Source: Pontimicrobium aquaticum (GTDB lineage: Bacteria; Bacteroidota; Bacteroidia; Flavobacteriales; Flavobacteriaceae). From it: DNA of 64,000 nucleotides. Where the stretch lies: contig NZ_SUPL01000001.1 in NCBI RefSeq assembly GCF_005047595.1, positions 310,001 through 374,000 on the forward strand, written 5' to 3'. The translations under genes and the position numbers were made by a program. The notes under the pieces are model-generated. The model was not told where the DNA came from, searched no databases, and saw only the letters and a list, made by a program, of their open reading frames with translations. Below, one piece after another: positions 1 to 64,000 of this stretch; within the stretch, counting starts at the first letter, position 1; each line of letters begins with the position of its first letter.

Positions 1-117
1 CATGGACAACAAATTCTAGAAATCCCAGCTAGCAATCAATCTTTATCAAATATTCAAGATTTTATTGATTTTGCAAGAGATAATTACGATATTGAAATCC
101 GTTTTAGACCTGAATAA
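1..117 (+). CDS. C-terminal tail of a truncated protein, possible toxin domain
   Basis: The first base is already inside an open frame that runs to a TAA at 115-117 and encodes the last 38 residues of a protein whose beginning lies outside the window. The tail ends DIEIRFRPE and contains the segment IQDFIDFARDNYDIEIRF. I do not recognise a named family from so short a piece. The position, only 2 bp before a small stand-alone gene of immunity-protein size and next to an integrase, fits the C-terminal toxin domain of a polymorphic (RHS/CDI-like) toxin. That function is inference only; the reading frame itself is clear. Confidence 0.6.
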   Translation, partial: HGQQILEIPASNQSLSNIQDFIDFARDNYDIEIRFRPE

Positions 118-119
118 TT

Positions 120-581
120 ATGAAACTACTTCCTGAAATAAAACTAATATTAGAAAACATAAAATTTGAAAACACTTATAGAACCATTTCTAAGAACTAT
201 TCTGTAGATAAAGAAGAAATGTTAGAAAACCATTCTATTGAAAAAGTTTTATCAATTTTTAAATCTTTAAACTATAGTTTTAAATATAATAAAAAGGAAA
301 AATTTTATGGTCTTAACCAAAGTGTTGAAGATTACCTCTTCACTTTCAATATTTCATTAAGATATGGTATAGTAGAGTTCATTTGGGCACTTCGTAAAAA
401 TGGTGAGTTAATTACACTGGGGGGACCTTGGGCTTTTATTATTAGATTGTTAAACAATGGAGATAAGGCTAATATAAAAAAGCCATCTTTTAGTAATTAT
501 GAAGATTTGGAATCTATTTTAAAAGAAGGCTTGTCTTTGTATGAAGATTTTAAATTAGAAGTCTTAAAGATAGAACCTTAA
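120..581 (+). CDS. hypothetical protein, candidate immunity protein
   Basis: This gene encodes 153 residues and starts 2 bp after the stop of the partial upstream frame, so the two are almost certainly co-transcribed. It has no signal peptide or membrane segment and should be cytoplasmic. The N-terminal half is rich in Lys and Glu; a central hydrophobic/aromatic block (FIWALRKNGE, then GGPWAFIIRL) resembles the mixed alpha/beta core common in immunity proteins. I cannot name the family. The close coupling to an upstream large-protein tail and the island-like location make an immunity role plausible. It could equally be a generic accessory gene. Confidence 0.6.
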   Translation: MKLLPEIKLILENIKFENTYRTISKNYSVDKEEMLENHSIEKVLSIFKSLNYSFKYNKKEKFYGLNQSVEDYLFTFNISLRYGIVEFIWALRKNGELITLGGPWAFIIRLLNNGDKANIKKPSFSNYEDLESILKEGLSLYEDFKLEVLKIEP

Positions 582-654
582 TAAGTTAGGTTTAATATTA
601 GATTAAAATCTAAATGCCTAGTGTGGATTGACTTTTCTACCCTTAAACAAATGA

Positions 655-679
655 AAAGGGAAGTTAACTACTTCCCTTT
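655..679. terminator. bidirectional hairpin terminator between the immunity-like gene and the integrase
   Basis: A perfect 10-bp stem, AAAGGGAAGT with ACTTCCCTTT, surrounds a 5-nt loop. On the + strand it is followed by a T-rich stretch (TTCTTTTTAT). The hairpin overlaps the last codons of the integrase (stop at 664-666), so it would end transcription from the left and lie at the 3' end of the integrase message. Confidence 0.65.
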
Positions 680-1851
680 ATTCTTTTTATTTCTTTAGCA
701 ATCCTACTTTCTACAACCTTACCATAATGGTCTTGTGTAGTCTGTAATTTAGAATGACCTAATAGCTTACTTACAATTTCCATTGGCACATCATTAAATA
801 ACAACACAGTACTGGCAAAGGTCTTTCTGGCTATGTGATGTGTTAAATTAAACTCTATACCGACCACATTAGCTATTTCCTTTAAATAAACATTAAACTT
901 AGTATTAGACATTCTAGGGAGCACATAATCGCTTTCACTACTATATAACTCCATTATAGCTTTAGCCTTTGGTAATAATGGCACTTTAAAGTTCTTCTTG
1001 GTCTTCTGCCTATTAATGTTAATCCACAACTCTCCATCAAATTCTGTAGTGAATTGATTCTTCTTTAAATTACTCATCTCACTAAATCCTAATCCAGTAT
1101 AACAGCAGAACACAAACATGTCTTTTATCTGTTGAATCCTAACAATAGAAAAAGTAGTTTCCTCTAGTTTTTTAAGTTGCTCTGGATTTAAAAAAACTAT
1201 AGGTTTTCTCACTGTTTTAGGTCTATACAACATAAACGGGTCTTTACTTAAATAATCCTCTGCAACTGCAAACTTTATCACCTTTCTGAACCTCTGTACA
1301 GCCTTATTTAAGGTGCTTTGTTGGAACTTCTTCTCCACTTTAAGGAAATACACATAATCATCTATAAAATTGCTTCTAAGAGCCTTTAATTTGATATCTT
1401 TTTGCTTGTATTTATGCTTAATAAAGTCCTTTAAATGCTTACCTGATTCTAAGTACTTTTTATAGGTTACTTCTTGAATATCTATGCCTATTAGTTTCTT
1501 TATTCTTTGGCTGTGCATATCATACACTTCTACTACTCCACGTTCTTTTTTAAGTGGTTTTCCTTTGTACTGCATATAGATATCATGTACATCAAAGTTC
1601 ACTTCATTAACCTGTAGAAATAAAAAAGCCTGATTAAGTTTTGTTCTTATCAGGCTCAGTTGAGTGTTTATTAGTTCTGCATCTAGTTCAGGTGGTTCTA
1701 CTAACTGTTTTTTAGAGTTCCAGTTATTTGGGTTGATGAATTTTCCTGTTGAGAATTCTTTACGTTCTAGTTTATATGTAATTCTACATTTTAGAGCAGA
1801 ACTTCCTTTTTTATTATTTCTACTACGTACTAATAGAAACAATATTTTCAT
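664..1851 (-). CDS. tyrosine-type site-specific recombinase (integrase)
   Basis: This encodes a phage/transposon-type integrase of about 395 residues. An N-terminal arm-binding region (MKILFLLVRSRNNKKGSSAL) is followed by a SAM-like core-binding domain (about 105-205) and the catalytic domain. Catalytic residues visible, numbered from the chosen start: Lys283 in the beta-hairpin, His339-x-x-Arg342 (HIAR), His366 (LLGHSKLQTT) and the nucleophile Tyr376 (DHYGKV). The position normally held by the first catalytic Arg (TGLR) is Gly255 (TGLGFSEMSNL), as in IntDOT-like Bacteroidetes recombinases, which also lack it. The start at 1851 is chosen because family members begin at the MKILF-like motif; an upstream in-frame ATG at 1926 would add 25 atypical residues. 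It lies on the 3' side of tRNA-Asp, a common target type. Confidence 0.9.
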   Translation of the reverse strand: MKILFLLVRSRNNKKGSSALKCRITYKLERKEFSTGKFINPNNWNSKKQLVEPPELDAELINTQLSLIRTKLNQAFLFLQVNEVNFDVHDIYMQYKGKPLKKERGVVEVYDMHSQRIKKLIGIDIQEVTYKKYLESGKHLKDFIKHKYKQKDIKLKALRSNFIDDYVYFLKVEKKFQQSTLNKAVQRFRKVIKFAVAEDYLSKDPFMLYRPKTVRKPIVFLNPEQLKKLEETTFSIVRIQQIKDMFVFCCYTGLGFSEMSNLKKNQFTTEFDGELWININRQKTKKNFKVPLLPKAKAIMELYSSESDYVLPRMSNTKFNVYLKEIANVVGIEFNLTHHIARKTFASTVLLFNDVPMEIVSKLLGHSKLQTTQDHYGKVVESRIAKEIKRIKGSS

Positions 1852-2057
1852 ATCATATTTATTCATTGTTTTGATTATTAAATTGTTAGAAAAAAAGGTG
1901 TGCATTTTAGAAAAGAGAAAAGACACCTAATTACACACCTGAGCAATATCTTTTAAAACAGTTTTACATGTTTTTTGTTATTAAGTTATGGACACTACGG
2001 AAATTGGATTTTAATGTCCTTTTATGAAAGAGCCCTTTGGTTTAACTTGTATTTCAA

Positions 2058-2282
2058 ATGAGATTAATAACAAAAATACTTGGCTTAATTTCTCTATACT
2101 TAATCATATTATTTATGATAGGAATAGGCTTTTCAGGCATACTTTCTATATGGGTAGATAACTCATTTGAAATTATTTTCCAAAACATGATAAACCCAAT
2201 GATAATGGTCTTTACACCATTTTACATATACTATATTTTACCTGAAAAAATAAGAAAGAAGATTAAAGATATTTTTAAATAA
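2058..2282 (+). CDS. small membrane protein, unknown
   Basis: A 74-residue frame with ATG start encodes two strongly hydrophobic stretches (about residues 5-33 and 44-62) and a basic C-terminus (PEKIRKKIKDIFK), the pattern of a small inner-membrane protein with its tail in the cytoplasm. It lies alone between the divergent integrase and the tRNA-Asp gene. No family is recognised, and no clear TAnnTTTG promoter is seen directly upstream. It may be an orphan of the mobile element or a spurious frame; its composition favours a real membrane protein. Confidence 0.45.
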   Translation: MRLITKILGLISLYLIILFMIGIGFSGILSIWVDNSFEIIFQNMINPMIMVFTPFYIYYILPEKIRKKIKDIFK

Positions 2283-2330
2283 CCTTATAAAAACAAAAAA
2301 GCCTCTCCAATAAAGGAAAAGCTTCTCAAA

Positions 2331-2368
2331 GGTCTGTTTCCAGACTACTTGACACATTTCTGTGTCAC
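2331..2368. other. two small adjacent hairpins beside tRNA-Asp
   Basis: Two short perfect inverted repeats occur in tandem: GTCTG/CAGAC (2332-2345) and TTGACACA/TGTGTCA with a TTTC loop (2349-2367). They lie between the small membrane gene and the tRNA terminator. They could be remnants of an element end or recombinase-binding arms; nothing directly shows which. Confidence 0.35.
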
Positions 2369-2389
2369 AACACAACTAATCTTTGTCGC

Positions 2390-2420
2390 TAAAAAAAAGC
2401 CCCAACTGGGTCGGAGCTTT
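2390..2420 (-). terminator. terminator of the tRNA-Asp transcript
   Basis: Read on the - strand, AAGCUCC and GGGGCUU pair over 7 bp (one G-U) and are followed by a run of eight T. The G-U pair would be a C-A mismatch on the other strand, so the hairpin is strand specific and fits the tRNA transcript, whose 3' end is 11 bases upstream. Confidence 0.7.
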
Positions 2421-2431
2421 AAGCAATCTTG

Positions 2432-2505
2432 CGGTCTGGACGGGACTCGAACCCGCGACCCCCTGCGTGACAGGCAGGTATTCTAACCAGCTGAACTACC
2501 AAACC
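2432..2505 (-). tRNA. tRNA-Asp (anticodon GTC)
   Basis: The 74-nt gene folds as a complete cloverleaf on the - strand. The acceptor stem is GGTTTGG with CCAGACC (one G-U), and the D arm contains AGTTCAGCTGGTTAGA. The anticodon arm CCTGC-CTGTCAC-GCAGG gives anticodon GTC, the T arm is CGCGGGTTCGAGTCCCG, and the discriminator base is G. CCA is not encoded. The G discriminator and GTC anticodon both identify Asp. The gene's 3' end faces the integrase, making it a candidate attachment site. Confidence 0.96.
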
Positions 2506-2585
2506 GTTGCGTTATTGCGGTTGCAAATATACATTGCATTTTTTATAACACAAATCTTTTTTAAAAAATTTTCAATAAAATCTCC

Positions 2586-3515
2586 CTAAACAAATTTTTG
2601 TCGTTCTAACATATAGGTTGTTAGCACCTTATTAAAACTCTCATTTATATCAGCCTCAAAATATTTTATTTGATACTGCCCACACTTAAGCTTAATATTG
2701 TTAAAATATCGCGCCACTGCTTTTTCATAGTTCTCCTTAATGTTTTCAGCATATAAATCAATATACTCGCCTGTTTCAACATCTACAAATCGTTTAGGGG
2801 CATTATCAAAATCGAAATTAAATTCCTTTTCTTTATCCATCACATGAAACAGAACAACTTCATGCTTATTATACTTTAAATGCCTTAAAGCATCAAAAAG
2901 TTTAACATCATCAATCCCATCTTGAAACATATCTGTAAACAAAAATATTAGTGAACGTCTGTGAATTTTTTCTGCTATTTGATGAAGATATTCGTAAGTA
3001 TTAGTTGTTTTTTGAACAGATTTTGAAACAACCATTTTACTTAACTGGTCTAATAACATTCTATGATGACGTTCACTCCCTTTTTCAGGTGAATAATAAT
3101 CGTAGGTATTACTATAAATACTTAAACCAACAGCATCTCGTTGTTTTTTTAATATATGCATAATGGATGCAGCAGCTAATGCTGAAAACCCTATTTTATT
3201 TAGCGAATCTATATTAAACTCCTTGAACTCTGGATAATGCATGGAGCTACTATTATCAATAATTAAGTGACACCGCAAATTAGTTTCTTCGTCGTATCGC
3301 TTAGTAAACAACTTGTCAGTTTTAGCAAATAATTTCCAATCTATATGGCGTGTACTTTCACCTCGATTGTATATTTTATGCTCCGCAAATTCTGCCGAAA
3401 ACCCATGAAACGGACTTTTATGCATGCCAGCTATAAAGCCTTCAACCACTTGTTTAGCTAGTAATTCGAGATTTTTAAATCCTGAGGTTTTATTTACTTC
3501 GTCTCTTAAATTCAT
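2586..3515 (-). CDS. DUF58 domain protein (vWA-like)
   Basis: This 309-residue cytoplasmic protein matches the DUF58 family, which contains a von Willebrand A-like fold and usually accompanies MoxR ATPases. Visible family signatures are GMHKSPFHGFSAEFAEHKIY, the block RHIDWKLFAKTDKLFTKRY, and the metal-site-like DNSSSMHYP at about residues 107-115. The start codon overlaps the stop of the upstream peptidase gene (TAATG), so the two are translationally coupled. No moxR or bat genes are adjacent in the window. The exact role of DUF58 proteins is unsettled. Confidence 0.88.
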   Translation of the reverse strand: MNLRDEVNKTSGFKNLELLAKQVVEGFIAGMHKSPFHGFSAEFAEHKIYNRGESTRHIDWKLFAKTDKLFTKRYDEETNLRCHLIIDNSSSMHYPEFKEFNIDSLNKIGFSALAAASIMHILKKQRDAVGLSIYSNTYDYYSPEKGSERHHRMLLDQLSKMVVSKSVQKTTNTYEYLHQIAEKIHRRSLIFLFTDMFQDGIDDVKLFDALRHLKYNKHEVVLFHVMDKEKEFNFDFDNAPKRFVDVETGEYIDLYAENIKENYEKAVARYFNNIKLKCGQYQIKYFEADINESFNKVLTTYMLERQKFV

Positions 3516-6091
3516 TATTCTTTGATGCTTTCAAAAATAGTTTGTGCTCTAAAAATTGGATCTGATGCTTGAAGCAACTTGTTTTTTAATATAGAACTAA
3601 AATCAGGGTTTTCACTTAAAAACTCTTCAATAATCGTTTTCGCATACGCTGAATTATATCTTCCTATAGTACTACTAAGCCATCTTTTTGGAAAAAATAT
3701 ATCTCCAGTAAGTTGAATTTCTTCCAACAACTCTAAACTTTTCTTTAAATGTTTTTGCCCACTTTCTTGACGTAATGGATGATGTATGTTTCCCAAAGCA
3801 TTTAATACCCAAGATTCTTTTGCTCTGTTTTTAGCATCTTTAAACGATTCGAATAATTTGTCGCGTGTTGTTTCATCATTTGATAGGGATGGTAATAAAA
3901 ATTTGAAACGTTCCAACTTATCAGGATTAGTGATTTGTATTTCGGCTGTTTTTAAAATATTTTGTGTTTCTGGGTGATTATATAACGCTAATGTTGATGC
4001 CAAATTGGTGTAATCATCTTTATTTAATTTTAGATCTTTAATGTTGGTTGTTTTACTCCAAATGGCGTATAAAAAATCTTGCCCTTTGTTTGAATAGGCT
4101 ACCGCTTTATAAAGACCGAATAGTGACTTTTTAATTCCTGAGGTTTCTGTTCCTTCTAATCGTTGTCTAACATCTGTCTCTAAAGCTTCTTGAACATTAT
4201 CCCTTTCCTCTTTGGTTAAATATGTCCAAAAAATACTTTGTAGTTTTCCTGAAATCAATCGTACTAAAACTTCTTCCTGCTCTTCTAAAACTGCTCGTTT
4301 AAATAATTGATAGGTCTCAATTGGTGCTACGTCATTATTCAACGTTTTTTCATATAAATTAACATAAGAATAGCCTCTTGCAACTTCATCTTTAAGATTT
4401 AATATAGCATTTAAACTTTTGTTTTGAACCGGAAAAACACCATAACCAAATCCGTTGTAATTATAAATTATATCTAATGGTCTTTGCAATCCAATGGCCT
4501 CTTTAATAGTAATGTCCTTATTTTGCATTGCTACGTTTATCACGTGAATCGAATCTTTATATACAAGTCCAATCTTAAATTTTTGTGGCCAAATTTTATC
4601 GCTTTTATCTTCAGCTTTTTGACTTATAGTAAAGTTGGAAATCGTGTTATTTGATGTGTAATTAATATCGTCAGTAAAAATTGGTCGCCCTGATTGATTT
4701 ACCCAAACATCGCTCCAAGCTTTCATATCAACCTCTGTTTTCTTATCAAGAATAGACACCAATTCATTCCAATCGGCATTTCCATTTGCGTAGGTTTTAA
4801 TATACTCCTGTATGCCTTCCTGAAAAGCTTGTTTTCCCATAGTAGCCTCCAGTTGTCGCATCATAATTGGCGCTTTGTTGTAAATAATATTCCCATATAA
4901 AGAGCCAGCATTTTTTAGATTGCCTAAGTGTTGACGAATAGGTGTTGCTCCTTGTGTACGGTCTTCGGCGTAAGCACTAGAATAGTGTGATAATACAAAC
5001 TGCAAATCGTGATTAAACTCTGGAAAACTAGGATTGGCTATTTTATCTGCCATAAAATTGGCAAATACTTCTTTCATCCAAACATCGTTAAACCATTTCA
5101 TAGTCACTAAATCTCCAAACCACATATGTGACACTTCATGGGCTATTAACTTCCCTCTACCTAACTTAGAGCTTTTAGTAGCTGTTTCGTCTAAAAACAG
5201 AACTGGTTCTCTATACTGTATTGCTCCAACATGCTCCATGCCTCCATATTGAAATCCTGGAATGGTAGCAAAATCTAATTTTTGAAACGGAAATTTATAA
5301 TTGGTATAATCTTCTAAAAAACGAACTGCTTCATAATGCAGTCTGAAAATTTCTGGAACACTAGCTATGATTTTTGCAGAATCGGTTTCTCGATATAACA
5401 AATTCATTTTAAAATCGTCAATGGTTTTTTGACTCGTCTCGAAAACACCTGCAACAAATGAGAATAAATACGTACTCATTTTATCGGCAGGATGGTATAT
5501 ATGCCTAGTTGTATTTTCTTCTGTAATAGTTTCTTGCAACAATGCGCCACACAATACTTGCCAATCTTTTGGAGCCGAAATGTTTAAGTGATAAACCGCT
5601 TTTAAATCTGGTTGATCAAAACATGGAAACAATGTACTTGCTCTATCTGGCACTAATAAGGTATATAAATATTCTTTGTTCCTATTTAATGATAATTCGC
5701 CAGCATTAAAGTTAATTTCAATAGTATTTTTTCCTTGTTTTAAGTGTGTAGCATCAATTATTAAATGCTCATTTTCATGCTTTATATCAATATCATCTTC
5801 ATTAGCATTAACATTTAAAAGCAATGACTTGTCTGCATTGAAATCTAAAATAAGTGGTTGTTGTAGGTTATTAATATTGACTTCCAATGTTAACTTTGAA
5901 ACGACAGGTTTACCTAGCGATTCTGGTATATTAAAGGTTAAATAATACTCGATATTTGAAAGTTGCTCTGCTCTAAATTCAGCCAAATCTAACGAAATAC
6001 CTTTTGCTAATAACTCTGTTTTGGTGGTTGTATTATTATTACATGCTACCAAAAAAAGGGCTAAAAGCCCTAAATATATTTGCTTCATCAT
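3515..6091 (-). CDS. M1 family zinc aminopeptidase, lipoprotein
   Basis: The 858-residue product is a gluzincin aminopeptidase that removes N-terminal residues from peptides. A lipoprotein signal (lipobox LVAC, Cys17) predicts export and membrane anchoring. Family signatures are all present: the exopeptidase motif GGMEH (283-287), zinc motif HEVSH (318-322), and the third zinc ligand Glu341 in NDVWMKEVFANF. The C-terminal ~350 residues form the helical ERAP1_C-like region. Full length for the family. Two adjacent Met codons begin the frame, and either may be used. The DUF58 gene follows with a 1-bp overlap. Confidence 0.93.
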   Translation of the reverse strand: MMKQIYLGLLALFLVACNNNTTTKTELLAKGISLDLAEFRAEQLSNIEYYLTFNIPESLGKPVVSKLTLEVNINNLQQPLILDFNADKSLLLNVNANEDDIDIKHENEHLIIDATHLKQGKNTIEINFNAGELSLNRNKEYLYTLLVPDRASTLFPCFDQPDLKAVYHLNISAPKDWQVLCGALLQETITEENTTRHIYHPADKMSTYLFSFVAGVFETSQKTIDDFKMNLLYRETDSAKIIASVPEIFRLHYEAVRFLEDYTNYKFPFQKLDFATIPGFQYGGMEHVGAIQYREPVLFLDETATKSSKLGRGKLIAHEVSHMWFGDLVTMKWFNDVWMKEVFANFMADKIANPSFPEFNHDLQFVLSHYSSAYAEDRTQGATPIRQHLGNLKNAGSLYGNIIYNKAPIMMRQLEATMGKQAFQEGIQEYIKTYANGNADWNELVSILDKKTEVDMKAWSDVWVNQSGRPIFTDDINYTSNNTISNFTISQKAEDKSDKIWPQKFKIGLVYKDSIHVINVAMQNKDITIKEAIGLQRPLDIIYNYNGFGYGVFPVQNKSLNAILNLKDEVARGYSYVNLYEKTLNNDVAPIETYQLFKRAVLEEQEEVLVRLISGKLQSIFWTYLTKEERDNVQEALETDVRQRLEGTETSGIKKSLFGLYKAVAYSNKGQDFLYAIWSKTTNIKDLKLNKDDYTNLASTLALYNHPETQNILKTAEIQITNPDKLERFKFLLPSLSNDETTRDKLFESFKDAKNRAKESWVLNALGNIHHPLRQESGQKHLKKSLELLEEIQLTGDIFFPKRWLSSTIGRYNSAYAKTIIEEFLSENPDFSSILKNKLLQASDPIFRAQTIFESIKE

Positions 6092-6120
6092 ACGACTATA
6101 AAAAGTAAGAGGTATTAAAA

Positions 6121-6157
6121 ATAGAAAAGGTTTGGCGCATTGCCAAACCTTTTCTAT
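6121..6157. terminator. terminator downstream of trxA
   Basis: A perfect 16-bp inverted repeat (ATAGAAAAGGTTTGGC with its complement) closes a 5-nt loop and has A/T tracts on both sides. It lies between trxA and the peptidase gene, both on the - strand, so it should end the trxA transcript. Confidence 0.8.
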
Positions 6158-6179
6158 AAGCTTATTTGTTAAATTTTAC

Positions 6180-6497
6180 TTATAACAATGAATCGATTGC
6201 TTCAGTATATGCATTTTTAGGTGCAACACCAACTTGTCTCCCTACTACTTCTCCATTTTGAAATACTAAAACTGTTGGGATGTTTCTAACACCATACTTA
6301 GCAGCAAATTCTTGATTTGCATCTACATCTACTTTACCAACAACAGCTTTACCATCGTATTCCTCACTTATTTGGTCAATGATTGGTCCAACCATTCTAC
6401 ATGGTCCACACCAAGCAGCCCAAAAATCTACCATTACTGGTTTGTCGCTTTTTAAAACCGTTTCTTCAAACGTTGCATCTGTTATTTCTAATGCCAT
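6180..6497 (-). CDS. trxA: thioredoxin
   Basis: This 105-residue cytoplasmic protein is a classical thioredoxin, reducing protein disulfides with electrons from thioredoxin reductase. The active site WCGPC is intact (Cys30, Cys33), followed by the cis-Pro segment IPTVLVFQNGE and the conserved Gly pair of the last strand. Length and start (MALEITDATFEETV) are typical. The gene has its own promoter and terminator and is therefore monocistronic. Confidence 0.97.
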   Translation of the reverse strand: MALEITDATFEETVLKSDKPVMVDFWAAWCGPCRMVGPIIDQISEEYDGKAVVGKVDVDANQEFAAKYGVRNIPTVLVFQNGEVVGRQVGVAPKNAYTEAIDSLL

Positions 6498-6536
6498 AAT
6501 ATGTTTATTTAATGTATTTTATTACTGATTTATATG

Positions 6537-6571
6537 CAAAATTAGTCAAAAATTTTACCAAAGCTTACAAA
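6537..6571 (-). promoter_or_regulatory. promoter of trxA
   Basis: Read on the - strand, TTTG at 6568-6571 is followed 23 bp later by TAATTTTG at 6537-6544. This matches the Bacteroidetes -33 TTTG and -7 TAnnTTTG elements at the upper end of the usual spacing, about 40 bp before the trxA start. Confidence 0.6.
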
Positions 6572-6618
6572 GACACTATTTGTTTTGCTTATTTCAAGAT
6601 TGATTGATGTTATAAAGC

Positions 6619-9600
6619 TTAATTCAACTTATAAAACACTTGTTGACTTTCTAATTCTTCAAGTAACTCTTGAGAAATTCTAACCTTTTGTTTACGACTA
6701 GGCATTTGCAGCTTTATTTGCTCTTTGTTATCGTAAATCACAAAGTTTAAATGATGATTTCCTTCATGCATTCTCAACAACTCCTTAATACTTTTTATGC
6801 GTTCTTCTTTTATATCTTTTATATCGAATTGAATAGATAGTTTCTTAGCATACGTATCCAAAACATCATGCAATAACTGGAAATTATTAAACTGAATTCT
6901 CGGGTCGCTCTTTTTGCCAGTTTCCCTATTTACCCAACCTTCTTTAATAAAAGCTCTTACATACACAAAATTACTTACCATTAAAAAATGCCTAAACTTT
7001 AAATACTCTTCCCCAAAAATTCTGAATTCAAACGAATCCATATAGTCTTCAATAGTAAATAGTGCCCACCCTTTTCCTTGCTTACTCACACGATGTTGCA
7101 CATCGGTTACCACACCTCCAAAGGTTAGTTCTCTATTAACATAACTATGCAAATCTTTAAACAAAGACACTTCAGCATTACAAAAGGTGTTCATTTCTAT
7201 TTTAAAATCATCTAAAGGGTGACCGGAAATATATATACCCACCACCTCCCTTTCTCTAGCAAGTTTTTCCATGGTTCCCCATTCTTCACAAGGAGGCACT
7301 TCTGGTTCTGGAATTTGCACATCACTAGCCTCTCCAAATAAACTCACTTGCGCTGAATTTTCGCTTTCTTGATATTTATTGGCATATTTAATTGTTTTTT
7401 CTAAAAATGTAATACCATCTCCTGTATCGTGAAAATATTGTGCACGATGTGTCTCTTTAAAACAATCAAACCCTCCTGCATTGGCTAGATTTTCAAAAGC
7501 TTTTTTATTGGCTGCTCGCAAATCGATTCGTTTAGCAAAATCGAAAATAGATTTATAGTGACCATCTTTTTTTCTATTCTCTACAATAGTTTTTACAGCA
7601 CCATGACCAACACCTTTTATAGCTCCCATCCCAAAGCGAACGGCATTATCTTGGTTTACCGAAAATTTATAATACGATTCATTCACATCTGGCCCAAGTA
7701 CATTTAATTTCATACGCTTGCATTCCTCCATAAAGAAGGTTACCTGCTTAATATCGTTCATGTTGTTTGACAACACCGCTGCCATATATTCGGCTGGATA
7801 ATGCGCTTTTAAATAAGCTGTTTGATACGCTATCCATGCATAGCACGTAGAATGCGATTTATTGAAAGCATAACTTGCAAAAGCTTCCCAGTCTTTCCAA
7901 ATTTTCTCAAGCTTCTTCTTATCCATTCCTTTTGCAGCTGCTTGGTCTATAAATTTAGGTTTCATTTTATCAAGTACAGCTTTTTGTTTTTTACCCATGG
8001 CTTTACGTAGCACATCGGCTTCACCTTTGGTAAAATCTGCTAGTTTTTGAGATAAGAGCATTACTTGCTCTTGATAGACTGTAATACCATAGGTTTCCTT
8101 AAGGTATTCTTCCATTTCCGGAAGATCGTACTCAATGTCTTCGTCACCATGTTTACGAGCAATAAAGCTTGGAATGTATTCCATTGGCCCTGGACGATAC
8201 AAGGCATTCATCGCAATAAGGTCATCAAAAACCGTAGGTTTTAAATCCTTCATATGCTTTTGCATTCCTGGGGATTCGTACTGGAAAATCCCAACCGTTT
8301 CCCCTCTTTGGAATAGCGCATAAGTATCTTCGTCATCTATCGGAAAATTATCAGGTTCCAGCTCAATACCATGTTTTGCCTTTACAATTTTGACCGTATC
8401 CTTTATAAGTGTTAAGGTTTTAAGGCCAAGGAAATCCATTTTCAACAGTCCAGCATCTTCCACAACTGAGTTATCAAATTGTGTGACATACAAATCGGAA
8501 TCTTTTGCTGTAGCTACAGGCACATAGTTGGTAATATCACTAGGCGTAATAATGACACCACAAGCATGAATTCCTGTATTTCTAACGGAGCCCTCTAAAG
8601 TTCTTGCGAGATTAACCGTTTCGGCTTCTAGGTCTTCACCATCTGCAATATTTAGTAATTGGTTGACTTTTTCTAAATCTTCGGCTCTAAATTTTTTACT
8701 TAATTCCTTTTCATCTAAACCAAAAATTTTATTCAATTTAGACATTGTTGGAATAAGCTTTGCTATTCTATCGGCATCAAATAATGGTAAATCCAACACT
8801 CTTGCGGTATCACGAATGGAGGACTTTGCAGCCATGGTTCCATACGTGATAATTTGCGCTACTTGATTAGCTCCATATTTATTAATTACATAGTCCATAA
8901 CACGACCTCTCCCTTCATCATCAAAATCGATATCAATATCAGGCATACTCACACGATCTGGGTTTAGGAAACGCTCAAAAAGTAAATCGTACTTTAAAGG
9001 ATCAATATTAGTAATCCACAAGCAATAAGCCACCACAGACCCAGCTGCCGAACCACGACCAGGACCAACAGACACATCCATGTTTCTTGCTTCTCGAATA
9101 AAGTCTTCAACAATTAAGAAATATCCTGGATATCCTGTGTTTTCAATGGTTTCTAGTTCAAAATCCAATCGCTCTTGAATCTCTTCTGTGATTTCCCCAT
9201 AGCGCTTTTTGGCACCTTCATACGTTATGTGCCTTAAATATGCATTTTCGCCTCGTTTACCACCATCAACCAGATCTTGATCATCTTTAAACTCATCTGG
9301 AATACTGAACTCAGGTAACAAAACGTCTCTCGCTAATTCAAATGCTTCAACTTTGTCAACAACTTCTTGAATATTAATGATAGCCTCAGGAGCATCCTTA
9401 AACAACGCTTTCATTTCATCAGAAGACTTAAAATAATACTCTTGATTTGGCAAACCATAACGGTAACCGCGACCTCTACCTATTGGAGTGCCTTGTTTTT
9501 CACCATCTTTAACACATAGCAAAATATCATGCGCATTGGCATCTTCTTGCTCACAATAGTAGTTATTATTAGTAGCAACTAGCTTAACGTTATGCTTTTT

Positions 9601-10998
9601 TGCAAATTCTTTAAGTACTATGTTTACACGTCGTTCATCTTCTTGATTATGTTGCATGATTTCTAAATAGAAATCATCTTTAAATTGTTCTTTCCACCAA
9701 ACAAGTGCTTCTTCTGCTTGTTTTTCACCAACATTTAGAATCTTACCAGACACTTCTCCATAGAGATTTCCTGAAAGTACAATAATATCTTCTTTGTATT
9801 GCTCAACAACAGTTTTATCAATTCTTGGCACGTAATAAAAACCATCTGTATAGGCAATAGATGCCATTTTTACCAAATTTTGATAGCCATTTTTATTTTT
9901 GGCCAGCATGACTATTTGATACCCATAGTCTTTATGAGATTTGTTTAAATGGTCTTCACAGACAAAAAACTCGCAACCTACAATGGGTTTTATTTCTTGA
10001 CCAACTGGTATTTCTCCTTTTTCAAGAGCCTCTTTGTTTTGCTCTTTAATGATCCTATTATGATTTTTCACCTCTTTTACAAAGTGAAACGCTCCCATCA
10101 TGTTAGCATGGTCTGTCAACGCCACAGCATTCATGTTGTGCTTTGCGGTTGAAGCCACTAAATCCCTAATACTTATGGTAGATTGCAATACCGAAAATTG
10201 CGAATGGTTATGCAAGTGAACAAAATTGACCTCTTCTAACTCTGAAGCATCAACTGAGCTTTTTTCAATATTAACTTCTTGCGATTTTTGAAGCTGCTCA
10301 TTAATTTTAGCTGAAGCCTTTTTAAGGTTAATATGCTTTAACCCTATTAGCTGAATTTCCTTTGGATTAGCCTCAGTAAATTTTTCGAAGTAATCTGGTT
10401 GAACATCTAATTGTTCTTTGGTGTACTCTTGTCTTCTTATTAATTCTAGAAAACAGCGTGTGGTTGCTTCAACATCGGCAGTGGCATTATGAGCTTCGTT
10501 AAAAGCTTCACCAAATAAATATTCGTGAAGTTCTGTTAAAGTTGGCAATTTAAATTTTCCGCCACGACCTCCAGGAATTTTACACATTTCGGCTGTATGC
10601 TCTGTACATGTATCTAGAATTGGAAGTTCTAATAATTTAGTTACGGTATCTTCACGAAAAAACTCGCAACCCATAATATTTAAGTCAAAACCTACATTTT
10701 GCCCAACTACAAATTTTGACTTATTGAGAGCTTCATTAAATTTTTCTAAAACCTCTATTAGCGGCAACCCTTGTTCTTGTGCTAACTCTGTAGAAATGCC
10801 ATGAATTTTTTCGGCATCATATGGTATATTAAAACCCTCAGGCTTAATCAAATAATCTTGATGTTCGATACAATTTCCTGTAGCATCATGCAATTGCCAT
10901 GCAATTTGAATAGCTCTAGGCCAATTATCAATGTCTGTAATTGGAGCATCCCATCGCTTAGGCAAACCTGTTGTTTCTGTATCAAAAACTAAATACAT
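6619..10998 (-). CDS. dnaE: DNA polymerase III alpha subunit with N-terminal proofreading exonuclease
   Basis: This 1459-residue replicative polymerase combines two activities. Residues 1 to about 195 form a DnaQ-like DEDDh exonuclease (first motif FDTETTG, last motif AHNATADVEAT). A PHP domain begins near 257 (VHLHNHSQFSV), then the family C polymerase core with the catalytic acidic motif PDIDIDFDDEGRGR near 685-700, a helix-hairpin-helix region, and an OB-fold near the C-terminus. E. coli DnaE lacks the exonuclease and borrows DnaQ; the fused form is, to my knowledge, usual in flavobacteria. The start is the only Met ahead of the first exonuclease strand (MYLVFDTETTG). Confidence 0.96.
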   Translation of the reverse strand: MYLVFDTETTGLPKRWDAPITDIDNWPRAIQIAWQLHDATGNCIEHQDYLIKPEGFNIPYDAEKIHGISTELAQEQGLPLIEVLEKFNEALNKSKFVVGQNVGFDLNIMGCEFFREDTVTKLLELPILDTCTEHTAEMCKIPGGRGGKFKLPTLTELHEYLFGEAFNEAHNATADVEATTRCFLELIRRQEYTKEQLDVQPDYFEKFTEANPKEIQLIGLKHINLKKASAKINEQLQKSQEVNIEKSSVDASELEEVNFVHLHNHSQFSVLQSTISIRDLVASTAKHNMNAVALTDHANMMGAFHFVKEVKNHNRIIKEQNKEALEKGEIPVGQEIKPIVGCEFFVCEDHLNKSHKDYGYQIVMLAKNKNGYQNLVKMASIAYTDGFYYVPRIDKTVVEQYKEDIIVLSGNLYGEVSGKILNVGEKQAEEALVWWKEQFKDDFYLEIMQHNQEDERRVNIVLKEFAKKHNVKLVATNNNYYCEQEDANAHDILLCVKDGEKQGTPIGRGRGYRYGLPNQEYYFKSSDEMKALFKDAPEAIINIQEVVDKVEAFELARDVLLPEFSIPDEFKDDQDLVDGGKRGENAYLRHITYEGAKKRYGEITEEIQERLDFELETIENTGYPGYFLIVEDFIREARNMDVSVGPGRGSAAGSVVAYCLWITNIDPLKYDLLFERFLNPDRVSMPDIDIDFDDEGRGRVMDYVINKYGANQVAQIITYGTMAAKSSIRDTARVLDLPLFDADRIAKLIPTMSKLNKIFGLDEKELSKKFRAEDLEKVNQLLNIADGEDLEAETVNLARTLEGSVRNTGIHACGVIITPSDITNYVPVATAKDSDLYVTQFDNSVVEDAGLLKMDFLGLKTLTLIKDTVKIVKAKHGIELEPDNFPIDDEDTYALFQRGETVGIFQYESPGMQKHMKDLKPTVFDDLIAMNALYRPGPMEYIPSFIARKHGDEDIEYDLPEMEEYLKETYGITVYQEQVMLLSQKLADFTKGEADVLRKAMGKKQKAVLDKMKPKFIDQAAAKGMDKKKLEKIWKDWEAFASYAFNKSHSTCYAWIAYQTAYLKAHYPAEYMAAVLSNNMNDIKQVTFFMEECKRMKLNVLGPDVNESYYKFSVNQDNAVRFGMGAIKGVGHGAVKTIVENRKKDGHYKSIFDFAKRIDLRAANKKAFENLANAGGFDCFKETHRAQYFHDTGDGITFLEKTIKYANKYQESENSAQVSLFGEASDVQIPEPEVPPCEEWGTMEKLAREREVVGIYISGHPLDDFKIEMNTFCNAEVSLFKDLHSYVNRELTFGGVVTDVQHRVSKQGKGWALFTIEDYMDSFEFRIFGEEYLKFRHFLMVSNFVYVRAFIKEGWVNRETGKKSDPRIQFNNFQLLHDVLDTYAKKLSIQFDIKDIKEERIKSIKELLRMHEGNHHLNFVIYDNKEQIKLQMPSRKQKVRISQELLEELESQQVFYKLN

Positions 10999-11084
10999 AA
11001 ATGAGTTTTAAGGTGAAAATTTAGAACCTTAAAAATAGGAATAATTATAGGTTTAAAAACGGAAAGTTATAAACAGTTTTAAAC

Positions 11085-11115
11085 AAAAAACGCAACCAAA
11101 ATGGTTGCGTTTTTT
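11085..11115. terminator. hairpin terminator between the DUF2383-like gene and dnaE
   Basis: The inverted repeat AAAAAACGCAACC / GGTTGCGTTTTTT has a 5-nt loop and A and T tracts on either side. It lies 20 bp after the upstream gene's stop and 87 bp before dnaE, so dnaE is probably transcribed from its own promoter in between, which I could not identify. Confidence 0.8.
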
Positions 11116-11134
11116 CTATAGTATATTAAAAGTG

Positions 11135-11584
11135 TTATGAAACTAACTCTTCATGTACTTTCTCTGTATTAATGGCTGATTGAATAGCATTTCTCTGCTT
11201 TGTTAGTAAAGAATCAATCGTTGGTGGCAATACGCTGTTTGCTAAAATTTCGTTATATTCTTCTAAATTAGCTTCTTCGCCTTTAATAGCTTCTTCAAGA
11301 ATAGCCTCTTCATTGTTGGACGAAAATGTCGCTTTTAGTGTCATCCAGTTTCTGTGCATTGCTCCTTTAAAAGAACCATTGTCTTCCGGTATTTCACCAT
11401 ATCTTAGAATCTCGGTTCTTAAGTCTTTTGCAAATTCACTTCTCTCAGATGCTCTTTTTTTAAAATACATTTTTAAATTTTTATTATCAATATTGTCAAT
11501 GGCATTTAAATAGCCTTTTTCAGCATCGTAATTTTTAACTAATAGTTCGTTTAACTTGTTTGAAATTTTTTCGGAATACTTCAT
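11135..11584 (-). CDS. DUF2383-like four-helix-bundle protein (ferritin-like), copy 1
   Basis: The product (about 149 residues) is predicted all-helical and has the pattern of the PA2169/DUF2383 ferritin-like family: repeated Glu/His-containing amphipathic helices such as LLVKNYDAEKGYLNAIDNI, KKRASERSEFAKDLRTEIL and EEAIKGEEANLEEYNEIL. No function is established for the family; a metal or stress role is often supposed. The start at 11584 (MKYSEKIS) is chosen by alignment with the paralog at 13547-14026; an upstream ATG at 11653 would add 23 residues. It is monocistronic, with a terminator downstream. Confidence 0.75.
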   Translation of the reverse strand: MKYSEKISNKLNELLVKNYDAEKGYLNAIDNIDNKNLKMYFKKRASERSEFAKDLRTEILRYGEIPEDNGSFKGAMHRNWMTLKATFSSNNEEAILEEAIKGEEANLEEYNEILANSVLPPTIDSLLTKQRNAIQSAINTEKVHEELVS

Positions 11585-11762
11585 AATATCTTTTTCATTT
11601 TTAAATTTCAATAAATTCTTTAAAGATGCGTATTGTTTCACATCTGCATACATAACCTAACGATTATTACGCTTCATGTCAAGTATATTAACACCTTTAA
11701 TAAAAGTTTAAGATTCTTTAACAAATTGAAGTTAAAGTTGTTAGCAGAATTTGTTTAAGTGC

Positions 11763-12254
11763 CTACTGAATTTGCAACAAGCCACCTGTTAAAGGCACTT
11801 TATAAAACACGCCTTTATTGAAGTTGATTACTTTTAACCCATCAGCAGTATATGCATAGAACCAAAAGGTTCCATAAACATTCTTAGGATCGTCATTATC
11901 TATATCTTCAACAATAATTTCGCCACTTGTTGGGTAACTACCTAAGCTTGGATCTGGAGCATTTTTGGTGGAATAAATAGTACCATCAACATCTTTAAAA
12001 ATTGCAACGTTATCACTTTCTAATCCAAGACTAAATGTTCCTCTAGCATCACTTGTTGTTATTAATTGAATTGTTTCACCGGAAAATCTACCTTCAATAA
12101 CGAAACCTCCATTATCGATATCTGCAGCAAAAAAATTTGATCTCCATAACTCATTCTGCTTACTTGCCTGTAACGCTGGCGAATTAAACCTAATTTCATC
12201 ACTACAATTTAACAGCAAAAAAACAATCAAAAAGCTTACAACTATTCTTTTCAT
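11763..12254 (-). CDS. DUF6252-like lipoprotein
   Basis: The 163-residue product begins with a lipoprotein signal (FLIVFLLLNC, Cys17) and continues with a beta-rich domain containing WRSNFFAADIDNGGFVIEG and GTFSLGLESDN, the pattern of the Bacteroidetes DUF6252 family of small exported lipoproteins. Acidic, Gly-rich loops (EDIDNDDPKNVYGTF) suggest an extracytoplasmic beta-sandwich. No function is known. It stands alone and diverges from rpsP, with about 130 bp between them that hold the rpsP promoter. Confidence 0.75.
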   Translation of the reverse strand: MKRIVVSFLIVFLLLNCSDEIRFNSPALQASKQNELWRSNFFAADIDNGGFVIEGRFSGETIQLITTSDARGTFSLGLESDNVAIFKDVDGTIYSTKNAPDPSLGSYPTSGEIIVEDIDNDDPKNVYGTFWFYAYTADGLKVINFNKGVFYKVPLTGGLLQIQ

Positions 12255-12309
12255 AACAAAATAACGACTTTAAGACTTCAAAAGTATAATAAAAAAGCAA
12301 ACTAAATAA

Positions 12310-12338
12310 TTGTGAATTAGAAAAATATAGTATCTTTG
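12310..12338 (+). promoter_or_regulatory. promoter of rpsP
   Basis: TTG at 12310-12312 and TATCTTTG at 12331-12338 are separated by 18 bp and match the Bacteroidetes -33/-7 consensus closely. The -7 element is 46 bp before the rpsP start. This is the clearest promoter in the window. Confidence 0.8.
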
Positions 12339-12384
12339 CGCTCTTATTAATAATCGAGGTCGTGAACCTCACTAATTAATTTTT

Positions 12385-12897
12385 ATGGCAGTTAAATTAA
12401 GACTACAAAGACACGGTAAAAAAGGAAAACCTTTTTACTGGATTGTTGCAGCAGATGCAAGATCAAAAAGAGACGGTAAATTCTTAGAAAAATTAGGAAC
12501 TTACAATCCAAACGTAAACCCAGCAATTATAGATTTAGATGTTGATGGTGCAGTAAAATGGCTTCAAAATGGAGCACAACCTACTGACACTGCCAGAGCT
12601 ATTTTATCTTACAAAGGTGCTATGTTAAAAAATCATTTAGCAGGTGGTGTACGTAAAGGTGCTTTAACAGAAGAAGAAGCTGAAAAGAAGTTTCAAGCTT
12701 GGTTAGACGAAAAAGCAGCTAAAGTAGAAGCTAAAAAAGATGGTTTAGCAAAAGCTGATGCTGATGCTAAAGCTAAAATTCTTGAAGCAGAAAAAGCAGC
12801 AAACGAAGCTCGTATCGCGGCAGCAGCTCCAGTTGTTGAAGAAACAACCGAAGATGCACCTGCTGAAGAAGCACAAGCTACAAACGAAGAAGAATAA
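12385..12897 (+). CDS. rpsP: 30S ribosomal protein S16 with extended C-terminus
   Basis: Residues 1 to about 85 are a normal S16 ([34 protein letters not shown]), a small-subunit assembly protein. The remaining ~85 residues are a low-complexity Ala/Glu/Lys-rich tail (many AKAEAE-type runs, ending [15 protein letters not shown]), giving 170 residues against about 80-90 in E. coli; such tails are usual in Bacteroidetes. A consensus promoter lies upstream and a strong terminator follows, so it appears monocistronic although rimM is the next gene. Confidence 0.97.
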
Positions 12898-12919
12898 AAA
12901 AATATTTTTTTATACTTTT

Positions 12920-12949
12920 AAACCCAGACCTTGTGTCTGGGTTTTTTAT
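12920..12949 (+). terminator. terminator of rpsP
   Basis: A perfect 10-bp stem AAACCCAGAC/GTCTGGGTTT with a 5-nt loop is followed by TTTATT. It begins 22 bp after the rpsP stop and separates it from rimM. Confidence 0.88.
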
Positions 12950-13033
12950 TCCCACATAAGTATGAATCTTATAGTTTGAGTTAATAACATTAAAAGATTT
13001 CCATTTTCATGGAAACAAAAACATCCATTTTTG

Positions 13034-13558
13034 ATGAAAAAAGAAGATTGTTTTTATTTAGGAAAGATTGTTAAAAAGTACAGCTTTAAAGGAGAACTAT
13101 TGGCTAAACTAGACACTGATCAACCTGATCTTTATGAGCATTTAGATGCCATATTTGTTCAGGTTAGAAATAATTTACTCCCTTTTTTTATTGAAAGTTC
13201 ACAACTTCATAAATCTGATTTATTGCGTATTAAATTTGAAGAAGTAGATACCGAAGCCGATGCTGATGCATTACTAAAAAGTGAACTGTATTTACCTTTA
13301 GAGTTATTACCAAAGCTCGAGGGGAATAAATTTTACTTTCATGAGATTATTGGCTTTAAAATTCATGATAAAAATTTTGGGGACGTAGGCATCATTAAAG
13401 GTATTAACGACTCGACAGCTCAAGCACTTTTTGAGGTTGATAGAGATGGTGTTGAAATTTTAATTCCAATGAATGATGAGTTTATTGTAGAAGTAAATAG
13501 AGAAACAAAAACTATTTTAGTTGAAACACCAGAAGGCTTAATAGATTTATACTTCTAA
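13034..13558 (+). CDS. rimM: 16S rRNA processing protein RimM
   Basis: This 174-residue protein assists maturation of the 30S head by binding ribosomal protein S19. The N-terminal RimM barrel opens with CFYLGKIVKKYSFKGELLAKLDTD, and the PRC-barrel half contains FYFHEIIGFKIHD and ILIPMNDEFIVEVN. The ATG at 13034 is preferred over a TTG one codon upstream. It lies immediately downstream of rpsP, a conserved ribosome-assembly neighbourhood. Confidence 0.95.
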   Translation: MKKEDCFYLGKIVKKYSFKGELLAKLDTDQPDLYEHLDAIFVQVRNNLLPFFIESSQLHKSDLLRIKFEEVDTEADADALLKSELYLPLELLPKLEGNKFYFHEIIGFKIHDKNFGDVGIIKGINDSTAQALFEVDRDGVEILIPMNDEFIVEVNRETKTILVETPEGLIDLYF

Positions 13559-14026
13559 AGTCTCCTTTACTTTAATACTATCTATTTTAATACTATTCAT
13601 TTTAGAATGAAGTAAATCTCGTTGTTCCGCCAACAGCTTGCATAAAGATAAAGACAAGTTAAGCTCCTGTAGTAAATCATTGTAATTATCAATGCTCCAC
13701 TCTTTAATATTGCATATTTGATCGAGCAATTCTGGAGTATAATCTTCCTTTAGCAAGGGTCTTAAATTTTTCCAAAAAATATAATAGGCTCTACTTAATT
13801 TATTTAATCCTTCAAAATTTTGGGGTTTTTCTCCCAGCTTAATTGTTTCTTTTCTTAATGCTCTAATAAACTCATTTCTTTCAAAAGCGAGTTCTCTAAA
13901 AAAAGATTTTAAATTATTATCATTAACAATATCATGGGCATCTGTAAAAATTTTTTCAGCCTCATAATTCATCATTAATAGATTATTAGCTTTTTTTATA
14001 ACCTTTTCTGAATGCTTTACTTTCAT
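13547..14026 (-). CDS. DUF2383-like four-helix-bundle protein, copy 2
   Basis: A helical protein of about 159 residues that aligns with the gene at 11135-11584: the N-terminal SEK...LLMMNYEAEKIFTDAHDIV matches SEK...LLVKNYDAEKGYLNAIDNI, and KSFFRELAFERNEFIRALR matches KMYFKKRASERSEFAKDLR. The two are therefore paralogs about 2.4 kb apart, separated by a lipoprotein gene, rpsP and rimM. Its 3' end overlaps that of rimM by 12 bp (convergent). The start at 14026 (MKVKHSEK) is chosen over 14044. Function unknown. Confidence 0.72.
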   Translation of the reverse strand: MKVKHSEKVIKKANNLLMMNYEAEKIFTDAHDIVNDNNLKSFFRELAFERNEFIRALRKETIKLGEKPQNFEGLNKLSRAYYIFWKNLRPLLKEDYTPELLDQICNIKEWSIDNYNDLLQELNLSLSLCKLLAEQRDLLHSKMNSIKIDSIKVKETLEV

Positions 14027-14187
14027 ATTCCTACTTCTTAACATTTACATAAATATAACTCAAAAAGTGTGTTTAAATTATAAATTTTAACACGATTTAA
14101 TAACTAAGTTTTCAACATTTAAAGAATTACTCTTTCAATGAAGTTGACATCACAAATTATTAATACATTTAGTCTCAAAAATTCAAT

Positions 14188-14904
14188 ATGCCTTACAAAC
14201 CTTTTCTTTTTAAGAAGTTTAAAGTCAACCAAAATAAAAGTGCTATGAAAATTGGCACAGATGCTGTATTGCTTGGTGCTTGGACATCCATAAATCGAAA
14301 TCCTTTTTCTGTTTTAGATATTGGAGCTGGAACTGGAGTTGTGGCGCTTATGTTAGCTCAAAGATGTTATGCAGAACTCATAGATGCTGTTGAAATTGAA
14401 GATAATGCCTATGAACAATGCACTGAGAATTTTGAAGACTCTCCATGGAACGATAGGTTGTTTTGTTATCATGCTTCATTAGAAGCGTTTGTTGAAGAAA
14501 TTGACGAGACATACGATTTGATTGTGTCTAATCCTCCATTCTATTCAGATGACTTTAAAAGTAAAAATAACCAGCGTGACTTAGCAAGGTTTGAAGACGC
14601 TTTACCTTTTGACCATTTATTAGATAGTGTTTCAAAATTACTTTCAAGTAATGGTCTGTTTTCTGTTATTATTCCATTTAAAGAAGAACAATCTTTCATG
14701 GACATAGCAACAAGTTTTAATCTATTTCCAAAACGGATTTTAAGAGTTAAAGGTAATCCAAATTCAGACACAAAGAGAAGTCTTATAGAATTTTCTTTTA
14801 CTAAAGGTCAGGTCGAAACTAATGACCTTATTATAGAAAATGGACGTCATCAATACACACAAGACTACGTCAATTTAACAAAAGATTTTTATTTAAAAAT
14901 GTAA
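14188..14904 (+). CDS. trmN6: tRNA1(Val) (adenine37-N6)-methyltransferase
   Basis: This 238-residue SAM-dependent methyltransferase modifies A37 of tRNA-Val. The SAM-binding motif is VLDIGAGTGVVALMLAQ (about residues 43-59) and the N6-adenine catalytic motif is SNPPFY (about 114-119). The opening MPYKPFLFKKFKVNQNKSAMKIGTDAVLLGAW is characteristic of the YfiC/TrmN6 group. A stop codon lies directly against the end of the convergent dimethylargininase gene (no intergenic bases). Confidence 0.9.
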   Translation: MPYKPFLFKKFKVNQNKSAMKIGTDAVLLGAWTSINRNPFSVLDIGAGTGVVALMLAQRCYAELIDAVEIEDNAYEQCTENFEDSPWNDRLFCYHASLEAFVEEIDETYDLIVSNPPFYSDDFKSKNNQRDLARFEDALPFDHLLDSVSKLLSSNGLFSVIIPFKEEQSFMDIATSFNLFPKRILRVKGNPNSDTKRSLIEFSFTKGQVETNDLIIENGRHQYTQDYVNLTKDFYLKM

Positions 14905-15786
14905 TTAATAACTGCGATGCATAGGTCGTGTTAAACACGTTGGACCTCCACCACCTTTCACACTAATATCCTCACCTTTGTAAGTCGTTACTTGGCATCC
15001 TGCATCTTCTAACAATTGCTTTGTTTTTGGATTTCCTGCAACCATTAGGCATTGTCTTGGTGCAATTACCAACACATTACAACCCATGGATTCAAATTCT
15101 TCATTAGGCACTTCAATTAATTCGAAACCTCTATTTAGTAATTCGTCTCTAAATTTAATAGGCATTAAAGGCGAATACACCACTACTAAATCTTTATCAA
15201 CTGGACTTAAAATACTCATTAAATGAAATACATCATTTTTTCCTTTATAATGTGGTAATTCAGCAACGACAACATCAATACCTTTAGGCTCTAATAAGGC
15301 CTTAAGTTGTGCGATGCCTTCTTCATTAGTTCTGTAAGTATGACCAACTACTAAGGTTGTTGAATCTAACCAAGCAACATCGCCTCCTTCTAGAGTTCCA
15401 GGTGCTTCAATAATTCCTAATATTGGAATATTAGCTTGTTTGTAAATTTCTGAATGCGATTGAGGTTCATTAATACGTCCTCCTTTTCCCATATTACAAA
15501 TTATCATCCCAAAATCTGTAGCAATCGAAGCATCTCTGCAATATATAGAATCAATTTGTACATTATTATCAAAAGGAAAATCATGTGTTTCAATATTGTT
15601 GTTTAAAAAATACTCTTGAAACGTTTTATATTCTTCCAAAGCACTATCAAAATCTGGACGAGACAAATAATTAAGTTCACGCCATTGTTCACCTAAATAA
15701 ATGTCTGATACGAATGCATTTTTTGCTGGTTTTATATATACCGCTTTTAGTTTTAAATATTCTGAATGATGTGTTGCTTTCTTCAT
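14905..15786 (-). CDS. dimethylargininase / arginine deiminase-family amidinohydrolase
   Basis: A 293-residue pentein-fold enzyme that hydrolyses guanidino groups, most likely methylated arginine to citrulline plus methylamines. Visible catalytic elements are CRDASIATD near 88-96, the acidic EGGDV motif, the His of DVFHLMS and the nucleophilic Cys near the C-terminus (GGPTCLTRP). It starts one base after the stop of an amino-acid permease gene, so enzyme and transporter form an operon. Substrate could be dimethylarginine, arginine or a related guanidino compound; family membership is clear, substrate is inference. Confidence 0.85.
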   Translation of the reverse strand: MKKATHHSEYLKLKAVYIKPAKNAFVSDIYLGEQWRELNYLSRPDFDSALEEYKTFQEYFLNNNIETHDFPFDNNVQIDSIYCRDASIATDFGMIICNMGKGGRINEPQSHSEIYKQANIPILGIIEAPGTLEGGDVAWLDSTTLVVGHTYRTNEEGIAQLKALLEPKGIDVVVAELPHYKGKNDVFHLMSILSPVDKDLVVVYSPLMPIKFRDELLNRGFELIEVPNEEFESMGCNVLVIAPRQCLMVAGNPKTKQLLEDAGCQVTTYKGEDISVKGGGGPTCLTRPMHRSY

Positions 15787-15787
15787 A

Positions 15788-17095
15788 CTAGTTTTTACTT
15801 TGATTCCATTTCATCATTACGTAAAACGGAACGCCTGCCAATAATAATAAAAATCCATAGAATACTGTATCACTTCCTGAGCCATAAATTGCCCAAAATG
15901 AATAGGCGAATCCCAAAATAGAAAGCAAGCTAATTTTAAATTTATTATTCAAAAAAACACCTTTGTTAATTGTAATTATCACATATGCTGCTGCTACAAA
16001 TAGATACGGAATTAAAGCTGTTAAAGTTGTAAGGAGTGCTATAAACTCAAACTGATCAACGAGTCCTTCCGAAAAATTCATTAGCATAACAATAGAGCTT
16101 AAAACACTTCCAATAATTAGCCCTAAATAAGGAGCTTCTTTATCGTTTTGCTTTTTAAATACTCTCGGAAACATATTATCTCTTGCAGTTGCCATTGGTA
16201 ATTGTCCTGCAATTAAAATCCATCCATTAAGTGCTCCAATAGCTGAAATAGCTGCTCCAGCTGCTACAAAATAGCCTGTATATTCTCCTCCAATAATTTT
16301 TCCTGCTTCTGCAAAAGGTGCTGGCGATATCATTAATTGGTCGATTGGCAAAATCCCAAACAACACAACGGTTCCTAGAATGTACACTAAAGTTGTAATA
16401 GTTGTTCCTAACATTGTAGCTTTTGGTACTGTTTTTTCTGGATTTTTGACATTTTCAGCTGGAATAGTTGCACATTCAATTCCTAAAAAAGCAAATAACG
16501 TTAATGTTGCTACAGCTGAAAAAGCCTGTAAATTATTTTGACCTGAAATATTAAATTCTGGGAAATTGTCCAAGCTAAAAAAGAAAAAACCGAGAATAAT
16601 TATAACAACTAAAGGCAATAATTTTAAAATAGTCGTCACCACTTGAAACTTTCCAGATGTTTTTACACCCTTGATATTTATCCAAGTAAAAAACCAAATA
16701 AAACCTAATCCTATTAATACAGCCAATAATGAGTTGGTTTCTAATATTGGAAAGAAAATGGTCAGGGCACTAATAATAGCCACTGCAATTCCAGCATTAA
16801 CAACCCAACACGAAATCCAATAACCCCAAGCCACTAAAAATCCTATAAAATCACCAAATCCTTCTTTGGCAAACACATAAGGACCTCCGCTTTTGTTCAC
16901 TAAGACCTTACTTAAATTGCTGAATATCTTTGCTAAAACTAAAGCTCCTGCAGCAGTAAATAGCCATCCTAATAAACTAATACTTCCGTATTTTGCCAAT
17001 GTTGCTGGCAATACAAAAATACCTGAACCAATCATATTCCCAACAACTAAGGAGGTTGCAGTAATTAATCCTATCTTTTGGGATTTAGATGCCAT
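15788..17095 (-). CDS. APC superfamily amino-acid permease
   Basis: The 435-residue product has about twelve hydrophobic segments and the APC signature at the first helix (TSLVVGNMIGSGIFVLPA), so it is an inner-membrane amino-acid transporter or antiporter. It is the first gene of a two-gene operon with the dimethylargininase, separated by one base. By context it probably moves arginine, a methylarginine, ornithine or citrulline. It resembles arginine/ornithine and arginine/agmatine antiporters in general layout. Confidence 0.88.
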   Translation of the reverse strand: MASKSQKIGLITATSLVVGNMIGSGIFVLPATLAKYGSISLLGWLFTAAGALVLAKIFSNLSKVLVNKSGGPYVFAKEGFGDFIGFLVAWGYWISCWVVNAGIAVAIISALTIFFPILETNSLLAVLIGLGFIWFFTWINIKGVKTSGKFQVVTTILKLLPLVVIIILGFFFFSLDNFPEFNISGQNNLQAFSAVATLTLFAFLGIECATIPAENVKNPEKTVPKATMLGTTITTLVYILGTVVLFGILPIDQLMISPAPFAEAGKIIGGEYTGYFVAAGAAISAIGALNGWILIAGQLPMATARDNMFPRVFKKQNDKEAPYLGLIIGSVLSSIVMLMNFSEGLVDQFEFIALLTTLTALIPYLFVAAAYVIITINKGVFLNNKFKISLLSILGFAYSFWAIYGSGSDTVFYGFLLLLAGVPFYVMMKWNQSKN

Positions 17096-17173
17096 TTATT
17101 TAGTTTAAAAAGAGATAAGGTTTAATTACGTAAATTAGGAGCGACGTACGAATATACAATTATATTATTTTTA

Positions 17174-18259
17174 ATGAAGACATATCATATCCATCCAGAT
17201 ATAAAAAAGGCTGAAACACTTCCTGCTAAATTTTATAAAGACGCCGAAACTTTTGAGGCTTTAAAAGAATATGTGTTTTTGAAATCTTGGCAATTTGTTG
17301 GTGATGAAAATCTGGTAAGACTTCCTCAATCTGTACATCCTTTTGTGTTATTAGATTCTTTTTTAACTGAACCTATGATGTTGACTCGAGATCAAGATGA
17401 TGGAGTTAGTTGCTTAACTAATGTGTGTACGCATCGTGGTAATGTTGTAGCTTTACATTCTGGTAAATCTAAAAAATTAACCTGTATGTATCATGGAAGA
17501 CGCTTTAACCTTAAAGGTGAATTTGAACATATGCCAGAATTTAATGACGCCGAAGATTTTCCCAGACCATGCGATAATTTACACCAATTTCCACTAAGGA
17601 AATTTGGACCTTTACTGTTTGCAGGTTTAAATCCTTCATTCGATTTCCAACAAGTGATTGATAAGATGAACGAACGTATTGGATTTTTACCTTTAGATGA
17701 GTTTCGTTTGGATAATTCTATTTCAAAAGACTTTTTAGTGCATGCACATTGGGCTTTGTATTGTGATAATTATTTAGAAGGCTTTCATGTGCCTTTTGTT
17801 CATGAAGACTTAAATGCAGTTTTAGATTACGGAAGCTATAAGACTGAAGTTTACGACTATTGTAATCTTCAAATTGGCTATACCGATGAAGCTACTGAAG
17901 TGTTTGATTTACCTATAGACCATATTGATTATGGCAAAAATGTTGCAGCCTATTATTATTGGGTATTCCCAAATATGATGTTCAATTTTTACCCTTGGGG
18001 ATTATCTGTAAACGTAGTAAAACCCTTAGACATGAATCGTACAAAAGTATCATTCATGTCTTATGTATATGACCCATCAAAACTTGACAAAGGCGCAGGA
18101 AGTGGTCTTGAAAAAGTAGAACGAGAAGATGAGTTTGTGGTTGAGCATGTTCAAAAAGGTGTACGCTCGTCTTTTTATAAAGCAGGCCGCTTTTCTCCTA
18201 CGCGAGAACAAGGTGTGCATCATTTTCATTTATTACTTAGTAAGTTTTTAAGCAGTTAA
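17174..18259 (+). CDS. Rieske-type ring-hydroxylating oxygenase, alpha subunit
   Basis: This 361-residue oxygenase carries a complete Rieske 2Fe-2S site (Cys85-x-His87 and Cys104-x2-His107, in CTHRGN and CMYHGR) and the mononuclear iron site in DNYLEGFHVPFVH (His206, His211), followed by the catalytic domain. Such enzymes hydroxylate aromatic rings or quaternary amines using electrons from a reductase. No dedicated reductase is adjacent, but a ferredoxin and ferredoxin reductase lie about 3 kb downstream on the other strand. The choline/carnitine-monooxygenase-like branch is possible. Substrate unknown. Confidence 0.9.
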   Translation: MKTYHIHPDIKKAETLPAKFYKDAETFEALKEYVFLKSWQFVGDENLVRLPQSVHPFVLLDSFLTEPMMLTRDQDDGVSCLTNVCTHRGNVVALHSGKSKKLTCMYHGRRFNLKGEFEHMPEFNDAEDFPRPCDNLHQFPLRKFGPLLFAGLNPSFDFQQVIDKMNERIGFLPLDEFRLDNSISKDFLVHAHWALYCDNYLEGFHVPFVHEDLNAVLDYGSYKTEVYDYCNLQIGYTDEATEVFDLPIDHIDYGKNVAAYYYWVFPNMMFNFYPWGLSVNVVKPLDMNRTKVSFMSYVYDPSKLDKGAGSGLEKVEREDEFVVEHVQKGVRSSFYKAGRFSPTREQGVHHFHLLLSKFLSS

Positions 18260-18384
18260 ATTTCTCGTTAAAATCCTTAGTGATTCGTTTTGCTTTAGTT
18301 AAATTTGAAGCTCAAAATTAAAGCAGATGAATCGAGCATTTATGCGAACACCATCTGACAACTATTTAAAATAAAAATCACCAG

Positions 18385-19563
18385 ATGAAACCAGATTTAT
18401 TTGAAGCTCCAGATTACTACAATTTAGACGAGCTTTTATCCGAAGAACATAAATTAGTACGTGATGCAGCTAGAGAATGGGTAAAACGTGATGTATCACC
18501 TATCATAGAAGAATATGCTCAAAAGGCAGAATTCCCTAATCAAATTATAAATGGATTAGCTGACATTGGTGCTTTTGGGCCTTACATTCCAATGGAATAT
18601 GGAGGCGCAGGATTAGACCAAATTTCTTACGGATTAATTATGCAAGAAATTGAGCGTGGCGATTCTGGTGTACGAAGCACAGCATCTGTGCAATCATCAT
18701 TAGTGATGTATCCTATTTGGAAATATGGAAATGAAGAACAACGTCAAAAATATTTGCCAAAATTGGCTTCAGGCGAATGGATGGGTTGCTTTGGTTTAAC
18801 CGAGCCTGACCACGGAAGTAATCCTGGAGGCATGACCACTAATTTTAAAGATATGGGAGACCATTATCTTTTAAATGGTGCTAAAATGTGGATTAGTAAT
18901 GCTCCTTTTGCGCAAGTAGCTGTTGTTTGGGCTAAAAATGAAGAAGGTCGTATTCATGGGTTGATTGTAGAGCGTGGAATGGAAGGTTTTTCAACGCCAG
19001 AAACTCATAACAAGTGGTCACTTCGTGCTTCAGCAACTGGAGAGCTTATTTTCGACAATGTAAAAGTTCCAAAGGAAAATTTATTACCTAACAAATCAGG
19101 ATTAGGAGCACCTCTTGGCTGCTTAGATTCTGCTCGTTATGGGATTGCTTGGGGAGCGATTGGTGCAGCAATGGATTGTTATGACACTGCACTCAGATAT
19201 AGTAAAGAACGTATTCAGTTCGGAAAACCAATTGGACAATTTCAATTACAACAAAAAAAATTAGCCGAAATGATTACCGAAATCACTAAAGCACAATTAT
19301 TAACTTGGAGACTTGGTGTACTACGTAACGAAGGCAAAGCCACCTCAGCACAAATTTCTATGGCAAAACGAAACAATGTTGATATGGCAATTAATATTGC
19401 TAGGGAAGCAAGACAGATGTTAGGAGGTATGGGAATTACTGGTGAGTATAGTATTATGCGTCACTCCATGAACTTAGAAAGTGTGATTACTTATGAAGGC
19501 ACCCATGACATCCATTTGCTAATTACAGGTTTAGACATTACAGGGCTAAATGCTTTTAAATAG
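18385..19563 (+). CDS. gcdH: glutaryl-CoA dehydrogenase
   Basis: This 392-residue acyl-CoA dehydrogenase converts glutaryl-CoA to crotonyl-CoA plus CO2 in lysine/tryptophan degradation. It has the FAD/substrate motif GCFGLTEPDHGSNPGGM and the catalytic base Glu371 in TYEGTHD. The pattern SVQSSLVMYPIWKYGNEEQ is typical of the glutaryl-CoA rather than other acyl-CoA dehydrogenases. It is 125 bp after the Rieske gene on the same strand. A saccharopine dehydrogenase at 40 kb supports a lysine route. Confidence 0.93.
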   Translation: MKPDLFEAPDYYNLDELLSEEHKLVRDAAREWVKRDVSPIIEEYAQKAEFPNQIINGLADIGAFGPYIPMEYGGAGLDQISYGLIMQEIERGDSGVRSTASVQSSLVMYPIWKYGNEEQRQKYLPKLASGEWMGCFGLTEPDHGSNPGGMTTNFKDMGDHYLLNGAKMWISNAPFAQVAVVWAKNEEGRIHGLIVERGMEGFSTPETHNKWSLRASATGELIFDNVKVPKENLLPNKSGLGAPLGCLDSARYGIAWGAIGAAMDCYDTALRYSKERIQFGKPIGQFQLQQKKLAEMITEITKAQLLTWRLGVLRNEGKATSAQISMAKRNNVDMAINIAREARQMLGGMGITGEYSIMRHSMNLESVITYEGTHDIHLLITGLDITGLNAFK

Positions 19564-19623
19564 GTCGCTAAGCGACATTTAATTATCTCACTCTTGTGAA
19601 TAATTATCCTTTTTAGTTTAACT

Positions 19624-19653
19624 AATGCTTCTATTTATTTAGGAGCATTTTTG
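19624..19653 (+). terminator. terminator downstream of gcdH
   Basis: AATGCTTC and GGAGCATT form an 8-bp stem (one G-U) with a 10-nt loop, followed by TTTTG. It lies 60 bp after the gcdH stop and 25 bp before the next gene. Confidence 0.6.
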
Positions 19654-19677
19654 TTGAAATTTATTTACATTTACTAA

Positions 19678-20574
19678 ATGTCTTCAAAATCAAGATTAGA
19701 TCGCGCATACAAAGAAGCAAAAACACTGTTGTTTGACAATTCCAGTAAATTTATTTTGTTTAGTGATTGTCACAGAGGCGATAATAGTTTTGCTGATGAC
19801 TTTGCAAATAATCGAAATATTTATTTTCACGCTTTAAAGCATTATTATACTGAAGGATTTCAATATTGTGAACTTGGTGATGGCGACGAACTCTGGGAAA
19901 ATTTGTCGTTTGATTCTATTTTAAATGCTCACAAGAACGTGTATATGCTTGTGAAACAATTTCATGAGCAAAAACGCTTACACATGATTTGGGGAAACCA
20001 TGATATGATATATAGAAATCCTAGTTATGTTGAAAAACATTTATCTACTTACTTTGACCCCAAAATTGGTGAAGATGTTGAATTATTCTGTAATATTCAG
20101 TATCATGAAGGGATTGTTTTAAAGCATTCAGAAACGAATCAAGAGTTATTTTTAACGCACGGTCATCAAGCCGATTGGTGGAATTACACATTTTGGAGAT
20201 GGAGTCGTTTTTTGGTTCGTGTGCTTTGGAAACCATTAAATGTCATGGGAATTGCAGACCCAACAAGTCCAGCAAAAAACTACAAAGAACTTATTAAAGT
20301 AGAGCGTCGAACAAAAAAATGGATTGCTGAAAACAACAATTTAATTACCATTGTTGGACATACGCATAGACCACGTTTTCCTCAACCTGGTGATATTGCA
20401 TTTTTTAATGATGGTAGCTGTGTACACCCAAGAAGCATTACAGGCATTGAAATTGAAAATGGTGCTATTTCATTAATTAAATGGAGTATTGCGACTAAAG
20501 AAGATGGCACACTTCAAATCAAACGTACCTTACTAGAAGGCCCTCAAAAATTGATTGATTATAAAACAGAATAA
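19678..20574 (+). CDS. calcineurin-like metallophosphoesterase
   Basis: The 298-residue protein contains all five metallophosphoesterase metal-binding motifs in order: SDCHRGD, LGDGDELWE, WGNHD, LTHGHQADWWN and VGHTHRP. No signal peptide or membrane helix is evident. The layout resembles UDP-2,3-diacylglucosamine hydrolases (LpxH-like) but the spacing differs, so substrate is not assigned. It is monocistronic by position and followed by a palindromic intergenic repeat. Confidence 0.87.
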   Translation: MSSKSRLDRAYKEAKTLLFDNSSKFILFSDCHRGDNSFADDFANNRNIYFHALKHYYTEGFQYCELGDGDELWENLSFDSILNAHKNVYMLVKQFHEQKRLHMIWGNHDMIYRNPSYVEKHLSTYFDPKIGEDVELFCNIQYHEGIVLKHSETNQELFLTHGHQADWWNYTFWRWSRFLVRVLWKPLNVMGIADPTSPAKNYKELIKVERRTKKWIAENNNLITIVGHTHRPRFPQPGDIAFFNDGSCVHPRSITGIEIENGAISLIKWSIATKEDGTLQIKRTLLEGPQKLIDYKTE

Positions 20575-20583
20575 ATCTAAATA

Positions 20584-20664
20584 TCATTACGAGCATAGCG
20601 AAGTAATCTATTTGTTTTCAACTCTAAATTAAAAAGATTGCCACATCCTTCGTCCTCGCAATGA
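20584..20664. repeat. palindromic intergenic repeat (REP-like)
   Basis: Imperfect inverted repeats TCATTACGAG...GAAGTAATCT (20584-20609) and AGATTGCC...CTCGCAATGA (20635-20664) flank a 25-nt AT-rich centre. It lies between two convergent genes and could terminate both. A partial relative (CCTCGTAATGACG) is seen at 43091-43104. Confidence 0.7.
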
Positions 20665-20673
20665 TAGTGCCAA

Positions 20674-21012
20674 CTAACTTTCAGGAGCTAACTCGACTTC
20701 CAAACCATCCATGTCTGGTGTGATTTGAATTTGGCAACCCAAACGAGAATTATCCTTTACATAAAAGGCTTCACTTAGCATAGCTTCTTCGTCATCCTGC
20801 ATTTCTGGAAGTTCATGATTTGACTTTACATAGCACTGGCAGGAAGCACACATCGCCATACCGCCACAAATACCAATAGTGCCTTCTGGTGCAAGTTCGT
20901 AAGCACGAACAACTTCCATAAGGTTCATAGCCATATCAGTTGGTGCATCAATAGTATGAGACACACCATCTCTATCAACAATTGTTATTTTAACGTCTTG
21001 ATTTTCTTCCAC
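20674..21012 (-). CDS. 2Fe-2S ferredoxin
   Basis: This 112-residue plant/adrenodoxin-type ferredoxin carries the cluster ligands Cys49, Cys55, Cys58 and Cys93 (CGGMAMCASC and GCQI). Its start codon overlaps the end of the ferredoxin-NADP reductase gene by one base, indicating coupled translation and a functional electron-transfer pair. It is the last gene of the mrp-nifU-fnr-fdx run. Confidence 0.93.
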   Translation of the reverse strand: MEENQDVKITIVDRDGVSHTIDAPTDMAMNLMEVVRAYELAPEGTIGICGGMAMCASCQCYVKSNHELPEMQDDEEAMLSEAFYVKDNSRLGCQIQITPDMDGLEVELAPES

Positions 21013-22073
21013 TAATCAATCTTTTTAACTACTGCTTTAGGTGCTGTTTTACTTGTACCATCAAACCCATGAACACCACTTACGGTTGTATATTTTAGTA
21101 CATATTTTTTTCCTGGATTAATAATTTGATAAGCAGCTTGACACATTAACGTTGCTTCATGGAAACCACACAAAATCAGCTTTAATTTTCCTGGATAGGT
21201 ATTAACATCACCTATGGCAAAAATTCCTGGAATATTAGTTTGGTAATCTAAAGCATTATTTACTTTAATAGCATTTTTCTCAATTTCTAATCCCCAATTT
21301 GCAATTGGTCCAAGCTTAGGTGACAGCCCAAAAAGAGGCACAAAATGGTCGCATGTAATATTAAACTCCTTTAACTCCTCTCCTGATTGTTTTACTACAA
21401 CACCTTCAACATGACCATTACCAATAATACCCATAACTTCGGCAGGAGTTACGAGATTGATTTTCCCCAGGTTTTTTAATTCTTGAACTTTCTCTACAGA
21501 ATCGAGATGACCTCTAAACTCATTTCTTCTGTGTATCAAAGTTACTTCACTTGCAACATCAGATAAAAAAATACTCCAATCGAGAGCAGAATCTCCTCCT
21601 CCAGCAATCACTACTTTTTTATCTCTATATATTTCTGGATCTTTAATGATATATTCAACTCCTTTGTCTTCAAAATTTGCAATATTCGGAATTAGGGGTT
21701 TACGTGGCTCAAAACTTCCTAAACCTCCAGCAATAGCAACCACTGGTGCTTGATGCTTTGTGCCTTTATTTGTAGTGACAATAAAGGTGCCATCTTCTTG
21801 TTTTTCGATAGTTTCAGCACGCTCTCCTAAAGTAAACCCTGGTTCAAACTGCTTACATTGTTCCAAAAGCTTTTCGGTTAAATCTCCTGCAAGTATTTCG
21901 GGATAAGCAGGAATATCATAGATTGGTTTTTTTGGATATATTTCGGTACACTGTCCTCCTGGTTGTGGTAATGCATCTATTAAATGGCACTTTAATTTTA
22001 GTAGTCCTGCTTCAAAAACGGTAAATAATCCTGTAGGTCCAGCTCCAATAATGAGTATATCAGTAGAAATCAT
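21012..22073 (-). CDS. ferredoxin--NAD(P)H reductase, thioredoxin-reductase-like
   Basis: The 353-residue flavoprotein has an N-terminal FAD motif (LIIGAGPTGLFTVFEAG), an internal NAD(P) motif (VVIAGGGDSALDW) and the C-terminal FAD motif (GIFAIGDVNTYPG). It lacks a redox CxxC, which separates it from thioredoxin reductase and points to the YumC-type ferredoxin reductases. Direct overlap with a ferredoxin gene supports that assignment. It is 66 bp after the NifU-like gene. Confidence 0.93.
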   Translation of the reverse strand: MISTDILIIGAGPTGLFTVFEAGLLKLKCHLIDALPQPGGQCTEIYPKKPIYDIPAYPEILAGDLTEKLLEQCKQFEPGFTLGERAETIEKQEDGTFIVTTNKGTKHQAPVVAIAGGLGSFEPRKPLIPNIANFEDKGVEYIIKDPEIYRDKKVVIAGGGDSALDWSIFLSDVASEVTLIHRRNEFRGHLDSVEKVQELKNLGKINLVTPAEVMGIIGNGHVEGVVVKQSGEELKEFNITCDHFVPLFGLSPKLGPIANWGLEIEKNAIKVNNALDYQTNIPGIFAIGDVNTYPGKLKLILCGFHEATLMCQAAYQIINPGKKYVLKYTTVSGVHGFDGTSKTAPKAVVKKID

Positions 22074-22139
22074 TAAAATTCAATTTATTAAGCGCAAAAA
22101 TATTAATTAATAGTGTGGCAAAATGTGATAAAAGTCACT

Positions 22140-22385
22140 TTAGGCTTCAATATTGATAACACGTTCTATTTGAGGCGCATACTTTTTTATGGTCATTTCT
22201 ACACCAGATTTAAGTGTCATTTGATTGACACTACAACTTGTACAAGCTCCTTCTAGTTGTACTTTTACTAATTTATCATCTTCGATTGCTAATAGCGAAA
22301 TATCTCCTCCATCACTTTGCAAGAAAGGACGAATTTCATCCAATGCTTTTTCAATGTTTAGCTTAAGTTCTTCCGATGTCATCAT
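22140..22385 (-). CDS. NifU C-terminal domain Fe-S scaffold
   Basis: An 81-residue NFU domain protein with the cluster-binding pair Cys48-x2-Cys51 (GACTSCSVNQ). It can hold and transfer an Fe-S cluster. Its start is 3 bp after the mrp stop, so both are co-translated and probably act in the same cluster-delivery pathway. Confidence 0.92.
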   Translation of the reverse strand: MMTSEELKLNIEKALDEIRPFLQSDGGDISLLAIEDDKLVKVQLEGACTSCSVNQMTLKSGVEMTIKKYAPQIERVINIEA

Positions 22386-22388
22386 ATC

Positions 22389-23525
22389 TTATTTGTTTAC
22401 TGCTGAGCATCCAGCCATTGTCGTTATTTTAATGGCTTCCGTTGGAGGCAAATCTTCATTTCTATTTACAACTTCTTGAACCACTTGTCGTGTCAAACCC
22501 TCAAAAGCTTCTTGTATTGGCGTTGCTGTTTGCATAGCAGCTGGTCGTCCAACATCACCTGCTTCCCTTACACTTTGAACTAAAGGAATCTCACCAAGGA
22601 AAGGTACTTTTAAATCTTCTGCTAAATTCTTAGCACCTTCTTGTCCGAAAATATAATATTTATTTTCAGGTAATTCTTGAGGTGTAAAATAAGACATATT
22701 CTCTACGATACCTAGTACTGGAACGTTGATATTTTCTTGCTGAAACATTGCCACTCCTTTTTTCGCATCTGCTAAAGCTACGTTTTGAGGTGTACTAACT
22801 ACAACAGCTCCTGTTATTGGAAGTGATTGCATAATACTTAAGTGAATATCACCAGTTCCTGGAGGTAAATCTATAAGTAAAAAGTCTAACGCTCCCCAAT
22901 CAGCATCAAAAATCATTTGATTTAATGCCTTTGCAGCCATAGGTCCACGCCAAATAACCGCTTGATTTGGTTCTGTAAAAAAGCCTATCGATAAAATTTT
23001 AACCCCATAATTTTCAACGGGTTTCATTTTAGATTTCCCTTCAATGTTAACTGCTAACGGTCGTGCATCTGCAACGTCGTACATAATTGGAATAGATGGT
23101 CCGTAAATATCGGCATCTAAAATACCTACCTTGAATCCCATTTTAGATAACGTTACAGCCATATTTGACGTAACTGTAGATTTTCCAACGCCACCTTTTC
23201 CTGAAGCAATGGCAACAATGTTTTTTATTCCAGGTATGGCATTCCCTTTTATTTGGTTAGAAGCATCAGCTTTTGGGGCATCAACTTTTACGTTCACTTT
23301 TACTTTAGCTTTTTCATACACAAGGTCATGAATGGTTTTCATGATATCCACCTCTGTACGTTTTTTTGCTTGTAAACTTGGATTTTTAATAGTAATATCA
23401 ACAATAACTTCATCTGCAAAAGTCATTACATTCTTAACAGCACCACTTTCTATCATGTTTTGTCCTTCACCAGGAACTGCTATAGATTCTAATGCTTTTA
23501 ATATATCTTCCTTGCTTAACTTCAC
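22389..23525 (-). CDS. Mrp/NBP35-family Fe-S carrier ATPase
   Basis: This protein (about 378 residues) loads Fe-S clusters onto targets. An N-terminal MIP18/DUF59-type domain (KLSKEDILKALESIAVPGEG) is followed by a P-loop ATPase with GKGGVGKST at about 109-117. The GTG at 23525 is chosen as start because homologs begin at KLSKED and because a -7 promoter element (23556-23563) overlaps the upstream ATG at 23558, which therefore cannot be in the message. First gene of the Fe-S run. Confidence 0.93.
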   Translation of the reverse strand: MKLSKEDILKALESIAVPGEGQNMIESGAVKNVMTFADEVIVDITIKNPSLQAKKRTEVDIMKTIHDLVYEKAKVKVNVKVDAPKADASNQIKGNAIPGIKNIVAIASGKGGVGKSTVTSNMAVTLSKMGFKVGILDADIYGPSIPIMYDVADARPLAVNIEGKSKMKPVENYGVKILSIGFFTEPNQAVIWRGPMAAKALNQMIFDADWGALDFLLIDLPPGTGDIHLSIMQSLPITGAVVVSTPQNVALADAKKGVAMFQQENINVPVLGIVENMSYFTPQELPENKYYIFGQEGAKNLAEDLKVPFLGEIPLVQSVREAGDVGRPAAMQTATPIQEAFEGLTRQVVQEVVNRNEDLPPTEAIKITTMAGCSAVNK

Positions 23526-23555
23526 GTGTATCTTATTTAGATTAATTCTAAGATG

Positions 23556-23563
23556 CAAATATA
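23556..23563 (-). promoter_or_regulatory. -7 element of the mrp operon promoter
   Basis: On the - strand this reads TATATTTG, matching TAnnTTTG. It is 30 bp upstream of the GTG start of mrp and overlaps the ATG at 23558, so it decides the start choice. No convincing TTG box is visible at -33. Confidence 0.55.
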
Positions 23564-23681
23564 ATTAATATAGCTGGAAGAGTGAAGCTAGAAGTTTGAA
23601 GTTTTTTATAGTACTATTATTGATTTCTATGGAATGTAAATTCAATATTATTTGTAAATTTTTCAAAAAATTAGGAAATAG

Positions 23682-24011
23682 TTACAATTCCCTAAAAGGA
23701 TCCCAATATAGTTTTTCAAAATCTTGAATCTGGTTATCTATAACTTTAACACCTTCGCTTTCTAAAAGTTGCTGCATAAGGTTTGTACCATCAAAATGAT
23801 GTTTGCCTGTTAGCAGCCCTTTTCTGTTAACCACACGATGCGCTGGCACATCTTTTCCGCTCGATCCATTCATGGCATAGCCAACCATACGTGCGCTTCT
23901 AGCTGCACCTAAATACTTTGCAATAGCTCCATAACTGGTTACTCGTCCATAAGGAATAAGTTTAGCTACTTCATATACCTTATCAAAAAAATTAAGTGTT
24001 TCAGGTTTCAT
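23682..24011 (-). CDS. alkyltransferase-like protein (ATL), MGMT family
   Basis: The 109-residue protein has the O6-alkylguanine transferase DNA-binding core (IPYGRVTSYGAIAKYLG, SARMVGYAMN). The reactive Cys of the PCHRV motif is replaced by Ala57 (VPAHRVVN), so it cannot remove alkyl groups. Known ATLs bind alkylated guanine and hand the lesion to nucleotide excision repair. Gene order trmB, lysE-like, atl with 3-bp gaps shows one operon. Confidence 0.9.
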   Translation of the reverse strand: MKPETLNFFDKVYEVAKLIPYGRVTSYGAIAKYLGAARSARMVGYAMNGSSGKDVPAHRVVNRKGLLTGKHHFDGTNLMQQLLESEGVKVIDNQIQDFEKLYWDPFREL

Positions 24012-24014
24012 TCG

Positions 24015-24644
24015 CTAAAGTTCTTTTATAATATTAATTAGTGTAAAAATTGCTATAACACCTGTTATTGAGCCTATAAAATAGTTCATGGTTTTTTGTG
24101 ATGTTAACTTTTCATTTTTTATTTTATCGAAAAAGAAAATATAAATATACAGCATTACAAAAGTTCCTGTTGCTGCTCCAGCTACATAGGCAATAATGCT
24201 ATACATTTCGAATGTTAGCCAACCAAAAGACGCTAACGTAATCGTCATATAGGCTTGATATGGAATAGGAAATACGTTTAATGCAGACAACAACACACCT
24301 TTAAAAAAGCTACTGCGCTTACTTATTATGCTTGCTTCAAGGTCTGGTTTAGGCTGTTTTCTCGCCAGCAACAAAAAATAGATAGTAATTAAAACAAATA
24401 TCACAAACGCTACGCGCTGTAAAATATCAATCACCTCTGGATGGTTACTTAAATATTTCGCAAAAATTGTTGCAACATAGGTTTGCACACAAACTATTAC
24501 ACAAACACCTATTGAAAATAAAATACCATGATTTGAGCCTTCTTTTAAACTAATTTTAGCAGCAGTCATATTTAACAAACCAGGAGGAATAACACCAACC
24601 AATGCAATAATTAAACCTAAAAAGAAGATAACAGTAATGCCCAC
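24015..24644 (-). CDS. LysE family amino-acid exporter
   Basis: A 209-residue membrane protein with six hydrophobic segments and the LysE/RhtB opening signature (GVIPPGLLNMTAAKISLKEG). Members export amino acids or derivatives. It sits between trmB and the ATL gene with 3-bp gaps, so it is co-transcribed with them although no functional link is obvious. Substrate unknown. Confidence 0.85.
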   Translation of the reverse strand: MGITVIFFLGLIIALVGVIPPGLLNMTAAKISLKEGSNHGILFSIGVCVIVCVQTYVATIFAKYLSNHPEVIDILQRVAFVIFVLITIYFLLLARKQPKPDLEASIISKRSSFFKGVLLSALNVFPIPYQAYMTITLASFGWLTFEMYSIIAYVAGAATGTFVMLYIYIFFFDKIKNEKLTSQKTMNYFIGSITGVIAIFTLINIIKEL

Positions 24645-24647
24645 TAA

Positions 24648-25322
24648 TTACTTTATTTTAAATCTAATATACGTAATTGGTTTGTTTTGTTCTAAATATT
24701 GGCTTTCATAAAATGTTTGAATACTAGTAACTTCTTCTGGACTGCCCTCTTGTTTATATACATTATGGTTAGCATAAAGTACCTCATGACCCTCGCCATG
24801 TAGTAATCCTAGCGTGTAACCATGCATAAACTCGCTGTCGGTTTTTAAGTTTATAACACCATTTGGTTTTAGTACTTTTTTATAACGTTTTAAAAACTTA
24901 GAGTTAGTCATTCTATGTTTTGTTCGCTTGTATTTTATTTGAGGATCTGGAAAAGTTATCCAAATTTCATCTACTTCATTTTCGGCAAATGCGTATTCAA
25001 TAAGTTCAATTTGAGTGCGTAAAAAGGCTACGTTTTCAATTTGTTCTTCTATAGCTGTTTTGGCACCTCTCCAAAAACGTGCTCCTTTTATATCAATACC
25101 AATAAAGTTTTTGTTTGGATATTTTTTTGCTAATTCCACACTGTACTCACCTTTACCGCAACCTAATTCTAAAACTAGTGGATTATCATTTTTAAAAAAT
25201 TCATGCCTCCAATTTCCCTTTAAATGATAGGTGTTTTCAACCAAATCTGCTCTAGTTGGCTGAAACACATTGTTAAAAGTTTCGTTTTCTTTAAATCTTT
25301 TGAGCTTATTTTTACTTCCCAC
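24648..25322 (-). CDS. trmB: tRNA (guanine46-N7)-methyltransferase
   Basis: This 224-residue SAM methyltransferase forms m7G46 in tRNA. Signature motifs are LELGCGKGEYSVELAKKYP (SAM site), GIDIKGARFWRGAKTA and the substrate motif ITFPDPQIKYKRTKHRM. Length is normal. It is the first gene of an operon with a LysE-type exporter and an ATL protein, and it has a -7 element 19 bp upstream. Confidence 0.96.
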   Translation of the reverse strand: MGSKNKLKRFKENETFNNVFQPTRADLVENTYHLKGNWRHEFFKNDNPLVLELGCGKGEYSVELAKKYPNKNFIGIDIKGARFWRGAKTAIEEQIENVAFLRTQIELIEYAFAENEVDEIWITFPDPQIKYKRTKHRMTNSKFLKRYKKVLKPNGVINLKTDSEFMHGYTLGLLHGEGHEVLYANHNVYKQEGSPEEVTSIQTFYESQYLEQNKPITYIRFKIK

Positions 25323-25340
25323 GTGTTATTGATATTTGGG

Positions 25341-25348
25341 CAAAAATA
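25341..25348 (-). promoter_or_regulatory. -7 element of the trmB promoter
   Basis: Reads TATTTTTG on the - strand, a TAnnTTTG match 18 bp before the trmB ATG. No clear -33 TTG box. Confidence 0.45.
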
Positions 25349-25377
25349 AACAAATTAATGAGAGGCATTAATATCCT

Positions 25378-25385
25378 TATATTTG
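25378..25385 (+). promoter_or_regulatory. -7 element of the glycosyltransferase promoter
   Basis: TATATTTG matches TAnnTTTG and ends 9 bp before the ATG at 25395, implying a very short leader. It overlaps the TTG at 25383 and so rules that codon out as start. Confidence 0.5.
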
Positions 25386-25394
25386 ATTTTCATT

Positions 25395-26450
25395 ATGAGC
25401 AAGAGAATTTTAATAGCCCCTTTAAACTGGGGATTAGGTCACGCTACACGATGCATACCAATTGTGAATGCCTTACTAAAATTTGGTTTTGACCCAATTA
25501 TTGCAAGTGATGGAAACGCTTTATCGCTCTTACAAAAAGAGTTTCCCAATTTAAAAAGTATTGAGCTACCATCTTACAACATTACATACTCAAAAAATGG
25601 AAGTCATTTAAAATTAAAACTGCTGAAAGATGCACCAAAAATATTAAAAGCCATTAAAAAAGAGCACCTTGTTATTGAAGATTTGGTTACTAAAAATAAG
25701 ATTGATGGCATTATTTCGGATAACCGATTTGGTGTTTGCTCAAAAACTGTTCCTTCAGTATATATTACACATCAATTGCATGTTTTAAGTGGGAGTACAA
25801 CATTTATAAGCAGCAAGTTACACCAAAAAATCATTAGAAAATTCGATGAATGTTGGGTTCCTGATTTCGAAGAGCACAATAATCTTAGTGGTAAACTTGG
25901 TCATTTAAAAAACTTAAATGTTTCTATAAAATATATTGGAGCATTGAGTAGGTTTAAAAAAATAGATTTACCAAAAACCTATAATGTTATAGCTATATTA
26001 TCTGGTCCTGAACCTCAGAGAACACTTTTAGAAAACAAACTTCTATTAGAATTAAATAATTACAGTGGAAATGTGATTTTAGTTAAAGGTGTAATCGAGC
26101 ATGAGCAACAAATAATAACCCAAAATAATTTAACAATCTATAATTTTATGACCTCAACAGAACTACAAACAGCTATTAATGAAAGTGATTTAGTGTTGTC
26201 GCGTTCTGGTTATACTACCATTATGGATTTAGTCAAACTAGAAAAAAAAGCGTTTTTTATACCAACGCCAGGACAATTTGAACAAGAGTATTTAGCAAAA
26301 AAATTTAAAAAAGAAAACATTGCGCCTTTTTGTAATCAAAATGATTTTTTTGTTGAAAAGTTACAAGAAGCAAAAAACTACAAAGGGTTTTCGCCTATTA
26401 AAAGTAAAACTAATTATAAAGAATTATTTAGCCTTTTCGAGCGTGAATGA
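25395..26450 (+). CDS. MurG-like glycosyltransferase (GT28-type)
   Basis: This protein (about 351 residues) has the two-domain GT-B layout: an N-terminal acceptor domain opening RILIAPLNWGLGHATRCIPI and a C-terminal nucleotide-sugar domain ending with the GT28-like segment SRSGYTTIMDLVKLEKKAFFIPTPGQFEQEYLA. Peripheral membrane association is likely. The acceptor is not evident; such genes often act on lipids or cell-surface polymers. Start at 25395 rather than a TTG four codons earlier. Its 3' end overlaps the convergent histidine kinase gene by 27 bp. Confidence 0.82.
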   Translation: MSKRILIAPLNWGLGHATRCIPIVNALLKFGFDPIIASDGNALSLLQKEFPNLKSIELPSYNITYSKNGSHLKLKLLKDAPKILKAIKKEHLVIEDLVTKNKIDGIISDNRFGVCSKTVPSVYITHQLHVLSGSTTFISSKLHQKIIRKFDECWVPDFEEHNNLSGKLGHLKNLNVSIKYIGALSRFKKIDLPKTYNVIAILSGPEPQRTLLENKLLLELNNYSGNVILVKGVIEHEQQIITQNNLTIYNFMTSTELQTAINESDLVLSRSGYTTIMDLVKLEKKAFFIPTPGQFEQEYLAKKFKKENIAPFCNQNDFFVEKLQEAKNYKGFSPIKSKTNYKELFSLFERE

Positions 26451-27467
26451 AAACTCACTTCCAATACCATACTCGCTTTCAACATATAGTTTTTCTTGAT
26501 GCGCCTCAATAATGTGCTTAACAATGGCCAACCCTAATCCAGAGCCTCCTTCTTTTCGCGAGCCACTTTTATCAACCCTGTAGAAACGCTCAAATAATCT
26601 TGGAATATGAACCTTCTCTATACCTTCGCCATTATCGGTCACTCTTACAATAACTTTATTTTTAATAAGATTTTCTATGCTAACTTCTGTTGTCCCATTA
26701 ATTTCTCCATATTTTATGGAATTTACAATTAAATTAGACAACACTTGTTGGATACGTTCTTTATCGCCATTTACCATTATAGGACGCTTATATTCCATAT
26801 CGAAAGTGAGTGAGATTTTTTTCTTGGAGGCTTTCATTTCCAATAAGTCAAAAACGTTTTTCACCAACTCTACAATATCAAACGTTGTAACCTCCAATCT
26901 CAAATCACCAGCTTCAAACTTGGTAATCATATCCAAGTCCTTTATAATGTAGATTAATCGCTCTACACCCTTATCTGCTCTTTTTAAGTACTTTTCCCTA
27001 AGGGTTTCATTTTCGGCTGCGCCATCAATTAATGTACTAATATAACCTTGCACCATAAATAGTGGTGTTTTAAGTTCGTGTGATACATTGCCAATAAACT
27101 CCTTTCGGTATTGTTCACGTATTTTAAGAGCTTCTATTTCAATTTTTTTATTCCTAGCATACTTATCAATTTCCTGAGTAAGCGTTGCCATATCTGTGGT
27201 GATTTTATTTCTATCGAAGGTACTGGATTCCAACAACGTTAAATCGTCGTATATTTTTTTAACCCTCTTATAGATAAACTGTTGTACACGAAACTGAATT
27301 ATGAGAAATGACACTAAAAAACACACTAAAGTAAAGGTTGCTATAGCTAGTATATTTAAAGAATAAAACACATACAAAAAAACACTCACAAAGAGTGTTA
27401 GGATTAACGTTATAAATATAGACGATTTAAACGCAAATTTATACGATCTTTTAAAGGTTTTTGCCAT
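26424..27467 (-). CDS. sensor histidine kinase, PhoR-like
   Basis: A 347-residue membrane kinase with two N-terminal transmembrane helices (about 15-36 and 38-58) and almost no periplasmic loop, then a linker and the HisKA box NVSHELKTPLF with phospho-acceptor His130. The HATPase domain shows LSNLIVNSIKYG (N box), VTDNGEGI (G1) and GGSGLGLAIVKHIIEAH (G2). The start overlaps the response-regulator stop (TAATG), so the pair is coupled. The tiny extracytoplasmic part suggests sensing within the membrane or through a partner. Confidence 0.94.
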   Translation of the reverse strand: MAKTFKRSYKFAFKSSIFITLILTLFVSVFLYVFYSLNILAIATFTLVCFLVSFLIIQFRVQQFIYKRVKKIYDDLTLLESSTFDRNKITTDMATLTQEIDKYARNKKIEIEALKIREQYRKEFIGNVSHELKTPLFMVQGYISTLIDGAAENETLREKYLKRADKGVERLIYIIKDLDMITKFEAGDLRLEVTTFDIVELVKNVFDLLEMKASKKKISLTFDMEYKRPIMVNGDKERIQQVLSNLIVNSIKYGEINGTTEVSIENLIKNKVIVRVTDNGEGIEKVHIPRLFERFYRVDKSGSRKEGGSGLGLAIVKHIIEAHQEKLYVESEYGIGSEFSFTLEKAK

Positions 27468-28150
27468 TAATCAACAAACTTATATCCAACGCCTTTTACT
27501 GTTTTAAACGTTTTGTCACCAATTTTTTCTCGAAGTTTTCTTATATGAACATCTATGGTTCGTCCTCCAACAACAACTTCATTTCCCCATACTTGGTCTA
27601 AAATTTCCTCTCTTTTAAAAACTTTTCCTGGTTTGGAGGTCAATAAAGATAATAATTCAAACTCTTTTCTAGGAAGAATAATTTCCTTTCCTTTTAATAG
27701 TATTTTATAAGCATCTCTATCGATGGTTAAATCACCTATTTTAACTACGTTTTCTTGTTTTTCTTGCTCTTTATAGCGCCTAAGTAAAGCTTTTACTTTA
27801 CTAACTAATACCTTGGGTTTAATAGGCTTTGTAATATAATCGTCGGCTCCAGCTTCAAAACCTGCAACTTGCGAATAGTCTTCACCTCTAGCGGTTAAAA
27901 ACGTTACCAATACATTTTTAAGTTCGGGAATAAGTCTAATTTGTTCACAAGCCTCAATGCCATCCATTTCAGGCATCATCACATCTAAAATAATAAGCTG
28001 TGGCTTTTCTTTTTTTGCTTTTTTTACAGCCTCAATGCCATTTTCGGCTGTTACAACTGTGTATCCTTCTGATGACAAGTTGTAACCAACAATCTCTAAA
28101 ATATCGGGTTCATCATCAACTAAAAGTATTTTAATGTGCTTTTTATCCAT
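27467..28150 (-). CDS. OmpR/PhoB-family response regulator
   Basis: A 227-residue regulator with receiver domain (acidic pair DDE at 12-14, phosphorylated Asp56 in LIILDVMMPEMDG, Lys at ITKPIKPK) and a C-terminal winged-helix domain (REEILDQVWGNEVVVGGRTIDVHIRKLREKIG). It is the first gene of a two-gene operon with its kinase. Targets are not visible in the window. Confidence 0.96.
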   Translation of the reverse strand: MDKKHIKILLVDDEPDILEIVGYNLSSEGYTVVTAENGIEAVKKAKKEKPQLIILDVMMPEMDGIEACEQIRLIPELKNVLVTFLTARGEDYSQVAGFEAGADDYITKPIKPKVLVSKVKALLRRYKEQEKQENVVKIGDLTIDRDAYKILLKGKEIILPRKEFELLSLLTSKPGKVFKREEILDQVWGNEVVVGGRTIDVHIRKLREKIGDKTFKTVKGVGYKFVD

Positions 28151-28177
28151 TAGTGTTATGTCGTAAATTCTACACTA

Positions 28178-28185
28178 CAAAGATA
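28178..28185 (-). promoter_or_regulatory. -7 element of the response regulator/kinase operon
   Basis: Reads TATCTTTG on the - strand, an exact TAnnTTTG match 27 bp before the regulator start. No good -33 box at the expected spacing, which could mean an activator is needed. Confidence 0.5.
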
Positions 28186-28361
28186 AAATTAAACAAAAAG
28201 AATAAGAATTAAATTAGGTTTAATAACATTTTGGTAACGTGCCTCTTACATTATTTTAACTTTTTCGACAAAACACTCCTTTTTTTAACAAGCCTTTGGT
28301 ATAACTTTTGCAGTTCTTTTAGTAGCTTTACAAACAGTGATTAACAGCAGAACCCATTTTT

Positions 28362-28703
28362 ATGAAAAAAAACTACATTTTTAAATTTTTAATTGTAACG
28401 ATGCTTTTTGCATCTGTATCCTCTTTTGCGCAATCTAATGATGGAATTGCTGCAAAAAAGAACATTGAAAATATTGAGGGTTTAACCATTTTTCCAAACC
28501 CAGTAAACAATGGTAAAGTATATATAAGCACCAAACACAACCTTACTAAAAACATTGAAATATTTGATGTGTTAGGCAAAAAAGTGATCTCGCAAGTACT
28601 TTATGGTAAAGAACTTAAAATACAAGACCTAAATCCAGGGGTTTATATTTTAAAAATTAAAGAAGGTAAATTCTCTGCTACACGTAAATTAGTAGTACGA
28701 TAG
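28362..28703 (+). CDS. short exported protein consisting mainly of a T9SS type A sorting domain
   Basis: The 113-residue product has a Sec signal peptide (MKKNYIFKFLIVTMLFASVS, cleavage likely before FAQ/QSND) and, after about 15 linker residues, a type A T9SS sorting domain: LTIFPNPVNNGKVYIS, IEIFDVLGKKVI, LNPGVYILKIKEGKFSATRKLVV. There is no room for a cargo domain. It may be a decoy, an adaptor or a remnant of a larger secreted protein. It is monocistronic with its own terminator. Confidence 0.88.
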   Translation: MKKNYIFKFLIVTMLFASVSSFAQSNDGIAAKKNIENIEGLTIFPNPVNNGKVYISTKHNLTKNIEIFDVLGKKVISQVLYGKELKIQDLNPGVYILKIKEGKFSATRKLVVR

Positions 28704-28728
28704 TTTAACAAAACGTTATATTTATATG

Positions 28729-28756
28729 AAAAACAGCCTTTTAGGGCTGTTTTTTT
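28729..28756 (+). terminator. terminator of the short T9SS-domain gene
   Basis: A 10-bp stem AAAAACAGCC/GGCTGTTTTT with a 6-nt loop continues into TT. It begins 25 bp after the stop. Confidence 0.82.
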
Positions 28757-28814
28757 GCATTTAAACGTAAAATTTTTCTTATATTAGGTGTCCTAATTAA
28801 TTAATCCTCGTTTT

Positions 28815-30248
28815 ATGAAAAAATTTTACTTTTTATTTAGTGCCCTTTTTATAACCTCTTTGTCCTTTGGGCAATTAGTCATTAATGAAATTGATGCTGA
28901 TTCTCCTGGAACCGACGCGGCTGAGTTTATTGAATTGAAATGGACCCCAAATACCTCTCTTGATGGTTTTGTTGTAGTTCTATTTAATGGCTCTGATGAT
29001 TTAAGTTACGATGCATTTGATTTAGATGGTTATAGTACTGACGCAAACGGATTCTTCATTCTAGCAAACACTGCCCTAATATCTCCTGGTGATTACGATA
29101 TTCCACCTGGAGGATCCGGAGCAATTCAAAATGGAGCAGATGCTATTGCTATATACCAAGATGATGGCTCAAACTGGCCAAATGACACAGCTATCACTCT
29201 TACAAATCTAATAGATGTTATTGTATATGACACTAATGATAGTGATGATGCAGGCTTGTTATCTGGATTTTCAGTATCTACTCAATATAATGAAGGAGCT
29301 AATGGTAATAAGGATGGACATTCTTTACAAAGACAAGGAGATGGTACCTTTGAAGCCTTAAGCCCTACATTTAGAGCAGATAACGCTACACCTTCTGGAC
29401 CAGTTCAAGTAGCTAATATAGCCGCGCTTAAAACTGATGTAGATGCCAATGGTGCTGGAGGATCATATGAGCTTCAGAGTACACCAACCATAACTTACAC
29501 TAGGGTTTCCAGAAATCAAAAATACATACAAGATGCCACAGGTGGCATTTTAATTGATGATGCCTCAGGAACCATTACCACATCTTTCTCTGTTGGAGAT
29601 GGTATGAGTGGTTTAGTCGGTACTGCTTCTATATATAATGGTATTTTACAATTTGTACCAACACAAGATGCGTCTGTTGCAGCTGGTTCAACAATTACTC
29701 CTGAAGTGGTAACCATAGCAAACCTCTTAGCAAATGTTGATGATTATGAGTCTAAATTGGTTAGAATAAATACTGTAAGTTTTACAGAAGCTGGTGGCAC
29801 CTTTGCTACTGGCACTGATTACACTATTAATGATGCTTCCTCTCGTGGAGGTTCAAGTATGACTTTTAGGACTAGCTTTAGTGAAGCAGATTATATTGGA
29901 CAAACTATTCCTTCTGGAAATGTTAATATGGAAGTTTTAGTTGGTGAATTTAATGGCACTCCTCAAGTAACTGGAATTGATATGGCTGGTATCACCCTTT
30001 CAACCAAAGAAAACCAAATAGATGGTTTTGAGTTATATCCTAACCCAACATCAAGTGCGTTCGTAAATATTTTTAGCGATAAACGTACACCAATGAAGGT
30101 AAGTGTGTTTGATATTTTAGGTAAACAAGTAATACAAAAAACTATTACTAACAATCGTTTAAATGTCTCTAACCTAACTACTGGTGTGTATATTTTAAGA
30201 GCAGAACAAGACCATGCTTTTACCACACGAAAATTAGTAATTAACTAA
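28815..30248 (+). CDS. secreted lamin-tail-domain protein with T9SS sorting domain
   Basis: This 477-residue protein is exported (signal peptide ending SLSFG/Q) and probably fixed to or released from the surface by T9SS. An N-terminal lamin-tail-like beta-sandwich (LVINEIDADSPGTDAAEFIEL, residues about 21-165) is followed by an OB-like region resembling DUF5689 (about 195-395; VANIAALK, YIQDATGGILI). The type A sorting domain lies at the end (FELYPNPTSSAFVNIF, VYILRAEQ). This architecture occurs in Bacteroidetes extracellular nuclease-related proteins, but no nuclease domain is present. No function is assigned. Confidence 0.87.
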   Translation: MKKFYFLFSALFITSLSFGQLVINEIDADSPGTDAAEFIELKWTPNTSLDGFVVVLFNGSDDLSYDAFDLDGYSTDANGFFILANTALISPGDYDIPPGGSGAIQNGADAIAIYQDDGSNWPNDTAITLTNLIDVIVYDTNDSDDAGLLSGFSVSTQYNEGANGNKDGHSLQRQGDGTFEALSPTFRADNATPSGPVQVANIAALKTDVDANGAGGSYELQSTPTITYTRVSRNQKYIQDATGGILIDDASGTITTSFSVGDGMSGLVGTASIYNGILQFVPTQDASVAAGSTITPEVVTIANLLANVDDYESKLVRINTVSFTEAGGTFATGTDYTINDASSRGGSSMTFRTSFSEADYIGQTIPSGNVNMEVLVGEFNGTPQVTGIDMAGITLSTKENQIDGFELYPNPTSSAFVNIFSDKRTPMKVSVFDILGKQVIQKTITNNRLNVSNLTTGVYILRAEQDHAFTTRKLVIN

Positions 30249-30267
30249 TTATAATTAAATAGAATTA

Positions 30268-30298
30268 AAAAAAGCGTTGCCAATGGCAACGCTTTTTT
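30268..30298. terminator. terminator downstream of the lamin-tail protein gene
   Basis: AAAAAGCGTTGCC and GGCAACGCTTTTT form a perfect stem with a 3-nt loop, flanked by A and T tracts. It starts 20 bp after the stop codon. Confidence 0.9.
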
Positions 30299-30314
30299 AT
30301 TTTATATACTTTTG

Positions 30315-30355
30315 TTCTCGATACATCCAGACGTTTCTGTCTGGACACTCGAACT
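30315..30355. repeat. short palindromic repeat before the LuxE-like gene
   Basis: A perfect 7-bp hairpin TCCAGAC/GTCTGGA is flanked by TTCTCGATAC and ACTCGAACT. The same two flanks appear in the larger nested palindrome at 42000-42093, so both belong to one repeat family with different centres. It ends 12 bp before the next start codon. Confidence 0.55.
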
Positions 30356-30367
30356 GACAAAGGTTAT

Positions 30368-31348
30368 ATGACTAGCAAAAATGATATATTTAGCATAAAC
30401 TCTCAAAATCAATTTGAGCAATTGGCTTTAGCTATTTTTAAGCATCAATTTGAAAACAATACCGTATATCGTTCTTTCTGTGACTTGTTGTACAAGCATC
30501 CTAGCGATATATATTGTGTTAATGACATTCCATTTTTACCCATTCAGTTTTTTAAGTCTCATAAAGTGGTTAGCTCTCAAGCAAAAGCTAAAGAAATCTT
30601 TACAAGTAGTGGTACCACAGGGCAAACAACTAGTAAGCATTTTGTGACTGATATTACACTATACCAAGAAAGCTTTAGAAAAGGATTTAAGCATTTTTAT
30701 GGTAATATTGAAGATTACGTCGTGTTAGCCTTATTGCCATCTTATTTAGAGCGTGATGGCTCGTCATTAATCTACATGGTTAATAATATGGTTACGCACT
30801 CTAAACAGCCTGAAAGCGGATTTTATTTAAATGATTTAAAAGCTTTAAAAAACACGTTACTTGACTTAGAATCTAGAAATAAAAAAACGCTATTGATTGG
30901 TGTATCGTTTGCCTTGTTAGATTTTGTAGAAAAACACCAACTTAAGTTAAATAATACTATTATTATGGAAACTGGTGGTATGAAAGGTAAACGCAAAGAG
31001 CTTATTAGAACCGAGCTTCACGATATTTTAAAACAAGGTTTTGGCGTAAACACCATACACAGCGAATATGGCATGACTGAATTACTAAGTCAAGCCTATT
31101 CTAAAGGTGATAGTCTTTTTAAAACACCTCCTTGGATGCGTATATTAACTCGCGATACTGAAGACGCTTTAACCATTCAAGACTATGGTAAAACTGGAGG
31201 CATTAATATTATAGATTTGGCCAATATAAATTCATGTGCTTTTATTGCCACTCAAGATTTAGGAAAGGTATATGAAGATGGTAGTTTTGAGGTTTTAGGG
31301 CGTTTTGACAACTCCGATATTCGAGGCTGTAACCTCATGGTTATTTAA
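30368..31348 (+). CDS. LuxE-like acyl-protein synthetase
   Basis: The 326-residue protein matches LuxE-type adenylating enzymes, which activate a fatty acid as acyl-AMP. The ATP-binding motif FTSSGTTGQTTSKHF lies at about residues 77-91, and HSEYGMTELLSQAYS further on is the second adenylation signature. No luxC/luxD or other luciferase genes are near, so it serves some other acyl activation (for example lipid or pigment synthesis). It is monocistronic, with a strong terminator downstream. Confidence 0.85.
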   Translation: MTSKNDIFSINSQNQFEQLALAIFKHQFENNTVYRSFCDLLYKHPSDIYCVNDIPFLPIQFFKSHKVVSSQAKAKEIFTSSGTTGQTTSKHFVTDITLYQESFRKGFKHFYGNIEDYVVLALLPSYLERDGSSLIYMVNNMVTHSKQPESGFYLNDLKALKNTLLDLESRNKKTLLIGVSFALLDFVEKHQLKLNNTIIMETGGMKGKRKELIRTELHDILKQGFGVNTIHSEYGMTELLSQAYSKGDSLFKTPPWMRILTRDTEDALTIQDYGKTGGINIIDLANINSCAFIATQDLGKVYEDGSFEVLGRFDNSDIRGCNLMVI

Positions 31349-31457
31349 AAATTAGATTATTTTTTTATTATGTAAGCATATCTATAGACTTGCGACTTAA
31401 AGGACATAGTAAATAGATTTGCTATGAAAAAGTAAAATTAGGTTGGTTAGTTTTTTT

Positions 31458-31503
31458 GAAGTCTGGTTGTAATAGTCTTATTTACAACCAGACTTCTTCT
31501 TTT
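31458..31503 (+). terminator. terminator of the LuxE-like gene
   Basis: A perfect 15-bp stem GAAGTCTGGTTGTAA / TTACAACCAGACTTC with a 9-nt loop is followed on the + strand by TTCTTTTTAT. It ends at the convergent tyrS stop. Confidence 0.85.
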
Positions 31504-32798
31504 TATATCGCTTTTAGAATATAGGTATTACGCTTTCCTTTGTTTAAAATGACGTACGTATCGTTTATTAAATCGGCTGTTGTAATTTTATAATCTTCTT
31601 TTACTTTTTCTTTATTAACAGACACCGAATTTTCTTTTAAAGCGCGTCTTGCTTCTCCGTTTGATACTAAAAAGTTGGTTTTAGCTGCCAAAGCAGCAAT
31701 CATGTCTAATCCTTCTGTTAAGTCTGCCTTAGACAATTCGGCTTGTGGCACGCCTTCAAACACATCTAAAAAGGTGGCTTCGTCTAAAGTTTTTATATCT
31801 TCTTTAAAGCTCTTACTAAATAAAATGTTCGATGCTTTTTCGGCATTTTCAAAATCTTCAACAGAGTGTACCATAGAGGTAATTTCTTTAGCTAAACGCT
31901 TTTGTAAAATTCTTAAATGTGGTGCTTCCTGATGTTCCTTTATTAGGGATTCCACGTCATCTTTCGTTAAAAAGGTGAATATCTTTATGTACTTAACAGC
32001 ATCTTCGTCGCTAGAGTTTAGCCAATATTGGTAAAACTTATAAGGCGATGTACGTTTGGCATCTAACCACACATTTCCACCTTCAGATTTACCAAATTTA
32101 GACCCATCCGATTTTGTAATTAAAGGACACGTAATAGCATAACCTTTACCGTTTCCTATACGTCTAATAAGTTCGGTTCCTGTGGTGATATTTCCCCATT
32201 GGTCACTGCCTCCCATTTGAATCGTACATTGATTATCTCTGTATAAATGAAGAAAATCGTAACCCTGAACCAGTTGATAAGTAAACTCGGTAAAACTCAT
32301 CCCTTCGGAAGCTTCAGAAGAAATCCTGTTTTTTACAGAATCTTTACTCATCATATAATTTACCGTAATATGCTTACCAACATCGCGAATAAACTCTAAA
32401 AATGAGAATTCTTTCATCCAGTCGTAATTATTCACTAACACCGCAGCGTTAGCTTCATTACTTTCAAAATCAAGAAAGTGAGCTAATTGGTTTTTAATAG
32501 CTTCTTGATTATGGCGTAAGGTTTTTTCATCTAACAAATTACGTTCACTAGATTTTCCGGATGGATCTCCAATCATTCCTGTAGCACCACCAACTAAAGC
32601 CACTGGTTTGTGTCCACAGCGTTGGTAATGTGCCAATAACATAATTGGCACTAAATTCCCAATGTGCAAAGAATCGGCAGTTGGATCAAATCCAACATAA
32701 GCACTACGCATGCTTTCTTTTAAATGTTCTTCTACTCCAGGCATGGTGTCGTGTACCATCCCTCTCCATGTTAATTCTTCAATGAAATTCTTTGCCAT
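31503..32798 (-). CDS. tyrS: tyrosyl-tRNA synthetase
   Basis: This class I synthetase (about 431 residues) charges tRNA-Tyr. Signature motifs are the HIGH variant HIGN ([11 protein letters not shown]) and the KMSKS variant KFGKS ([13 protein letters not shown]), with a C-terminal S4 RNA-binding domain ([23 protein letters not shown]). The start is set at 32798 ([13 protein letters not shown]): homologs begin there, and a -7 element at 32817-32824 lies between it and an upstream in-frame ATG at 32858. Confidence 0.97.
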
Positions 32799-32816
32799 TT
32801 GATTTAAAAATTTGAA

Positions 32817-32824
32817 CAAAGATA
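32817..32824 (-). promoter_or_regulatory. -7 element of the tyrS promoter
   Basis: Reads TATCTTTG on the - strand, 18 bp before the tyrS ATG. It rules out the upstream in-frame ATG at 32858. Confidence 0.55.
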
Positions 32825-32870
32825 ATTTTTTACCTAATGATGAGAAAAGAAAAAACACTAATTTAGTTGT

Positions 32871-33881
32871 ATGATATTAGTTACAGGAGGAACAGGTTTA
32901 GTTGGCAGTCATTTACTCTATCAATTAGTTGTAAGCGGAAAAGCTGTTAGAGCAATTTATAGAACTAAAAAAAAGATTAAAGCAGTAAAAAAAGTGTTTT
33001 CTTATTATAGTGAAGATTATGAAAACTTGTTTGCTAAAATTGAATGGTTTGAAGCTACTTTAAATAATATACCTCAAATAAATGAAGCTTTTAAAGATAT
33101 TACTTATGTGTATCATTGTGCAGCATTTATCTCGTTTGACCCTAAAGATTACCATACTTTAAGACGCGTTAATATTGAAGGCACTGCAAACATAGTAAAC
33201 CTTAGTGTTTCGCAAAATGTGAAAAAACTCTGCTATGTAAGTTCTATAGCTACTATTGGTAAAAAAGAAAACAACCTATTAATTACTGAAGAAACACATT
33301 GGAACCCTGAAGCTGAACAAAGTGTTTATTCCATTACTAAATATGGTGCCGAAATGGAAGTTTGGAGAGGCACTCAAGAAGGTCTAGATGCAGTAATTGT
33401 TAATCCAGGTGTTATTATTGGCTCTGGATTTTGGAGAGGTGGTGGCAGTGGTAGCTTAATAAAACTGGTCTATAAAGGTTTTATTAGGCTCACTGAAGGC
33501 GTGGTTGGCTATGTTAGTGTGAAAGATGTAGCTAATACCATGATTAAGTTAATGGAAAGCAACATCATAAACGAGCGTTATATTTTGGTATCTGACAACC
33601 TATCTTATACAGATTTTTTTACTAAAACAGCTAATTATTTAAATGTTAAAGCTCCACAAAAAAAGGCCTCTAAGTTTTTATTAAGTATAGCTTGGAGATT
33701 GGATTGGTTACGAAGTAAGTTATTTAATAAAAAACGTAGGTTGGTTAAACAAACTACAAAAACCATTACCACAAAATCGTATTACAGTAACAACAAAATA
33801 AAAAATGCTATTGATTATAACTTTGCACCTATTGACGAATATCTACCTGAGACGTGTCAATTTTTTTTGAAGGAATTATAG
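32871..33881 (+). CDS. NAD-dependent epimerase/dehydratase (extended SDR)
   Basis: A 336-residue Rossmann enzyme with the dinucleotide motif [12 protein letters not shown] at residues 5-16 and the catalytic YxxxK as YSITK (about 156-160). The C-terminal third is basic. Relatives act on nucleotide sugars, steroids or flavonoid-like ketones, and the substrate cannot be read from sequence. It diverges from tyrS, and its 3' end overlaps the convergent DUF4296 gene by 53 bp. Confidence 0.85.
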
Positions 33882-34302
33882 TTTCAACTTCAGGCGCTCG
33901 GGTTGATTTTTCTTGATCGCGTCGTTTTTTTCGTTCTTCAGCTTCTATATTTTTAATGGAGTCTAAAACTTTCTTTTCTTCAGTCAGTCTATTTTTTACT
34001 TGGTTAAAAATCTCCTCGTAAGTTTCTAGTTTATAAGCATAATACTCGTTACTTAAAGCAAATTGCACACTATCTATTCCATATTTTTCGTACACAAAAT
34101 CTTCCGGAAAAACACCATTTTCTTCAAGTAATTTTTTATTAACTCCTTTTGACGCAGTTAAAATTGACATATCGTACAATATGTTAACCATGTCTTGTTT
34201 TTTAATCAGGTTCTTTGGTTTTTTAGGTCTTTCAATATTGTTAGAATTACACCCAACAAAAATTAAAACACACAGTATTGCAACTATTTTAAGATACTTC
34301 AT
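33829..34302 (-). CDS. DUF4296 lipoprotein
   Basis: The 157-residue product has a lipobox (LIFVGC, Cys18) and a helical domain with the DUF4296 pattern (LIKKQDMVNILYDMSILTAS, VYEKYGIDSVQFALSNEYYA) and a charged coiled-coil-like C-terminus (LDSIKNIEAEERKKRRDQEK). Restricted to Bacteroidetes; function unknown. It overlaps the pyrC stop by one base and is the last gene of the operon. Its 3' end overlaps the convergent epimerase gene by 53 bp. Confidence 0.85.
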   Translation of the reverse strand: MKYLKIVAILCVLIFVGCNSNNIERPKKPKNLIKKQDMVNILYDMSILTASKGVNKKLLEENGVFPEDFVYEKYGIDSVQFALSNEYYAYKLETYEEIFNQVKNRLTEEKKVLDSIKNIEAEERKKRRDQEKSTRAPEVETIIPSKKIDTSQVDIRQ

Positions 34303-35642
34303 TATCTATTAAACGTTAATCGTTTTGCGGCTTTTACTTCATGAAATTTTGAGTTTTCATAAACTAAATTTCCATTTACCAATGTATGTGTTACCTTCGA
34401 TTTAAACCTTGTGCCCTCAAAAGGCGACCACTTACATTTATATAGCACGTTGTCTTTGTTAACTGTCCAAGGATCGTTATCGTCAACAATTACCAAATCT
34501 GCAAAATAGCCTTCTTTAATATAGCCTCTTTTTTCTACTTGAAACAATATCGCAGGGTTATGACACATTTTTTCTACTAATTTTTCTACTGAAATTTTCC
34601 CTTGGTGATGCGCTTCGAACATTGCTACAAGTGCATGTTGCACTAATGGACCTCCAGAAGGTGCTTTAGTATAAACGTTATTTTTTTCTTCTAAAGTATG
34701 TGGCGCATGGTCGGTTGCAATCACATCTATTCTATCATCAAGTAAGGCGTCCCATAACTGCGCTCTATCATTTACAGTTTTTACCGCTGGATTCCACTTT
34801 ATTAAGGTTCCCTTTTCTTCATAATCCTTATCAGAAAACCAAAGGTGATGTACGCATACCTCAGCTGTAATTTTTTTATCCTTTAGCGGAATTTTATTTG
34901 TAAATAAGTTGGTTTCTTTCCCTGTTGATAGATGAAAAACATGTAATCTTGCACCTGTTTTTTTAGCAAGCTCAATAGCTTTAGACGATGATAAATAACA
35001 AGCTTCTTCACTTCTAATAATTGGGTGGTATTTTATTGGAATATCCTCACCGTATTTTTCAATATAATTTGCTGTGTTTTTTCTAATGGTTGCTTCGTCT
35101 TCGCAGTGTACACTAATTAATAAATTGGTGTTTGAAAAAATGTTCTCCAACACTTCAGGGTTATCAACTAGCATATTTCCTGTTGATGAACCTAAAAATA
35201 ATTTTAAACCTGCAACATTTTTATCATCAACCTTTAAAATTTCATCTAAATTATCATTAGTGCCTCCAAACATAAACGAATAATTTACAAAAGATGTTTT
35301 TGAAGCTATTTCAAATTTATCTTCTAATTTTTCTATAGTTGTAGTCTGCGGATTTGTGTTTGGCATTTCAATAAACGAGGTAATGCCTCCTGCTGCCGCA
35401 GCTCTAGATTCGGTTGCAATAGTTGCTTTATGAGTTAATCCTGGCTCTCTAAAATGTACTTGATCATCAATAACTCCAGGCATTACATACTTGTTCTCGG
35501 CATCAATAATTTGTGCCTCAGGAGCGTTAATAGTGCTGCTTATTTCTCTAATAAATTCGCCTTCAATTAAAATATCGCCTTTAGTAATACTTCCTTCATT
35601 TACTATTCTAGCATTCTTAATAAGTACTTTTTTATTACTCAT
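34302..35642 (-). CDS. pyrC: dihydroorotase
   Basis: This 446-residue class I dihydroorotase closes carbamoyl-aspartate to dihydroorotate in pyrimidine synthesis. Metal-site motifs are DDQVHFREPG (60-69), SVHCEDE, LHVFHLSTG and the catalytic ATDHAPHT. The first His of the usual HxH is Gln61 while His63 is kept, a substitution I recall as common in Bacteroidetes. It starts one base after the glycosyltransferase stop, within a three-gene operon. Confidence 0.93.
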   Translation of the reverse strand: MSNKKVLIKNARIVNEGSITKGDILIEGEFIREISSTINAPEAQIIDAENKYVMPGVIDDQVHFREPGLTHKATIATESRAAAAGGITSFIEMPNTNPQTTTIEKLEDKFEIASKTSFVNYSFMFGGTNDNLDEILKVDDKNVAGLKLFLGSSTGNMLVDNPEVLENIFSNTNLLISVHCEDEATIRKNTANYIEKYGEDIPIKYHPIIRSEEACYLSSSKAIELAKKTGARLHVFHLSTGKETNLFTNKIPLKDKKITAEVCVHHLWFSDKDYEEKGTLIKWNPAVKTVNDRAQLWDALLDDRIDVIATDHAPHTLEEKNNVYTKAPSGGPLVQHALVAMFEAHHQGKISVEKLVEKMCHNPAILFQVEKRGYIKEGYFADLVIVDDNDPWTVNKDNVLYKCKWSPFEGTRFKSKVTHTLVNGNLVYENSKFHEVKAAKRLTFNR

Positions 35643-35643
35643 G

Positions 35644-36369
35644 TTATCTTTTTCTAAATAAACTTTTTAATTTCATTGAAATCACTCCAAATATTGCTTC
35701 AGAAATTATGCCACCACTCAATTTAGATTCGCCTTTTGTTCTATCGGTAAAAATTACCGGAACTTCAGTTATTTTAAATTTTTGTAAGTAGGTTTTGAAT
35801 TTCATTTCTATTTGAAATGCATAGCCTACAAATTTTATCTTATCTAAATTAATACTTTCTAGAACTTTTCGTTTGTAGCATACAAATCCAGCTGTGGTGT
35901 CGTGAATTTTCATTCCAGTAATTATCCTAACATACTTAGACGCTAGGTAAGATAGTAATACCCTAGACATTGGCCAATTAACTACATTAACGCCTTTTAC
36001 ATAACGTGAACCAATAGACATATCTGCACCATCTACATGACAGGCATTGTACAACCTAGATAAATCGTTGGGGTTATGCGAAAAATCGGCATCCATTTCA
36101 AAAATATAATCATACCCTTTATCTAAACACCATTTAAATCCGTGAATATAAGCTGTACCCAAACCCGACTTTTCCTTACGAACTTCTAAAAACAATTTAT
36201 CTTTAAACTCGTTTTGTAATTCTTTTACCTTTAATGCGGTTAAATCTGGTGAATTATCGTCAACCACTAAAATATGAAATTGCTTTTCTAAAGAAAATGT
36301 CGCTCTAATAATGGCTTCAATATTCTCAATTTCGTTAAAAGTTGGTATAATAACAATTGTGTCTTGCAT
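35644..36369 (-). CDS. polyprenyl-phosphate mannosyltransferase-like GT2 (Dpm1 type)
   Basis: A 241-residue GT-A glycosyltransferase that transfers a sugar from a nucleotide donor to polyprenyl phosphate. Motifs: IIPTFNEIENIEAII (nucleotide site), VVDDNSPDLT, and the metal motif MDADFSHNP. There is no C-terminal membrane domain, as in the soluble Dpm1 type. It is the first gene of the operon with pyrC and the DUF4296 lipoprotein. Confidence 0.9.
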   Translation of the reverse strand: MQDTIVIIPTFNEIENIEAIIRATFSLEKQFHILVVDDNSPDLTALKVKELQNEFKDKLFLEVRKEKSGLGTAYIHGFKWCLDKGYDYIFEMDADFSHNPNDLSRLYNACHVDGADMSIGSRYVKGVNVVNWPMSRVLLSYLASKYVRIITGMKIHDTTAGFVCYKRKVLESINLDKIKFVGYAFQIEMKFKTYLQKFKITEVPVIFTDRTKGESKLSGGIISEAIFGVISMKLKSLFRKR

Positions 36370-36386
36370 TAAAAAAGTAATTTTAG

Positions 36387-36394
36387 CAAAAGTA
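36387..36394 (-). promoter_or_regulatory. -7 element of the Dpm1-like/pyrC operon
   Basis: Reads TACTTTTG on the - strand, a TAnnTTTG match 17 bp before the first start codon. -33 box unclear. Confidence 0.45.
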
Positions 36395-36445
36395 AGTTTT
36401 TTAATGCATTAATTTTATAGAAATATTCTTCATAATTTAGCAATT

Positions 36446-37093
36446 ATGTTACGCGAAATAATCTCAAACGAGTGGTACACAATTCTTTTTGTTTTATGCC
36501 TATCAATTTTGGCATTTGCAAAATATGCCTTTACTATTAGGTTTAATGACTTTTTATTACTTGTTGGCAACTCTAAATATTTAAAAATTTATGCTAGAGA
36601 GCAAAAGTTTATTGACCAATTTGATGCTTTGCTTTTTATAAATTTCGTCATTTCAATATCATTATTTTCTTTCTTAGGATACACCACTTTTATAGACAAT
36701 ATTGAATTTAATATAGCTTTATTTTTTAAGATTTTATTTGGTGTTGGAGCCATTATACTTATTAAGGTCTTAATTGAACGACTTATTGGAAGCCTTTTTG
36801 AAATAGATACGCTTATAGATTCTTATCTTTTTCAAAAAACTAATTATAAAAATTTTATTGGATTACTGTTATTTCCATTAAATATATTATTAGTTTTTAC
36901 TGTAACCTTAAACCATACTGTTTTTTATATAGCTATCGGGTTATTGTTTCTAATAAACTTCATTGGCTTTATTACATCTATTAAAACGCATCAAAAAACA
37001 ATAATAAATAACATTTTCTATTTTATTTTGTATCTTTGCGCACTTGAAATTGCACCTTATGTGATTTTATATAAACTGTTATTAAATAGTTAA
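36446..37093 (+). CDS. DUF4271 membrane protein
   Basis: A 215-residue integral membrane protein with about six hydrophobic segments and the short motif YAREQKFIDQFD between helices 1 and 2, typical of the Bacteroidetes family DUF4271. Function unknown. It precedes hemD by 25 bp on the same strand, an arrangement I recall as conserved in this phylum. Confidence 0.82.
   Translation: MLREIISNEWYTILFVLCLSILAFAKYAFTIRFNDFLLLVGNSKYLKIYAREQKFIDQFDALLFINFVISISLFSFLGYTTFIDNIEFNIALFFKILFGVGAIILIKVLIERLIGSLFEIDTLIDSYLFQKTNYKNFIGLLLFPLNILLVFTVTLNHTVFYIAIGLLFLINFIGFITSIKTHQKTIINNIFYFILYLCALEIAPYVILYKLLLNS
37031..37038 (+). promoter_or_regulatory. possible internal -7 element for hemD
   Basis: TATCTTTG lies inside the 3' end of the DUF4271 gene, 80 bp before hemD, with GCG just downstream as at the rpsP promoter. 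No good -33 box, so this is tentative. Confidence 0.3.
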
Positions 37094-37118
37094 TTAAGAG
37101 TAAAAGCTAAGTCAACCT

Positions 37119-37865
37119 ATGAAAGTGAAAACAATTTTGGTTTCCCAACCAGAGCCTAAAGTAGAAAATTCTCCTTATTTTGATTTACAAGAAAAGCAAC
37201 GAGTTAAAATTGATTTCAGACCTTTTATACATGTTGAAGGCGTTTCTGCAAAAGAAATAAGATTACAGAAAGTTGATCTTAGTAATTATACTGCTATTAT
37301 TTTAACAAGTAGAAATGCTGTAGATCACTTTTTTAGAGTTGCCGATGAGATGCGCTTTAAAGTACCTGATACCATGAAGTATTTTTGCCAATCAGAGGCT
37401 GTTGCCTACTATTTGCAAAAGTACGTTGTCTATAGAAAACGAAAGATTTATGTTGGAAAACGAAATTTCTCAGACTTATCACCTCTAATTAAAAAATACA
37501 AAGACGAAAAATTCTTACTTCCAACAACTGATAAGCTTAAACCTCAGGTTCCTGAAACATTAAACGATTTGGGTGTTAATTGGAAACAAGCTACTTTTTA
37601 CAAAACTGTAATTAGTGATTTATCTGATTTAGAAAACGTATTTTACGATGTATTAGTATTTTTTAGTCCATCTGGTATAGAGTCGTTATTTCACAACTTT
37701 CCTAATTTTAAACAAAATAATACACGAATTGCTGTTTTTGGCAATACAACCATTAAAGCAGTTGAAGATAAAGGGTTACGAGTTGATATAGCTGCGCCTA
37801 CTCCTGAAACGCCATCAATGACAATGGCTTTAGAAAAATACATACAAACTGTTAACAAAAAATAA
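37119..37865 (+). CDS. hemD: uroporphyrinogen-III synthase
   Basis: This 248-residue cytoplasmic enzyme cyclises hydroxymethylbilane to uroporphyrinogen III for heme and siroheme. The family is divergent, but the two-domain pattern is clear: ILTSRNAVDHFFRVADE near 64-80, and VLVFFSPSGIESLFHNF with IAVFGNTTIKAVED in the second domain. It follows DUF4271 and ends in a strong terminator. Confidence 0.9.
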   Translation: MKVKTILVSQPEPKVENSPYFDLQEKQRVKIDFRPFIHVEGVSAKEIRLQKVDLSNYTAIILTSRNAVDHFFRVADEMRFKVPDTMKYFCQSEAVAYYLQKYVVYRKRKIYVGKRNFSDLSPLIKKYKDEKFLLPTTDKLKPQVPETLNDLGVNWKQATFYKTVISDLSDLENVFYDVLVFFSPSGIESLFHNFPNFKQNNTRIAVFGNTTIKAVEDKGLRVDIAAPTPETPSMTMALEKYIQTVNKK

Positions 37866-37887
37866 GTTACCTGTTTTTAAATAACAT

Positions 37888-37922
37888 AAAAAAGCGTGAT
37901 TCTTCCGAATCACGCTTTTTTA
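37888..37922. terminator. bidirectional terminator between hemD and pckA
   Basis: AAAAAGCGTGATTC and GAATCACGCTTTTT pair perfectly around a TTCC loop, with A6 and T6 tracts on either side. It lies between convergent genes and can serve both. Confidence 0.92.
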
Positions 37923-37943
37923 TTATTTGGACTACAAAATGTT

Positions 37944-39554
37944 CTATCTCACTTTTGGAGCTCCAGCCATAATGTCGTCATTAGCATAATCTTCAAACTT
38001 TTTAAAGTTTTCTTTAAAAGAGTTTGCTAGTTTATCTGCCATGTTATAATAACCTTCATCATTATTCCACATAGTTCTCGGACTTAAAACCTCATCTGGC
38101 ACATTAGGACATGTTCTTGGTTGTTGAACACCAAAAACAGAATGAACATGATAATTTTCTTTATTAGCAGCTTCTAATTCTCCATTCATTGCTGCTGTAA
38201 TCATAGCTCTTGTGTATTTGAGTTTCATTCTCGTACCAACACCATAAGGACCTCCTGTCCAACCTGTATTAACTAGCCATACATTTACACCAGCTTCCTG
38301 CATTTTTTTACTGAGCATTTCGGCGTATTTTGTTGGATGTAGTGGCATAAATGGTGCTCCAAAACAAGCTGAAAAACTTGGTAAAGGTTCATCTATACCT
38401 GCTTCAGTTCCTGCTACTTTTGCAGTATATCCAGAAATAAAATGATACGCTGCTTGACCTGGTGTTAGTTTTGAAATTGGAGGTAAAACTCCAAAAGCAT
38501 CTGCGGTTAAAAAGAATATATTTTTTGGGTTCTTACCAATTGATGGTTTTTGAATATTATCAATGTGGTAAATTGGATAGCTAACTCTTGTATTTTGAGT
38601 GATAGTGGTGTTCTCGAAATCTACCACACCATTTTCATCCATGATCACGTTTTCAAGAATTGCTCCTCTTTTAATAGCACGATAAATGTCTGGTTCCTTT
38701 TCTTCTGTTAAATCAATAACTTTTGCGTAGCAGCCTCCTTCAAAGTTAAACACTGTATTTTCGTTGGTCCAACCATGTTCGTCATCGCCTATTAATTTTC
38801 TTTCAGGGTCAGCAGATAGGGTTGTTTTTCCAGTTCCAGATAACCCGAAGAAAATAGCAGTATCACCATCTTTACCAACATTTGCACTACAGTGCATTGG
38901 CAATGTGTTTTTAAATACTGGTAATACAAAGTTTAGAGCAGAAAAAATGCCTTTTTTAATTTCACCTGTATAACCTGTTCCACCTATAATTGCTGTTTTT
39001 CTAGTAAAGTCTAAAATTGCAAAATTATGTTGACGTGTTCCATCTATTTCAGGATCAGCCATAAAACCTGGTGCGTTTATGACAGTCCATTCAGGTTCAA
39101 AAGATTTTAATTGTTTTTCAGTAGGGCGTAAAAACATGTTATAAGCAAACATATTGCTCCAAGGGTATTCATTTATGACACGAATATTTGTATAGTAATT
39201 TTCATCAGCACATGCGTAGCAGTCTCTAACAAAAACTTCTTTTTCTGATAAATAATTAGTTACTTTATCATACAATTTTTGAAATGCATCACTTTCAAAC
39301 GGAATATTAATGCTTCCCCACCAAACTCTATCTTTAGTAATATCATCTTTTACTATAAAACGATCTTTTGGAGAACGTCCTGTAAATTCACCAGTATTTA
39401 TAGCTAAAGCTCCCGATGATGCCTCAACGCCTAAGCCTTTTGCTATTGTGATGTCATGAAGTTGATCTGGTGTTAGTTGGTAATTTACTTTTGCATTTTT
39501 GATCCCGTATGTTTCTAACGAAATCGTTTTCGAAGTATGGGTGTTTTCCACCAT
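37944..39554 (-). CDS. pckA: phosphoenolpyruvate carboxykinase (ATP)
   Basis: This 536-residue gluconeogenic enzyme converts oxaloacetate plus ATP to PEP. It shows the substrate motif TGRSPKDRF, the kinase-1a P-loop FGLSGTGKTTL, the metal motif LIGDDEHGW and the adenine-binding C-terminal NTGWTGGPYG. Length is typical. It has its own promoter and shares a terminator with hemD. Confidence 0.97.
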   Translation of the reverse strand: MVENTHTSKTISLETYGIKNAKVNYQLTPDQLHDITIAKGLGVEASSGALAINTGEFTGRSPKDRFIVKDDITKDRVWWGSINIPFESDAFQKLYDKVTNYLSEKEVFVRDCYACADENYYTNIRVINEYPWSNMFAYNMFLRPTEKQLKSFEPEWTVINAPGFMADPEIDGTRQHNFAILDFTRKTAIIGGTGYTGEIKKGIFSALNFVLPVFKNTLPMHCSANVGKDGDTAIFFGLSGTGKTTLSADPERKLIGDDEHGWTNENTVFNFEGGCYAKVIDLTEEKEPDIYRAIKRGAILENVIMDENGVVDFENTTITQNTRVSYPIYHIDNIQKPSIGKNPKNIFFLTADAFGVLPPISKLTPGQAAYHFISGYTAKVAGTEAGIDEPLPSFSACFGAPFMPLHPTKYAEMLSKKMQEAGVNVWLVNTGWTGGPYGVGTRMKLKYTRAMITAAMNGELEAANKENYHVHSVFGVQQPRTCPNVPDEVLSPRTMWNNDEGYYNMADKLANSFKENFKKFEDYANDDIMAGAPKVR

Positions 39555-39577
39555 AATTTTGTGTGTTGTTTAGAGTA

Positions 39578-39585
39578 CAAAAATA
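39578..39585 (-). promoter_or_regulatory. -7 element of the pckA promoter
   Basis: Reads TATTTTTG on the - strand, 23 bp before the pckA ATG; matches TAnnTTTG. -33 box not clear. Confidence 0.5.
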
Positions 39586-39620
39586 TAAATTTTTATAAAA
39601 TCACGTTTTAAAACTCGATA

Positions 39621-40010
39621 TTATTCTTCTTTAAATTTTATAAAACTAATAAGCATAACTATCCAAGATAGAATTAATAATAAACCACCTATGGGAGTTA
39701 TAAAAGCTATCGATTTAAAATTAAATGATGTAAGTGTGTTTGTCGCTAGACCATAAATAGAGCCAGAAAACAGTAGTACACCTAAAACAACCAAATAAAG
39801 TATTCTTTTTTTTACAATTGCATTTAAATAAGTGGCGTTTGCTATAAATAAAAGTAATAAGGCATGATACATTTGGTATCTTACCCCAGTTTGAAACGTA
39901 TCTATTTCTTCAACCGAGAGTTTTTTTTCCAGTCCGTGTGCAGCGAAAGCGCCTAATATTACTGCTAACACACCTAAAATACTTGCTGAAATTACTATTT
40001 TTTTGTTCAT
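39621..40010 (-). CDS. DUF423 membrane protein
   Basis: A 129-residue protein with four hydrophobic segments and the family opening SASILGVLAVILGAFAAHGLEKKLS, followed by FQTGVRYQMYHALLLL, characteristic of DUF423. Small inner-membrane protein of unknown function, found in many bacteria. It is 66 bp upstream of pckA on the same strand but pckA has its own promoter element between them. Confidence 0.88.
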   Translation of the reverse strand: MNKKIVISASILGVLAVILGAFAAHGLEKKLSVEEIDTFQTGVRYQMYHALLLLFIANATYLNAIVKKRILYLVVLGVLLFSGSIYGLATNTLTSFNFKSIAFITPIGGLLLILSWIVMLISFIKFKEE

Positions 40011-40098
40011 ATTATTTATAAATTTTAAGTTTTAAAAACAATTTCATTTACTACATTCGTGAAACATTTAATTACAAAATTACTCATCTAATTTCATT

Positions 40099-41463
40099 AT
40101 GCGAAACATATTAGTTATAGGTTCTGGCAAATCAACATCTTACTTAATAAAATACTTTCTAGAAAAATCAGAATCAGAAAATCTGCATATTACTATTGGC
40201 GATATAAATATTGAAAACGCTAAAAAACTAATTAATAATCACCCAAATGCAAATGCCATAACCTTAGATGTTTTTGATAAAGGTTCTCGAAAAAAAGCGA
40301 TTGAAAATGCCGATATTGTTGTATCAATGCTTCCAGCACGTTTTCATATTGAAGTTGCAAAAGATTGTATTACTTACGGAACAAATATGGTAACTGCTTC
40401 CTATGTAAGTCCCGAAATGCAAGCCTTAGATTCGGCTGCTAAATCTAAAGACCTTGTTTTTATGAATGAAATTGGTGTAGATCCTGGAATAGATCATATG
40501 AGTGCTATGCAAGTGATTGATAAAATTCGTGATAAAGGCGGTGAAATTATACTATTTGAATCGTTTACTGGTGGACTTGTAGCACCTGAAAGCGATAACA
40601 ACCTATGGAATTATAAGTTTACATGGAACCCAAGAAATGTTGTGGTTGCTGGTCAAGGTGGTGCTGCTAAATTTTTACAAGAAGGCACTTATAAATACAT
40701 TCCGTACCACCGATTATTTAGACGCACAGAGTTTTTAGATGTTGATGGCTATGGCCGTTTTGAGGCTTATGCTAATCGCGACTCCTTAAAATACCAAAGT
40801 GCTTATGGACTAAACAATGCTAAAACGTTATATCGTGGCACTATGAGACGCGTTGGGTTTAGTCGTGCGTGGCAAATGTTTGTATTACTTGGAATGACTG
40901 ACGACAGCTATACTATTGATGATAGCGAAAACATGAGCTACCGTGATTTTATAAACGCTTTTTTACCGTACAGTCCAACCGACTCAGTAGAACTAAAATT
41001 TAGACATCAACTAAAAATAGATCAAGATGATATTGTTTGGGAAAAGTTAGAAGAATTAGATGTTTTTAACTCTAAAAAAATGGTGGGTCTTAAAAAAGCA
41101 ACGCCTGCCCAAATATTGCAAAAAATACTTATGGATAGCTGGACACTTGATAAAGAGGATAAAGACATGATAGTTATGTACCATAAATTTGGATATGAAT
41201 TAAAAGGAAAGAAATACCAAATAGATTCAACCATGGTATCTATAGGAGAGGATCAGACCTATACAGCCATGGCAAAAACCGTTGGTTTACCAGTAGCCAT
41301 TGCAACGCTTGCTATTTTGAACGGAAAAATAACCACCCCTGGTGTTCAAATTCCTATTTCGAAAGAAGTATATGAACCTATTTTAAAAGAATTAGAAACT
41401 TTTAATATTGCTTTTACCGAAAAAGAAGTGCCTTATTTAGGATACAATCCATTAACAACTTAA
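40099..41463 (+). CDS. saccharopine dehydrogenase (reductase) family protein
   Basis: This 454-residue NAD(P)-dependent enzyme has the N-terminal Rossmann motif ILVIGSGKSTSYLIKYF and the family segment NEIGVDPGIDHMSAMQVIDKI with GGLVAPESDNNLWNYKFTWNP, close to Lys9-type saccharopine dehydrogenases. It would interconvert saccharopine with glutamate plus aminoadipate semialdehyde in lysine breakdown. An Lrp/AsnC regulator follows 59 bp downstream and a glutaryl-CoA dehydrogenase lies elsewhere in the window, both fitting lysine catabolism. Confidence 0.9.
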   Translation: MRNILVIGSGKSTSYLIKYFLEKSESENLHITIGDINIENAKKLINNHPNANAITLDVFDKGSRKKAIENADIVVSMLPARFHIEVAKDCITYGTNMVTASYVSPEMQALDSAAKSKDLVFMNEIGVDPGIDHMSAMQVIDKIRDKGGEIILFESFTGGLVAPESDNNLWNYKFTWNPRNVVVAGQGGAAKFLQEGTYKYIPYHRLFRRTEFLDVDGYGRFEAYANRDSLKYQSAYGLNNAKTLYRGTMRRVGFSRAWQMFVLLGMTDDSYTIDDSENMSYRDFINAFLPYSPTDSVELKFRHQLKIDQDDIVWEKLEELDVFNSKKMVGLKKATPAQILQKILMDSWTLDKEDKDMIVMYHKFGYELKGKKYQIDSTMVSIGEDQTYTAMAKTVGLPVAIATLAILNGKITTPGVQIPISKEVYEPILKELETFNIAFTEKEVPYLGYNPLTT

Positions 41464-41522
41464 TCTTTCATTCTAATATACTTTTAGTACTTTTATGTTT
41501 AATTATGAAAGTATAGTAACAA

Positions 41523-41993
41523 ATGAAGTTTGTAAATCAAAACCTATATATAGATGGTATCGATAAAAAGATACTTCGTGCGTTAATGAATGATGCACGA
41601 ACTCCTGTTTTAGAAATTGCACGTCAGGTTGGTATTTCTGGTGCAGCCATTCACCAACGATTACGAAAATTGGAAAAATCTGGTTTGTTAGCAGGTTCAA
41701 AATTTATAATTAACCCAAAAGTATTAGGTTATACTACTATGGCTTTTGTTGGTGTATTTTTAGACAAAGCAATGAATAATCCTGATGCTGTAAGACAACT
41801 TAAAAAGATTCCTGAAGTATTAGAATGTCACTATACCACAGGAAACTGGAGTATTTTCGTTAAAATATTATGCAAGGATAATGCACACCTTATGCATGTA
41901 TTGAATACAGACATACAAACCATTTCTGGTGTTTCCAGAACTGAAACTTTCATTTCTCTAGACCAGCAAATTGACAGGCAAATCAATATATAA
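41523..41993 (+). CDS. Lrp/AsnC-family transcriptional regulator
   Basis: A 156-residue regulator with an N-terminal helix-turn-helix (IDKKILRALMNDARTPVLEIARQVGISGAAIHQRLRKLE) and a C-terminal ligand-binding RAM domain (MAFVGVFLDKA, VLECHYTTGNWSIFVKILCKD). Such proteins sense amino acids and form octamers. Position after saccharopine dehydrogenase suggests control of lysine degradation. Confidence 0.93.
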   Translation: MKFVNQNLYIDGIDKKILRALMNDARTPVLEIARQVGISGAAIHQRLRKLEKSGLLAGSKFIINPKVLGYTTMAFVGVFLDKAMNNPDAVRQLKKIPEVLECHYTTGNWSIFVKILCKDNAHLMHVLNTDIQTISGVSRTETFISLDQQIDRQINI

Positions 41994-41999
41994 CGTCAC

Positions 42000-42093
42000 T
42001 TCGAGTAATTTTTTGTAATACAAAAAATTGTATCGAGAAGGGCTAACAGATAACCCGTTCTCGATACAAAATTGTTCCACAATTTCACTCGAA
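42000..42093. repeat. nested palindromic intergenic repeat
   Basis: Outer arms TTCGAGT (42000-42006) and ACTCGAA (42087-42093) enclose AT-rich segments, and inner arms GTATCGAGAA (42030-42039) and TTCTCGATAC (42058-42067) enclose an 18-nt loop. It lies between two convergent genes. The end sequences match those of the repeat at 30315-30355. Confidence 0.65.
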
Positions 42094-42105
42094 CTAACTA
42101 GGGTC

Positions 42106-42138
42106 AAAAAAAGCCAGATAAAAATATCTGGCTTTAGT
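42106..42138 (-). terminator. terminator of the zinc peptidase gene
   Basis: AAAGCCAGATA/TATCTGGCTTT form an 11-bp stem with a 4-nt A loop; on the - strand it is followed by T5 and a weaker T-rich stretch. It begins about 20 bp after the peptidase stop. Confidence 0.82.
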
Positions 42139-42158
42139 TATATTATTTGAATCTTAGG

Positions 42159-42854
42159 TTAATCTCTTCCTCCAAACACTTGAAGTGCCCAGTACAACAA
42201 TGATGCTAAGGCACCAATAGCTGCAACTAAATACGTTCTAGCAGCCCACTTTAAAGCATCTTGTGCTGCATCATGTTCTTCTCTGGATACCATATGTTTA
42301 TTCTCTAACCAAACTAAAGCCCTGTTACTTGCATCATACTCCACAGGAAGCGTAATAAAACTGAATAACGTTGCAAAACCCATAAATACTAAACCAGCAA
42401 CTGCAACCCACCATCCTAGACCTAATCCTGTAGCGCCTCCTAAAACAAGACCACCAATAACTAGCCATTGTGACATTCCTGAAGTAATACTCACAATTGG
42501 CACTAAAGCCGAACGCATACCTAAAGCACTATACGCTTGTGCGTGTTGTACAGCGTGTCCACACTCGTGTGCTGCAACCGCTGCCGCTGCTGCATTTCGT
42601 TGATTATAAACCGATTCACTTAAGTTTACCGTTTTATTTTTTGGGTTATAATGGTCTGTTAGCTGTCCTGGAGTAGAAATCACTTCAACATCATAAATAC
42701 CATTATCTGCCAGCATTTTTTCGGCAATTTCCTTACCACTCATACCATTACGTAATTGTACTCTTGAGTACTTGGCAAATTTTTGTTTTAATTGATTACT
42801 CACTAACCAACTTACTAAAGCAATCGCTCCAATTAATATATAATATCCTATCAT
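42159..42854 (-). CDS. membrane zinc metallopeptidase (YugP-like)
   Basis: This 231-residue protein has an N-terminal membrane helix, the zinc motif HECGH (His96, Glu97, His100), and several C-terminal hydrophobic segments (about 120-170 and 205-225). It matches the YugP/DUF zinc-peptidase group of inner-membrane proteins with unknown substrates. It is monocistronic and has its own terminator. Confidence 0.88.
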   Translation of the reverse strand: MIGYYILIGAIALVSWLVSNQLKQKFAKYSRVQLRNGMSGKEIAEKMLADNGIYDVEVISTPGQLTDHYNPKNKTVNLSESVYNQRNAAAAAVAAHECGHAVQHAQAYSALGMRSALVPIVSITSGMSQWLVIGGLVLGGATGLGLGWWVAVAGLVFMGFATLFSFITLPVEYDASNRALVWLENKHMVSREEHDAAQDALKWAARTYLVAAIGALASLLYWALQVFGGRD

Positions 42855-42938
42855 TTTTTTATTTTTAGCATTGTAAATTTAGACAAAGTATAGCAAAAAA
42901 TAAGCCAAATTTTCGTTAAGAAATTTTGTCAGTATTAT

Positions 42939-43104
42939 TTTAAATTCCTTCCCTAAAAAGGAAAGGTGTCACGTAGTGACGGAAGGGTTATTTAACCACC
43001 TCGCCTTTCAGGTATTATAAAAACTGAAGGCACTCCTCCTTAAAAAGAAGGAGAGCGAATTCCTATTTAAAATATTACCACGTCACTTCATTCCTCGTAA
43101 TGAC
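42939..43104. repeat. composite intergenic repeat block between the zinc peptidase and leuS
   Basis: Several short palindromes are packed together: CCTTCC/GGAAAGG with an A-rich loop, GTCACGTAGTGAC, CTCCTCCTT/AAGGAG, and finally CACTTCATTCCTCGTAATGACG, which resembles the right arm of the repeat at 20584-20664. No gene is seen in this 250-bp gap. The block lies downstream of leuS and may end its transcript. Confidence 0.6.
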
Positions 43105-43105
43105 G

Positions 43106-46100
43106 TTACCCAACAATATTCACAATTTTACCTGGAACTACAATCACTTTTTTAGGTTCACGACCTTGTAATTGTTCCTTTGTTTTATCGTTTGCCAACA
43201 CAGCCGCTTCAATCTCTTCTTTGCTTAAATCTAATGACAACTCCATCGTAAAACGCATTTTACCATTAAACGAAATTGGATAATTCTTCGTGCTTTCTAC
43301 CAAATGGCTTTCATCAAATTTTGGAAAATCGGCAGTTGAAATTGATATATTATGACCTAATTTGCTCCACAACTCTTCTGCAATATGTGGTGCATACGGC
43401 GACATTAACACCAATAATGGCTCTAAAACATCTCTACTTGTACACTTTTGGGCTGTTAACTCATTAACCGCAATCATAAAGGTTGAAACAGACGTATTGA
43501 ATGAAAAGTTCTCGATATCTTCTTCTACTTTCTTTATGGTTTTATGCAGTGTTTTTAAAGCGTCTTTTGTTGGTGCAGCATCAGTAACTTTTAAGCCATT
43601 ATCGTCGTTATACAATTTCCATAATTTTTTTAGAAAACTATGCACGCCTGTAATACCAGCTGTATTCCAAGGTTTGTATTGCTCTAATGGTCCCAAAAAC
43701 ATTTCATACAACCTTAAACTGTCTGCGCCATACTGTTCGCAAATGTTATCTGGATTAACGACGTTGTATTTAGATTTGGACATTTTTTCGACGTCTCGTT
43801 TTACTTTAAAAGTTCCGTCTTCTTCACAAATAAACTCGGCATCCTTAAATTCAGGTCGCCAATTTTTAAATGCTTCAATATCTAATTCATCAGAGGAATT
43901 CACAAAAGATACATCTGCGTGAATTGGAGCAATACTAAAGTCATTCAAATCAAATTTAGAATTAGAAATATTGATTTCTAATAACTTTTTAATATCTGCC
44001 TTTTCTTTTATCAACTCATTAGAAATAAAAATGATAGGAATATCAGAATGTTTTACGCCTAGTTCTTTATTCTTTTTGCGACTTTGCAAATCATTTTTTA
44101 AATTCAAATTAACCCTATAAACAAAAGCACTCGTCCCTAATATCATCCCTTGGTTAATCAGCTTTTTAGCAAACTCATCATAAGGCACTAACCCTAAGTC
44201 AAACATGAATTTTTGCCAGAAACGCGAGTACAATAAATGTCCTGTAGCGTGCTCGCTTCCACCAATGTACAAATCTACTTGCTCCCAATAATTAATCGCG
44301 TCTTGAGAAAAAATCTCCTCGTCATTATGAGGGTCCATATAACGATTAAAATACTGTGAGCTTCCTGCCCAACCAGGCATGGTGTTAAGTTCGAGAGGAT
44401 AAATGCCGTTATCGGACACTGAGGTTCTCGAAGTGTCCGATGAGTCGGTGGCTTCGAGTGCCTCAGCCACCAAATCATTTGAAACAACTTTATTTGTTTT
44501 TGTACACCAAGCCCAAACCGTAGCGTTTCCTAATGGTGGCTCGCCAGTTTCGGTTGGCAAATACTTTTCTACTTCAGGTAAGGTGATTGGTAAATGCTTA
44601 GCATCAATCATTTGAGGCATTCCATTTACGTAATACACAGGGAAAGGTTCGCCCCAATAACGCTGACGAGAAAACACAGCGTCACGTAATCTATAATTGG
44701 TTTTTCCTTGTCCTTGACCCAGTTTTTCTAATTCGTAAATGGCTGTTTTTACCGCTTTCTTATACGTCAGTCCATTTAAAAAATCACTATTAGTAATAAT
44801 GGTATTGTCTTTATCTGCAAAGGCTTCTTCCGAAATATCAACCCCTTCAAAAATATTTGGAATTGGAATATTAAAATGTTTAGCAAAGTCGTAATCACGT
44901 TGGTCACCACAAGGCACCGACATGACTGCTCCAGTTCCGTAACCAGCTAATACGTAATCACCAATCCAAATCGGGATTGGTTCTTTGGTGAATGGATGTT
45001 CTGCGTAAGCACCTGTAAACGCACCTGTAATGGTTTTTACATCTGCCATTCTATCGCGTTCACTGCGTTTTGCAGTGGCTTCAATATAGGCGTCCACCTC
45101 AGCTTTTTGTTCAGGTGTTGTGATTTTTGACACTAGCTCGTGTTCTGGAGCTAAGGTCATGAAAGACACTCCAAAAATAGTGTCAGGTCGTGTGGTGAAG
45201 ACATCGATTTTATGAGACCCTATAGCTGCGTTCGACACAACAGATTGCTGAATTTCGGACACTGAGGTTCTCGAAGTCTCTGATTTGCTTTGTTGCGCTT
45301 CGAGAGCCTCAGCGCCCAAAACGTTAAACGTTACAGAAGCACCAACTGATTTTCCAATCCAGTTGCGTTGAATTTCTTTTAAAGGTTCTGGCCAATCAAT
45401 GGTGTCTAATCCTTGAAGTAAACGCTCTGCATATGCTGAAATACGCATACTCCATTGAGTCATTTTTTTTCTAATAACAGGATGTCCACCACGTTCAGAA
45501 ACACCATTGACAATTTCGTCATTGGCTAGCACTGTTCCTAAAGCAGGACACCAGTTTACTTCGGTTTCAGCTAAATAGGTTAATCTATATTTAAGTAATA
45601 TTTCTTGTTGTTGTTCAGATGAAAAGTTGTTCCATGCTTCAGCAGTAAACACTTCAACATCATCATCACAAGCAGTATTAACACTTTTGTTTCCTTCAGC
45701 TTCAAAAATTTTAATTAATCCTGAAATGTTTTCAGCTTTATCTGCATTATTATTATACCATGAATTGAATAGCTGTATAAAAATCCACTGTGTCCATTTG
45801 TAATAACTAGGATCACTAGTTCTTACTTCACGAGACCAATCGAACGAAAAACCAATTTGGTCTAACTGACGACGATAAGTTTTAATGTTTTCTTCGGTTG
45901 TTATTGCTGGATGTTGCCCAGTTTGAATAGCATACTGTTCTGCAGGCAACCCGAAACTGTCATAGCCTTGAGGGTGTAATACGTTAAATCCTTTATGTCG
46001 TTTATAACGCGCATAAATATCACTAGCAATATACCCTAATGGATGCCCAACATGCAAGCCTGCTCCAGATGGATAAGGAAACATGTCTAACACATAATAC

Positions 46101-46195
46101 TTAGGTTTTTCGCTATTATTTTCGGCTTTAAACGTCTGGTTTTCTGCCCAATATTTTTGCCATTTGGCTTCTATCTCGTTGAAATGGTATTTCAT
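43106..46195 (-). CDS. leuS: leucyl-tRNA synthetase with two palindrome-derived insertions
   Basis: This class I synthetase (1029 residues) charges tRNA-Leu and edits mischarged tRNA in its CP1 domain. HIGH motif HVGH at 48-51, editing-domain TTRPDT after about residue 325, KMSKS at about 804-808. The start at 46195 ([16 protein letters not shown]) matches homologs; an upstream ATG at 46243 adds 16 atypical residues and lies upstream of a -7 element. Two inserted peptides with the shared ends AEALEA and TSRTSVS occur at about residues 294-314 (within the editing domain, between GASVTFNV and [10 protein letters not shown]) and 577-595 (before [14 protein letters not shown]). Each is encoded by a palindromic repeat. 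Confidence 0.96.
44413..44466. repeat. palindromic repeat inserted in leuS, copy A
   Basis: Left arm CTGAGGTTCTCGAAG (44419-44433) pairs with CTTCGAGTGCCTCAG (44452-44466) over 13 of 15 positions, with an 18-nt loop. The 5' flank TCGGACA is shared with copy B. In the leuS frame (- strand) it encodes [19 protein letters not shown]. Confidence 0.85.
45256..45312. repeat. palindromic repeat inserted in leuS, copy B
   Basis: Left arm CTGAGGTTCTCGAAG (45262-45276) pairs with CTTCGAGAGCCTCAG (45298-45312) over 14 of 15 positions, with a 21-nt loop. The left 22 bases are identical to copy A. In the leuS frame it encodes [20 protein letters not shown], the same frame and orientation as copy A. Confidence 0.85.
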
Positions 46196-46221
46196 CGTAT
46201 TGCTTTCCGTAATTAAAAGCG

Positions 46222-46229
46222 CAAATTTA
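46222..46229 (-). promoter_or_regulatory. -7 element of the leuS promoter
   Basis: Reads TAAATTTG on the - strand, 26 bp before the chosen leuS ATG; followed by CGC as in several promoters here. The upstream ATG at 46243 lies on its far side. Confidence 0.45.
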
Positions 46230-46305
46230 CGGTTTATAAACAAACTGTAAAACCTTTATAATATTTAGTGGTTATTATTTTGCAAGACGCTACATATTAT
46301 GTAAC

Positions 46306-46328
46306 ATTGCTACTTTAAATGTAGCAAT
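46306..46328. promoter_or_regulatory. possible HxlR operator at its own start codon
   Basis: A perfect 8-bp inverted repeat ATTGCTAC-7-GTAGCAAT ends directly at the ATG of the HxlR regulator (46329). A second, weaker inverted repeat (CTACATATTATGTAAC, 46290-46305) abuts it. Such symmetric sites at the promoter are expected for a dimeric autoregulated MarR/HxlR-type repressor. Confidence 0.5.
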
Positions 46329-46667
46329 ATGAATTACAACTCACAACCAACTCCAGGAAAACCAGTAAGAGGTTCTAAGACAGGACAACCTATTATGGTC
46401 ATTTTCGATTTGCTTGGTAGAAAATGGGCTATGGGAATAATTTGGCACTTAAATAATGGCCCAAGCACTTTTAGAGCATTACAAGCGTATTGCGAAAACA
46501 TTTCTCCCACCACATTAAATAAGAGAATAAAAGAACTTTCCAATGCCCATTTAATAATGAAAACACTTGATGGTTATGCGCTAACTGAACAAGGTAAAGA
46601 ACTCTTTAACCTAATCTCTCCGTTAGGAAAATGGGCTAAAACATGGGCTAAAAAAATTACAATTTAA
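46329..46667 (+). CDS. HxlR-family transcriptional regulator
   Basis: A 112-residue winged-helix protein with the HxlR pattern: DLLGRKWAMGIIWHLNNGPSTFRALQ, then ISPTTLNKRIKELSNAHLI and DGYALTEQGKELFNLISPL. The conserved N-terminal redox Cys found in some members is not present; the one Cys (YCENIS) is within the recognition region. It likely controls itself and the DinB gene 4 bp downstream. A palindrome at its start codon may be the operator. Confidence 0.9.
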   Translation: MNYNSQPTPGKPVRGSKTGQPIMVIFDLLGRKWAMGIIWHLNNGPSTFRALQAYCENISPTTLNKRIKELSNAHLIMKTLDGYALTEQGKELFNLISPLGKWAKTWAKKITI

Positions 46668-46671
46668 AATA

Positions 46672-47220
46672 ATGGACACTTTTAGAATAATTGAAAAACC
46701 TAACTCAAGTGAATATCCAGAATATTCAAATATATACATGAGTTTATTGGATGAAAATGAAAGCATACTCATTCAGCTTTGGCAAAATTTCTTATCAATA
46801 AAAAAATTGATTTATAGTTTGCCTGAAGAAAAGCTTTACTTTAGATATGCAGAAAACAAATGGACTATTAAGGAAATTTTAGTTCACCTTATTGATGACG
46901 AACGTATTTTTTCTTATCGTGCATTAAGATATGCAAGGAATGACAAGACAGCTTTGCACGGGTTTGAGGAAAATGATTATGCATTTTATTCAGATGCAAA
47001 TAATAGAAGTTTAGATAGTATATTTGAAGAATACGAATCAGTAAGAAAAGCAACTTTAACACTTTTTAATAACCTACCAGAAGATTGTTTTTTAAGGAGT
47101 GGCTCTGGAATAGATACTGATGGAAGCATTATTAATAAAAGAACTGTTAGAGCATTAGTCTATCATATAGCTGGTCATGAATTAAGGCATTTAAATATTA
47201 TTAAGGAACACTATTTATAA
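46672..47220 (+). CDS. DinB-family protein
   Basis: A 182-residue four-helix-bundle protein of the DinB/YfiT type, with the expected metal-binding His pattern: LVHLIDDE near 71-78 and YHIAGHELRH near 163-172. Members act as metal-dependent thiol S-transferases or have no known activity. It starts 4 bp after the HxlR stop, so the pair is an operon, possibly a stress or detoxification response. Confidence 0.87.
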   Translation: MDTFRIIEKPNSSEYPEYSNIYMSLLDENESILIQLWQNFLSIKKLIYSLPEEKLYFRYAENKWTIKEILVHLIDDERIFSYRALRYARNDKTALHGFEENDYAFYSDANNRSLDSIFEEYESVRKATLTLFNNLPEDCFLRSGSGIDTDGSIINKRTVRALVYHIAGHELRHLNIIKEHYL

Positions 47221-47240
47221 CTCACAAATAATTTTAACTA

Positions 47241-48155
47241 TTGAAAAATAATATTTTTAAAGCGCATTTAGCTTTACTAGGTGCCAATGTTATTTATGGA
47301 GCCAATTACCTAATTGCAAAAGGTATTATGCCTAATAAAATAGGCCCTTCGGCTTTTGTGTTTTTAAGGATTATTGGAGCTGGCATTTTATTCTGGATTA
47401 TTAAGTCTTTTATAAAAGAACGCATTGCGAAAAAAGATTTATTGAGACTAATGCTTTGTGGAATTTTAGGTGTTACCACCAACCAATTACTGTTTTTTCA
47501 TGGCTTAAATTTAACATCACCAATTGATGCTTCTATAATTATCACCTCTATTCCTGTAATGGTTTTGGTGTTTAGTGCCATTATTTTAAAAGAAAAAATC
47601 ACCACTAATAAGCTTATTGGAATCACCGTTGGAGGTATTGGAGCTATACTATTGGTTTGGTATGGTAAGAGTGCTGCTGGAACCAGTTCAACCATAGGAA
47701 ACTTGTTTGTGTTTATTAATGCATGTTCTTATGCGTTGTATTTGGTAATTGTAAAGCCTATGATGAAAAAATACAATGCGTTAAATGTGATTAGTTGGGT
47801 GTTTTTATTTGGTTTTGTTTTTATGTTTCCGTTTGGTATAGGCGATTTTTTAGCTACAGATTTTTCGGCTTTTGACTTAAACACTTATTTAGCTGTAGGT
47901 TTTGTGGTTGTGTTTACTACGTTTTTTGCCTATTTATTTAATATTTATGCGCTTAACTATGTATCGCCTTCGGTTACTGGAAGCTATGTGTATTTACAAC
48001 CTGCTGTTAGCTTTATTATGGTAAGTATTTATGCTTATGTATTAATGCATAACGAATATGCACAAGACATAAATCTTATTAAAATATTAAGTTGTTTATT
48101 GGTGGTTTCTGGCGTGTATTTAATAAGTAGAAAGCCTAAATCAAAGTTAACATAA
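47241..48155 (+). CDS. EamA-family (DMT) transporter
   Basis: A 304-residue membrane protein with about ten hydrophobic segments in two repeats, each an EamA domain (LLGANVIYGANYLIAKG; NLFVFINACSYALYLVIVKP). It would move a small metabolite across the inner membrane. The start is a TTG: no ATG lies before the first helix, and the first internal Met would remove it. It is 20 bp after the DinB gene and overlaps the convergent panE by 9 bp. Confidence 0.87.
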   Translation: MKNNIFKAHLALLGANVIYGANYLIAKGIMPNKIGPSAFVFLRIIGAGILFWIIKSFIKERIAKKDLLRLMLCGILGVTTNQLLFFHGLNLTSPIDASIIITSIPVMVLVFSAIILKEKITTNKLIGITVGGIGAILLVWYGKSAAGTSSTIGNLFVFINACSYALYLVIVKPMMKKYNALNVISWVFLFGFVFMFPFGIGDFLATDFSAFDLNTYLAVGFVVVFTTFFAYLFNIYALNYVSPSVTGSYVYLQPAVSFIMVSIYAYVLMHNEYAQDINLIKILSCLLVVSGVYLISRKPKSKLT

Positions 48156-49073
48156 TCCGCGTGCTTTTCTTTCCTGAGGCAATAAACAGTGATATATAAA
48201 GGCATTTGCAGGTGTTGATATATGTAATTCTTTACCTTGTTTTACAATATAGCCATTAAAATTTTCGAGCTCACTTGGTCGTCCAGCCATAACATCGCGT
48301 TGCATTGATGCTGTGGTTCCGTGATTAAAATTATCTATAATCCTTAAAATCAACTCAATATCATCATTAGTAAGTTCAATCCCTTTTATATTAGCTATGG
48401 CTACAATTTCATTAGCTGTTTGATACATAATTTGCCTTAATTCGTTATCTTTTCTAATCTCTCCATAAACCGCTCGCGTAATAGCTCCAATACCACTAAT
48501 AGTGGTGATAAACAAAAACTTTTTCCAAATATCTAATTGAATATTTTTTGAAATAGTGCTTTTAAACCCTGCTTTATCAAAAGCTGATTTTACTTTTTTT
48601 ACTCGTGAAGTCAATTCGCTATCATATTCACCGAACACAATTTCTGGTTCAAAAGCGAAATGATTAATTACACCTGGTGTTTCAATTTTACTTACTATTT
48701 TACATAAACCTGCAAGCACATTTTCATGTGGAAGAATATTGCGCAACCTATCAGCATTATCAGCACCATTTTGCAATGGCAACACCATAGTGTTTTTAGT
48801 AATAACATCTTTAAGCTCTTTAGCAATCGCTTCAATTTGCCATGATTTTACACCAAGAATGATTAAATCTGGATTTTTTATGCCTCCATAATTATCCGTA
48901 GCCTTAGGATGAACAGTAAAATCGCCATCCACACTAAGTACTTTTAATCCGTTAGTTTTTATAGCTTGATGCGTTTTTCCTCTAACTATAAACGTAACAT
49001 TAAAACCAGCTTGAGCTAGTTTTCCACCAAAATAGCCACCAACACCTCCTGCACCTATTACAACAATGTTCAT
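48147..49073 (-). CDS. panE: 2-dehydropantoate 2-reductase
   Basis: This 308-residue NADPH enzyme reduces ketopantoate to pantoate for coenzyme A. The N-terminal dinucleotide motif is VVIGAGGVGGYFGGKLAQAGF, and the catalytic Lys lies in IQLDIWKKFLFITTISGIGA; the helical C-terminal domain contains PSELENFNGYIVKQGKE. Full length. It is divergent from ftsX and convergent with the EamA gene. PanE-like proteins can have other ketoacid substrates. Confidence 0.9.
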   Translation of the reverse strand: MNIVVIGAGGVGGYFGGKLAQAGFNVTFIVRGKTHQAIKTNGLKVLSVDGDFTVHPKATDNYGGIKNPDLIILGVKSWQIEAIAKELKDVITKNTMVLPLQNGADNADRLRNILPHENVLAGLCKIVSKIETPGVINHFAFEPEIVFGEYDSELTSRVKKVKSAFDKAGFKSTISKNIQLDIWKKFLFITTISGIGAITRAVYGEIRKDNELRQIMYQTANEIVAIANIKGIELTNDDIELILRIIDNFNHGTTASMQRDVMAGRPSELENFNGYIVKQGKELHISTPANAFIYHCLLPQERKARGLC

Positions 49074-49140
49074 ATGTTTTAGTTATTATAATTATAGATT
49101 AAAGATACTTTTATATTTTTACGCTAACAAGAAAAAGTTT

Positions 49141-50019
49141 ATGAGTTCAGCATTTGAAAAACATCAAAAACGTCGTTTAATTTCGTCTTACTTTTCGGTA
49201 GTGATTAGTATTGCATTAGTCCTATTTTTATTAGGCCTTTTAGGCATGTTGGTTTTAAATGCTAAAACTATTTCGGATAATTTCAAAGAACGTGTAGTGA
49301 TGACTATTTACCTAAACGATACTGCAAAAGATGTAGAAATTAATCAATTGGAAAAAAGTTTAACACTAGCTAGTTATATAAAGGAAACCAAATACATTTC
49401 GAAGGAAGATGCTGCCGATTTTATGAAAGGCGAATATGGTGAAGATTTTTTGGATGATATAGGACATAACCCTTTACAAAACTCTATTGAGGTTAATTTA
49501 AAAGCCGATTTTGTTACCGAGCAACGACTTGATAGTATTTCGCAAGCTACCTTAACTAAGGCATTTGTAGATGATGTGCGTTACGACAAAGATTTAGTAT
49601 CGATGATGAATAGTAACGTTAAACGTATAAGCCTTTGGGTGTTAATTATTAGTGCCTTATTTACGCTTATTGCTGTATTGCTTATCAATAGCTCTATTAG
49701 ATTAGCTGTATATTCTAAACGTTTTACTATAAAAACCATGCAAATGGTTGGTGCAACCAAACAGTTTATTAGACGTCCTTTTATTTGGAAAAGCATTAAA
49801 CTAGGTATTATTGGAGCTGTGTTAGCTTTGATAGGTATGGCCATTGTCCTGTATTATGTGGATAAAACGTTTGCCGATTTACAATTATTAAGTAACACAA
49901 TATTAATTGCTGGTTTGTTTTTAGGTGTGTTTTTAATTGGCATTTTAATTACTTGGATAAGCACTTACATTGCCACACAACGCTTTTTAAATTTGAAAAC
50001 CGATCAGTTGTATTATTAA
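49141..50019 (+). CDS. ftsX: cell division protein FtsX
   Basis: This protein (292 residues) is the membrane partner of the FtsE ATPase, activating peptidoglycan hydrolases during division. It has an N-terminal helix (about 20-43), a periplasmic domain (about 44-165) and three C-terminal helices in a FtsX domain (INSSIRLAVYSKRFTIKTMQMVGATKQFIRRPF). The start is set at 49141 (MSSAFEKHQKRRLISSYFS); an upstream ATG at 49066 adds 25 unlike residues and overlaps the panE start. ftsE is not in the window. First gene of a run to truB. Confidence 0.93.
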   Translation: MSSAFEKHQKRRLISSYFSVVISIALVLFLLGLLGMLVLNAKTISDNFKERVVMTIYLNDTAKDVEINQLEKSLTLASYIKETKYISKEDAADFMKGEYGEDFLDDIGHNPLQNSIEVNLKADFVTEQRLDSISQATLTKAFVDDVRYDKDLVSMMNSNVKRISLWVLIISALFTLIAVLLINSSIRLAVYSKRFTIKTMQMVGATKQFIRRPFIWKSIKLGIIGAVLALIGMAIVLYYVDKTFADLQLLSNTILIAGLFLGVFLIGILITWISTYIATQRFLNLKTDQLYY

Positions 50020-50080
50020 TTATTTAAAAATAAAGTTTGTCAAATCTCGTTAATACATTTAATTGACCAACAATTTAAAG

Positions 50081-50428
50081 ATGAAACAAAAAATACCATT
50101 TTTTGTCCTTACCCTTTTTTTTTCTGTATTTTTAGTTTTTAAATCGTGTGTTATTAATAATCCGCAACCCGAAAATTGCGACATTGTAGATGTAACCATT
50201 AAGAAAATAACCGAAGGATCTTCATACGATATTGTGTTTCATGATACGGGAACAGATTCCTATTATATCGATAGAGGTTTAGAACAAGGTTTAAATTTAG
50301 AAACCCTTAACGCTAAAGTTTTAAATAAAACTGTTACTTTGCACTTACCAAAACTAATGTTTGGCACATCGGAACATATTGCACAATTAGCCATTGGTGA
50401 TGACATTATTTTTACCGAATTCGATTAA
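50081..50428 (+). CDS. small exported protein, unknown
   Basis: The 115-residue product begins with a hydrophobic signal (KIPFFVLTLFFSVFLVFKSC) ending in a Cys at about 21 that could be a lipid anchor although the lipobox is weak. The rest is a small beta-rich domain with three segments of alternating hydrophobics (ITEGSSYDIVFHDTGTDSYY, LNAKVLNKTVTLHLPK). No family recognised. The start at 50081 (ATG) is preferred over a TTG six codons upstream. It sits between ftsX and the DUF3098 gene, with a 2-bp gap to the latter. Confidence 0.65.
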   Translation: MKQKIPFFVLTLFFSVFLVFKSCVINNPQPENCDIVDVTIKKITEGSSYDIVFHDTGTDSYYIDRGLEQGLNLETLNAKVLNKTVTLHLPKLMFGTSEHIAQLAIGDDIIFTEFD

Positions 50429-50430
50429 TT

Positions 50431-50697
50431 ATGGGAGAACAAAAACGCAAGCAAGACTCAAAAAGCAATTTCCTCTTTGGAAAAAAGAACTATAAATTTA
50501 TGCTTATTGGCATCATTTTTATTGCTGTAGGCTTTATTTTAATGTCTGGTGGTGGTAGTGACGACCCGAATGTTTTTGATGAAAGTATTTTTAATTGGAG
50601 ACGTATTCGTTTAGCTCCAACACTAGTGCTCATTGGATTTGGTATTCAAATTTATGCGATTCTTTTAAATCCTGATAAAACCAACACTAAGAAATAA
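50431..50697 (+). CDS. DUF3098 membrane protein
   Basis: An 88-residue protein with two hydrophobic segments and the DUF3098 signature FLFGKKNYKFMLIGIIFIAVGFILMSGG with DDPNVFDESIFNWRRIRLAPTLVLIGF. Bacteroidetes-specific, function unknown. It typically sits between ftsX and uppP in this phylum, as here, suggesting an envelope or division role. Confidence 0.88.
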   Translation: MGEQKRKQDSKSNFLFGKKNYKFMLIGIIFIAVGFILMSGGGSDDPNVFDESIFNWRRIRLAPTLVLIGFGIQIYAILLNPDKTNTKK

Positions 50698-50734
50698 AAA
50701 TTCCTACCCTTAAACTAAGGTTAGTCAATTTTAA

Positions 50735-50742
50735 TACTTTTG
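50735..50742 (+). promoter_or_regulatory. -7 element just before uppP
   Basis: TACTTTTG matches TAnnTTTG and ends 5 bp before the uppP ATG, implying a leaderless or nearly leaderless uppP transcript. No TTG box at the right distance, so read-through from ftsX may also contribute. Confidence 0.4.
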
Positions 50743-50747
50743 CCCAC

Positions 50748-51542
50748 ATGGAAGTAATCGATGCTATTTTATTAGGAATTATTCAAGGGCTTACCGAGTT
50801 TTTACCTGTTTCGTCTAGTGGTCATTTAGAACTTGGCAAAGCTATACTTGGTGATGATTTAGTGCCTGAAGAAAGTCTTTTATTCACTGTAGTTTTACAT
50901 TTTGCTACAGCCTTAAGCACCATAGTTGTTTTTAGAAAAGACGTTTACAACATCCTAAAAGGTGTATTTGCTTTTAAATGGAATGAAGATACTAAGTTTG
51001 TGGCAAAAATTGCCGTTTCCATGATTCCTGCTGCTATTATTGGCTTTACTTTCGAGAGTGAACTATCAGCACTTTTTGATGGTAACATTAAGTTGGTTGG
51101 ATTTATGTTAATCATTACAGCATTGTTACTCTACTTAGCTGATAAAGCAAAAAATACTAATAAAAAAGTATCATTTTCTAACGCTTTGGTTATTGGGTTT
51201 TCTCAGGCTATTGCCATGTTACCTGGAATTTCACGTTCAGGTGCCACTATATCAACCTCAGTGCTTTTAGGGAATGACAAAACAAAAGCGGCTCGTTTTT
51301 CATTTTTAATGGTAGTGCCTCTAATTTTTGGCAAAATTGCTAAAGATATTTTAAGTGGTGATTTAACTTACGAAAGCCAAAATTTTTCACTACTGTCTAT
51401 TGGCTTTGTGGCGGCTTTTATCTCAGGCTTATTTGCCTGCACATGGATGATTGCTTTAGTTAAAAAGAGTAAGTTAAAATACTTTGCTTATTACTGTGTG
51501 ATTGTGGGTTTAATTGCCATTGTTTTCTCATTTTACAACTAG
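50748..51542 (+). CDS. uppP: undecaprenyl-diphosphate phosphatase (BacA type)
   Basis: This 264-residue inner-membrane enzyme recycles the C55 lipid carrier for peptidoglycan and polysaccharide synthesis. Both signature motifs are present: GLTEFLPVSSSGHLELG (about 14-30) and PGISRSGATIS (about 159-169), with about eight membrane segments. Its stop is directly followed by the truB ATG with no gap. Confidence 0.96.
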   Translation: MEVIDAILLGIIQGLTEFLPVSSSGHLELGKAILGDDLVPEESLLFTVVLHFATALSTIVVFRKDVYNILKGVFAFKWNEDTKFVAKIAVSMIPAAIIGFTFESELSALFDGNIKLVGFMLIITALLLYLADKAKNTNKKVSFSNALVIGFSQAIAMLPGISRSGATISTSVLLGNDKTKAARFSFLMVVPLIFGKIAKDILSGDLTYESQNFSLLSIGFVAAFISGLFACTWMIALVKKSKLKYFAYYCVIVGLIAIVFSFYN

Positions 51543-52238
51543 ATGAAAACGTTAGAAGACTTTAAAAACGGTCAAGTATTATTAATTGACAAGCCTCTAA
51601 ATTGGACATCATTTCAGGTGGTAAATAAGCTACGTTGGCATATTAGAAAGACCTTCGGTATAAAAAAAATAAAGGTCGGTCATGCAGGTACTTTAGATCC
51701 TCTTGCTACAGGTTTATTAGTGATTTGTACTGGAAAAATGACTAAACAAATAGACACGTTTCAAGCACAAGTAAAAGAATATACAGGAACCATTACCTTA
51801 GGCAGTACTACACCATCGTTTGATCTTGAAACCGAGATAGACAACACCTTTTCTACTGAGCATATTTCAGAAGAATTGATTAAAAAAACCACAACACAAT
51901 TTATTGGCGATATAGAACAATATCCTCCTGTGTTTTCTGCCATTAAAAAAGATGGGAAACGGCTGTACGAATTTGCTCGGGAAGGGAAATCTGTAGAAAT
52001 TAAATCAAGAAACATCCATATTTCAGAATTCGAAATTACGCGATTTGAAAATAAAGAGGTAGATTTTAGAGTGGTTTGCAGTAAAGGCACTTATATTAGG
52101 TCGCTCGCTCACGATTTTGGTAAAGCCTTACAATCTGGTGGTCATTTAACTGCTTTAAGACGAACAAAAATTGGAGATTTTCATGTTGACTCGGCGCAAA
52201 CAATCGAGACGTTTATTGATGGTTTAAATATTCCTTAA
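51543..52238 (+). CDS. truB: tRNA pseudouridine(55) synthase
   Basis: This 231-residue enzyme makes pseudouridine 55 in the T loop of tRNAs. It has the catalytic motif GHAGTLDPLATGLLVIC (catalytic Asp in TLDP) and the segment RVVCSKGTYIRSLAHDFG. It lacks a C-terminal PUA extension. The ATG directly follows the uppP stop codon, indicating coupled translation. Confidence 0.96.
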   Translation: MKTLEDFKNGQVLLIDKPLNWTSFQVVNKLRWHIRKTFGIKKIKVGHAGTLDPLATGLLVICTGKMTKQIDTFQAQVKEYTGTITLGSTTPSFDLETEIDNTFSTEHISEELIKKTTTQFIGDIEQYPPVFSAIKKDGKRLYEFAREGKSVEIKSRNIHISEFEITRFENKEVDFRVVCSKGTYIRSLAHDFGKALQSGGHLTALRRTKIGDFHVDSAQTIETFIDGLNIP

Positions 52239-52323
52239 AGCATAACTTTATTTGGAGATAATTTCTATTTAAACTATTTTCCACTATTGAACGTATATCA
52301 TTATGCGCAATTTATTATTGTAA

Positions 52324-53067
52324 ATGTCTGTTTCGAACACATATAAAGCTTTAATTATAACTGTATTACTATCTACTGTTGTACTATTCCTTGGGTTTAC
52401 TATTCATATTAAAAAACAAACCAAGTTAGTAGCCGAAACGTTCTATGAAATGGACACAGAAACTGTTGAAGATAAGGAACAAGAGGAACTTGATGATATT
52501 TTAAAAAGTTTAGACAACTTATTATCAACTCCTGCTACCAATCAAGCTTTTAATGAAACTAAAACTTATGAAAATGATAAGGCAGTTGATGAGGCTTTTG
52601 AAGAGCAAATGGAAGCCATAAAAAATCGTACAAGTATTGAAGAACTAAAAGCTGCTAATCAAAACAACAATGTGTTAACTGCTTCAAATAGCGGAAGCAA
52701 TAAAGACAAGTCTTCTGCTTTTGGAAATATAAATGACATTGTTAGCAAACGCCTTGAAAGTCAAAAAAACGCTCAAAATAGTGCTAATAAAAATAGCTCT
52801 GTAAGCTACTCTTTAGTTGATAGATTACATACCTTTTTGCCAACACCCATTTATTTATGTGAACAAGGCGGAAAAATAGTCGTTAATATTACTGTAAATC
52901 ATGAAGGAAATGTTATAGATGCTTATATTAACGCTTCGTCATCTTCAGAAAATGGTTGCTTAATTGACCATGCTTTAGAGTATGCCAAAGAGTCTAAATT
53001 TACACGCAATCCAAAAAAAGCAACCCAATTAGGTACGATTACTTTTTTGTTTAGAGGCAAAAACTAG
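52324..53067 (+). CDS. TonB-like membrane-anchored protein
   Basis: A 247-residue protein with one N-terminal membrane helix (about 8-27), a long acidic and Asn/Ser-rich periplasmic linker (about 40-155) and a C-terminal domain with the TonB-like pattern (YLCEQGGKIVVNITVNHEGNVIDAYI, FTRNPKKATQLGTITFLF). It probably belongs to the energy-transducer TonB superfamily, although no exbB/exbD is near and the usual Pro-rich linker is absent. Its 3' end overlaps the convergent thioredoxin-like gene by 17 bp. Confidence 0.7.
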   Translation: MSVSNTYKALIITVLLSTVVLFLGFTIHIKKQTKLVAETFYEMDTETVEDKEQEELDDILKSLDNLLSTPATNQAFNETKTYENDKAVDEAFEEQMEAIKNRTSIEELKAANQNNNVLTASNSGSNKDKSSAFGNINDIVSKRLESQKNAQNSANKNSSVSYSLVDRLHTFLPTPIYLCEQGGKIVVNITVNHEGNVIDAYINASSSSENGCLIDHALEYAKESKFTRNPKKATQLGTITFLFRGKN

Positions 53068-53668
53068 GCTGAAATTCACAAAGCATTTCCGTTAAGTCTT
53101 CTAGTGTACTTTGTCCTTTATCTTTATTATACCAAACCTGCAAATCTTGTTTAAACTCAGGTGTTAATTTTCCATGCTGCTCTTTATAGTCGTTTACCAG
53201 TTTTGTTGCCTTTTTTGGTCTAGGACCATAGGTAGAAACCACCTCCATAGTATTGGCATCAATCATTATTAATTTAGGAATAGACTTGTTTCCATTGGTT
53301 AAAAATAAATTCATTAAATCTTCATTATCGTCACGCAATGCGATACGCAATTCAATAGTATCGCTTAACTCTGCAACTTTATTTACAACAGGCAAAACAT
53401 GAGCCGCATCACCACACCAACTCTCAGTAATAACCAACCAGATAACTTTAGTATTGTAAGCTTTTATTTTTGCTTCAATATCTTTTGGAATTTCTATTTT
53501 TTTATCCCATCTACTCATACGCTTTTCATTGAGCATTGTGTAGTTAATATATGCTTCAGAAATTACATCTCCTGTAGTAAACTTATCTAAAGCCAGCCTT
53601 TTCATTAATCTTTTAAAGTCAGAATAATTAATACTATTTTCTAAACCTTGTTTTATAATTTGCTGCAT
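53051..53668 (-). CDS. thioredoxin-like protein with single active-site Cys
   Basis: A 205-residue cytoplasmic protein with a thioredoxin fold in its C-terminal half. The active-site region reads ESWCGDAAH, so only the first Cys of the CxxC remains; cis-Pro segment SIPKLIMID is present. The N-terminal ~75 residues are helical and specific to this group. It resembles Bacteroidetes/Firmicutes proteins annotated as thioredoxin family and may act in monothiol chemistry or only bind. Ends convergent with the TonB-like gene. Confidence 0.82.
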   Translation of the reverse strand: MQQIIKQGLENSINYSDFKRLMKRLALDKFTTGDVISEAYINYTMLNEKRMSRWDKKIEIPKDIEAKIKAYNTKVIWLVITESWCGDAAHVLPVVNKVAELSDTIELRIALRDDNEDLMNLFLTNGNKSIPKLIMIDANTMEVVSTYGPRPKKATKLVNDYKEQHGKLTPEFKQDLQVWYNKDKGQSTLEDLTEMLCEFQPSFCL

Positions 53669-53774
53669 AATTGTAACTTTATAGTATGTAAAATTAATTT
53701 ACTTACATACTTTATTTTATGATTTTTGTCATACACTAAGTCTGCTATTAACTTATATCCTTACAATTTTAAAT

Positions 53775-54341
53775 ATGAGCACTAAACACAAATGCGGTTG
53801 GTGTGTTGGAGACACACTATATGAAGCGTATCATGATAAAGAATGGGGCGTTCCTGTTTACGATGACGCTACGTTGTTTGAATTTTTAATTCTTGAAACA
53901 TTTCAAGCTGGATTAAGCTGGATTACCATATTGCGTAAACGTGAAAATTTTAGACTCGCTTTTGATGATTTTGATTATAAAAAAATAGTGTGTTATAATC
54001 AGGAAAAAATTGACTTATTGCTTCAGGATGCTGGTATTATTAGAAATAAACTAAAGATTAATGCAACCATTACTAATGCACAGGCCTTTATGAAAATTCA
54101 AGATGAATTTGGGAGTTTTAGCAGTTATATTTGGAAATTTACTAATGGTAAGCCTATAAAAAATAACTTGGTAAATTATAAAAATGCTCCAGCAAATACA
54201 ACACTAAGCGACACCATAAGCAAGGACCTGAAAAAGCGTGGTTTTAAGTTTGTTGGCAGCACTGTGGTATATGCACATATGCAAGCTACTGGAATGGTTA
54301 ACGACCACGAAGTATCTTGTTTTAGATATAATGAGGTTTAA
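53775..54341 (+). CDS. tag: DNA-3-methyladenine glycosylase I
   Basis: This 188-residue base-excision enzyme removes 3-methyladenine from alkylated DNA. It has the N-terminal zinc-site segment (KCGWCVGDTLYEAYHDKEWG) and the family core LETFQAGLSWITILRKRENF with VGSTVVYAHMQATGMVNDHEV. Full length. Overlaps the convergent PPK2 gene by 4 bp. Confidence 0.96.
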   Translation: MSTKHKCGWCVGDTLYEAYHDKEWGVPVYDDATLFEFLILETFQAGLSWITILRKRENFRLAFDDFDYKKIVCYNQEKIDLLLQDAGIIRNKLKINATITNAQAFMKIQDEFGSFSSYIWKFTNGKPIKNNLVNYKNAPANTTLSDTISKDLKKRGFKFVGSTVVYAHMQATGMVNDHEVSCFRYNEV

Positions 54342-55150
54342 AAATTGACAGGTTTTATGAGTTCTAGATCCTTTGCATCGTATGGAATATGCTCCAATAT
54401 TCTTTGAATGGCTTCAATTCTTGCTTTGCTTTTTCTATTGGCTTTTATAACTATCCAAGGTGCTAATTGGGTGTTTGTTTTTTCAAACATTTTCTTTTTA
54501 TAATCTGTGTAATCATCCCAAAGCTCTAGTGCTTTTGCATCTACATCACTAAATTTCCAGCGTTTTAAAGGGCTTTTCTTAATGTCTTCAAATCGTTCGG
54601 CTTGTTCTTCTTTAGAAATTGAAAAATAGAATTTAATAAGTCGAATACCAGATTCAATAAGCATTCTTTCAAACTCATTAACCTGATTCATAAAAATTTG
54701 ATATTCCTCTTGAGTACAGAAACCGTTAACAGGTTCTACAACAGCGCGGTTGTACCAGCTTCTATCAAAAAATACAATCTTTCCTTTTTTAGGCAAATGA
54801 TTTATATAACGTTGAAAATACCATTGGCTTTTTTCGTCGTCGGTTGGTTTTGGTAATGCTACTACTTTAAACTCACGAGGGTTTAGGTGTTGTGTTGTGC
54901 GTCTAATTGCGCCACCTTTACCTGCAGCGTCTCGACCTTCAAACAGAATGACTACTTTTTCATCGTTATCTTCTACCCATTTTTGCAACTTTATTAACTC
55001 TTCTTGTAGTTCTTTTAGTTTATTTTCATACTTCACATAACGCAATATTTTAGGAATGGTATAATGCTCTTCTTTTAAGAATTGCTTGATGCCTTTTTTT
55101 GAGTTTAAGAGTTTTAAATCTTTTGGTGTTAAATTTTCTGTCATTTTCAA
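54338..55150 (-). CDS. polyphosphate kinase 2 (PPK2), copy 1
   Basis: This 270-residue enzyme transfers phosphate between polyphosphate and nucleotides. The Walker A motif is FEGRDAAGKGGAIRR, the Walker B/lid region KIVFFDRSWYNRAVVEPVNGF, and the lid RWKFSDVDAKALELWDDYTDYK. It starts 5 bp after the stop of a second PPK2 gene, so the two form an operon. Whether it favours NDP or NMP acceptors cannot be read from sequence. Confidence 0.92.
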   Translation of the reverse strand: MKMTENLTPKDLKLLNSKKGIKQFLKEEHYTIPKILRYVKYENKLKELQEELIKLQKWVEDNDEKVVILFEGRDAAGKGGAIRRTTQHLNPREFKVVALPKPTDDEKSQWYFQRYINHLPKKGKIVFFDRSWYNRAVVEPVNGFCTQEEYQIFMNQVNEFERMLIESGIRLIKFYFSISKEEQAERFEDIKKSPLKRWKFSDVDAKALELWDDYTDYKKKMFEKTNTQLAPWIVIKANRKSKARIEAIQRILEHIPYDAKDLELIKPVNF

Positions 55151-55155
55151 TGTCT

Positions 55156-55995
55156 TTACTTAATGGCTCTGTGGTAACGTTGAACTACATTTGGATCTCG
55201 TAACATGGTTAAACCTGATTTACGCTTTCCATCATAATCAAATTTAGAGAGTACATAGCGCATACTTTCTAATCTAGCTTGTTTTTTATTATTGGTAACG
55301 ATTAAAATCCATGGACTAAATGTAGTATGCGTTTTGCTAAACATTTGTTCTTTATAAAATGTATAATCATCCCAACGCACTTGACCTTCTTTATCTACTG
55401 GACTAAACTTCCAGCGTTTTAAAGGGTTTTTTAGTCTTGATTCAAAACGTCGTGCTTGTTCGTCTTTAGTTATTGAAAACCAAAACTTTATAATATCGAC
55501 ACCGTCTTCATAAAGCATATGTTCAAACTCGGTTACTTGCACCATAAATTTTTCATATTGCTTATCGGTACAAAACCCCATAACAGGTTCTACAACAGCG
55601 CGATTGTACCAACTTCTATCAAAAAATACGATTTCTCCAGGCTCAGGAAGCTCTTTAATATAGCGTCTAAAATACCATTGTCCTTGCTCAACTTCGGTTG
55701 GTTTTGTAAGTGCTACAACTCGCATAGAACGAGGGTTTAGGTGTTCGGTAAACCTACGTATAGACCCTCCTTTTCCAGCAGCATCTCGTCCTTCAAAAAT
55801 AATACAAACACGTTTTTTATGTTTAGCCACCCAATGTTGCAAGTTCACTAACTCAGCTTGTAATTGCTCGAGTTCTTTTTCATACTCAGCCTTAGCAATA
55901 ATTTCATCTAAAGTATTTTTATCAATCTTATTCTTAAGAATCTCTAAAAATTGTTCCTTGTTTTCGTAATGTTTAAAATCTTCTTTTGTAAGCAT
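55156..55995 (-). CDS. polyphosphate kinase 2 (PPK2), copy 2
   Basis: A 279-residue paralog of the downstream gene with the same motifs: EGRDAAGKGGSIRRFTEHLN, IVFFDRSWYNRAVVEPVMGF and KRWKFSPVDKEGQVRWDDYT. The two differ mainly at the termini (this one ends LRDPNVVQRYHRAIK). It is the first gene of the pair and is preceded by a non-coding gap of 59 bp after the aat gene. Paired copies may differ in preference (ADP versus GDP, or direction). Confidence 0.92.
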   Translation of the reverse strand: MLTKEDFKHYENKEQFLEILKNKIDKNTLDEIIAKAEYEKELEQLQAELVNLQHWVAKHKKRVCIIFEGRDAAGKGGSIRRFTEHLNPRSMRVVALTKPTEVEQGQWYFRRYIKELPEPGEIVFFDRSWYNRAVVEPVMGFCTDKQYEKFMVQVTEFEHMLYEDGVDIIKFWFSITKDEQARRFESRLKNPLKRWKFSPVDKEGQVRWDDYTFYKEQMFSKTHTTFSPWILIVTNNKKQARLESMRYVLSKFDYDGKRKSGLTMLRDPNVVQRYHRAIK

Positions 55996-56054
55996 TAATT
56001 CCCTATTATGTTTACGAATATTAATATTTTATTTTTTCCAGCCTATGAAATATG

Positions 56055-56681
56055 TCAATTTAAGTGTTTTATAAACTCTTTTCTTGGTATATGTTCTGCT
56101 CCTAGGCTTTTTAAATGACTTGTATATACTTGGCAATCTATTAAATTATAATTTGAATTTTTCACAAATGTTATAAAACCTACTTTACTAGCATTGCTTT
56201 TTTTAGTAAACATGCTTTCACCACAAAATACTTTTTCGTTTAAATCTATGCCATAGAGACCAGCAACAAGATTTTTGTCTTCCCAAACCTCAATAGACTT
56301 TGCATATCCCAAGTCGTGCAATTTGCTATAAGCCTTAATCATCTCATCGGTAATCCACGTACTAGATTGTCCTTGTCTTTTTGCAAGTGCACATGCTTTA
56401 ATTACGCTATTAAAGTCTTTATTGACCGTAACGGTAAAATTGCTGTTTTTTAAAACTTGTTTCATGCTTTTGCTTACTTTTAGTTTCTCCGGAAAAAGTA
56501 CAAATCTAGGGTCTGGAGACCACCATAAAATAGGCTGACCAACTTCGTACCATGGGAAAATTCCTTTTTTGTAGGCATCTATTAAACGATCAACCGTTAA
56601 ATCACCTCCTATAGCAAGCAACCCTTCTTCGTTGGCCATAGAAACTTTTGGAAAGCTAATTTTATTAGTTAGGAAATGCAT
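56055..56681 (-). CDS. aat: leucyl/phenylalanyl-tRNA--protein transferase
   Basis: This 208-residue enzyme adds Leu or Phe to N-terminal Lys/Arg of proteins, marking them for ClpAP degradation. Family motifs: SMANEEGLLAIGGDLTVDRLIDAYKKGIFPWYE, WWSPDPRFVLFPEKL, WITDEMIKAYSKLHDLGYAKSIEVW and CGESMFTK. Length is normal. Single gene with a terminator upstream from the preceding gene. Confidence 0.96.
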   Translation of the reverse strand: MHFLTNKISFPKVSMANEEGLLAIGGDLTVDRLIDAYKKGIFPWYEVGQPILWWSPDPRFVLFPEKLKVSKSMKQVLKNSNFTVTVNKDFNSVIKACALAKRQGQSSTWITDEMIKAYSKLHDLGYAKSIEVWEDKNLVAGLYGIDLNEKVFCGESMFTKKSNASKVGFITFVKNSNYNLIDCQVYTSHLKSLGAEHIPRKEFIKHLN

Positions 56682-56743
56682 TTTAGTAATACGACTTATT
56701 TAGTTTCTTGTTGTTCGAAAATTACCAAAATTTACAGCAACAA

Positions 56744-56776
56744 AAAAGCCTCAATGTTTTTATTGAGACTTTTTGT
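56744..56776 (-). terminator. terminator of the DUF3127 gene
   Basis: AAAAAG-C-CTCAAT and ATTGAG-A-CTTTTT form a stem with one mismatch and a 6-nt loop, with A/T tracts at both ends. It lies between the DUF3127 stop and aat. Confidence 0.7.
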
Positions 56777-56790
56777 TTTGATTAGTTTTT

Positions 56791-57165
56791 TTAAAAAGGA
56801 AGATCATCGTGCTCGTCTTCGTTTAAGCTATCTACGGGCTCAAAAGCTTCAGCTGGTGGTACTGGAGGCACATTACCAGAAGCTTCTTGTTGTATATTTT
56901 CAATTCTCCAACCTTGTATTGAGTTAAAATATTTTGTTTCTCCTTGAGGGTTTACCCACTCTCTTCCTCTAAGGTTGATGTTTATTTTTACCTGTTGTCC
57001 AACTTGATAATTATTTAATAAATCTGTTTTATCTTGAACAAATTCAATCATTATATGTTGTGGATATTGCTCTTCGGTTGTTACTACAATTTCTCTCTTT
57101 CTAAATCCATTTGTTCCAAACGTTTGAGTTTCTCCAATTACTTTAATTTTTCCTTGTACTTCCAT
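56791..57165 (-). CDS. DUF3127 single-strand-DNA-binding-like protein
   Basis: A 124-residue OB-fold protein of the DUF3127 family (MEVQGKIKVIGETQTFGTNGFRKREIVVTTEEQYPQHIMIEF, then KYFNSIQGWRIENIQ), with an acidic tail ending DEHDDLPF that recalls the SSB C-terminal tip (DDxPF). Hence a role in DNA metabolism through partner binding is possible, though not demonstrated for the family. Confidence 0.86.
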   Translation of the reverse strand: MEVQGKIKVIGETQTFGTNGFRKREIVVTTEEQYPQHIMIEFVQDKTDLLNNYQVGQQVKININLRGREWVNPQGETKYFNSIQGWRIENIQQEASGNVPPVPPAEAFEPVDSLNEDEHDDLPF

Positions 57166-57192
57166 CGGTTCTTATATATTATTTATTTCTGT

Positions 57193-58068
57193 TTATTTTT
57201 CTGTTAATAATAGCTTCCATGCACTTTCTACATCGCCATAACTCAAATAGTTTTGAGCAATTTTATGCCTTTCTCTATGCGACATGTCTTTAATATTAGG
57301 GTAACGTTTACTTACATCAACTAAAAAAGCCTCTACCTCTTTGCTACTTGGTAGTGCTTCAACATTACCTAACATGCCTAAATCGTTTCCTGTTAAAATC
57401 ATACTATTTTTAACATGTTCTGGCATTGCATCTACTCCAATTCCTAGAGTTGTTAAGGGCTTTGGTATTTCAAAAAATCCTTTATTTGCTCTACTGTAAT
57501 AACTTCCTCCAGCTCTCGCAACTAAATCTAGTTGTTCTTGATTAATGGTTTTATCGTCATTAAGTACTTCGTCTGTGATATGAATTTTAACGACTTCACA
57601 TATTATTAAATTTCCTGCGCCACCTTCGGTTCCTAATTTGACAATATCGTTCACTTTACATTCAAATTGTATTGGAGACTCTGCTACACGAAAAGGTTTT
57701 ACAGCATCTGAGGCAAGCATTGTTAATCCTGCTTTATCAAATTCGTTAACATTTTCAGGATATTCGGTACTACTTAAAGACATTTGCTGAACAATGTCAA
57801 AATTCACCACATTTATAACCACTTCTTTTACTTGCTCAACATTATCTAAAGTATGTTTTGTTGAACTATCTCTAACGCGTCTTGCAGGAGAAAATACCAA
57901 AATTGGTGGATTTGCACTAAACACATTAAAGAAGCTGAAAGGTGACAAATTAGGATTTCCTTCAGCATCTAAAGTACTAGCAAACGCAATAGGCCTTGGC
58001 GCTATAGCACTAAGCAAATAGCTGTGCAATTTTGCAACTGGCAATTCTTTTGGTTCAAATGAAAACAT
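57193..58068 (-). CDS. flavin reductase-like (FMN-binding) protein
   Basis: This protein (about 291 residues) carries the flavin-reductase FMN-binding split barrel in residues ~15-190 (LLSAIAPRPIAFASTLDAEGNPNLSPFSFFNVF, CKVNDIVKLG). The C-terminal ~90 residues (AFLVDVSKRYPNIKDMSHRERHKIAQNYLSYGDVESAWKLL) are a small helical extension. Substrate unknown. The start is set at 58068 (MFSFEPKELPVAKLH) because a -7 element at 58087-58094 overlaps the alternative ATG at 58098. Confidence 0.88.
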   Translation of the reverse strand: MFSFEPKELPVAKLHSYLLSAIAPRPIAFASTLDAEGNPNLSPFSFFNVFSANPPILVFSPARRVRDSSTKHTLDNVEQVKEVVINVVNFDIVQQMSLSSTEYPENVNEFDKAGLTMLASDAVKPFRVAESPIQFECKVNDIVKLGTEGGAGNLIICEVVKIHITDEVLNDDKTINQEQLDLVARAGGSYYSRANKGFFEIPKPLTTLGIGVDAMPEHVKNSMILTGNDLGMLGNVEALPSSKEVEAFLVDVSKRYPNIKDMSHRERHKIAQNYLSYGDVESAWKLLLTEK

Positions 58069-58086
58069 ATTAAATTTTTTGAGCAA

Positions 58087-58094
58087 CAAAGTTA
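58087..58094 (-). promoter_or_regulatory. -7 element of the flavin reductase-like gene
   Basis: Reads TAACTTTG on the - strand, matching TAnnTTTG, 18 bp before the chosen start and inside the longer alternative frame. Confidence 0.5.
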
Positions 58095-58194
58095 ACAATC
58101 TAAGTAGTAACTAAAAACCATTTTACTAACAACTAGAGCAATAATATTAACATAATTGCATTATATTTAAAATTGAAAACCAAACTTATCTTTT

Positions 58195-59361
58195 TTGAGT
58201 AATAGAAACATTTTACGTTGGGTTATTATAGTAGCGTCTTTTGCTATTATTTCGTTAATTCTTTGGAATACTTATACGTTTTTTCAACACTTTAAGGCTG
58301 AAGAACGTGTGAAAATGGAGAATTGGGCAAATGCTCAAAGAGAAATTAATAGGACCCTAGATTTAAATGCTGATTTAGGTGACCTTCCTCTTCAAATTCT
58401 TTCAAGTAACAAAACAACTCCCATGATAAGGTATAATGTTGATGGAAGTTATAATTATAATAATATAGATGAAGAAAAAGCCAAAGACACTTCATATATA
58501 AAGAAATTAATAATACAATTCGAAAAAGAAAATGAGCCAATTGAAATGGTTTATAGCGATCCAGTAACTAACGAAACAGAAAGTGCAGGGATTCTTTATT
58601 ATGGAAACTCTCCTTTATTGGAAAAGTTAAAATACTATCCTCTTGCCTTAATACTAATCATTGTATTGTTTGCTGCTGTGGTATTTTTCTTTTACAGAAG
58701 CTCCAGGGTAGCTACCCAAAATAAATTATGGTCTGGAATGGCTAAAGAAACGGCTCATCAAATTGGCACGCCTTTATCCTCATTAATTGGTTGGACCGAA
58801 ATACTAAAAATGGAGAACACAGATCCTGAGCATATTAAAGAAATTGAAAAGGACATAAATAGACTTCAAACCATAACGGATAGATTTAGCAAAATTGGGT
58901 CTGTTCCAACCCTAGAACTATCAAACATTGTAAACGAAACCAAAGACTCTTATGATTATTTAAAAAGTCGGTCTTCTAAACTGGTTGAATTTGAGTTTTT
59001 AGCACCAAGTGAAACCATTAATGTTAACTTAAATAAACAACTTTATAGTTGGACAATTGAGAACTTAGTAAAAAATGCCATTGATGCCATGAAAGGAAAA
59101 GGGCATTTAAAAATTGAAGTTGTTCCTAACGACAAGTATGTTCATATAAAAGTGACTGACACTGGAAAAGGCATTCCTAAAGCTAGATTTAAAAAAATAT
59201 TTGAACCTGGGTTTACTAGTAAAAAACGTGGTTGGGGATTAGGCTTGTCGCTTGCTAAACGTATTGTTGAGGACTACCATGATGGAAAAATTAAAGTAGT
59301 GTCTTCTGAAATTGGCAAAGGCACCACCATACAAGTTTCTTTGAAAATAATCAATTCATAA
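58195..59361 (+). CDS. sensor histidine kinase, orphan
   Basis: A 388-residue kinase with two membrane helices (about 8-29 and 149-167) enclosing a ~120-residue sensor region, then a DHp domain with the phospho-acceptor His188 in AKETAHQIGTPLSSLIGW, and the ATPase domain (ENLVKNAIDAMKGKG, VTDTGKGIPKARF, GWGLGLSLAKRIVEDYH). There is no HAMP domain. No response regulator is adjacent. The start is a TTG; no ATG precedes the first helix. Followed 4 bp later by a zinc-ribbon membrane protein gene. Confidence 0.88.
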   Translation: MSNRNILRWVIIVASFAIISLILWNTYTFFQHFKAEERVKMENWANAQREINRTLDLNADLGDLPLQILSSNKTTPMIRYNVDGSYNYNNIDEEKAKDTSYIKKLIIQFEKENEPIEMVYSDPVTNETESAGILYYGNSPLLEKLKYYPLALILIIVLFAAVVFFFYRSSRVATQNKLWSGMAKETAHQIGTPLSSLIGWTEILKMENTDPEHIKEIEKDINRLQTITDRFSKIGSVPTLELSNIVNETKDSYDYLKSRSSKLVEFEFLAPSETINVNLNKQLYSWTIENLVKNAIDAMKGKGHLKIEVVPNDKYVHIKVTDTGKGIPKARFKKIFEPGFTSKKRGWGLGLSLAKRIVEDYHDGKIKVVSSEIGKGTTIQVSLKIINS

Positions 59362-59365
59362 CATA

Positions 59366-59719
59366 ATGAAACACAATTATGTTCATATAAAAACTGAGTC
59401 ACTTAACAACCATTGCCCTGAGTGCTTTTCAACTGAAGGGCTACAATTATCTTTTAAACAAAAATATAGCGAAGCACTCTTTTATAAAGCAATAACCGAT
59501 GATATTGCTTATACATTAAGCTGTAAGGTATGCAATACTGAAATTTTTCCAGTACGTTGGACAGACGATATTGAACGTGTTGTTGATTATAAGAAAAAAG
59601 CATTTACACCAAATCCAAAATCGTTTAAATTAAAACGTTTAGCTTGGATGCTTATAATTACTCTAGATGTTTTAATATTACTTGCAATTTTATTTACAGT
59701 TGGTATTATTAAAATTTAA
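59366..59719 (+). CDS. zinc-ribbon membrane protein, unknown
   Basis: The 117-residue protein has two Cys pairs, HCPECFSTEG and SCKVCNTEIFP, spaced about 40 residues apart as in a zinc ribbon, followed by a basic linker and one C-terminal membrane helix (about 92-114). The ATG is 4 bp after the kinase stop, so the pair is co-transcribed. A role as accessory or output partner of the kinase is inference. Overlaps the convergent HIT gene by 4 bp. Confidence 0.75.
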   Translation: MKHNYVHIKTESLNNHCPECFSTEGLQLSFKQKYSEALFYKAITDDIAYTLSCKVCNTEIFPVRWTDDIERVVDYKKKAFTPNPKSFKLKRLAWMLIITLDVLILLAILFTVGIIKI

Positions 59720-60105
59720 AGATTACTATGTATAGCCTTTGCAGTTGCTTCAAACTCCTTTTTAGACAAGGAAACTTTACTTGTAAAACGTACATCCTCC
59801 ATTGAATTTAAAGGAATTAAATGCACATGTACATGAGGTACTTCCAACCCAATAACCGACATGCCAACACGCTTACAATCAATCGTTTTTTCAATAGCAA
59901 TGGCTACTTTTCTAGAAAAACTCATAAGTCCGTTATAGGTCACCTCATCGAGATCGAAAATTTTATCTATTTCTTTTTTTGGAATACATAATGTATGACC
60001 TTTAGCATTTGGGTTTACATCTAGAAAGGCTAAAAAATCTTCGGTTTCAGCAACCTTATAACAAGGAATTTCTCCATTAACTATTTTTGTAAAAATGCTT
60101 GCCAT
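59716..60105 (-). CDS. HIT-family hydrolase
   Basis: A 129-residue histidine-triad nucleotide hydrolase or transferase. The HIT motif is HVHVHLIPL near the C-terminus, preceded by SIFTKIVNGEIPCYKVAETEDFLAFLDVNP. Acts on nucleotide phosphoramidates or dinucleoside polyphosphates. Its start codon overlaps the greA stop, so it is translated from the same message. Confidence 0.94.
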   Translation of the reverse strand: MASIFTKIVNGEIPCYKVAETEDFLAFLDVNPNAKGHTLCIPKKEIDKIFDLDEVTYNGLMSFSRKVAIAIEKTIDCKRVGMSVIGLEVPHVHVHLIPLNSMEDVRFTSKVSLSKKEFEATAKAIHSNL

Positions 60106-60581
60106 TAGGACCTTGATATTTCTAAAATTTCAAAATTAATGATGCCATTAGGAACTTGAATAGCTGCAACATCACCTACAGATTTACCAAGTAACCCTTT
60201 TCCAATAGGAGAATTTATAGATATTTTACCTGAGGCTAAATCTGCTTCTCCATCAGCTACTAAGGTATAAGTCATTTCCATACCATTGGCTTGGTTTTTA
60301 ATTTTAACAACAGATAATGCCAACACTTTTGATAAATCTAATTGGGATTCATCAATTAATCTTGCACCTGCTAAAGCTTCTTCTAGTTTAGCAATTTTCA
60401 TTTCAAGCATTCCTTGTGCTTCCTTTGCTGCATCATACTCAGCATTTTCGCTCAAATCTCCTTTATCTCTAGCTTCAGCAATGGCATTAGATGCTTTTGG
60501 ACGCTCAATATCTTTTAATTGCCTTAACTCGTCTCTTAGTTTCTTTAATCCCTCTGCAGTGTAATACGATACGTTGCTCAT
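60105..60581 (-). CDS. greA: transcription elongation factor GreA
   Basis: This 158-residue factor rescues backtracked RNA polymerase. Its N-terminal coiled coil carries the catalytic acidic tip (ARDKGDLSENAEYDAAKEAQ), and the C-terminal FKBP-like domain follows (SPIGKGLLGKSVGDVAAIQVP). It is transcribed with the HIT gene. The ~100-nt leader holds two hairpins followed by U runs, suggesting attenuation. Confidence 0.97.
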   Translation of the reverse strand: MSNVSYYTAEGLKKLRDELRQLKDIERPKASNAIAEARDKGDLSENAEYDAAKEAQGMLEMKIAKLEEALAGARLIDESQLDLSKVLALSVVKIKNQANGMEMTYTLVADGEADLASGKISINSPIGKGLLGKSVGDVAAIQVPNGIINFEILEISRS

Positions 60582-60599
60582 AACTTCATAGTTTATTTA

Positions 60600-60678
60600 A
60601 TAAAAAGATTCCGAAACTCACTTCGATGTAGCTCAGTGCAAGCATTCGGAATAAAAAAATCTCGCTCACACGAGATTG
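60600..60678 (-). promoter_or_regulatory. greA leader with two tandem terminator-like hairpins
   Basis: Read on the - strand from the promoter: hairpin 1 is AATCTCG/CGAGATT (60658-60677) followed by seven T; hairpin 2 is ATTCCGAA/TTCGGAAT (60608-60652), with an inner 4-bp CACT/AGTG pair, followed by CTTTTTATT. The greA ATG lies about 22 bp further on. No minus-strand gene ends here, so the structures belong to the greA leader. Confidence 0.6.
60607..60652. repeat. palindromic repeat in the greA leader
   Basis: The 46-bp palindrome contains CACTTCGATGTAGCTCAGTG, which shares the core CTTCGA-(4-5 nt)-CTCAG with the repeats inside leuS and, in weaker form, with the repeat at 63428-63456. Confidence 0.55.
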
Positions 60679-60683
60679 TAACA

Positions 60684-60691
60684 CAAATATA
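60684..60691 (-). promoter_or_regulatory. -7 element of the greA promoter
   Basis: Reads TATATTTG on the - strand (TAnnTTTG). Transcription from it would begin a few bases before the first leader hairpin. No clear -33 box. Confidence 0.5.
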
Positions 60692-60747
60692 CAAAATATT
60701 ACATTAATTACGTTTTTATTGTAAATTGCAAATGATTTATTCTCACT

Positions 60748-61179
60748 ATGAAAAAGCCCTTATATAGCCTTGTTTTAATTTTTCTATTCTCTTCGTGTAG
60801 TAAGAGCGATGTTAACAATAGAAACTGTAGATTTTTATTAAATGTTGGTGTTAATACAAGTATTAATTTAAATGTTTTTCCTTATAGTAATTTACAGTTT
60901 GTAAGTAATTCGGTATATGTTCCAAATGTTGGAAATGGTGGTGTTATTGTCACCAATTCTGGAACTGGTTATTTGGCTTGGGACGCTAGCGACCCTAATC
61001 ATACACCAAATACTTGTTCGCGATTAGAAATAAACGGATTAGAAGGCACTTGTGGCTGTACTGATGCTAATGTTTATAGCCTAATTACTGGACAACCATT
61101 AAGTGACCCAGACTTAAACTGCGGATTAAAAGCTTATCGTGTTGAACAAAGTGGTAATGACCTAATTATAAGTAATTGA
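60748..61179 (+). CDS. small lipoprotein with degenerate Rieske-like pattern
   Basis: The 143-residue product has a lipobox (FLFSSC, Cys18) and a beta-rich domain. The C-terminal half contains several Cys (NTCSRLEING, GTCGCTDANVYSL, LNCGLKAYRVEQSGNDL) laid out like a Rieske fold, but the usual CxH...CxxH ligands are not present in full, so cluster binding is doubtful. I recall similar Bacteroidetes lipoproteins annotated as Rieske-like; identity is tentative. Confidence 0.65.
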   Translation: MKKPLYSLVLIFLFSSCSKSDVNNRNCRFLLNVGVNTSINLNVFPYSNLQFVSNSVYVPNVGNGGVIVTNSGTGYLAWDASDPNHTPNTCSRLEINGLEGTCGCTDANVYSLITGQPLSDPDLNCGLKAYRVEQSGNDLIISN

Positions 61180-61180
61180 C

Positions 61181-61211
61181 AAAAAAGCGACCTCTAAAAG
61201 TCGCTTTCTTG
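61181..61211. terminator. bidirectional terminator between the lipoprotein and the TonB receptor
   Basis: AAAGCGAC and GTCGCTTT pair over 8 bp with an 8-nt loop; A6 precedes and TCTT follows. Lies between convergent genes. Confidence 0.75.
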
Positions 61212-61231
61212 ATTAGGCTTAAGGCAGGAAA

Positions 61232-63355
61232 TTAAAATTTCAATGTCATGCCAACTAAAAAGTTAATGGTTGCTTGCGGATAATAACCTTGTTCTTCAAT
61301 AGCTGTTAATCCACTCCATGTATTTAAGTACGTATAGCCTCTATCAACATACTCGTTATTAAAAAGATTATTTATTAATCCTTTAAAAACTATTGATTTA
61401 AAAACACTATTCATTTTTAGCTCATACATCGCATTAAAATCACTCACAAAATAACCATCAATTTTTGATGCCTCAGTATCGGTATTACTTAAATATTGAG
61501 AGCTCACATACTTACCTAATAAAGCTAGTTGTATATTCTTAATTGGTTTATATGTAATAGAATTTCCAGAAATTAAGCTAGGTGAAAAAGCAATGTTTGT
61601 TTTTCCAAAGTTGGTTAAACCTCCATCTCTATCAATTATTAGCTCATTTATTTTATTCTCACTTATGGCAACATTAGAATTAAGTGTCCATTTATTTGAA
61701 ACATCAAAATTTGCATCAATCTCTAAACCTAGTCGATAACTCTTATCTATATTTTCTCTTAAATATTCACCTGAATTATCCAAAGCCCCTGTAAGTACCA
61801 ACTGGTTTTTATAGTTCATGTAATACAAGTTTGTATTGACACTTAGTTTTTCGTTAGCAAATCGCCATCCTAATTCAAAATCGTTGAGGCTTTCATGTTT
61901 TACTCGAGCAGCGTTACTTTCAAAATCGTTTCTGTTTGGTTCTTTATTGGCTCTTGCGTACGATGCATATAAACTATTATTATTGTTTATTTTATAAGTT
62001 AACCCAAGTTTTGGATTGAAAAAACTATAATTTTCATCTACATTAATGGGTATTCTATTAGATGTTAATCCAACAGTTTTATAGTTTACAAATCGTCCTT
62101 GTACATCTACAAATGCCTTTACATTATTTGATACTTTAAAACTAGCTTTTGAAAAGATGCTCCAATCGGTTTTATCGGATGTGCTAAAGTAGTATCTATC
62201 ATTTATATTAGTATTAGGTGCTAAATTACTAGCCCAAATTACTTCACCATAATGGTCGTTAGTATAAGTACTAACTGATGCGCCTGAAATAATTTCAATG
62301 CTATTCTCTATGTAAGTTACAGAACCATTTGCTACGTAAAAATGATTATCTAACCACCTGCGTACAATGACATCACTACCATCATTAATTAAATTATTGT
62401 AATCTTCGGCATCCCTATCATCTTTAAACTGCTCAAAATAGCCTTCACCTCTTGTGTAGTTAAGTCCAAGGTTTGTTGACCATTGACTATTTAATTGCTC
62501 GTTCCAATGTAATTGATAATGGTTTTGCCAGTAATTATCGGTTTCATTATCGTATGTATAAGGGTTTTGACGTCTGTCTTCCTCTAGCTCCTCAGCCGAC
62601 AAACCATACCATGCTTGATAGGTGTGCTCTTCTCCTCCAAAGACCAATGCTTTTATTAACGTATTTTCATCAACATAACTTCCTTGCAAGAAATACGATT
62701 TTAAATCGGCAAATGCTCTGTCAACATAACCATCAGAATAGATGTTAGACAATCTTCCAGCAAATTCGAAATGGTCATTGATTTTTCCTGTAGTGAATTT
62801 TACCGTATGTTTTCTAGTACCAAACGATCCGAATGAGTTTGAAACTTCACCTCCTGCTTCATTAGAGATAGCATCAGTTAAAATATTTAAACTTGCTCCA
62901 AACGCCCCAGATCCATTGGTTGAAGTCCCAACACCACGCTGTAATTGCAGGTTTTGTGTAGATGAGGCAAAATCGCCTAGATTTACCCAAAATGTTCCTT
63001 GGCTTTCGCTATCGTTATAAGAAATTCCGTTAATGGTAACATTAATACGTGTAGCATCCGAACCACGAACACGAAGATAAGAATATCCAATTCCAGCTCC
63101 AGCATCAGAGGATGTTATTACCGAAGGTAAATAATTTAATAGTGCTGGAATGTCTTGTCCTAGATTTCGTTTTTCTAGGTCTTCTTTCTTGACATTGGAA
63201 TGCGTTATAGGTGATGTAGGTTGAACACGTACAGCCTTAACTAAAATCTCATCCAGTTTTTCGATTTTGGTCGTGTCTTGTGCTTTTTGATTTTCTTGTG
63301 CTGTTACACTGACTGACAACACGAGTAGTGTTAAAAAAAGAAATAAATTTTTCAT
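61232..63355 (-). CDS. TonB-dependent receptor, thiamin-type
   Basis: A 707-residue outer-membrane receptor with signal peptide (ending SVTAQ), TonB-box region KIEKLDEILVKAVRV, plug domain (about 45-160; DIPALLNYLPSVI, YLRVRGSDATRINVTINGI) and a 22-strand-type barrel ending FLVGMTLKF with a terminal Phe. A TPP riboswitch lies directly upstream, so the cargo is probably thiamin or a precursor (the Omr1 type proposed for Bacteroidetes). It is single, with no SusD partner. Confidence 0.93.
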   Translation of the reverse strand: MKNLFLFLTLLVLSVSVTAQENQKAQDTTKIEKLDEILVKAVRVQPTSPITHSNVKKEDLEKRNLGQDIPALLNYLPSVITSSDAGAGIGYSYLRVRGSDATRINVTINGISYNDSESQGTFWVNLGDFASSTQNLQLQRGVGTSTNGSGAFGASLNILTDAISNEAGGEVSNSFGSFGTRKHTVKFTTGKINDHFEFAGRLSNIYSDGYVDRAFADLKSYFLQGSYVDENTLIKALVFGGEEHTYQAWYGLSAEELEEDRRQNPYTYDNETDNYWQNHYQLHWNEQLNSQWSTNLGLNYTRGEGYFEQFKDDRDAEDYNNLINDGSDVIVRRWLDNHFYVANGSVTYIENSIEIISGASVSTYTNDHYGEVIWASNLAPNTNINDRYYFSTSDKTDWSIFSKASFKVSNNVKAFVDVQGRFVNYKTVGLTSNRIPINVDENYSFFNPKLGLTYKINNNNSLYASYARANKEPNRNDFESNAARVKHESLNDFELGWRFANEKLSVNTNLYYMNYKNQLVLTGALDNSGEYLRENIDKSYRLGLEIDANFDVSNKWTLNSNVAISENKINELIIDRDGGLTNFGKTNIAFSPSLISGNSITYKPIKNIQLALLGKYVSSQYLSNTDTEASKIDGYFVSDFNAMYELKMNSVFKSIVFKGLINNLFNNEYVDRGYTYLNTWSGLTAIEEQGYYPQATINFLVGMTLKF

Positions 63356-63427
63356 ATCGATTAAATAAAATTATAATCGAATAAAAAGAGGTAATTATTC
63401 TTTTGTTGTTAAAATTGATTTTGAAAA

Positions 63428-63456
63428 AGACCTTTCGACTGCGCTCAAGGTGACAG
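63428..63456. repeat. palindromic repeat between the riboswitch and the TonB receptor
   Basis: On the - strand ACCTT...AAGGT closes a 5-bp stem with a 12-nt loop and is followed by CTTTTTC, a weak terminator shape. The core TTTCGACTGCGCTCAAGG is related to the CTTCGA...CTCAG core of the leuS and greA repeats. Confidence 0.5.
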
Positions 63457-63484
63457 AATCAAAAAATTATACATTGGCGATTAT

Positions 63485-63635
63485 CGCCTTCCTAAACAGC
63501 ATTACCTGTTCTAGGTTCAATGGGTATGATCTCAGCCTCTCGGAGTTAAAAGTTAAAAGTTGACAATTAAAAGTTTTTAAGAATACTGATAACTGCTTAC
63601 TGATGACTGCTAACTGAAAAGCACCCCTTTATGAG
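63485..63635 (-). ncRNA. TPP (thiamin pyrophosphate) riboswitch
   Basis: Read on the - strand, the conserved THI-box elements appear in order: GGGGTGC, then GGCTGAGATCATACCC, GAACCT, CAGGTAATGCTG and TAGGAAGG. The P3 arm is CTTTTC/GAGAGG extended by AGTTA/TAACT, and its loop (63549-63610) is about 62 nt of repeat-like sequence. The aptamer ends about 130 bp before the TonB receptor ATG. The exact ends of P1 are not certain. Confidence 0.88.
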
Positions 63636-63759
63636 AACGCTACAAATATAAATATGTATTAGGAATTACAAATTATGAATTGCTATTTTTTTAGTTCTAT
63701 AAAAAATTAATTCTGTTATTAAACTTATTTCTCTCTGAACTGCGACTAAAACTGAAAAC

Positions 63760-64000
63760 TTAATCTAAATCTGGTTTTTTTCTGTTCGCTTTCTTTTCGG
63801 CTTTTTGACGTTTTTTTGCTAATCTTTTGTTTTTAACTGCCTTAGGCGTTTTAGTTGGAACACGTTTTTTTTGCTCTTTTAGTCCTTTTGCTATTAAATC
63901 TAAAAACTTTGCAATAACTATTTGCTTGTTTTTAAGCTGGCTTCGAGTTTCTGAACATTGCAAGATTAGTACATTGTCATTATTTAATCGATTGCTTAAA
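63760..64000 (-). CDS. arfB: peptidyl-tRNA hydrolase ArfB, C-terminal part (cut by window edge)
   Basis: The frame is open to the end of the window. The visible 79 residues (LSNRLNNDNVLILQCSETRSQ... to KKANRKKPDLD) match the end of ArfB/YaeJ: the beta-strand before the SETRSQ segment and the long basic C-terminal tail (KKRVPTKTPKAVKNKRLAKK) that enters the ribosomal mRNA channel. The catalytic GGQ lies outside the window. ArfB rescues stalled ribosomes by hydrolysing peptidyl-tRNA. Confidence 0.85.
   Translation of the reverse strand, partial: LSNRLNNDNVLILQCSETRSQLKNKQIVIAKFLDLIAKGLKEQKKRVPTKTPKAVKNKRLAKKRQKAEKKANRKKPDLD

Follow-up and report, generated by a model that had tools for sequence, protein, structure and literature searches.

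In-frame palindromic doublets in leuS of Pontimicrobium aquaticum share cores with an element carrying a GIY-YIG nuclease gene

The leucyl-tRNA synthetase gene (leuS) of Pontimicrobium aquaticum carries two palindromic inserts. They are genuine, keep the reading frame and belong to a general kind that is already known. What is new is their link to a GIY-YIG nuclease, which is well supported as an association. We consider it probable that the leuS inserts are non-autonomous miniatures of a palindromic element whose full-length form carries the nuclease gene. Both the insertions and the association of nuclease and repeat are observed directly, and from these we infer mobilisation by the nuclease.

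Two inverted doublets in leuS

The stretch of 64,000 nucleotides that was analyzed (the window) contains leuS and both inserts (Table 1). An original prediction, made from the letters alone, had described two palindromic copies inside the gene, equal in orientation and frame, with an identical 22-base end and with spacers of 18 and 21 nt. All these features were confirmed at their coordinates: the arms lie at 44419-44433 and 44452-44466 in insert B (spacer 18 nt) and at 45262-45276 and 45298-45312 in insert A (spacer 21 nt), and the reading frame stays open through both. With up to three mismatches allowed, the arm occurs four times in the window, always inside leuS; shuffled sequences contained a mean of 0.62 occurrences and none of 100 reached four.

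Each copy had been read as one simple palindrome, and this description has to be replaced by that of a REPIN-like doublet of hairpin units. In the coding direction, insert B consists of GGTGG-CTGAGGCACTCGAAG-CCACC, a short spacer, and then ATCGGACA-CTTCGAGAACCTCAG-TGTCCGAT. The order is the same in insert A, whose cores are CTGAGGCTCTCGAAG and CTTCGAGAACCTCAG. The core of the hairpin unit is CTGAGG-NN-CTCGAAG, and each half of an insert is able to form a hairpin with a two-base bulge. Folded as single-stranded DNA, insert B reached a z-score of −5.45 (0 of 200 shuffles as good) and insert A one of −3.74 (1 of 200). In insert B the two hairpins fold separately, each with an outer stem of its own, and in insert A both units join in a single long hairpin; the unit is therefore an inverted doublet.

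Aligned with Thermus thermophilus LeuRS (1h3n), site A maps to the beginning of the Pfam editing domain, between residues 240 and 242, and site B lies before the stretch aligning from residue 494. The expected placement in the editing domain holds for site A; the 45256-45312 copy comes first in the protein and the 44413-44466 copy second. Downstream of the insert A peptide there is extra loop sequence that was not found in relatives. An AlphaFold2 model of this LeuRS (28-row alignment) was discarded, having a mean pLDDT of 55 and a pTM of 0.32, and loop placement is based on the 1h3n alignment. Elsewhere in the protein, about residues 690-765, before KMSKS, length and sequence differ greatly among relatives; this stretch is probably the leucine-specific insertion.

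Table 1. Positions in the window of leuS, its two inserts and their hairpin units and cores, with a further core type
Feature	Position	Strand	Remarks
leuS, leucyl-tRNA synthetase	43106..46195	minus	1029 aa, one ORF open through both inserts; matches 1h3n
Insert B (site B, VVSNDLV then [10 protein letters not shown])	44413..44466	minus	inverted doublet, 54 nt, translated as 18 residues
Hairpin unit of insert B, ATCGGACA-CTGAGGTTCTCGAAG-TGTCCGAT	44411..44441	no strand	outer stem 8 bp
Hairpin unit of insert B, GGTGG-CTTCGAGTGCCTCAG-CCACC	44447..44471	no strand	outer stem 5 bp
Insert A (site A, GASVTFNV then [10 protein letters not shown])	45256..45312	minus	inverted doublet, 57 nt, translated as 20 residues
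Core CTGAGGTTCTCGAAG of insert A	45262..45276	plus	identical to core in insert B and to right end of GIY-YIG element, G000:C1:12450-12464
Core CTGAGGCTCTCGAAG of insert A	45298..45312	minus	outer stem 3 bp
CTGAACTTGTTTCAG			core of another type, non-cognate to CTGAGGNNCTCGAAG

The repeat family in the genome

The exact core CTGAGGNNCTCGAAG occurs ten times in the genome (3.3 Mb), four of these in leuS, against an expectation of 0.010 under a third-order Markov model trained on the window and none for the core read backwards; the anticipated recurrence of the repeat elsewhere in the genome is thereby borne out. The wider pattern CTGAGN{3,6}TCGAAG was found 38 times, compared with three for the backwards control and 1.21 expected under the same model. 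Two further sites of the CTGAG..TCGAAG type, at 60621-60636 (exact) and 63433-63448 (two mismatches), lie in the window and are by themselves within chance for it.

Outside the core, the sequence varies between copies, yet it is complementary to its own partner. Across the 38 copies, the contiguous outer stem measured 2.58 bp on average, compared with 0.58 bp when partners were shuffled and a maximum of 1.42 bp in 2000 shuffles. What is conserved in the repeat is the core together with the ability to form a stem. The flanks of these copies are variable, with GGT recurring, and the tetranucleotide GTAG was not found in them next to the stem. Likewise, the combination of a CGTC/TGTC tag, AT at the stem foot and a CCA tail is absent from the leuS element. 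Among 16 chosen genomes, doublets in the leuS order occurred at ten places in seven genomes and doublets in the reverse order in none. The exact doublet is rare, being present in four of 397 Flavobacteriaceae genomes, at seven places.

In this genome, other intragenic copies lie in A2M-like, PolA, UvrD, GH92-like, DUF1343-like, glycosyltransferase-like and 3-hydroxyacyl-CoA dehydrogenase-like ORFs, some named by eye and others by Pfam. One of the ten cores lies in the IleRS gene (L007 1500-1515, G000:C1:504227-504241), where it replaces native codons at unchanged length. Insertion was ruled out for this core, as eight relatives have equal length there. Compared with the nearest relative, 11 of the 14 differences in the region fall within 22 bases, which looks like conversion rather than insertion. 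As a sign of a copying step, the IleRS site is a hint only, because it was picked for having the core. Nearly all of 11 further places at which an insert or core falls within an ORF of this genome have one codon phase in common; this was dropped as evidence because the IleRS case is not an insertion.

A GIY-YIG element with the cores of insert B

A GIY-YIG ORF at about 12.1-12.5 kb is enclosed by two of the ten cores (G000:C1:12123 and 12450), which point towards each other. The left end of this element is CTGAGGCACTCGAAG and the right end CTTCGAGAACCTCAG, that is, both cores of insert B. The first part of the ORF is a GIY-YIG domain (PF01541, E-values 2.0e-18 and 6.3e-18), and the frame (434 aa) reads across the right hairpin and into the gene that follows. 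By eye, the neighbouring ORFs are HMG-CoA reductase-like and GHMP-type kinase-like, with no Pfam kinase match at 1e-5. They are 20-23 bases apart (from the stop codon to the kinase-like GK motif) in seven of seven relatives and 477 bases apart in this genome. Judged from these junctions, the GIY-YIG element is a lineage-specific insertion.

Close relatives of this nuclease were found at 26 loci in 25 of 395 Flavobacteriales genomes, and their flanks were read by tblastn. A palindrome of the CTGAG..TCGAA type is present on at least one side of 23 of the 26 loci and on both sides of 15, and the exact leuS core on at least one side of 15 and on both sides of eight. In seven of these eight loci, CTGAGG..CTCGAA stands upstream and TTCGAG..CCTCAG downstream, which is the order of the leuS doublet; in the eighth (L206/L115), the nearest copies belong to an array and have the other order. 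By eye, nuclease tails of the ELLPxLAIAYRDL kind accompany the leuS core, and tails of the ECxNETH kind accompany CTGAGCG(T/G)AGTCGAAG.

Near-identical GIY-YIG copies with repeats were also seen next to each other, about 1 kb apart at L100 (G018:C15) and about 3 kb apart at L088 (G001:C1), which suggests local duplication. Genes of a different GIY-YIG kind lie at tRNA genes, at L084 1026-1334 (G000:C17, about 102.2 kb), L067, L080 and L081, and ARAGORN places tRNA-Met, -Asp, -Arg and -Val at or near these four genes. The stop codon of the GIY-YIG gene at L084 overlaps the start of tRNA-Met, and by eye a broken tRNA-like piece with a palindrome lies upstream.

Turnover of the leuS loops in relatives

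In line with the original prediction, the five congeners searched lack the two peptides and have an empty loop or a different insert. Site A is empty in G002 and holds an CGAGCGCAGTCGAG/CTGAGCGCAGTCGAAG repeat in G001, G003, G004 and G005. Site B is empty in G002, G003 and G005, holds the CGAGCGCAGTCGAG/CTGAGCGCAGTCGAAG repeat in G001 and a different insert in G004.

From 110 leuS loci, 95 full ORFs were obtained by the criterion used, and 94 distinct genomes were represented in a LeuRS tree. On this FastTree tree, with strong support on 37 of 91 branches, site A is empty in 49 sequences and filled in 45, requiring at least 24 changes between filled and empty, while site B is empty in 75 and filled in 19, requiring at least 15. 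The content changed type at least 34 times at site A and at least 16 times at site B, types being labelled from peptide patterns, with 12 of the 45 filled site-A loops carrying no type and the site-B label of L128 doubtful on DNA. Inspection of the DNA identified the peptides TLSAVEG, CHSEQSEES, EMLKQVQHD and HSELDSES as translations of different palindromes, and other repeat families at the same leuS loop begin with GTCA. Both leuS loops are old insertion hotspots. The empty sites of relatives are too diverged at the junction to reveal a target-site duplication.

At site B, Aestuariivivens insulae (L123) has a doublet of the same family at the same place, with other stems and one core mismatch. 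The site was therefore entered before, or the element was received by exchange. Because of this related doublet, the recent insertion envisaged in the original prediction is not shown for site B. Moreover, filled site-B alleles of different genera have the flank NG(I/V)YPLEL in common and differ mainly in the repeat, a pattern that points to shared alleles in which the repeat may have been replaced in place.

These observations would be compatible with repeats that are old and passive, their movement having long ceased and the turnover in leuS reflecting recombination of alleles and local drift of the hairpin sequence, and the conversion-like replacement in IleRS fits as well. We regard this explanation as unlikely, though it is to be taken seriously: it has to accommodate the many changes of content at site A, a GIY-YIG element found in this genome alone at a junction that is empty in all seven relatives, and cores of insert B that are still identical to those of that element.

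Palindromes at GIY-YIG genes in general

The association extends beyond the leuS core. Among 83 small GIY-YIG genes from 44 genomes, 42 had an inverted flank match with a score of at least 14, compared with four of 418 control ORFs taken around leuS of other genomes (Fisher 3e-33); the other 41 genes missed the threshold. When flanks from different genomes were paired, 289 of 6640 pairs reached this score. An earlier control, in which 15 of 80 ORFs scored at least 14, was replaced, as its ORFs came from the same loci and shared the palindromes. Nuclease similarity and palindrome similarity are correlated across genomes (Mantel r 0.591, p 2e-4) among 47 genes with scores of at least 13, picked for having a matching palindrome pair, and r is 0.527 without pairs of protein similarity of at least 0.7. 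Shared descent of the nuclease and its ends would also yield such a correlation.

Similar results were obtained with plasmids. Of 32 records with a match, 12 GIY-YIG loci were examined, and an inverted pair scoring at least 14 was present at 11 of them, compared with three of 129 control genes from three of the records (Fisher 6e-13). Nine of the positive loci are alphaproteobacterial and the others belong to Planktothrix and Spirosoma, Photobacterium being the miss. In Azospirillum, the GIY-YIG gene lies between sufB and sufC. CGTC-type REPs occur at several loci, with CGTCATCCTCGGGCTTGACCCGAGGATCCA as an example of an end that has their layout. No GIY-YIG match was found in phages with the query used.

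The doublet anatomy is that of a REPIN, an inverted REP doublet as described in the available part of PMC3116915, and a single weak match of RAYT type is present in the genome (34.9 bits, a 179-aa frame at G000:C17:256574). Classical REPIN/RAYT mobility, in which a Y1_Tnp (PF01797) transposase moves the doublets and GIY-YIG is cargo between two REPs, could be considered. RAYT-type genes, used as a check of the method, indeed had their own inverted repeats in eight of 12 scored ORFs, but these are different repeats, and the CTGAG..TCGAA palindrome was found at none of the 12 loci. Furthermore, the flanks of the RAYT-type match in this genome scored 7.5 and no PF01797 match was found in 24 of 40 relatives, so that we hold this explanation to be improbable. 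Ordinary length variation of fast-evolving LeuRS loops with coincidental palindromes is barely credible: both loops do vary in length among relatives and some filled site-A loops have no repeat type, but the core greatly exceeds its expected number in the genome, and both inserts belong to one doublet family and fold beyond shuffles.

DUF559 domains inside host proteins

Two relatives have unusually long LeuRS frames, of 1148 aa in L278 (G028) and 1138 aa in L279 (G007). The extra stretch lies at site A, in the loop of the editing domain, and is a DUF559 domain (PF04480; E-values 4.9e-33 in G028 and 2.2e-11 in G007), so one leuS loop holds either miniature repeats or a nuclease-bearing insert, depending on the genome. 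The G028 insert is flanked by CCCCC..GGGGG palindromes, and G042 has small inserts of a similar kind at both leuS sites. DUF559 is also found in frame inside RecG (G001, G004, G005 and G011; loci L290, L301, L303 and L308) and MetH (G004, G020 and G042; loci L287, L288 and L299), and at the end of HisD (G015; locus L282); Pfam confirmed one RecG, one MetH and the HisD case. A flank score of at least 14 was reached at 11 of 22 scored DUF559 loci, and at one of eight (L303) where the domain is embedded in RecG, MetH, HisD or LeuRS; L294 scored 11. Palindromes in the linkers of embedded domains were seen by eye. The evidence for DUF559 is weaker than that for GIY-YIG, because the flank match is limited to one of the eight embedded loci.

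A proposed route into leuS

According to the nuclease-linked explanation that we prefer, the nuclease would recognize the extruded hairpin, in which the core CTGAG..TCGAAG is conserved and the outer stem would be needed for pairing only. Some GIY-YIG enzymes are known to cut branched DNA, and a hairpin substrate is therefore plausible. The nuclease might then cut at or near the foot of the hairpin, and the element could be joined or copied into a break elsewhere; the IleRS core at constant length would fit a copying step in addition. In leuS, the element would have settled in two loops on the protein surface that accept additional residues at their boundaries. As the length of each insert is divisible by three and no stop codon lies in that frame, the reading frame was kept and translation adds 18-20 residues to LeuRS at either site; the insert-bearing enzyme is presumably fully active. 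Entry into an essential gene would be tolerated only where loop and frame allow, and hence the same sites recur.

Relation to known elements

The likeness to Rickettsia palindromic elements (RPE-1 to RPE-8) that had been pointed out is apt: these, too, are palindromes in frame in loops of conserved, essential genes, sometimes two per gene. By published description, in the parts available, RPEs are about 100-150 bp long, whereas the leuS doublets measure 54-57 nt and differ in host phylum and probably in sequence; moreover, no partner is stated for RPEs, whereas the leuS repeats have a nuclease partner with the same ends. The statement that no equivalent is known to be described in Flavobacteriaceae has to be qualified. 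In the available text of Di Nocera et al. 2013 (PMC3733652), in-frame REPs outside Rickettsia are reported, with double insertions per gene and with tRNA synthetases and repair genes among the hosts, as are CGTC repeats, listed for Bacteroidetes and for Rickettsia (RPE-4, RPE-6), for which no association with a transposase gene was found. In-frame palindromic repeats in loops of conserved genes, sometimes twice per gene and with tRNA synthetases among the hosts, are likewise covered by the available parts of PMC2229807 and PMC3767692 as well as of PMC3733652.

As in REPIN/RAYT systems, two inverted hairpins are joined by a short spacer, there is a larger gene-bearing form, and gene and repeat co-vary. 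The systems differ in that a Y1 tyrosine transposase acts there and a GIY-YIG nuclease is found here, the leuS element is without GTAG and the RAYT loci examined carry other repeats. CGTC-type REPs have, in the available description, a CGTC/TGTC tail, AT at the stem foot, a CCA tail and head-to-head dimers. The site-A elements of relatives (GTCACC..., GTCATTCC...) and many GIY-YIG ends match this description, whereas the leuS element of the window has GGT and no CGTC tag. Like MITEs, the leuS inserts are short non-autonomous copies whose terminal inverted sequences are also those of a longer coding element of the same genome; unlike those of MITEs, their ends are variable self-complementary hairpins, and no transposase is known for them. 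Homing endonucleases of the GIY-YIG family are also small mobile genes, but the present element has no intron, intein or single homing site and occupies many scattered, repeat-linked sites.

The available text of PMC3733652 does not contain 'GIY-YIG', and a term search of the main text of RepRanger 2025 (PMC12306157) gave no nuclease or transposase. In the open full-text literature, a scope that leaves aside subscription papers and preprints, none of the matches listed ties GIY-YIG or DUF559 genes to such repeats, and no paper contains both 'GIY-YIG' and 'repetitive extragenic palindromic'.

Significance

The larger finding lies outside leuS and beyond the view of the original prediction, namely the GIY-YIG partner. 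Since the work on Rickettsia it has been known that essential genes can contain palindromes in frame, and for repeats without a tie to RAYT the question has been what spreads them. A nuclease gene bracketed by these ends, with subfamilies that go with the type of repeat and an occurrence in Bacteroidota, Alphaproteobacteria and a cyanobacterium, offers a concrete candidate enzyme. For a wider proposal we judge the chances to be evenly balanced: that GIY-YIG and, in a parallel class, DUF559 nucleases may be the mobility enzymes of a large, unrecognized group of bacterial palindromic elements, including the CGTC-type REPs with RPE-4 and RPE-6 among them, whose full-length and miniature forms would settle within core genes without breaking the frame, the cell then producing LeuRS, RecG and MetH that contain either a nuclease domain or its hairpin remnant. 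LeuRS, RecG and MetH proteins with a complete internal DUF559 domain are odd enough to deserve study of their own, and the leuS loops provide a natural record of repeated insertion into an essential enzyme.
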